Shown: positions 1 to 25,630 of the stretch, one piece after another | Position numbering within the stretch: the stretch's first letter is position 1 | How the letters are laid out: each line of letters begins with the position of its first letter | Made by a program: the position numbers and the translations under genes | IMG/VR virus record: IMGVR_UViG_3300005336_000652 | Coordinates: 1-25,630 of that record | DNA length: 25,630 nt | From: a virus | Direction: 5' to 3' (one strand) | The notes under the pieces: model-generated | Seen by the model: the letters and a program-made list of their open reading frames with translations, nothing else | Told to the model about the DNA's origin: nothing | Database searches by the model: none

Positions 1-300
1 TATATTCCAGCTCAAGAAGTTCCTGTTATTACAGCTTGTGAGAAGTGCAGAACAAAATACACATTTCACACCCAAGAGAATAAAGTACAAGTGGTTAGCC
101 TTATTTTAGATGCTGAGACAAAGATGAATACATTTCACTGTTTTATCTGTCGTTTACCGCTTGTGCAATATAACCATAAAGCTGTGGTACTCTTGCCAGC
201 GTTTACGCTGATTAATGTACCGACAGGCTTTACGTGTTTTGGCGAAACATGTCAAATGAAATATTTTCTTCGAGACATTGTTGAAAGAGACGTGGTATAA
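1..300 (+). CDS. Cysteine-pair (zinc-ribbon-like) protein, 5' truncated
   Basis: The reading frame is open from base 1 and ends in TAA at 298-300, so this is the last 99 residues of a gene that starts outside the window. An internal GTG at 91 could start a shorter product, but the frame upstream is open and contains a matching cysteine pair, so the long form is preferred. Visible cysteines are CxxC at residues 13-16, CxxC at 47-50 and CxxxxC at 79-84, the pattern of a structural zinc-binding fold. No catalytic motif is seen. It lies just upstream of the portal gene, where a terminase or a small packaging gene is often found, but nothing here shows terminase motifs. Its stop codon overlaps the TATAAT box of the next promoter. 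Function unknown. Confidence 0.6.
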   Translation, partial: YIPAQEVPVITACEKCRTKYTFHTQENKVQVVSLILDAETKMNTFHCFICRLPLVQYNHKAVVLLPAFTLINVPTGFTCFGETCQMKYFLRDIVERDVV

Positions 301-378
301 TTATACGACAAAGGGGAGAAATCTCGTTTTATAGCACGTAGCTTTCATAGATACGTGCTTTTTTAGTGGAAAAATATT
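296..378 (+). promoter_or_regulatory. Promoter plus hairpin-U-tract leader of the portal gene
   Basis: TATAAT lies at 296-301, overlapping the stop codon of the preceding gene. The leader contains a perfect 8-bp stem (AGCACGTA at 333-340 with TACGTGCT at 352-359), then T359-364, then AGTGGAAAAA and the portal ATG at 379. There is no Shine-Dalgarno sequence. The layout (stem, U run, GUGG, A run, AUG) is the same as in the leaders at 3551, 9570, 14929, 20072 and 25081 although the stem sequence is different, which suggests the structure matters. It looks like an intrinsic terminator placed between promoter and start codon. Confidence 0.6.
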
Positions 379-2424
379 ATGGCAGCAAATGACACAATTA
401 GAATGCAAGGATCATTTACAGAAACTGACCCTGTGAAGGAATGGGATGAAGAGGCAATTAGCGGTGAAACGCTTGATCCGTTGCAATTAGATATAGAAGA
501 TGATGAATTAGTCAGAATCGTTGATGATTGGGTTGAGGATTATAAAAACTACTACACTGAAAAATATGATCTGTTTGAGAGGCGAGAGAAGAATGAAATA
601 TATGTTTTTGGCCGCCAAGTCATGCAGAAGGAAAAAGAGAAACTTCTTAAAAATTATGAATCCCGCTTCATGGATAATGTGCTCTATGAAATAGAGGGCA
701 CCATGAAACCACTTTTCATGTCCCGTATTCCTGATTTTACTGTGCTGGCAGGCAATGAGTCAGATCAAAGTAAGCTCATGGCGCAAGAGGTAGGCAAAGC
801 AATTGATAATGATGTGAAATCCTATGAGAATCGCTTTGTTTTAGGCTTAGCAGCCAAACACTATCCTGTGTATTTTATCTCAGTAATAAAAGCAGTCTGG
901 GATAATGAAATAGATGATAACCGATTTGAAAATATTCATCCTGATTTAATTGAATTTGATCATCGTTGTCCAACCAAAGACGCTGATCAGATGCATTTCA
1001 TCTCTCAAATTTGTCCTATTACGATTCAGGATATTATTCTTCGCTTTCCGAAAGCAAAAGAGAAATTGTATACACGATTAAAGCAAGACGATTTGATGCC
1101 AGGCGAAGAAGCATCATGGGCACTCTTGGCAACTGAGGTGAATATTCGTGAAGTATGGTTTACCTATTATATAAGTCATTCTGACACTGCGGTTGAGAAA
1201 ATAGATGGTGTGTTGTGGAAATATAAAGATGTCATCTTAGGAAAAATGAAAAATCCTAACTTTGATTATGAAGGAGAAACGAGATATTTTGCCTATGATG
1301 AAGCAGGGAATAAAGCGACAAAGCGAGGATTAAATGAGAATGAGTTATCACAAATTTTATTGACTGGCCAACCACCCTCTCATGTACGAGAAGAAAAGGT
1401 CTATCATAATTACTTCCGTTTCCCTCGAAAACCGTATTATTTCATGGGTTATGATCAATGGGGCAAACAGCCACTAGATGAAACGTCTCGCATTGAGCAG
1501 AATTTACAAAATCAGAAATCACTTGATAGGCGAGGCAAACAGATTGAAGAAACATTGGATTCCAGGGGGCATCATATTTTAGCCAAAGGCGCTGTCACAC
1601 CAGCTGAGTTAGAGGATATTGATTTTGATGAGCCAAATGTTGATTTATCAGTTGAAGGCAACCCGAATGAAGTATATAGCTATATCGCCCCTGAACGACC
1701 AACAGCGCAAGAATTTGAAGAGATAGGCAATTTGCGTCAACGCATGTATGGGGTAGCCCACTCAACGGCAGTACGTGGCGAGATACAAGCCAATGCGCCA
1801 GCAACTTCAAACCAAATAGCCAGAGAAGGAGATTTTACCGCAGCTGATGACCAAGTCGAAGATACCATTAATCCTGCAGCGCAATGGATGGCAGAATGGA
1901 AAATGCAGTTTATCAAACTTCGCTATACCGAAGATCATTTCTTTTATTTACTAGGTGAAGCAGGCAAAGAAGTTTTTCACAAATTAAATCGAAATATGGT
2001 TGAAGATGGCATGGTTGTCAAAATTAAAGCCTCTGGAACAGATAAATTACGAGCACAGAATAACGCGATGGAAATGGCAAAAATGGCAATGATTGATCCC
2101 TATACGTTCTTTGTGGATATGGGACTTTCAGATCCTGAAGGACGAACGGAAAAACTCATTATGGCAAAAGCAAATCCAATGGGGTATTTACAACAAGTCG
2201 TTAAAGGCTTAAAAACACCACAAGACATTGCAATGGCTCTCATGCAGAGCGAAGAAAATCCTGTGATGCCAACGCAACAAGCACAATCTGAGATTATGCC
2301 ACCACAACCTCCCCAACAGCCACAGGGAGCAATGCAACCACAAAATCCAACGATGGGTAATACCGCGCAAGTGCCCTCCCAACCACCAACGACACCCCCA
2401 CAGGCTAGTCCGCGCAATTTATAA
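379..2424 (+). CDS. Portal protein
   Basis: A 681-residue protein with the character of a podovirus or P22-like portal, the dodecameric ring at the capsid vertex through which DNA is packaged and ejected. Visible features are an acidic N-terminus, a long helical region rich in charged and aromatic residues, the segment around residues 340-365 (YFRFPRKPYYFMGYDQWG), a long amphipathic stretch with QNLQNQKSLDRRGKQ near residue 385, and the later TSNQIAREGDFTAADDQVEDT-like clip/stem region around residue 490. The last 60 or so residues are Pro/Gln-rich and probably disordered. Length suits a portal. It heads the head module and is followed by a scaffold-like gene and the major capsid gene, the classical order. 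The ATG at 379 is used because it follows the conserved leader. Confidence 0.85.
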   Translation: MAANDTIRMQGSFTETDPVKEWDEEAISGETLDPLQLDIEDDELVRIVDDWVEDYKNYYTEKYDLFERREKNEIYVFGRQVMQKEKEKLLKNYESRFMDNVLYEIEGTMKPLFMSRIPDFTVLAGNESDQSKLMAQEVGKAIDNDVKSYENRFVLGLAAKHYPVYFISVIKAVWDNEIDDNRFENIHPDLIEFDHRCPTKDADQMHFISQICPITIQDIILRFPKAKEKLYTRLKQDDLMPGEEASWALLATEVNIREVWFTYYISHSDTAVEKIDGVLWKYKDVILGKMKNPNFDYEGETRYFAYDEAGNKATKRGLNENELSQILLTGQPPSHVREEKVYHNYFRFPRKPYYFMGYDQWGKQPLDETSRIEQNLQNQKSLDRRGKQIEETLDSRGHHILAKGAVTPAELEDIDFDEPNVDLSVEGNPNEVYSYIAPERPTAQEFEEIGNLRQRMYGVAHSTAVRGEIQANAPATSNQIAREGDFTAADDQVEDTINPAAQWMAEWKMQFIKLRYTEDHFFYLLGEAGKEVFHKLNRNMVEDGMVVKIKASGTDKLRAQNNAMEMAKMAMIDPYTFFVDMGLSDPEGRTEKLIMAKANPMGYLQQVVKGLKTPQDIAMALMQSEENPVMPTQQAQSEIMPPQPPQQPQGAMQPQNPTMGNTAQVPSQPPTTPPQASPRNL

Positions 2425-2451
2425 AGTACAAGCAAAACTATAATAGTAGCT
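2423..2451 (+). promoter_or_regulatory. AAAGTAC-class promoter of the scaffold gene (leaderless)
   Basis: AAAGTAC at 2423-2429, 9 nt, then TATAAT at 2439-2444. The ATG of the next gene is at 2452, only 7 nt after the -10 box, so the transcript would begin at or next to the start codon. No -35 hexamer is seen at the normal distance. The same box, spacing and flank (AAAACTATAAT) recur at 7017 and 24809. The box starts just inside the end of the portal gene. Confidence 0.6.
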
Positions 2452-3492
2452 ATGGATGATAAAAAAGAAGAAGTAAAAGAAGAAAAAGGCGCAGTAAAAG
2501 AAGAAAAAGTCCATGCAATTAAATCATGGAACCAAATTAGAAAAGAATCACAAAAACAAGCACGTTTAGACTATGCAAAAAAACATGGCTTACTTGATGA
2601 AGAAAAATCAGAAAAAAAAGAGACTGCCAGCGTGGAAACTCCACCAGAGAAAAAAGTGGAAACGAGCGACACGACGAATGAGAAACCTCAAGAACCACGT
2701 ATAGACCCATCTGAAATTGCCAAAAAAGCAGCAATTGCTGCAGCTGAAGAAACAGCAACGAAAATAGCTGCTGAAACCAAAGAATCGTTTAAACAAGAGA
2801 TTCAAAAGATCTTAGATAAAGATAAAGATATTCAGGACAAACAAAAAGAAGCAGACGAGTTGATTGCTGCCTGGGATAAAGAGAAACGACTCCCCAAAGA
2901 TTATAATGAATTGATTGCTGAAACAATGCGGATTGCTGATGCAAAAGTTGCCCAAGCACAAAAAGCAGCAGAACGACAACGAGTAATTGATGAACAGGCG
3001 CAAAAAGAAACACAAGCCAAAGAGGCACAAGGAGCGAAAGATACTCAACAGACAAAACTTGATGATTATCAGAAACGAATCGCGGCAGATCTTGAAGAGA
3101 TCTACGCAGCAGGTTTTCTCAAGCGTCCGGTAAATGTTGAAGAGATCAATAATCCTACTACGACTGATGAAGGAGCAAAAAAAACACAAGAGATATTTGA
3201 TTTTGGCGTAAAATTGAATACAGAACGTAAGACAAAAGGACTTCCTCCTGTTGATTCATTAAATAAAATATTTTTTTTACATTATCAACCATATATGAAG
3301 GCGCAAGGGAAAACACAATCAAAGCAAGTTGCAGGAGCAGATGCGCCTGTATCTCCATCGCGTAATCAATCAGTCACGCAATCAAATAAGCCACAACCGT
3401 TTTATTACAAAGGAACAGATGGCAAGATGCATCCGAAGAGTTGGGCACAAATTAAATATGAAATGCAACGGGCAAAAGTAAGTAAAGTCTAA
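2452..3492 (+). CDS. Capsid scaffolding protein (predicted)
   Basis: A 346-residue, very charged Lys/Glu/Gln/Ala-rich protein, mostly helical, with a predicted coiled-coil core from about residue 85 to 205. Its position between portal and major capsid genes, its composition and its length fit an internal scaffolding protein that directs capsid assembly and leaves before DNA packaging. An unusual feature is a similar motif at both ends: KSWNQIRKESQKQA at residues 24-37 and KSWAQIKYEMQRAK at 329-342, which could be two capsid- or portal-binding ends. It is driven by a promoter of the AAAGTAC type, unlike the flanking virion genes, and its transcript would be leaderless. No protease motif is seen. 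The assignment rests on context and composition rather than on a specific family signature. Confidence 0.65.
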   Translation: MDDKKEEVKEEKGAVKEEKVHAIKSWNQIRKESQKQARLDYAKKHGLLDEEKSEKKETASVETPPEKKVETSDTTNEKPQEPRIDPSEIAKKAAIAAAEETATKIAAETKESFKQEIQKILDKDKDIQDKQKEADELIAAWDKEKRLPKDYNELIAETMRIADAKVAQAQKAAERQRVIDEQAQKETQAKEAQGAKDTQQTKLDDYQKRIAADLEEIYAAGFLKRPVNVEEINNPTTTDEGAKKTQEIFDFGVKLNTERKTKGLPPVDSLNKIFFLHYQPYMKAQGKTQSKQVAGADAPVSPSRNQSVTQSNKPQPFYYKGTDGKMHPKSWAQIKYEMQRAKVSKV

Positions 3493-3511
3493 ATGACCTC
3501 AAATTGCCCTA

Positions 3512-3627
3512 TTGACATGTTATTTCTTCTATGAAATAATACAGCAAGTTACGGACATACCGCCAAGAAGGGCGGTTTTTTTGTGACAAAAAGAGGATTT
3601 ACCTCAGCGCAAGCTGGGGTTTTTTTT
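3512..3627 (+). promoter_or_regulatory. Major capsid promoter with two tandem hairpin-U-tract elements
   Basis: TTGACA at 3512-3517 and AATAAT at 3535-3540 are 17 nt apart, the only clear -35/-10 pair among the hairpin-leader promoters. A 7-bp inverted repeat (TTATTTC 3520-3526, GAAATAA 3533-3539) covers the spacer and -10 region and could be an operator. The leader begins ACGGACATACCGCC at 3551. Hairpin 1 is ACCGCC 3559-3564 with GGCGGT 3571-3576, followed by T3576-3582 and GTGACAAAAA. Hairpin 2 is ACCTCAGC 3601-3608, GCAA loop, GCTGGGGT 3613-3620 (one G-T pair), followed by T3620-3627 directly abutting the ATG at 3628. This is the only leader with two such elements. Confidence 0.65.
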
Positions 3628-4764
3628 ATGAAAAAATTTCTTATAGTTCTTCCAAAATATGTAGACGGTATACCCGTTCCTTCTCGTGTCGATGTACTTG
3701 GTAATCGAGATCTTTACAACAAAGTCGTTGACCAGATTTTAAATTTCCCTTCTCTGTATTCCCGATGGATTTCTCAAGGTGAAGAGTTTGAGGGAAAAAC
3801 AGAAGATGTGACCTATGACATTGCAGCAGATACACAAGGACAATTCTTCACGTCTCTTGAGACATTGAATTCTTCAGCAGTTTCTACCGCAGTGACAGCA
3901 TCCTTTGCACACACTGCATACACACAACCAGTGGTTTCTATCATGTTAGAAAGTTTTGCTAATGTTGGCTCACTTGGCATTATTAATTTAGATACCTATA
4001 AATATGAAAAAGCAGCAGCAACTGCATTAACAACGCTTGGGAGTGCGATTTATGGCGATGGCACAGCCAATCAACCACTTGGTCTTAAAGCAATTATTGA
4101 TGACGGGACAAATGTCGCAACTATCGGCGGATTGTCACGATCAACCTATACTTCTCTTGAATCAGTCTTAACAGCCTATTCATCAGGTAAATTGACGCTT
4201 GGTACCATGGCAGCGCAATATGACTCAGGCTTTGGTCCTGGTCTGGCTGAAGAATCTCCAAATGTCGGCTTTACCACGACTTCCATTTTCTCTGACTACG
4301 AACAGCTCTTGACACCATTTGTCAGACAGTCTTATCGAGATGTCGGGTATGACAAGATGCGTACACGAGATAGATACCCACAACGAAATCAAGGAGAATT
4401 ACGATCAGCTGCTGGATTTAATGCGCTTTCCTACCGAGATACCTATATTATTCGTGATTTTTATGCAACTCAACAAATGCTCTGGTTTATTGATGAAAAA
4501 TATGTCACATGGAAGGGACGAGCGGAAGTGCCTGAAGAATACAAAGATGTGTTAGAAAAAGTAGACTTTGGCACAATGGAAGCATATGAGGGACGAGGCG
4601 CTGAAGCTGTCGAAACACCATCAGAATGGAATGGGTGGTTCTATCAGAAACCATTAACCATCCCAGATCAAGCAGGACGAATTGCACGATTCTATTGTAT
4701 CGGTCAGACCATTCCATTGTCTTTCAGATCACATTCAAAAGGTACAGGAATTACAGGAGTATAA
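3628..4764 (+). CDS. Major capsid protein, HK97 fold
   Basis: A 378-residue protein that would form the capsid shell. The central segment, IYGDGTANQPLGLKAI near residues 132-147 followed by GGLSRSTY near residue 159, is the characteristic GDGT..P.GL...GG..R pattern of HK97-type phage capsid proteins, and the length is typical. The N-terminus (MKKFLIVLPKYV) matches the shared tag seen on several other virion proteins in this window. An in-frame GTG at 3583 would add 15 residues, but translation would run through the second leader hairpin, and ATG 3628 lines up with the tag, so it is preferred. Arginine is encoded by CGA in 12 of 18 cases, a codon that most bacteria read poorly and that the tRNA at 24957 would serve. 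Confidence 0.88.
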   Translation: MKKFLIVLPKYVDGIPVPSRVDVLGNRDLYNKVVDQILNFPSLYSRWISQGEEFEGKTEDVTYDIAADTQGQFFTSLETLNSSAVSTAVTASFAHTAYTQPVVSIMLESFANVGSLGIINLDTYKYEKAAATALTTLGSAIYGDGTANQPLGLKAIIDDGTNVATIGGLSRSTYTSLESVLTAYSSGKLTLGTMAAQYDSGFGPGLAEESPNVGFTTTSIFSDYEQLLTPFVRQSYRDVGYDKMRTRDRYPQRNQGELRSAAGFNALSYRDTYIIRDFYATQQMLWFIDEKYVTWKGRAEVPEEYKDVLEKVDFGTMEAYEGRGAEAVETPSEWNGWFYQKPLTIPDQAGRIARFYCIGQTIPLSFRSHSKGTGITGV

Positions 4765-4768
4765 ACAT

Positions 4769-5536
4769 ATGAAATTTACTAAATTAAATACCAGATTTGC
4801 AATGTTAACCGGAGTTATTGAGCTTTTTGGACAAGATCTCTATACCAGTGATACAGTCAAAAATCATCCATTGGGGACGCTTGGTTTAACACGAGATGGA
4901 AAGATGTTTCGTTATGCCTTAGCAGGTGCTTCCAATTTAGTGAAAGGAAATCTTTTACAAGCTCGAGCAGAAGATACGACATTTGAAAACATGGCAGTTC
5001 TTGCTTCTTCAATAGCCGCAGCAAGTCAAGTACAGCAAGTATCAATTACTAATGGCGCAACAACTGTCGCGGCAAATGACTTTGTTGACGGTTCCGTATC
5101 AGTGTATACAACACCAGATCTTGGCTCTGAATATACAATTTTAGGCCATACTGTTGATGCAGTTGGAGCAGCAACCTTGACTGTGACACTTGACAGACCA
5201 TTACAAGCGGCCTGGACAACGTCAACAAAGGTCAATATGAAATGGAATCCTTGCTTTAAAGTGATTCAATTTCCAACTACCCAAACCAGTATTCCCGTTG
5301 GTGTCGCAGTCTATGCTTTACCTACTGTTACCTATGGATGGGTACAAACACATGGTATGGCAGCAGTGTTATCTGATAATTCAGTCTTTGCAGTCGGCTC
5401 AGCAGTCGGTACATCCTTAGCAGTCGCAGGAGCAGTCGGTGTCAATGTTGCAGGAACCACACATGCAGGTGTCGGATATGCATTACAAGCAAACGCAACA
5501 GGACATTGTGTCTCAGTATTTCTCCAGATAGACTAA
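4769..5536 (+). CDS. Capsid decoration / head protein (predicted)
   Basis: A 255-residue protein beginning 4 nt after the capsid stop, with an AGGAG Shine-Dalgarno at about 4756. It starts with MKFTKLNTRF, the best form of the shared N-terminal tag. The next part (HPLGTLGLTRDGKMFRYALAG near residues 32-52, then a Gly/Ala/Val-rich beta region) resembles the small beta-rich proteins found next to the capsid gene in many environmental phages, where they are taken to be decoration or head-stabilising proteins. Thr, Ala and Val are abundant and no enzyme motif is seen. An upstream in-frame ATG at 4682 lies inside the capsid gene and is rejected because it would displace the tag. Function is inferred from position and composition. 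Confidence 0.6.
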   Translation: MKFTKLNTRFAMLTGVIELFGQDLYTSDTVKNHPLGTLGLTRDGKMFRYALAGASNLVKGNLLQARAEDTTFENMAVLASSIAAASQVQQVSITNGATTVAANDFVDGSVSVYTTPDLGSEYTILGHTVDAVGAATLTVTLDRPLQAAWTTSTKVNMKWNPCFKVIQFPTTQTSIPVGVAVYALPTVTYGWVQTHGMAAVLSDNSVFAVGSAVGTSLAVAGAVGVNVAGTTHAGVGYALQANATGHCVSVFLQID

Positions 5537-5559
5537 TCGCCTATCGGAGGGTTAGCTCT

Positions 5560-5937
5560 ATGAAAACAATTTTTTCCAAATTACAACCAAGATTCGTTTC
5601 AAACTTTGATATCAGACAGTTATTGCCTGGATTATTCGGGCAGACATTGGATATGTCAGGGTTAGCTGCTTTAATTTTACCTACATTAGCATCTCTTAGC
5701 GCAACAGGAACAGTTACCGCGTTAAGTGCGACAACTACGACTTCAGGAGGCGCAACATCAGCTGCCTTATCAATGGGATCTTCAGCAATTGGTGTATATT
5801 TTGGCTCAGGAGCACCGACAATTTCAGCTGCACAAGGATCAATCTATTTAAGAACTGATGGATCTTCAACATCTACGAGGCTGTATGTCAATACCACTGG
5901 TTCAACCACTTGGACTAATGTAACGACAGCTGCGTAA
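5560..5937 (+). CDS. Small virion protein with C-terminal SIYLRTDG domain
   Basis: A 125-residue protein with a good Shine-Dalgarno (GGAGG at about 5546). It starts MKTIFSKLQPRF, another copy of the shared tag, followed by a Leu-rich stretch (residues 16-45) and a Ser/Thr/Ala-rich middle. The C-terminus, SGAPTISAAQGSIYLRTDG near residues 83-101 ending in WTNVTTAA, is a short beta domain that recurs in small structural proteins beside phage capsid genes; I recognise the pattern but cannot name a family with certainty. A virion surface or decoration role is likely. It sits in the capsid operon with a 23-nt gap from the preceding gene. Confidence 0.6.
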   Translation: MKTIFSKLQPRFVSNFDIRQLLPGLFGQTLDMSGLAALILPTLASLSATGTVTALSATTTTSGGATSAALSMGSSAIGVYFGSGAPTISAAQGSIYLRTDGSSTSTRLYVNTTGSTTWTNVTTAA

Positions 5938-5942
5938 TATGT

Positions 5943-6281
5943 ATGAATTTCACAAAATTATATCCACGCTTCAATATAACGGTATCAATGCCTATTGATG
6001 CAGATAGAAAGTCCATCCCAACACTTGCGCCATCTGGTGCAAATAACACCACCAAGATTTCTCCTTCAGGATCAAATACACAAAGTGGCGCAATAACGGC
6101 AAGTGTGGTACGTATAGCGGTAAGCGCAAATATGAATATTGAATTTGGGGCAAATCCAACAGCGACGACAACCACATCTTTTTATATGCCTGCAAACACA
6201 GTGGAATATTTTTCATATAATTCAGGTGATTTAGTCGCTGCTATTGGCACTGGGGATGTATATATTACCCCAGTAGCATAA
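5943..6281 (+). CDS. Small virion protein with shared N-terminal tag
   Basis: A 112-residue protein starting MNFTKLYPRF, almost identical in sequence to the tags at 4769 and 20118. The C-terminal half (residues 56-112, including NIEFGANPTATTTTSFYMPA and VAAIGTGDVYITPVA) has the look of a compact beta-sandwich that recurs in phage virion genes of this size. It begins 5 nt after the preceding stop and has no Shine-Dalgarno sequence; translation is probably coupled to the upstream gene. Role within the virion not determined. Confidence 0.6.
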   Translation: MNFTKLYPRFNITVSMPIDADRKSIPTLAPSGANNTTKISPSGSNTQSGAITASVVRIAVSANMNIEFGANPTATTTTSFYMPANTVEYFSYNSGDLVAAIGTGDVYITPVA

Positions 6282-6282
6282 T

Positions 6283-6990
6283 ATGATAGGCGTAAATATA
6301 GGCAAACTCTTCAATCCCACACAACAAGGCAATATTGCTTCTGGTACTATTCCATCTTCATTATTAACAGGTATAGTCTCATACTATAAGTTTGATGAGA
6401 ACACGGGCTCATCCGTCGGGGATGCGGCAGGGGCAAATACGGGTACCTGGAACGGCACACTTGGGTCACAATGGACCACTGGGAAAATTAATAGTGGTGG
6501 TAATTTCGATGGTACAGATAATTCTATCAGTTTAGGTAGTGATACATCTTTAGCAATCTCTATATTCACCTTTGCTTGCTGGATTAATATACCATCGTTT
6601 ACAGGAACAGGTGCAATTATTTGTAGCAATATCGGTGGCAATGGAGGTTATGAATTTAGATATAATACTTCTTCTAAAATAGAATTGTTAAAGAGTAATG
6701 TTATTAGTATAGGAGCATCTACGGGGACAATTAGCATTAATACATGGACTCATGTTGCCATTACTTATGATGCTTCAGGTAATTATATTTTTTATATTAA
6801 TGGTTCTTCATCTGGATCGGGCACGAATCTGCAAAGTTTTAGTTTATCGAATTATTACATAGGGAGACAGAACGTAAATGAATGGTTCAACGGAAAACTT
6901 GACGAGTTTGGTATATGGAGTAGAGTCTTGACCTCTTCAGAAGTCACAACGCTCTATAATAGCGGCGCAGGAAAGCAATATCCTTTTTAA
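6283..6990 (+). CDS. LamG / concanavalin A-like lectin-fold virion protein
   Basis: A 235-residue protein. After a short N-terminal segment (MIGVNIGKLFNPTQ, a weak relative of the shared tag) it consists of one laminin-G/concanavalin-like jelly roll from about residue 29 to the end: YYKFDENTG and the GNFDGTDNSISLG strand near the start, FACWINI near residue 92, WTHVAITYDASGNYIFYING near 155-175, and the terminal DEFGIWSRVLTSSEVTTLYNSG that closes such domains. These folds usually bind carbohydrate or protein. It ends the capsid operon, so it is probably displayed on the capsid or tail and used to adhere to glycans. It starts ATG 6283, directly after the previous stop, without a Shine-Dalgarno. 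Confidence 0.75.
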   Translation: MIGVNIGKLFNPTQQGNIASGTIPSSLLTGIVSYYKFDENTGSSVGDAAGANTGTWNGTLGSQWTTGKINSGGNFDGTDNSISLGSDTSLAISIFTFACWINIPSFTGTGAIICSNIGGNGGYEFRYNTSSKIELLKSNVISIGASTGTISINTWTHVAITYDASGNYIFYINGSSSGSGTNLQSFSLSNYYIGRQNVNEWFNGKLDEFGIWSRVLTSSEVTTLYNSGAGKQYPF

Positions 6991-7016
6991 TGTATTCTCC
7001 TATCTATAAAACGTAA

Positions 7017-7059
7017 AAAGTACAGCCAAAACTATAATAGTAAGTAATGAAGGAGATAT
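7017..7059 (+). promoter_or_regulatory. AAAGTAC-class promoter of the small-gene cluster
   Basis: AAAGTAC at 7017-7023, 9 nt, TATAAT at 7033-7038, with the same AGCCAAAAC spacer style as the copies at 2423 and 24809. Unlike the scaffold promoter there is a short leader with a Shine-Dalgarno (AAGGAG at 7050-7055) before the ATG at 7060. It would drive the six overlapping genes to 9548. No hairpin terminator is visible between the LamG gene and this box. Confidence 0.6.
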
Positions 7060-7398
7060 ATGGAACCACGCAATCGAGAGGAGAAGAGAAGACGCAATAA
7101 ACTTCTCAAATATAAGATGAATCCACCAAATCACAAAGTAACACCAGAAGAAGAAAAACAACAACGCGTTGCGCTACAACTCAAACTTGCTGAAGAGCAT
7201 CAATTGACGCTCACGAAAGGTGAATTATTGGTTATCTTTAATCTTGTAACACGTATCACGCTTGGCTATGGCGATACAGTCAATCCAGATTCTGACTTCA
7301 ATCGATTCATCAAGCCGCTTATTAAAAAAATTGAGCCAATTATAGTTGTTGATTCTAATATTGAAAAACCTACTCTAACAGGACTGAATAAAAACTAA
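7060..7398 (+). CDS. Hypothetical small basic protein
   Basis: A 112-residue protein with a strongly basic N-terminus (EKRRRNKLLKYK within residues 8-19) that could bind nucleic acid, an acidic/Gln-rich segment, and a more hydrophobic helix-rich region around residues 50-75 (TKGELLVIFNLVTRITLGYGD). The start is fixed by AAGGAG 5 nt upstream. It is first in a cluster of six small genes served by an AAAGTAC promoter. No family is recognised. In phages this position, between head and tail genes, is often used by head-completion or tail-assembly proteins, but nothing in the sequence establishes that. Confidence 0.6.
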   Translation: MEPRNREEKRRRNKLLKYKMNPPNHKVTPEEEKQQRVALQLKLAEEHQLTLTKGELLVIFNLVTRITLGYGDTVNPDSDFNRFIKPLIKKIEPIIVVDSNIEKPTLTGLNKN

Positions 7399-7402
7399 AT
7401 AT

Positions 7403-8020
7403 ATGGCAAAATCACTCGCACAAGAGCAATTTGACCTTAAGCACGCGCAAGAAATGGAGATAGCAACGCGTGAACTCATGCGTAGATCTCATGATCTTAT
7501 TCGCGTATATAATCCCCTCGACCACACCTTTTCATTTATGTACGACAGATTCTGGCATCGAGTACCTGCAAAATCATATAAAGATATGGAACGATATTTA
7601 GCTTTAAAATTCTTTAAAAATATCGCTGAATATATGATTGGACAGCAAATCACTAAACAAGGGGAAGAGTTAAAAGCGTTACGTGAGAAACAAATGGGAA
7701 AACAATTCTTAGATCATTATGAAGAAAATGTACAGATTTGGGATCGCGTACCAAAAATAAATGATCCTGACTTATTACAGCAAATTAAAAAAGTAGTAAT
7801 TATTGGCGTGGTTGAGGAATATGGTATGTATGAGGAGCCTCAAGAAGCAAGAGAACCAGAAAAACCAATGGATACACGTTCAATCCATGAACAACTCTTC
7901 GATAATATCGGACTTGCCACAAGTTCAATGCCTGAAGTACATAATAAACCTGTTTCGCATGTTAAGGAACAAACAATTGCAGTACAAAAAGATGAATTAG
8001 CAAAAGAGGTGGCAGTATGA
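7403..8020 (+). CDS. Hypothetical protein with NP..F..Y...P...LA domain (paralogue of 8681-8929)
   Basis: A 205-residue soluble protein. Residues 37-79 (from NPLDHTFSFMYD to LALKFFKNIAEYMI) align without gaps with residues 16-58 of the 82-aa protein at 8681: Asn-Pro, Phe, Tyr, Pro, Leu-Ala, Lys and Ala positions coincide, 9 identities in 43 plus many similar residues. The same short pattern, a small beta hairpin followed by a helix, is common in uncharacterised phage proteins. The C-terminal part is acidic and probably flexible. It starts 4 nt after the previous stop without a Shine-Dalgarno and ends in an ATGA overlap with the next gene. Function unknown. Confidence 0.6.
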   Translation: MAKSLAQEQFDLKHAQEMEIATRELMRRSHDLIRVYNPLDHTFSFMYDRFWHRVPAKSYKDMERYLALKFFKNIAEYMIGQQITKQGEELKALREKQMGKQFLDHYEENVQIWDRVPKINDPDLLQQIKKVVIIGVVEEYGMYEEPQEAREPEKPMDTRSIHEQLFDNIGLATSSMPEVHNKPVSHVKEQTIAVQKDELAKEVAV

Positions 8021-8484
8021 AGATAAAAGTTAAAATTAGACAAGATGTTTCACAAGTGTTAGATACGCTTATTCCTGAAAATAGATGGAATGAATATATT
8101 GAGATGTTAGACCGTGACGGCCACCCAAATAGACGAGAACTTTTATCTTTAATTGTCACGTTTGCCAAACATATTGAAACGCTAGAAAATACCCTAGAAG
8201 ATATGGCGTTTCAGATTGATCTTCTCGAAGGGAATACACAAAGCATAAAACCAATAGAAGCTCCATTCAAACTACGAACAGCTATAGATGTACAAAAAGA
8301 ATTAGAAGCGAGTAAAACATTGGAAACGAAACAATTTACTGTTTCTTCAGATGATTTTGCACTGCTTGAGCAATTAGTCGATGCGAAAGATCCTGAAAAG
8401 GGGTATGGCAAGGAAATAGATCAACTCGATGGAAAAGAGAAAGTGTGTTTATTTTATCTAGGTTTACCAGTCTTTAGAAAATGA
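8017..8484 (+). CDS. Hypothetical protein
   Basis: A 155-residue protein overlapping the preceding gene by ATGA, with a GAGGTGG Shine-Dalgarno just upstream. The N-terminus is basic (MKIKVKIRQDV), residues 45-75 form a likely coiled coil or long helix (LLSLIVTFAKHIETLENTLEDMAFQ region), and the C-terminal third is mixed. No family is recognised. The overlap chain from 7403 to 9548 indicates translational coupling and a joint role. Confidence 0.55.
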   Translation: MKIKVKIRQDVSQVLDTLIPENRWNEYIEMLDRDGHPNRRELLSLIVTFAKHIETLENTLEDMAFQIDLLEGNTQSIKPIEAPFKLRTAIDVQKELEASKTLETKQFTVSSDDFALLEQLVDAKDPEKGYGKEIDQLDGKEKVCLFYLGLPVFRK

Positions 8485-8684
8485 AAACAGCTTTAAATGT
8501 AAAACTTATTTTTGAATCTGATAAATATAGAAATTATTGGGAAAATGGAGAATTGCCAGAAATTACATTAATAAGGATTATGAAAATCATTAATGAAGGT
8601 AAAATTACCGTCGAGATGATAGACGATGGACTCACTGTTAATAACCAACCTGTAATAATTATTAAAGAAAAAAATGAAAAATGA
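8481..8684 (+). CDS. Hypothetical small protein
   Basis: A 67-residue protein starting inside the stop of the previous gene (ATGA overlap). It has a compact mixed alpha/beta composition (RNYWENGELPEITLIRIMKI near residues 17-36, then beta strands ending in a Lys/Glu tail). Both ends overlap neighbours by 4 nt, which supports it as a real gene despite its size. No function can be proposed. Confidence 0.5.
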   Translation: MKTALNVKLIFESDKYRNYWENGELPEITLIRIMKIINEGKITVEMIDDGLTVNNQPVIIIKEKNEK

Positions 8685-8929
8685 AATTACCAACCGAACC
8701 CGATCAAACCCCAACGCTTCTTTTTAATCCCTCTAAAGCGGATTTTGTCTGCCAGTATAACGGCAAAGATGTTATCCTTCCCTCTCGTGTGATAACTGAA
8801 TATCCGAAATGGTTAGCTGACCATATTGCAAAACACTTAGCACAAAAACTAGCTTTAGAAGAAAAAAGCGGACTGCACTTTGCAGATAGAGTGAATACAT
8901 GGAAGGAGAGAATCTATGTCAAACTCTAA
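8681..8929 (+). CDS. Small protein, paralogue of the N-terminal domain at 7403-8020
   Basis: An 82-residue protein joined to the previous gene by an ATGA overlap. Residues 16-58 (NPSKADFVCQYNGKDVILPS through PKWLADHIAKHLAQKLA) share the ungapped NP..F..Y...P...LA....K..A pattern of the 205-aa protein. A basic/hydrophobic C-terminal tail follows. It overlaps the next gene by 14 nt, whose Shine-Dalgarno lies inside this coding sequence. A duplicated small domain within one operon suggests the two act in the same complex, but the complex is unknown. Confidence 0.55.
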   Translation: MKLPTEPDQTPTLLFNPSKADFVCQYNGKDVILPSRVITEYPKWLADHIAKHLAQKLALEEKSGLHFADRVNTWKERIYVKL

Positions 8930-9548
8930 TACATTAGATTTCTCAAAGTTTTCCCATATAACACCGCCCTCTCGTGAAGCAGAACGCGTAGAAGTCGAGA
9001 GACGATCTGAAGGATTAAAAGCTATTCGTTCTATCATGGAAAATTTAATCAATGCCATGCATGCGTACTATACAGATCTCGCACAACTTGATTCAAAAGC
9101 GCGTATTCTTGAACAAAAAGAACAGAATATCTATGAATTTGACAAACAAGTTCGATATGAAGCGTTACAATTGGAAAAAAATACGCTCTCATTTAAGCAA
9201 GAAAAAGAGTATATCGATGAAAAAAACCGTGAATTAAAAGAGAAAGAATTAAAAATAGGAGAAGATAAAGCATATCTTGAGGAATTGCGAATCCAAACGC
9301 AAGAAGTAAAAAAAGCGCAAGATGAATTAATGATAAAAGAAAAGACAATTGATGATAAGTTAAAACTTTTTTCAACACTAGGAGAGCGAGAAAAGGAACT
9401 CACGAAAAAACAGGAAGTCATTGATCAAGCAATTGAGATTGATAAAGAGCGAAAGCTCTTACTTGATAAACGAGAAGAAAAAATACTTGCTCGTGAAGCA
9501 CGTCTTGCTCGTCTTGAGAATGAAGCAAAAATAGGATATATGGAATAG
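8916..9548 (+). CDS. Long coiled-coil protein
   Basis: A 210-residue protein with a Shine-Dalgarno (AAGGAG, about 8904) before the ATG. From about residue 55 to 205 it is an almost continuous charged heptad-like helix rich in Lys, Glu, Leu and Ile (for example EKNRELKEKELKIGEDKAYL, ERKLLLDKREEKILAREARL). The first 50 residues are less helical. Such proteins in phage structural regions may be scaffolds, tail chaperones or structural rods; it is too short for a tape measure of a long tail. It closes the AAAGTAC operon and is followed directly by the promoter of the glycosidase gene. Confidence 0.6.
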   Translation: MSNSNTLDFSKFSHITPPSREAERVEVERRSEGLKAIRSIMENLINAMHAYYTDLAQLDSKARILEQKEQNIYEFDKQVRYEALQLEKNTLSFKQEKEYIDEKNRELKEKELKIGEDKAYLEELRIQTQEVKKAQDELMIKEKTIDDKLKLFSTLGEREKELTKKQEVIDQAIEIDKERKLLLDKREEKILAREARLARLENEAKIGYME

Positions 9549-9556
9549 AATTGTGC

Positions 9557-9602
9557 TATAATAGTTTTAACGGACATACCGCCAGCAATGGCGGTTTTTT
9601 TT
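9557..9602 (+). promoter_or_regulatory. Hairpin-leader promoter of the GH5 operon
   Basis: Extended -10 TGTGCTATAAT (TATAAT 9557-9562), 7 nt, then ACGGACATACCGCC from 9570. The stem is ACCGCC 9578-9583 with GGCGGT 9590-9595 around a 6-nt loop, followed by eight T (9595-9602) that abut the ATG at 9603. The expected transcription start falls on the A of ACGGAC. There is no Shine-Dalgarno. Directly after the ATG comes GAAAAA, so the GUGG-A5 portion of other leaders is replaced by AUGG-A5 that includes the start codon. Confidence 0.65.
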
Positions 9603-12422
9603 ATGGAAAAATTCAACACATTATTACCTCGATACGTTTCAGCCGTTCGTGATGCTAATAGGGTTCCCGGAATGGTGGGAGCAGATACCATATCAGGAGG
9701 TGCAGAAGGCGTCACTGCGCTCTCATTGGCAGGAGGTTCAGTTATCGCGCCAACAACAGCAATTGTTGATTCTGCTGGTAATCAAATCAGTACATTTGGG
9801 ACAAATCTTACTGAGATTGGCGGCACAGACGTTCCCTCTCTCGGATTAACAAAAGCACTTCCCACAGAAATTGTCGATCAAAATGGAAAGCAAATGAGCT
9901 CCCAACCTGGGGCATTAGATGTGAATGTTGCCTCTATAAGTCCATTTGTGACGCATAATGGCCCGCAATTTAGCTATAAAGGAAAACCGTTTAAGTTTGT
10001 CGGGTTTAATTATTATCCCTTAATTATTAGTCAATCACTCAGTACAACACAAAAGTTAATGGATGATGCCAAAAAATTAGGCATCACGGTACTTCGTACG
10101 TGGTGTTTTGATCCACCTGGAGGGTTTCGATCTCTTTTTTATCCTTTAGGAACAAATTTAGTTGCTAATTCATCATTTGAGACAGGAGATTTCACAAATT
10201 GGACAACAGCATCTAGTGGAGGATTTAATTGGGCAATAGACAATACGATTTCTCAAGATGGAACCTACTCAGCGAAATTAGATGCTACAACAGGTTTTAC
10301 ACAACTAGGACAACAAATAACGGTTACTACAAATACTGACTATATTTTTAACTTTTGGCATAAAACAACAAATAGAGGTGGTTTTAATTCGGTCGTATTC
10401 GTAGGAACATCTCTGGGAAGTAATAATGTGAAAGATGGAGGATTTATTCCCGATACTGCAAATACTTGGGAAATGGAGCAAGTACAATTTAATTCTGGTT
10501 CTAATACAAGTGTGTGGATTACTTTTCAAAATTTTGGGGGCTCAGTTTTGGAATATATTGATAACGTCAATGTTAGCATTAAATCTGGCACTCCCTACCT
10601 TGGATATAACGAAGGTGCATTAGTTAATATTGATACTGTTTTAAGTGAAGCGCGAAAACGAGATATTAAAATAATTCTTGATTTAGGGGATGGAAATTTT
10701 GATAACTATAATACGCCTGGGCAATATGTCAGTTGGGTCAATACGATTTATGGCGATGGTCTGCCAACTGATCGAAATAATGTTGACTATGCTTTTTTTA
10801 CCTCGACGCACTGTAAAAATCTCTATAAAGATTTTATCAAGACACTCACGCAACGAGTGAATACGATTGATGGCATTCAATATAGAGATCATCCGGCTAT
10901 ATTCTCTTGGGAATTAGGTAATGAGTTACGAACAAATCATTTTGATGATGCAAGTGTCGTGAATACCCTTCAGGCGCCAAACCTAATCGCGCTCTCGCTT
11001 CCTGGCGGGTGGGCTGATGAAATGTCGACCTATATCAAGTCACTTGATCCAAATCATATGGTCAATTTTGGTGACTGCGCGCATACCTGGCAATATGCCC
11101 AAAGTACAGGAGGCTTACAAGATGTCGTATCAAATGGGACGTTTGAAGGTGTTGATTATAATATCATTTCAGCACTCCCGAATATTGATTTTGCGGATTA
11201 TCATACCTATCCAGATCAGAGTGATAATGTCCATCTACAATATTATGGCGCCCGATTTGGCTTTACAAGTGGGATTTCAGGGGATGGATACCGAGCACAA
11301 TTAAAAGATTTTGTTGATGTGGCACATGCGAATAATAAACCTGCGATTATTGGCGAAGTAGGATTTATTTCAGGCACAACTGGAGACACTACGTTTTATC
11401 CACTGTATAATCGCTATCAAGCTTTTAAAGCAGTCTTTACCGACTTTTTAGATATTCCACAAGGTGATGGTGCGATTATTTGGCATGCTGTCCCAGCTGC
11501 AACAAGTAGCTCTTATGATGTGGCACTTGAAGCAACTGGTGGACAAAATGTCACCGATAATAGTAATGACACGACAATTGTCAATTTAGTATCTGCATAT
11601 AATACGGCGTTTCAAAACGATGTTGTCCCTGCCCAATCAGTCACTGCCATTATTAAGACAAATGGCGATACTGTTACAAAAGTATTTACACAAAACGATG
11701 CAACCGTTGCCGTCCAACTTTCTGATACGTGGACAGGGACAGTGCAATTTGAATCAACCATTGACGGCATTACATGGTATGCACAATCGCTTTTTGATAA
11801 TACTGGTGCTTCTGTGACAAGTGCAACGGCAGTCGGATTATTCAAAGGGACAATAGCCGGGATAAGTAAATTTAGAGTACGAGCTGCTGCATCAATAACA
11901 GGTAGTTTGACAGTCAATATCAAACCTTCTCCAGAAGTGAATACAGGCATCGTATCTCTTAGTTCTTTACCGGCTTTACCAAGTGGCACGAATATAATCG
12001 GGAAAGTAGGCATTGATCAAACAACAATAGGTACAACAAATGCAGTAACGCCTGTTCCTGCTTCTAACTCAGGATGGTCATTTTTCTATGTCGCAGGCGG
12101 TATCTCAAGTACAAAACAGCAAATCAAATCTTCTGCCGGAACATTTGGTGGGTATGTCATGCTATATAACCCAAATACTGCAGTTACCTTTATTCAGGTC
12201 TTCAATAAAGCATCTGCCAGTGTCACCGTCGGCAGTACTGCACCTGATTTTGTTATTCCACTTCCTGGCATCGCTTCAGCTTCGGCGACTGGCTCTGCTG
12301 CCAATGCTGAAGTTGTTATGGGCGTTGCAATGTCAACTGGCATCACAATAGCAGCAACGACAACAGAAACTGGATCAAGTGCCCCTGCAAATAATATTTT
12401 CGCAACATTTTTATATAAGTAA
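9603..12422 (+). CDS. Virion-associated GH5 glycoside hydrolase with inserted carbohydrate-binding domain
   Basis: A 939-residue virion enzyme. Residues 1-12 (MEKFNTLLPRYV) are the shared tag. Residues about 113-180 start a (beta/alpha)8 barrel of the GH5 mannanase-like type (FSYKGKPFKFVGFNYYPL, then TVLRTWCFD). A CBM-like jelly roll (NSSFETGDFTNW, ending YIDNVNVSI; about 183-327) interrupts it, and the barrel resumes. SWELGNELRTN places the acid/base at Glu441, IIGEVGF the nucleophile at Glu585, and IIWH near 627 fits the final strand. The C-terminal 280 residues hold phage-type beta domains (WTGTVQFESTIDGITW; IKSSAGTFGGYVMLYNPN) probably attached to the particle. It would cleave a beta-linked glycan, perhaps mannan-like, on the host surface; substrate is inferred. 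ATG 9603 is preferred to in-frame ATG 9588, which lies in the hairpin. Confidence 0.8.
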   Translation: MEKFNTLLPRYVSAVRDANRVPGMVGADTISGGAEGVTALSLAGGSVIAPTTAIVDSAGNQISTFGTNLTEIGGTDVPSLGLTKALPTEIVDQNGKQMSSQPGALDVNVASISPFVTHNGPQFSYKGKPFKFVGFNYYPLIISQSLSTTQKLMDDAKKLGITVLRTWCFDPPGGFRSLFYPLGTNLVANSSFETGDFTNWTTASSGGFNWAIDNTISQDGTYSAKLDATTGFTQLGQQITVTTNTDYIFNFWHKTTNRGGFNSVVFVGTSLGSNNVKDGGFIPDTANTWEMEQVQFNSGSNTSVWITFQNFGGSVLEYIDNVNVSIKSGTPYLGYNEGALVNIDTVLSEARKRDIKIILDLGDGNFDNYNTPGQYVSWVNTIYGDGLPTDRNNVDYAFFTSTHCKNLYKDFIKTLTQRVNTIDGIQYRDHPAIFSWELGNELRTNHFDDASVVNTLQAPNLIALSLPGGWADEMSTYIKSLDPNHMVNFGDCAHTWQYAQSTGGLQDVVSNGTFEGVDYNIISALPNIDFADYHTYPDQSDNVHLQYYGARFGFTSGISGDGYRAQLKDFVDVAHANNKPAIIGEVGFISGTTGDTTFYPLYNRYQAFKAVFTDFLDIPQGDGAIIWHAVPAATSSSYDVALEATGGQNVTDNSNDTTIVNLVSAYNTAFQNDVVPAQSVTAIIKTNGDTVTKVFTQNDATVAVQLSDTWTGTVQFESTIDGITWYAQSLFDNTGASVTSATAVGLFKGTIAGISKFRVRAAASITGSLTVNIKPSPEVNTGIVSLSSLPALPSGTNIIGKVGIDQTTIGTTNAVTPVPASNSGWSFFYVAGGISSTKQQIKSSAGTFGGYVMLYNPNTAVTFIQVFNKASASVTVGSTAPDFVIPLPGIASASATGSAANAEVVMGVAMSTGITIAATTTETGSSAPANNIFATFLYK

Positions 12423-12434
12423 GGAGGTGGTTAT

Positions 12435-12911
12435 ATGGCAACAGTAAAAGACGCATTCGCTAGCGTAGCTAGTTTTACGATAACACTTGCATCACTGGCA
12501 AGTTCGACAACAGGTGGAGGAAGACAATCAACAATTGTCGATAATACGACGAATCTGTATACATCTGCTCAGATTGAGCTTGCTATTAAAGTCGGAACTT
12601 CACCGACAGCAAATTCTTTAATTTATGTATATTTAATTCGAGATAATAATGACGTAACTCCCTTACGAGATGATGGCGCAGGCGCATCAGATGCAACGAT
12701 TACTATTATCAATGCGCCGTTACTTGGTACAATTCTTTGCAATGCGTCAACAACAGGTGCAACATATAGAGGAATCTTTGATACAAAACCCTTAGGCTCA
12801 TTAGGTCCGAAGTGGGGAATTGCAATTGTTAATGCAACAGGAGTCAATTTGGATTCGACAGAGGCAAATCATATAAAATCATATATTGGTATCACACAAA
12901 CTGTTGCTTAA
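12435..12911 (+). CDS. Small virion structural protein
   Basis: A 158-residue protein with the strongest Shine-Dalgarno in the window (AAGGAGGTGG at 12421-12430, overlapping the previous stop). Visible elements are FTITLASLASSTTGGGRQS near residues 14-32, DNTTNLY, GTSPTANSLIYVYLIRDNND, and LGPKWGIAIVNATGVNL followed by NHIKSYIGITQTVA. This is a pattern I recognise from small beta-rich proteins near capsid or tail genes of many phages, without a known role. It lies between the GH5 gene and the double LamG gene and probably belongs to the same surface structure. Confidence 0.65.
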   Translation: MATVKDAFASVASFTITLASLASSTTGGGRQSTIVDNTTNLYTSAQIELAIKVGTSPTANSLIYVYLIRDNNDVTPLRDDGAGASDATITIINAPLLGTILCNASTTGATYRGIFDTKPLGSLGPKWGIAIVNATGVNLDSTEANHIKSYIGITQTVA

Positions 12912-12914
12912 TGT

Positions 12915-14909
12915 ATGGCACGTCTTTGGTCATCGGGATTTGAGCAAAACAGCCTTTCGACTGAATTTTGGGCGAATACGGGGTCGCCGATTATTCAAAC
13001 GGGCATTGTGAGAAGTGGTACATACGCTGCTAAATACGCGGTTACTGGTGGTTTTAATTCTTATCATCAGATGCGGTTTAATGGAGTTTCCACACCGACC
13101 AATAAGAAAGCGTATATTCGTGCATACGCATATACAACCAGCTATCCTACTGTCATCAATAACTCATTGCTCAAGATTTTTAGTTATAACGGATCAAACC
13201 AATTACTTGCCGTCAGGGTAAAAACGGATGGGACACTCATTCTCTTTGATCTTGTAAACAGTGCGCAGGTAGGGAGTGCATCGGTCGCTCTTCCGCTCTC
13301 CTCCTGGAATCGGATAGAGCTAAGTCTAGACTTTACGACAATCACGGCTACCGTCGTAACCGTCTATCTCAATGGTACTCAATTCGCAACAGGAACGGTT
13401 AATTGGTCGAATGCAGCAAGCTTTGAGCCGGGATTCCTACAGTGGGGGATGGAGCTTGCTTCCTCAAGTACATGGGCGGTGTATTTTGATGATTTAGCAG
13501 TAAACGACAACGGAGGATTGTCACAGAATTCTCTTCCCGGTGAAGGGAGCATAATACATCTCAAACCAAATGCTGCAGGTGATGTTAATACTTTCGCTAC
13601 TCAAACAGGTGGTACCGCAGGATCATCTAATAACTTCACTCGTGTAGATGAAGTTACACCAGATGATGCAACCTCTTTCAATGGTTCTAGTACGCTCAAT
13701 CAACAAGATCTATTCAATGTATCCGATAGTGGAATTGGTGCGTCCGACACAGTAAATGTTGTATCCGTCGGGGCACGCCTACGAAATAATGTGGTTGATG
13801 CGACAACGGCAATTAAGCTCGAAATAGAAAAGACCACAGGTGGGACGATAGCGCAATCAGCAGCCATAATCGCAAATACGACCACGTGGGCTAATAATAA
13901 TCCCTCTTTTAGCAACAATAACTATGCGCTTTCTACCTATCAAGATCCTGACGGCGCCGCCTGGACGCAGTCCACGCTGGACACCATGCAGATCGGCTAC
14001 AAGCTCACCACGGGCGGGACCAATCGCATTGATGTTTCGTCGGTATGGGCGCTGGTCGATTATACGCCTGCTCCTATTGGTATTGGTGTTATTCGACCTA
14101 CTGCTATTAAGCCTCGTCTACCTGTGCTCAATAGAAATAGTCGATTTAGAAATGGGCTTGTCGCAGCGCTTGCACTGAGTGAACAAGGAGGGGGAGTAAC
14201 CACAAACTATAAAGATCTCGCCTCTAGTCTCGTCGGTGTTTCTTCTGGAATTATTACTCCATCTACTGATATCTATGGAGCTATGGCAAAATTTAATGGA
14301 GAAGCAACAGGGGGAGGCATTATTCAATATCTTACAGCTAAAAACCAACAGGATCAAACGAAATTCTCCTGGTTATTCTTATATAGTCGACACGCAACAG
14401 GCGGTGGGAATACATCACCAAAATACTTTATGTTAGTAGATTCGGGATCAGGAACAGCAGGGAAATATTTATCTGAAGATTCGGGAACTGCGATGCAGAT
14501 CGATATTCTATGGTCAGGAGGCGACGCATTGTGGGATTATGCATTCCCTGCTGTTGATCAAGTAGTTATTGATATCATTACCTATGATGGCAGTAGTACG
14601 AGTAATAATCCAAGTGTGTATCGAAATGGACTACCATTAAGTGTGACAACTGTAGCAGCTCCTTTAGGAACTATTCAAACAGGAGATGATACAACACTTG
14701 CTCTCGGGAATCATCCCGCACAATCACGAACAATGAACGGAAAAATAGGTATGTTTTGCATGTGGAACCGTATACTTTCCTCTTCTGAAATTGTCACGCT
14801 TTCAGCTAATCCATGGAAACTTTTTAAAGAACCTGGATTTTATCAGTCATTAAATAGTATTTCAGGAACGCACTATTACTCGTTTCTTCCTACGTTGGGA
14901 ATAGGATAG
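12915..14909 (+). CDS. Two-domain LamG-type adhesin protein
   Basis: A 664-residue protein with at least three parts. Residues 1-200 form a LamG-like domain (FEQNSLSTEFWANTG; WNRIELSLDF near 127; AVYFDDLAVNDNG near 190). Residues 215-390 form a different beta module ending in AAWTQSTLDTMQIG and WALVDYTPAP, a string common in metagenomic surface proteins. Residues 415-645 form a second LamG domain ending GKIGMFCMWNRILSSSEIVTLSANPWKLF. It probably binds surface glycans beside the GH5 enzyme. A 78-bp patch at 13950-14027 is much more GC-rich than the rest of the gene, suggesting a recently acquired segment. It starts ATG 12915 3 nt after the previous stop, without a Shine-Dalgarno. Confidence 0.7.
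   Translation: MARLWSSGFEQNSLSTEFWANTGSPIIQTGIVRSGTYAAKYAVTGGFNSYHQMRFNGVSTPTNKKAYIRAYAYTTSYPTVINNSLLKIFSYNGSNQLLAVRVKTDGTLILFDLVNSAQVGSASVALPLSSWNRIELSLDFTTITATVVTVYLNGTQFATGTVNWSNAASFEPGFLQWGMELASSSTWAVYFDDLAVNDNGGLSQNSLPGEGSIIHLKPNAAGDVNTFATQTGGTAGSSNNFTRVDEVTPDDATSFNGSSTLNQQDLFNVSDSGIGASDTVNVVSVGARLRNNVVDATTAIKLEIEKTTGGTIAQSAAIIANTTTWANNNPSFSNNNYALSTYQDPDGAAWTQSTLDTMQIGYKLTTGGTNRIDVSSVWALVDYTPAPIGIGVIRPTAIKPRLPVLNRNSRFRNGLVAALALSEQGGGVTTNYKDLASSLVGVSSGIITPSTDIYGAMAKFNGEATGGGIIQYLTAKNQQDQTKFSWLFLYSRHATGGGNTSPKYFMLVDSGSGTAGKYLSEDSGTAMQIDILWSGGDALWDYAFPAVDQVVIDIITYDGSSTSNNPSVYRNGLPLSVTTVAAPLGTIQTGDDTTLALGNHPAQSRTMNGKIGMFCMWNRILSSSEIVTLSANPWKLFKEPGFYQSLNSISGTHYYSFLPTLGIG
13950..14027 (+). other. 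GC-rich mosaic patch inside the double LamG gene
   Basis: 53 of 78 bases are G or C, whereas the flanking parts of the gene are AT-rich. The codons (CTG, CTC, GGC, CAG, ACC, CGC) are not those favoured elsewhere in the window. The patch encodes the AAWTQSTLDTMQIG segment of the middle domain. It suggests recombination with a higher-GC relative. Confidence 0.55.
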
Positions 14910-14915
14910 GTATGC

Positions 14916-14971
14916 TATAATAATCATAACGGACATACCGCGCGAAAGGCGCGGTTTTTTTGTGGAAAAAT
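14916..14971 (+). promoter_or_regulatory. Hairpin-leader promoter of the adaptor-tail operon
   Basis: TATGCTATAAT (TATAAT 14916-14921), 7 nt, then ACGGACATACCGCGC from 14929. The stem is ACCGCGC 14937-14943 with GCGCGGT 14949-14955 around GAAAG, followed by seven T (14955-14961), GTGGAAAAA and ATG 14972. Both arms differ from the ACCGCC/GGCGGT of the other copies but still pair perfectly, a compensatory change that supports an RNA stem. No Shine-Dalgarno. Confidence 0.65.
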
Positions 14972-15964
14972 ATGAGACTTTCATATCAAGATTTACGCTA
15001 CGCTCATTACCGCGCTATTAACTTAGCTAATTCTGATGGTACTCCAATGACTGATACCAATATAGACAATGACTTTAATCAACATTTAGGGCAACGCTAT
15101 CAATTAATGTTAGCGAAAATGAATAATTACAAGACTGTCAAGCCTTATTCTATTTCTACCGCAAGTAATACGCAGATTTATGGCATGCCACCTGGACTTG
15201 TAACAATTGAAGGTGGCTATATTACTGTTGGGTCTGTTAATTATCCACTCCAGCCAATCAATTCACGCTTCAATATCGAGCAATTAAACGCACTCCAAAT
15301 TCAAGCTTCAGCATTGCCGCAGTTTTATTTTGTGGAACAGGATACCTTTCAAATCTGGCCCATCCCACAAGCTGTCTATACGGGAAAGATTTATTATCAT
15401 TTCAGAGATCGAAACCTATCAGTCAATGATTATACAAATGGAACGATTAGCTTAACTAATGGATCAAATATCGTTACAGGGACAAGTACAACGTTTACCA
15501 CTGCAATGGTAGGTCGGTGGCTGACTGTGACTGATACAACAATACCAGGTCAGGGTTATTGGTATCGCATCATAGGACAATCAAGCGCAACAAGTATTAC
15601 ACTTGGCGGACTAGATGGAATAACACCTATAAACTGGCAAAATGCAAGTGTATCAGGTGCAACATATCGGATAGGAGAAACACCTGAACTACCTGAAGAA
15701 ATGCATGAGATTTTAGCTGCGGGCACTGCGTGTGATTATTATATGTTTATGCGAAAAGATGCAACAGCTGCAACCTATTATTCAAACCTCTTCTTTACGG
15801 GTGATCCAGCTAATCCTTCACGAGACTTTGAAGATAGAAAGATTATTGGCGGACTTATTGGTGGCATCAATTCCTATCGAGATCGTGATGATCGAACAGT
15901 TATTAGACGACGACCAAAATTAAATCCGTTGCAATATAAAGTTTTCGCAACATCCCTGAGCTGA
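14972..15964 (+). CDS. Head-tail adaptor (connector) protein (predicted)
   Basis: A 330-residue protein. The N-terminal helical part (SYQDLRYAHYRAINLANSDG, then NIDNDFNQHLGQRYQLMLAK) followed by the strand pattern YSISTASNTQIYGMPPGLVTIEGGYITVG and PLQPINSRFNIEQLNAL is the layout of podovirus adaptor proteins that bind under the portal. Residues 150-235 form an inserted beta domain (TNGTISLTNGSNIVTGTSTTF; WYRIIGQSSATSITLGG), also common in this group. The helical end (LPEEMHEILAAGTACDYYMFM) and a basic tail follow. It precedes the large propeller protein, as an adaptor should. ATG 14972 is used; an in-frame TTG at 14960 lies in the leader U-tract. Confidence 0.65.
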   Translation: MRLSYQDLRYAHYRAINLANSDGTPMTDTNIDNDFNQHLGQRYQLMLAKMNNYKTVKPYSISTASNTQIYGMPPGLVTIEGGYITVGSVNYPLQPINSRFNIEQLNALQIQASALPQFYFVEQDTFQIWPIPQAVYTGKIYYHFRDRNLSVNDYTNGTISLTNGSNIVTGTSTTFTTAMVGRWLTVTDTTIPGQGYWYRIIGQSSATSITLGGLDGITPINWQNASVSGATYRIGETPELPEEMHEILAAGTACDYYMFMRKDATAATYYSNLFFTGDPANPSRDFEDRKIIGGLIGGINSYRDRDDRTVIRRRPKLNPLQYKVFATSLS

Positions 15965-15969
15965 TATGT

Positions 15970-18900
15970 ATGGCAAAAAAAGACGAATCATTAGTTTTTT
16001 CACAAAAGCGCTTTCTCGGATTATCTGATTACCCGAAAGAAGGGTCAAATGGACAAATACCGAATTTATTTTATTGGGGAAGAGCAGTGAATTTTCGTGA
16101 TGATCCCCAATCCTTAACGCTGTTACCAGCCTCGCTTAAAAAGTCTGGTTCTGTCGTGACGGATTTAATTAAATGGGGGGAACGGGTACCCGTGACATTA
16201 ACATCATTTTTTTATGGCGATACAGGTAATTTATATCAACGGACTAAGGGGGGAACATGGTCAAATATCCGCACTGTTTCCAACTCACATGGTAATGGAT
16301 TAGCCTATTTCACAGGTGATGATTATTTATATTACCCAACAGATAACGCAATAGGCAGATATGGCCCTACTCAAAACGCACCCACATTTTCTGATAATTT
16401 CTTAAAAGCTCAAGGAGGAGTTCCGACAAATACAAATTCAGTTGCTATGGCTTCCTCCTCAAGCGAATATGTCTCAGCGGCAGATTCTGTCTCTTTATCA
16501 ATTACGGGTGATTTAACACTTGAAACATATTTCAAATGTAATTCACTCCCAACCGTAGGAAATTCAATGACGCTTCTTGGCAAATGGGATGAATCAGGAG
16601 CTACACGGTCATATAAATTAGATTTATTTGGAGTCTCTGGATATTTCGGTGATGGATCAGATGGATCACTGACCATTTCTTCAAATACAACAGAATCACC
16701 GATTGACTCAGCATGTACAGGTACATCGGGAACACAATCTTTAGCAGCAACAAACGCTTCATTCGCAGTTGGACAAATAATTCTAATTCATCAATCACAA
16801 GGAACAAATGCTGGACAATGGGAAAGAAATACTATCCAGGGGTATAGTGCGGGTACGATAACATTAAATACCCCACTTATCGGAACATATACAACAGGTG
16901 CGCAGGTGAGAGTTTTAAAACGATACACCAATGTCACGATTAATTCTGGAGTAACCTACACAGCGAAAGCATGGAATGGGACAACTGGTGGAATATTAGC
17001 CTTCTTGGCAAATGGAACAGTAACGGTTACAGGTAGTATTTCAGCAAATGGAACGGATGCCTCTTTAAATAATACTCATGGAGGAACTGGAACCTTTACA
17101 TTCGCGGGAGCTACAGGATGTGGTTTTTCTGGAGGAGAAAGCGTTAATAGCAACAATATTGCTTCATTACAAGCGTATCAAGGAGAAAGCGCGTCTGGTA
17201 TAGGAACACAAAACACGTCGTCAAACGGAACGGCAGGAGGAGGGGGATTCCGAAATGGAGGGAACGCGAATGCTTCGGGAGGAGCGGGGGGAAATGGAAC
17301 AAGTGGAGCAAATGGTACCGGAGATCCACAAGGTGGAAGCTGTACCCCTGGATCAGGAGGCAACACAGGAGGATCAGCAGATTTAACTAATATAATTATG
17401 GGAGGCGGAGGAGGCGGAGAAATAAATCAAGCTGACCATACAACCGCCAACGCGGCATCGGGTGCAGGTATTATTCTTATATCTGGGGCTACTATTACTG
17501 TAACAGGATCTATCACCGCAAATGGAGGAAATGCATATCAGGCTGAATCATCAGGGGGTGCAGGAGCAGGAGGGTCAATCCTTATGAAAGCGCAAATAGC
17601 AACATTTGGTTCAGGACTTATCACCGCAAATGGAGGAGGGACAATCGGAGGATATGCTGGTGGACACTGGGGTGCTCCCGCGGGAGATGGAAGAATAGTG
17701 CTTGATTATCTGACTTCTTATACTGGAACGACGACACCTACTCTCAATGCCATTCAGGATTCAACGCTCGTCACAACAACAACCATACAAGCACGTCTCG
17801 GTATTTCAAATAATGGCACAGCATTTGAATATTTAACCCAAAATCTCTCTAGCTTAACAACAAGCGTATGGAATCGCTTATCTGTCTCATGGGAAGCTGC
17901 AACTGCAACAGCAACATTTTATTTAAATGCTTTTCTTTTAGGTACTTCAACGGGAACCAAAACTGCAATTTCTGATAATACCTCTCTTTTGTATATCGGC
18001 GCAAATAAAGGCGCGTCAGTTGTGCAAAATTTCTTTGACGGCTTACAGGATGATATACGTATCTGGTCAAATGTCCAGACTGCTTCACAAATATTCACCA
18101 ATAATCAATTACAGATCAACCCTGACTCCTCAGGATTACAAGCCTATTATAAAATGAATGGCGATTATACAGATGCGACGGGAAATTCCAATACAGGAAC
18201 AAATCACTCAACGACGTTCTCAACTGATGTCCCTTTTCCCGCAGCCACTACCAGACTGGATATTGATACACAAAACACCAATACAGGCGATACATATACA
18301 CTACTTACCTCTATTTCAGAAGGCGCATCGGATATGATGGATTTCACACCAACGCTTGATCCACAAGCGTCAATGGCGTTTTATGTCAATGCAGCTGGGA
18401 CTGGGAATTGGACACTCACGATTCATAATAAGCAAAACGTGGTAATTGCAACGCAAACGATTGCTGCTGCGGGAGTCCCATCAAGCGGGGCAATTGAATT
18501 TGTTTTCGCAACACCCTGGAGAATACTCGCTGGACAGACCTACCACGCACATCTCACTGTTTCAACGGGTACATCAAGTATTGTGACGGGAACAGCAAAT
18601 AGCATGGCATCGGCTGAGTATACGACTTATTATGGATTTTTAGTAACAGAAACACAATTTCATCCGGCAATTCAATTTACCTATCAACCATTAGGAGGGG
18701 TTTTAACTGGGGCTATTATTATCGGCAACGAACGCTATTTGGCAGTCTGGGATGGAGCAAACTACTCGGCAAATTACATCGCATTTCCACCCGCATGGCA
18801 TGTACGATGTTTCGGGTTCTGGCGTGAATATTTAGCAATCGGTATGTGGCGAGGTGGTGGAATTTCCGACTTTTCACAAGGTCGAATCTATTTCTGGGAT

Positions 18901-19707
18901 GGTGTATCACCAACCTTTAACTTCTTTATAGATATACCTGAAGGGCAAATAAACGCACTCTTTGGAGCTGATACCGATCTATATATTATTGCTGGTTATA
19001 GGGGCTATTTACTTGACTATCAAGGGACATTTATGCAGGATACTGGGAATGGACGAGGAATAAAGTTAAAACGTACACCAAAAATTGCCCCCACTGACAC
19101 GATAGAGGTGTATCCTGGTGCATTTACCATGTGGCGATCCTTACTGCATATCGGGTATGGTGCAAATATGTCCTCATCAACCATTCAACAAGGTGTGTAT
19201 TCACATGGTACATTTAATCAGTTTTATCCTGACACTATGTCGTATGATTATGTGATCTCAACAGGAAATACCAATTCGAGTGTAACGATTGGATGTGTCT
19301 ATCCGCTTGGAGATACGTTAATAGTCGGCTGGCGAGATGGTATTGCAACAGGAGCAGATGAAATCAACTTTTCAAATCCGCCTGCTTCCTCAGGGGAGAT
19401 ACAAGTATTAATTCAGGATGATAATGCGATTTGGAAACAGAAAAATAGTTTTCAAGTCCGAGCTGATTTTCTTGCTTTACGAAGCGGTGAAAGTATTGAT
19501 TGTGAAATTGCAATTGATCGAGGTGCATTTACTCTATCCTCTCCTGATGCAAAGGTTGGAGATGTCTTTACGAAATTAAATATAGCGGGCGGACGTGGAT
19601 ATGAATATCAAATCGGTGCGCACTTATATGCCACTGGCACAACGTCACCCACATTAAAAGGAATCTCATTACGGAAAGATCCACTTCCTGAAGAAGATCA
19701 ATTTTAA
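15970..19707 (+). CDS. Tail propeller (nozzle-like) protein with nested LamG and Gly-rich adhesin inserts
   Basis: A 1245-residue protein. Residues 1-150 (NLFYWGRAVNFRDDPQSLTL; FYGDTGNLYQRTKGGTW; GDDYLYYPTDNAIGRYGP) and about 910-1245 (NERYLAVWDGANY; REYLAIGMWRGG; GRIYFWDGVSP; TDLYIIAGYRGYLLDYQG) are repeated beta blades typical of a podovirus tail nozzle. A LamG domain is inserted between them, its first half at about 155-222 (SLSITGDLTLETYF) and its second half at about 600-714 (WNRLSVSWEAATATATFYLN; DDIRIWSNVQTASQIF). A Gly/Asn/Thr-rich domain (about 222-598) splits this LamG, with GGGGGG near residue 477 and three strands of the form GSI(S/T)ANG. Another beta sandwich (740-905) follows. 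The inserts would project from the tail and bind host receptors. It begins 5 nt after the adaptor gene. Confidence 0.7.
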   Translation: MAKKDESLVFSQKRFLGLSDYPKEGSNGQIPNLFYWGRAVNFRDDPQSLTLLPASLKKSGSVVTDLIKWGERVPVTLTSFFYGDTGNLYQRTKGGTWSNIRTVSNSHGNGLAYFTGDDYLYYPTDNAIGRYGPTQNAPTFSDNFLKAQGGVPTNTNSVAMASSSSEYVSAADSVSLSITGDLTLETYFKCNSLPTVGNSMTLLGKWDESGATRSYKLDLFGVSGYFGDGSDGSLTISSNTTESPIDSACTGTSGTQSLAATNASFAVGQIILIHQSQGTNAGQWERNTIQGYSAGTITLNTPLIGTYTTGAQVRVLKRYTNVTINSGVTYTAKAWNGTTGGILAFLANGTVTVTGSISANGTDASLNNTHGGTGTFTFAGATGCGFSGGESVNSNNIASLQAYQGESASGIGTQNTSSNGTAGGGGFRNGGNANASGGAGGNGTSGANGTGDPQGGSCTPGSGGNTGGSADLTNIIMGGGGGGEINQADHTTANAASGAGIILISGATITVTGSITANGGNAYQAESSGGAGAGGSILMKAQIATFGSGLITANGGGTIGGYAGGHWGAPAGDGRIVLDYLTSYTGTTTPTLNAIQDSTLVTTTTIQARLGISNNGTAFEYLTQNLSSLTTSVWNRLSVSWEAATATATFYLNAFLLGTSTGTKTAISDNTSLLYIGANKGASVVQNFFDGLQDDIRIWSNVQTASQIFTNNQLQINPDSSGLQAYYKMNGDYTDATGNSNTGTNHSTTFSTDVPFPAATTRLDIDTQNTNTGDTYTLLTSISEGASDMMDFTPTLDPQASMAFYVNAAGTGNWTLTIHNKQNVVIATQTIAAAGVPSSGAIEFVFATPWRILAGQTYHAHLTVSTGTSSIVTGTANSMASAEYTTYYGFLVTETQFHPAIQFTYQPLGGVLTGAIIIGNERYLAVWDGANYSANYIAFPPAWHVRCFGFWREYLAIGMWRGGGISDFSQGRIYFWDGVSPTFNFFIDIPEGQINALFGADTDLYIIAGYRGYLLDYQGTFMQDTGNGRGIKLKRTPKIAPTDTIEVYPGAFTMWRSLLHIGYGANMSSSTIQQGVYSHGTFNQFYPDTMSYDYVISTGNTNSSVTIGCVYPLGDTLIVGWRDGIATGADEINFSNPPASSGEIQVLIQDDNAIWKQKNSFQVRADFLALRSGESIDCEIAIDRGAFTLSSPDAKVGDVFTKLNIAGGRGYEYQIGAHLYATGTTSPTLKGISLRKDPLPEEDQF

Positions 19708-19709
19708 CT

Positions 19710-20048
19710 ATGGATAATAAGAATCAAGGACGAAGTAAATTAATCGGCATCACACAAGAAATGATTTTCCCCGGCGTTGTGAAACAACGGCATTTAGTTG
19801 CCTCACCAACACAAAAAGGTGATACCTATTATGGCGGAGGGAATTCATTCGTCAATTTACCTATTGGCACGTCCTATCAACTCTTAGCGGTTGTGGAGGG
19901 TGTTCCAGCGTGGATTACCTTCCCACAAACAGGAACCAGTAGACCAACCAGTGGCAGATTTACAGGCGATCAATATTTCGATACTGCAAGCTTTATATTG
20001 AGTATTTGGACTGGGAGTGTTTGGAAAGCATCTGCTGCATTTACATAG
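19710..20048 (+). CDS. Small tail-associated protein (predicted)
   Basis: A 112-residue protein beginning 2 nt after the propeller gene with no Shine-Dalgarno. The C-terminal half (GTSRPTSGRFTGDQYFDTAS, then LSIWTGSVWKAS) matches a short pattern, G-x-R-F-x-G-D-x-Y-F-D-T followed by W-x-G-x-W, that I recognise in small phage tail or fibre-associated proteins. The N-terminal half carries a KGDTYYGGGNSFVNLPIG segment. A role at the tail or fibre is suggested by its place at the end of the adaptor-propeller operon. Confidence 0.55.
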   Translation: MDNKNQGRSKLIGITQEMIFPGVVKQRHLVASPTQKGDTYYGGGNSFVNLPIGTSYQLLAVVEGVPAWITFPQTGTSRPTSGRFTGDQYFDTASFILSIWTGSVWKASAAFT

Positions 20049-20059
20049 AATCTTTGTGC

Positions 20060-20117
20060 TATAATATGGTTAACGGACATACCGCCTCGCAAGGGCGGTT
20101 TTTTTGTGGGGAAAAAT
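20060..20117 (+). promoter_or_regulatory. Hairpin-leader promoter of the ejection-protein operon
   Basis: TGTGCTATAAT (TATAAT 20060-20065), 7 nt, then ACGGACATACCGCC from 20073. The stem is ACCGCC 20081-20086 with GGCGGT 20094-20099, 7-nt loop TCGCAAG, seven T (20099-20105), GTGGGGAAAAA, then ATG 20118. An in-frame GTG at 20106 would add MGKN, but the equivalent GTG is out of frame at 14962 and in the portal leader, so the ATG is the true start. Confidence 0.65.
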
Positions 20118-20990
20118 ATGAAATTAACTAAATTATATGCACGGTTTGATCAGGCAGGGGATATAAGTACTGCTAATAACTCTATTAATGCAGCGAAAAG
20201 TTCAGGAGAAAATGCAATTAATAGCTTTGATCCAACACAAACCGCAGGTGCACAAATTAATACCACGAATCAAAATTTTGGTACAGCGCAAAAAGAGGCA
20301 CAAGGAACAGGTGATATGTTGACTGCAGCAGTAAAAGCAAATCCGACAGTTACCTCTTTATATAATACCGCAAATAATCAATTCAATGTTCCAGCCCTGC
20401 AGACATCAGCAACGCGTTTACAAAATCAAGTAACCAATGCTGTTCCCGATGCGTATCAAGGTGCAAAAGGCTACGATATAGGCAACGCGCAAGTACAAAA
20501 TGGCATAGCGAATAAAGAGGCATATCTAGTCCCTCAAGCAAATGCTGCAACTGCAAACGCGAATACGGCAGAAGGATTAGCGTCTAATTTTGTCCAAGCA
20601 GGGCAACAGCAGAATGAACAAAATTTGATTCCTGCGACGACTGAGGCTGGTATACAAGCACAAAATATAGCAAGCCAAGAAACAGGGTGGAACACTACAA
20701 TGGCAAATCAATTTAATGCGCTTGTTGCAAAAATGCAAAGTGGCGTGCAATTGTCTTCACAAGAAATGCAGACCGCACAACAATTAGCAGCGACCGAGGA
20801 GGCATATAATCAGGCAGTTGTGAGCGCGAATGCACAAGTGAATGTGGCAAATATAGGACAAGAATATAAGCAAGTGGCTCCTAATGATACGGTATTTAAT
20901 ACAACGAATGGAAACACATGGAATCCCATAACGGGGGCGAATGTCCCCCTTACCCAAGCACTTGCCAGTAGTATGACAGGAAAGAGTTAG
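20118..20990 (+). CDS. Internal virion / ejection-like protein with shared N-terminal tag
   Basis: A 290-residue Ala/Gln/Asn/Thr-rich protein starting MKLTKLYARF, a copy of the shared tag. The rest is mainly helical and low in aromatic residues (for example TAKQ-type stretches such as AATANANTAEGLASNFVQAG near residue 150 and LSSQEMQTAQQLAATEEAYN near 211-230), a composition seen in podovirus ejection proteins stored in the capsid and released into the cell with the DNA. It is followed by a GH73 hydrolase and a larger Gln/Asn-rich protein, which fits a set of internal proteins. No specific family is recognised. Confidence 0.5.
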   Translation: MKLTKLYARFDQAGDISTANNSINAAKSSGENAINSFDPTQTAGAQINTTNQNFGTAQKEAQGTGDMLTAAVKANPTVTSLYNTANNQFNVPALQTSATRLQNQVTNAVPDAYQGAKGYDIGNAQVQNGIANKEAYLVPQANAATANANTAEGLASNFVQAGQQQNEQNLIPATTEAGIQAQNIASQETGWNTTMANQFNALVAKMQSGVQLSSQEMQTAQQLAATEEAYNQAVVSANAQVNVANIGQEYKQVAPNDTVFNTTNGNTWNPITGANVPLTQALASSMTGKS

Positions 20991-20997
20991 CTATATT

Positions 20998-21534
20998 ATG
21001 GAAACAGATTTACTCGGCCATCCCATACAAAATACCTCTATGAGTGATTCATCTGTAGATAATACGGATTTATTGGGTCATCCCATACAATCATCAAGCA
21101 TAAACTCTTCTAATCAGTGGGATAATTTTAAACAGAAGGCATCAAATATTGTTGCTATGCGGGGATTGCCCGATGCAGTAACTCATGTATTACTTGCCCA
21201 AGCTGCCGATGAATCAGCAAGAGGAAAAGCGGCACCAGGAAATAATTACTTTGGTATTAAAGGATCAGGAGACGCAGGCAGCAATAACCTTGCAACACAA
21301 GAATATGGAAATGGTGGATATTATGGAGAGAAATCAAATTTTGGCGCATATAACAGTCCAGAAGATAGTATTAATGCCTATTTGAATCTAATCTTAAGAT
21401 ATAAAGGAGTACCAGAAGCGATTCAAACTGGTAATCCTGACGCGATAATACGAGCGATTGATGCAAATGGATATGCAACAAGTCCAACATATGTCAATAC
21501 AATTGAAGCACAACCTGAGTTCGGAGGGAATTAA
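20998..21534 (+). CDS. GH73-type glucosaminidase (virion peptidoglycan hydrolase)
   Basis: A 178-residue enzyme that would cleave the N-acetylglucosamine linkage in peptidoglycan. LLAQAADESARGKAAPGNNYFGIKG at residues 65-89 contains the catalytic Glu72 and the NNYFGIKG signature of the FlgJ/LytG-type glucosaminidase fold. NFGAYNSPEDSINAYLNLI near 114-132 and GYATSPTYVNTI at 158-169, with the conserved Tyr, complete the domain. The N-terminal 35 residues hold a tandem repeat, TDLLGHPIQ at 3-11 and again at 23-31. There is no signal peptide, so it is probably carried in the particle for wall penetration at entry, or used at lysis. It starts 7 nt after the ejection gene without a Shine-Dalgarno. 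Confidence 0.78.
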   Translation: METDLLGHPIQNTSMSDSSVDNTDLLGHPIQSSSINSSNQWDNFKQKASNIVAMRGLPDAVTHVLLAQAADESARGKAAPGNNYFGIKGSGDAGSNNLATQEYGNGGYYGEKSNFGAYNSPEDSINAYLNLILRYKGVPEAIQTGNPDAIIRAIDANGYATSPTYVNTIEAQPEFGGN

Positions 21535-21596
21535 TCAGGGCTTGACAACGAATTCCTATACTGTCTCAAGATGAAGATTATGAAATAAAACCAAAA

Positions 21597-21635
21597 AAAT
21601 AACACTCTCGTCTGCAAAAACAAAGAGTGTTATTT
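21597..21635. terminator. 12-bp stem terminator, strongest on the minus strand
   Basis: AAATAACACTCT at 21597-21608 pairs perfectly with AGAGTGTTATTT at 21624-21635, loop 15 nt. On the + strand only short U runs follow, so termination after the GH73 operon is possible but weak. On the minus strand the stem is followed by a run of T (A21593-21599 on the + strand), a good intrinsic terminator. The interval 21535-21678 holds no other convincing gene; it contains TTGACA 21542-21547 and TATACT 21557-21562, too close together for a normal sigma-70 promoter, and a second TATACT at 21655-21660 that could serve the next gene. Confidence 0.6.
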
Positions 21636-21678
21636 AACTAACTATTATATGTTATATACTAACACGAATAAATTCATC

Positions 21679-21801
21679 ATGCAAGTTAAGGATTTATCAA
21701 TTAAGGAAATAATTAAAATTGGAATAACGTTTTTGTTTTTTTTAGCATGTGCATCAATAGGATTGTCATTACCAATCTTGGTAATACATTTTTTAAAATA
21801 A
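21679..21801 (+). CDS. 40-aa single-pass membrane peptide
   Basis: ATG at 21679 to TAA at 21799-21801 encodes 40 residues: a short charged N-terminus (MQVKDLSIKEIIK), one hydrophobic segment from about residue 14 to 38 with a Cys at 24, and a final Lys. This is the usual form of a small phage membrane peptide such as a pinholin-like or lysis-linked protein, and it is beside the GH73 lysozyme. TATACT at 21655-21660 may be its -10 box. Its stop is adjacent to the next ATG (21803), suggesting coupling. Its size makes chance possible; the membrane pattern and the tight junction are the support. Confidence 0.45.
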   Translation: MQVKDLSIKEIIKIGITFLFFLACASIGLSLPILVIHFLK

Positions 21802-21802
21802 T

Positions 21803-24142
21803 ATGAACTGGATTAATAATTTTATACAATCAGCAGGAAATGATGTAAATCAAGCAAAAAATGCCGTAGGTGGTTTGGCGAAATCAATGCTTGGAAATGT
21901 TGAGAACGAGAAGCTTATCCCCCTGCTCCCTAATTCACCAACCATAGGTCAAGCGGGAAACTATGTTGCTAATACTCCTATATCTATCCCCCTTGCTCCA
22001 GGAAGTCCAAGTATGGGAACAATAAATGATTTCATAAAAGGCCAACAAAATCCTGCAAATCCTGCATTTACAAAAAATAATAGTAATGTGACTCCTCTTA
22101 TGATGGTTGGAGGGATGATAGGTGCTGATATGGGAGGGCTACGAGGAAAAGCATCAGATGTAGATGAAGTTGCACAAGGAGCAAATGATGCAGAAAATAG
22201 CACGAAGTTAGTGCATGATACGCGTCTTAAACAGGGAACAGATAATCCAGAAATGGAAAACGCACCATTACCATCAACACAAGAAAACCCAATTCCACAG
22301 CCTGTTAAGAATGTGCCTCTACCACCAACACAAGAAACAGTTAATATGGCAAACGCGAAACGCAACATTCAACTTAATGGGAAGCAGGTTAAAACGCAGG
22401 ATGATATTAATAATGTGAATAATGCATGGAATCAATATGGTGGACAAGGAACAGCCCATGAACAAATACAAAATGTGTTTAGTAAAAATGGGGCTATGGC
22501 TAAATTAGGTCAACAAGCAAATGCAGCTATTAACGCTGAGGGTGGGACAACTGCCTCATCTGATGTAGAAAACGCTGTGATGGATAATTTAACAAAAAAT
22601 ACTAATAGCCAAGAGATTGGAGCAAAAAACATGCAACAAGCATCTCAGCAATATCTTGATGATGTGTATACTCGAGCGATGAATGGAAAAGTAACGCCTG
22701 TCACAAGGACAGTACCAGGAACAGATACGTTCACCCCCTCTAGTCAATGGCAAGAATTACCATCAAGTGTCTCACAGTTGCCCGCAGAAGGAGGCTTAGA
22801 AAGATGGGAAGATCCTAATACGGGGAAGAACTATGTACGATGGGATAACCCATCAACAGAACCGATTGCATTAAAAACCCAAACTACAACGCGGATCATG
22901 CCGGATCAAGTAGATGATTCCACATTGTTAAAAATGAAACAGATTATCAATGGAGACGCGAATAAGACATTTAGTAAAGATCCTACGGGATGGACAACAA
23001 ATGAGAAAATAGCTCGCTATTCACGAGATGCACTAGACACCTTGATTGATACAAAACACCCAACAGTCGCCAATATTAACGATCAGATGTCATATCTTCA
23101 CAAAGGGTATGAGGATATGATGACGAACGCCAATACTGAGAGTAAAGCAGCACAGAAAACAGCAATGACACCACCTCCACCCCCTACACCAAAGGGCGTC
23201 CCTACATGGTTAAAAACCTTGGTCGTTGGTGGCGCAGCAGTTCCTGAAGCAGCATTAGGATTAAAAACTCTAGGAGTTGATCCAGGCTCATTGGTTGGGG
23301 GAAGTTTAGCTTTTGCCAAGAATGATATCTATGATCCTCTTGTTAATAGGATAGAGGGCAATACACAACAACAAAAGCAAACCACCAAAAACGATAATAA
23401 CAGTTATCAAGGCCAGCAGCCCAGCAATATCCATACTTATTCACAAATACCACAATCTCAGACCAATGTCAACCCCTCTGAGCTTGTCGCACTCCCCTCA
23501 GATATTACCGGAGTCGATGGAAAACCAGTTTTACCAACTGGCTCAGCGTACACAGATCAAGTCGCACAATTACAGGGACATTTGGATCAATTAAAAAGTC
23601 TTGGCCTTACCTTTACGCAAGAGTATGTCAATACTGATGCACAGCTCACCAAGCTCAAAACACAAGACCCGAAGAGTAAGGATTCATTAATGAGCCTTGC
23701 TTCTGATACAAATAGCGCACTTTCTAACGCAGGGAAAGTATATGGAATGCTCAATAGTACTCCTCTTAATTTCTTTTCACAATTTAAAAGCTATGCTGAT
23801 TTTATGCAAAATAACGACCCTACGTTTGCTGGATTACGAGGTGCAATGGCTAATTTAGATCCTACTACCGCAAAAGCGTTATTTCAATCAGGATCACCAC
23901 AAGCTGCACAGGCATATTTGCAACAAAAAATGCAGGCAACATCATGGAATTACTGGAATCAAATAAAGACATATGAGGGTACGACAAATAACTCTACAAA
24001 CACAACACAACCAACGAGTACGGGTTCTTTTAATTTTCCGACTCAGCTAAATCCTCAGGGACTAGGAGCGCCTTCTTCTGCATCCCCTAACTCTGGTAAA
24101 CCGTGGCAGGGAACACAGGGACAGACCTATCAGGAGCAGTAA
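21803..24142 (+). CDS. Large internal / ejection-like virion protein (predicted)
   Basis: A 779-residue Asn/Gln/Pro/Thr-rich protein with long disordered parts. Two Gly-rich hydrophobic segments, residues about 97-112 (VTPLMMVGGMIGADMGGLRG region) and about 470-512 (WLKTLVVGGAAVPEAALGLK), might insert in a membrane. A Pro-rich section near residues 153-180 contains the repeated pattern PLPxTQE, and PPPPPTPKG precedes the second hydrophobic part. The last 80 residues are low complexity. Size, composition and position after the GH73 gene fit a podovirus ejection protein that helps form the DNA channel. No enzymatic motif is recognised. It ends 8 nt before the end of a convergent minus-strand gene. 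Confidence 0.5.
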   Translation: MNWINNFIQSAGNDVNQAKNAVGGLAKSMLGNVENEKLIPLLPNSPTIGQAGNYVANTPISIPLAPGSPSMGTINDFIKGQQNPANPAFTKNNSNVTPLMMVGGMIGADMGGLRGKASDVDEVAQGANDAENSTKLVHDTRLKQGTDNPEMENAPLPSTQENPIPQPVKNVPLPPTQETVNMANAKRNIQLNGKQVKTQDDINNVNNAWNQYGGQGTAHEQIQNVFSKNGAMAKLGQQANAAINAEGGTTASSDVENAVMDNLTKNTNSQEIGAKNMQQASQQYLDDVYTRAMNGKVTPVTRTVPGTDTFTPSSQWQELPSSVSQLPAEGGLERWEDPNTGKNYVRWDNPSTEPIALKTQTTTRIMPDQVDDSTLLKMKQIINGDANKTFSKDPTGWTTNEKIARYSRDALDTLIDTKHPTVANINDQMSYLHKGYEDMMTNANTESKAAQKTAMTPPPPPTPKGVPTWLKTLVVGGAAVPEAALGLKTLGVDPGSLVGGSLAFAKNDIYDPLVNRIEGNTQQQKQTTKNDNNSYQGQQPSNIHTYSQIPQSQTNVNPSELVALPSDITGVDGKPVLPTGSAYTDQVAQLQGHLDQLKSLGLTFTQEYVNTDAQLTKLKTQDPKSKDSLMSLASDTNSALSNAGKVYGMLNSTPLNFFSQFKSYADFMQNNDPTFAGLRGAMANLDPTTAKALFQSGSPQAAQAYLQQKMQATSWNYWNQIKTYEGTTNNSTNTTQPTSTGSFNFPTQLNPQGLGAPSSASPNSGKPWQGTQGQTYQEQ

Positions 24143-24150
24143 TGTAATTT

Positions 24151-24570
24151 TTAATAACCAGTTGGAGAAGGATTTTCCGTCTCACAATTTGCCATTTCAT
24201 CAGTGGGAGAAGTAGAGGGATTAGTATCAAATCCTGAGTAAATCCATCCAGAATCTGCTTGAGGCATGGAATCATCGTAATTTCCTGTATAAATATTATC
24301 AAATGTATACTGAGTGTTAGAATAATCCCATTGATTCTTTTTTTGATCTATACAATCAGTTAAATCTGAATATGATTGTTTCCAGTTATCTAAATCATTT
24401 TGGGATTGATTATACATATCTGACCATTCTTTCGCAGTATGCCCATTGTATTTAATAGAATTACTGAAACCATCTGTAATTCCTTTCACAATACCAGATA
24501 TAAAACCTATCACTATCAAAAAGATAATTAATTTGGTAATAAAATTAAATAATGACTGAATAATCCTCAT
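24151..24570 (-). CDS. Small N-terminally anchored membrane protein
   Basis: 139 residues from ATG 24570 (minus strand): MRIIQSLFNFITK, then a hydrophobic helix about residues 13-30 (LIIFLIVIGFISGIVKGI), then a soluble, Asp/Ser/Tyr-rich region with NGHTAKEWSDMYNQSQNDLD near 43-62 and two Cys. The N-K-T-A-x-E-W-type motif recalls small membrane proteins of uncultivated Patescibacteria, from memory only. A longer frame begins at 24621, but ATG 24570 has TACACT at 24583-24578 ending 7 nt before it and begins the membrane helix cleanly. It may be a superinfection-exclusion, spanin-like or host-interaction protein; no function is established. It is the second gene after the divergent promoter at 24784. 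Confidence 0.6.
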   Translation of the reverse strand: MRIIQSLFNFITKLIIFLIVIGFISGIVKGITDGFSNSIKYNGHTAKEWSDMYNQSQNDLDNWKQSYSDLTDCIDQKKNQWDYSNTQYTFDNIYTGNYDDSMPQADSGWIYSGFDTNPSTSPTDEMANCETENPSPTGY

Positions 24571-24646
24571 CTCTTCAAGTGTAGCATGTGATGTCAAGAA
24601 TAATAGATCACATTTCTGCAATAGCGCTATTGTTCAGAACTCATTT

Positions 24647-24772
24647 TCATATCAAGTTTATTAACTCTCTTAATTGTTTATGAAGATATCCTACTAATTC
24701 TTGAAGTTTTTTAATTTCTTGCTGAAGCATTAAAATTTCTTTTTTGCATGTCATGCAACTACATTCGTTCAT
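24647..24772 (-). CDS. 41-aa CxC..C coiled-coil peptide, leaderless
   Basis: On the minus strand ATG at 24772 to TGA at 24649-24647 encodes 41 residues: MNECSCMTCKKEILMLQQEI and then a short leucine-rich coiled coil (KKLQELVGYLHKQLRELINLI). The CxCxxC cluster could bind a metal. The ATG is 6 nt from a TATACT box preceded by AAAGTAC at the same spacing as the three + strand copies, so the transcript would be leaderless. This promoter match is the main reason to accept so small a gene. Role unknown; a small regulator is possible. Confidence 0.55.
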   Translation of the reverse strand: MNECSCMTCKKEILMLQQEIKKLQELVGYLHKQLRELINLI

Positions 24773-24778
24773 ATATAT

Positions 24779-24830
24779 AGTATAACATTGGTTGTACTTT
24801 CCTCAGTAAAAGTACGGCCAAAACTATAAT
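24779..24830. promoter_or_regulatory. Divergent AAAGTAC promoter pair
   Basis: On the + strand AAAGTAC 24809-24815, 9 nt, TATAAT 24825-24830, reading into the RNA/tRNA locus. On the minus strand AAAGTAC 24800-24794, 9 nt, TATACT 24784-24779, reading into the 41-aa and membrane-protein genes. The two boxes form an inverted repeat (GTACTTT, 8 nt, AAAGTAC) that a single factor could occupy. Spacing and box are the same as at 2423 and 7017. Confidence 0.6.
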
Positions 24831-24846
24831 TAAAGATAGGTTAGAG

Positions 24847-24923
24847 GAATTGTTCAAACTAAGACACTTTTGTGGTGTTCAGGAAACTGAACAATTCGCC
24901 TGAATGCCATAAAGGTGTTTTTT
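24847..24923 (+). ncRNA. Structured leader RNA with pseudoknot topology and competing stems
   Basis: Three pairings overlap. (a) GAATTGTTCA 24847-24856 with TGAACAATTC 24888-24897, 10 perfect pairs. (b) a 23-nt stem, 24861-24883 with 24899-24921, all pairs canonical if five G-U/U-G pairs are allowed, followed by T24918-24923. (c) a 7-bp hairpin TGTTCAG-GAAA-CTGAACA (24876-24893). Order a-b-a'-b' makes (a) and (b) a potential pseudoknot, while (c) excludes both. No plausible ORF fills the interval. The T run is followed by AGTGACAAAAA, as in the capsid leader. Function is probably regulatory or attenuating; no known riboswitch class is recognised. Confidence 0.5.
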
Positions 24924-24939
24924 AGTGACAAAAAAATAA

Positions 24940-25049
24940 AGGAATGCAATCACCATGGGCGGCTAGTTTACTGGGTGTAAACGCTGATTCTCGAAATCAG
25001 AGATAGGAGATCGTTCCTCCTGCCGTCCACTATTGCATTCCTCTTTTTT
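24940..25049 (+). terminator. Terminator stem that encloses a tRNA-like gene
   Basis: AGGAATGCAAT 24940-24950 and ATTGCATTCCT 25032-25042 are perfect inverted repeats, followed by C and six T (25044-25049), so they form an 11-bp terminator stem. The loop is the tRNA at 24957-25029, separated by 6 nt on one side and 2 on the other. Transcript from the promoter at 24825 would end here. Confidence 0.6.
24957..25029 (+). tRNA. tRNA-Arg(UCG)-like gene
   Basis: 73 nt with all four arms. Acceptor GGGCGGC with GCCGTCC (7 pairs, one G-T) and discriminator A; D arm GTTT/AAAC with A14 and GGG in the loop; anticodon stem CTGAT/ATCAG, loop TCTCGAA, anticodon TCG; 4-nt variable loop; T stem AGGAG/CTCCT. 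It has two anomalies: C at position 33 where U is almost universal, and T loop ATCGTTC instead of TTCRANY. CCA is not encoded. The predicted CGA reader matches the codon use (12 of 18 Arg codons in the capsid gene are CGA). It may be a divergent working tRNA or a tRNA mimic. Confidence 0.6.
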
Positions 25050-25068
25050 GATTATATCATGAGTGTGC

Positions 25069-25126
25069 TATAATACATGCAACGGACTTACCGCCTCACA
25101 AGGGCGGTTTTTTTGTGGGAAAAAAT
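25069..25126 (+). promoter_or_regulatory. Hairpin-leader promoter of the Pro/Gln-rich gene
   Basis: TGTGCTATAAT (TATAAT 25069-25074), 7 nt, then ACGGACTTACCGCC from 25082 (one base different from the other copies). The stem is ACCGCC 25090-25095 with GGCGGT 25103-25108, loop TCACAAG, seven T (25108-25114), GTGGGAAAAAA, ATG 25127. It lies directly downstream of the tRNA terminator. Confidence 0.65.
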
Positions 25127-25630
25127 ATGCAACCAAATACACCTTTAGGACAATTGTCACAAAGCATGCAAGCGGGGACACCAGAACTTTTACAACAAAC
25201 TGGTGGATCGCCAAATTTTTCACCATCTCTACAGCCTCCTTCAGCTTCACCAATGCCAGAGAAATCACCGATGTCTGGTATTCACGGAACAGCATTACAT
25301 CGAGCGCTACAACGGCGTGGATTACCTATTCCCCCCCAACTCCAACCAGGTGGAGCAAATGTACAAATTGATCCGCAAACAGGACGACAAGCATTTCCGA
25401 AAGACATTTTAAATCCTCAACCTGGTGAACCAGGTACAAATGACGCATTGCCGATTTCAGAAGTCGAGACAATCGTGAATGCACTCACCAAACACCTTGG
25501 TCATAAAGCAAAGCAGGAATCAAAAATACTCGACGCTGCCCTCTCTATGCTGCCACAACAAGATATGCAATTTGATGCTTCAGGGCGAGAAGTGTTACCA
25601 AAAGATATTCTCAATCCGCAAGGAAGTTAA
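25127..25630 (+). CDS. Pro/Gln-rich protein with duplicated PKDILNPQ motif
   Basis: A complete 167-residue protein whose stop codon is the last three bases of the window. It is Pro/Gln/Ser-rich and probably largely disordered at the start, with short helices near residues 54-64 (TALHRALQRRG) and 110-142. Two copies of the pattern Q-x-D-x(2,3)-G-R-x-x-x-PKDILNPQ lie at 80-98 and 148-165; their codons differ, so the repeat is maintained at the protein level. It might be a binding peptide for a partner. It lacks the shared KLxPRF tag although it has the same leader. No family recognised. Confidence 0.55.
   Translation: MQPNTPLGQLSQSMQAGTPELLQQTGGSPNFSPSLQPPSASPMPEKSPMSGIHGTALHRALQRRGLPIPPQLQPGGANVQIDPQTGRQAFPKDILNPQPGEPGTNDALPISEVETIVNALTKHLGHKAKQESKILDAALSMLPQQDMQFDASGREVLPKDILNPQGS

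Follow-up and report, generated by a model that had tools for sequence, protein, structure and literature searches.

The DNA analyzed here is a 25,630-nucleotide (25.6-kb) IMG/VR record of an uncultured phage with virion genes (IMGVR_UViG_3300005336_000652, positions 1–25,630), and we refer to the whole of it as ‘the window’. Megablast of the window against the phage collection gave no matches. Its portal and capsid proteins match only two entries of that collection, MG269973 and MW202566, at 25–29% identity; MG269973 is the TM7 phage DolZOral124_53_65, ‘TM7’ denoting the ultra-small Saccharibacteria. Host searches came back empty, both with the capsid profile (in 380 Patescibacteria genomes, and in genome contigs) and by way of tRNA-Arg (across 287 genomes), and the host assignment thus rests on these distant portal and capsid matches. 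A near-identical contig of 40.7 kb (G001; L027) also holds an early module and terminase genes. The early module encodes GroEL, a GroES-like protein and a GH25 lysin; the GroEL gene, accompanied by the GroES-like gene, is at L027:12568–14500, and GroEL occurs in 7/7 related contigs and in both TM7-type phages. Among the proteins scanned there was no phage RNA polymerase. Three proteins of the virion module (6283–6990, 12915–14909 and 15970–19707) have Laminin_G_3 or concanavalin-like lectin domains and are possible cell-surface binding parts. A tRNA-Arg (TCG) lies at 24957–25030, just 5' of the leader at 25082.

Six virion operons of the window begin with a recurrent leader, and a seventh leader stands in tandem at the capsid gene. 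As the first-pass annotation of this DNA had it, five copies are nearly identical: the 13-mer ACGGACATACCGC is exact at 3551, 9570, 14929 and 20073, and has one mismatch at 25082. A GC-rich hairpin, 7–8 T and then the start codon follow 3' of each copy. In four copies (9570, 14929, 20073 and 25082) TATAAT precedes ACGGAC by exactly 7 nt, again as described; the capsid copy at 3551 differs, with TTGACA-17-AATAAT and a spacing of 10 nt. The joint change of both terminator arms in the 14929 copy (ACCGCGC/GCGCGGT) is likewise confirmed. RNA fold z-scores of the leaders range from −2.4 to −4.7.

All leaders are on the + strand. That of the portal gene (296–364; fold z −4.66) has its −10, TATAAT, at 296–301, a small hairpin composed of A (AGC, 333–335), loop (ACGTA, 336–340) and A' (GCT, 341–343), terminator arms at 333–340 and 352–359, and a T-run at 359–364; the portal ATG is at 379. 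The first capsid leader (3512–3582) has a −35 at 3512–3517, a −10, AATAAT, at 3535–3540, A (CGG) at 3552–3554, loop (ACATA) at 3555–3559, A' (CCG) at 3560–3562, arms at 3559–3564 and 3571–3576, and a T-run at 3576–3582. The tandem capsid copy (3593–3627) is without a promoter of its own: A (GAGG, 3593–3596), loop (ATTTA, 3597–3601) and A' (CCTC, 3602–3605) are followed by arms at 3602–3608 and 3613–3619, a T-run at 3620–3627, and the ATG at 3628, which is probably the capsid start rather than GTG 3583. The leader of a 944-aa ORF (9557–9602) has its −10 at 9557–9562, A (CGG) at 9571–9573, loop (ACATA) at 9574–9578, A' (CCG) at 9579–9581, arms at 9578–9584 and 9589–9595, and a T-run at 9595–9602; this ORF likely starts at 9603, an ATG at 9588 being within the hairpin. 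The SU10-adaptor-like gene (leader 14916–14961) has a −10 at 14916–14921, A at 14930–14932, A' at 14938–14940, arms at 14937–14943 and 14949–14955, a T-run at 14955–14961 and an ATG at 14972. For a 290-aa virion-module gene (leader 20060–20105), the −10 is at 20060–20065, A at 20074–20076, A' at 20082–20084, the arms at 20081–20086 and 20094–20099, the T-run at 20099–20105 and the ATG at 20118. The last gene of the window (leader 25069–25114) has a −10 at 25069–25074, A at 25083–25085, loop ACTTA, A' at 25091–25093, arms at 25090–25095 and 25103–25108, a T-run at 25108–25114 and an ATG at 25127. The order promoter, hairpin, T-run, start codon given by the first-pass annotation thus stands; it had missed the second capsid copy and the position of ATG 9588 inside a hairpin.

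The hairpin with its U-run has the form of an intrinsic (Rho-independent) terminator, GC-rich and directly followed by the run, and this form recurs between promoter and start codon at the virion operons, as had been recognized. What had been overlooked is that ACGGACATACCGC is a small hairpin in itself, A (CGG), loop (ACATA) and A' (CCG), whose 3' strand also forms the terminator base: a second, competing hairpin, the leader's own candidate antiterminator. In this ‘type I’ arrangement A' doubles as the base of the terminator left arm, and the A:A' hairpin and the terminator exclude each other because both use the A' strand. In ‘type II’, seen in portal leaders within the group to which the window belongs, the left arm is instead made of A plus the loop. 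The window's portal leader, where arms AGCACGTA/TACGTGCT surround AGC-ACGTA-GCT (333–364), had been described as the same shape with another stem, which is correct as far as it goes; it is a true variant. Portal leaders L103 and L107 have AGC-ACATA-GCT in type II topology, and that of L101 has the same small hairpin, GAGC-ACATA-GCTC, in the usual topology. That the exclusivity survives a change of shared strand points to selection for exclusivity as such. The leaders thus contain what defines an attenuator, two mutually exclusive conserved RNA structures with a common strand; no ligand, uORF or factor that might tip the balance between them came to light.

Across the set the small hairpin has 3–5 bp, an A/U-rich loop of 5–6 nt and no internal loops. 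The U-run has a median of 7 and is at least 6 in 66/78 elements. The terminator region has a median of −11.3 kcal/mol and A:A' about −1.8 kcal/mol. At some nascent RNA length the A:A' hairpin has a probability above 0.5 in 78/78 elements, a set that includes two apparently spurious ones (G001 36444 and 29674). At full length its probability is near 0 in most elements; it is dominant only in short RNA.

Promoters of the window's phage group are of the extended −10 type (TGNTATAAT). In nine phage contigs (including G001, G392, G394, G396 and G400) they are bimodal with respect to the start codon: 16 have an ATG 5–8 nt downstream, the ‘leaderless’ class, and about 35 have it at 38–58 nt, the ‘leader’ class. 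The leaderless spacing puts +1 near nucleotide 7 beyond the −10, which bears out the earlier placement of +1 at the start of the conserved block. The leaderless class is also present in two Saccharibacteria chromosomes (G009 and G010; ATG 6–11 nt after the extended −10), and many phage and host genes are probably transcribed without a leader, +1 falling at the start codon or close to it. The promoters of the set share no site upstream of the −10 beyond TGN, and so give no sign of an activator site.

Searches with capsid and portal proteins gave about 100 related loci, and the leader proved common to a broad clade of uncultured phages rather than confined to the phage of the window. Relatives at 40–80% capsid identity have the same architecture in other letters. 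The 13-mer, which had been called invariant and is so in the window save for the mismatch at 25082, varies among them: its stems change compensatorily, and the loop type alone is preserved. Nearly all capsid leaders listed follow the plan (e.g. GGGT-AATTTA-ACCC, CGAG-ACACA-CTCG and GAGT-ATTTTA-ACTC, each at the terminator base), and a further variant, AGTC-ACTATA-GACT, is at the terminator base in a non-capsid operon. Genomes contain up to ten or so copies. The mapped elements lie in the packaging and virion module, and the early module is without them. Tandem leaders also occur at the capsid genes of L019 and of L062/L063. The capsid leaders of L052, L059, L061 and L077 are without a clear terminator; the small hairpin of L059 (CAGC-ATATA-GCTG) nevertheless remains, and may have a role other than competition. 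The element is absent from the TM7-type phages L020 and L021, and an element with A:A' was not found in 0.8 Mb (427 hairpins) of two genomes of Saccharibacteria, the putative host group.

The pairing of A with A' is far more frequent than expected. Among 99 sites with promoter, hairpin, T-run and ORF, picked blind to A, exact A:A' is present in 73; swapping the upstream pieces among sites gave a mean of 22 and a maximum of 32. Hairpins with a promoter and an ORF have an A:A' match in 64/122 cases, and those with neither in 53/716. Seven phage contigs contain 31 elements with promoter and ORF, compared with 0.1 in Markov-shuffled sequence. Since a MAFFT alignment of whole elements is not structure-aware, we used a structural finder and a short alignment of 23 capsid (MCP) and portal leaders, with its register set by eye. 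In this alignment 95.7% of cells are paired. Covariation in homologous leaders, to which the first-pass annotation had looked for support, is found at all three pairs (3/3 with double-sided changes), and scores 0.888; shuffling gives 0.225 (sd 0.055), and slid versions never exceed 0.183. A is Watson–Crick with A' at 22 positions where terminator strand C gives G–U and at 16 that leave C without a partner, in a set chosen for exact A:A' and hence biased toward that pairing. A is thus kept for pairing with A', and is not a mere repeat of C.

With segment D, after the U-tract, A pairs in 9 cases (3.1 expected, maximum 9), weakly above chance overall. A few individual capsid leaders (L050, L040 and L058) have a striking A:D pairing, which would enclose the terminator hairpin; pairing of this segment with A plus flank (e.g. 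TAGGTTAA/TTAACCTA) is possible in the capsid leaders of L050, L040, L058, L048, L064 and L073. The idea of an insulator, by which sequence farther upstream would mask A in transcripts that read in, was rejected (mean complementarity 9.76, and 9.55 when swapped).

Stems vary from operon to operon inside one phage—G392 has GGTC, CGGT, GAGT, AGTC and GAGC—and the loop and 5' flank do not. Identity within and between phages is 0.82 and 0.52 for the loop end, 0.77 and 0.45 for the 5' flank, and 0.29 and 0.29 for the terminator loop. In G392, UUC precedes A and UUC ends the loop in nearly all of ten elements; G400 and G004 have a UUA flank and an AAUUUA loop, and G003 has an ACACA loop. A constant loop and flank with a variable terminator loop are as expected of a phage-specific recognition site, and the small hairpin looks, judging by the sequences, like a loop for recognition carried by a stem of arbitrary sequence. 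Part of the constancy within phages could reflect leaders that were duplicated within one genome. Among small, non-structural proteins, the best conserved candidate for reading this loop is a Zn-finger (CxxC..CxxC) protein of ~100–108 aa, encoded in 7/7 contigs between GroEL and terminase (L027:14578–14901, and relatives). The ~108-aa protein has no family match and no match in the phage collection, and its AlphaFold model is of low confidence (pTM 0.44). Another gene, L027:7223–7561, was tried as Q-like and rejected: its PHROG match is weak (E 0.0033) and confined to a short zinc motif, and the families shared by at least four phages do not include it.

Each leader, in our judgment, is probably a compact transcription attenuator that gates a virion operon, with the small hairpin as antiterminator and a phage factor to hold it. 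The support is computational, and consists of the exclusive structures, the covariation and the distribution; termination, readthrough, the phage factor and late timing we infer. Host RNA polymerase would initiate at the extended −10 promoter, and the first ~15 nt of transcript would form the weak A:A' hairpin. When the right arm appears, the hairpin of the terminator (B:C plus U6–8), which is much stronger, would capture A' (type I) or A and the loop (type II), and by default the transcript would end about 40 nt from its start. Most likely, a phage-encoded RNA-binding factor would read the phage-specific loop and 5' flank and hold A:A'; the base of the terminator stem could not then close against the U-tract, and polymerase would continue past the terminator to the genes for capsid, portal, tail and packaging. 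The energies point the same way: with the terminator at about −11.3 and A:A' at about −1.8 kcal/mol, transcripts should by default terminate, and only a held A:A' should let polymerase read through. A single antitermination signal may turn on the full set of virion genes.

Hairpin competition might also act without a factor, fixing partial readthrough alone, with output per operon tuned by sequence. The early appearance of A:A' in the nascent RNA and the differences in stem among operons would fit, but the near-zero probability of A:A' at full length in most elements would leave it little effect alone, and the constancy of loop and flank within a phage would go unexplained; we consider this account unlikely. 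Alternatively, a protein like lambda Q might load on polymerase, either at the promoter or where a sigma-dependent pause falls in the A/U-rich beginning of the transcript, and cause the terminator to be ignored, A:A' being incidental or an aid to pausing. At virion operons the terminator does directly follow the promoter, and an A/T-rich block does lie at a fixed distance from the −10. Such a protein would use a DNA site at the promoter, and only TGN is common upstream of the −10, with which a low-information, phage-specific site would still be compatible; moreover, stem changes are compensatory and the same hairpin is kept in promoterless tandem copies, making this mechanism quite improbable. 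The lack of an upstream site, the plain promoters and the promoterless tandem copies are most simply accounted for by a factor that binds the nascent hairpin.

Of the three roles put forward in the first-pass annotation, antitermination fares best. A pure 5' stabilizer, or a leader whose U-tract beside AUG aids ribosome loading without a Shine–Dalgarno (SD), is less well supported, in view of the promoterless tandem copies, the SDs and the leaderless genes. Those genes do make the leader an addition that needs a reason, many U-tracts adjoin ATG, and a subset has the (weak) extra pairing of A 3' of the U-tract. Protection of the 5' end and translation do not account, however, for hairpin exclusivity in two topologies; several relatives have an SD between U-tract and ATG, and the second, promoterless copy is not at a 5' end. 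We regard this role as very improbable. Binding of a phage regulator to DNA, with the CGG-acata-CCG inverted repeat as operator, would suit a dyad that is identical at five window sites, but among relatives the letters of the dyad differ between operons of one phage (G392) with complementarity kept. Such variation disfavors a sequence-specific operator, and the chance of one is very slight indeed.

If the leaders are factor-dependent attenuators, a single RNA logic would govern the late genes of a broad clade of uncultured phages, and would provide one of few regulatory handles on viruses of hardly culturable bacteria. The switch would be a very small terminator/antiterminator, about 40 nt and promoter-proximal, each copy having undergone its own compensatory evolution, and an RNA-binding antiterminator coevolving with the loop would be predicted. 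Its small size and repetition make it testable by plain in vitro transcription. Somewhat more tentatively, and short of an even chance in our estimation, the leaders could represent a new phage antitermination system, in which a loop-specific phage RNA-binding protein opens minimal attenuators genome-wide and activates packaging and virion operons jointly; its phages would depend on host polymerase, their hosts being Saccharibacteria or other bacteria of ultra-small size.

Control of phage genes by antitermination is familiar from lambda N–boxB, lambda Q and HK022 put; boxB, for example, is a short hairpin whose loop is specific to the phage. None of these systems is known to have an RNA or DNA signal that competes with the terminator for strands. 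The hairpin of the phage leaders does, and every virion operon carries its own leader copy, within ~45 nt of the start. Recurrence at many gene starts of one phage is a property of the SAS/ESAS elements of cluster K mycobacteriophages, described as start-associated, with inverted repeats and subcluster-specific sequence, at many genes per phage (PMC3203893). In the part of that account we draw on, they have a fixed 13-bp motif, belong to non-structural genes, and are described without terminator or exclusive hairpins (PMC3203893); the phage leaders belong to virion genes and are covarying RNA. No Rfam family matches the window or six relatives at gathering score, and we found no description of such a leader in the open literature.

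In BglG/SacY/LicT systems, a protein-stabilized RAT hairpin shares leader sequence with an intrinsic terminator, so that only one of the two can form (PMC3369936). The phage leaders are built likewise, the stabilizing protein being in this case only presumed. They do not have the form of a RAT, which is larger, with conserved asymmetric internal loops; theirs is a hairpin of 3–5 bp with a loop of 5–6 nt, at virion operons, and the proteins scanned (part of the ORFs) include no Pfam match to CAT or PRD. In ANTAR systems (AmiR/NasR/EutV), small, short-loop hairpins, the last overlapping the terminator, occur in several leaders per regulon (PMC3369936), and the phage leaders resemble them in having a small hairpin over a terminator in several leaders of a regulon. 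ANTAR leaders have two hairpins, however, with A1 and G4 in the loop; the phage leaders have one per terminator, and at position 4 of the loop they have U or A, in some 5-nt loops C, and in none of 66 loops G, which sets them apart. As we analyze it, the logic is that of the RAT/LicT and ANTAR leaders, and what is new is its form: a minimal, regulon-wide phage attenuator.
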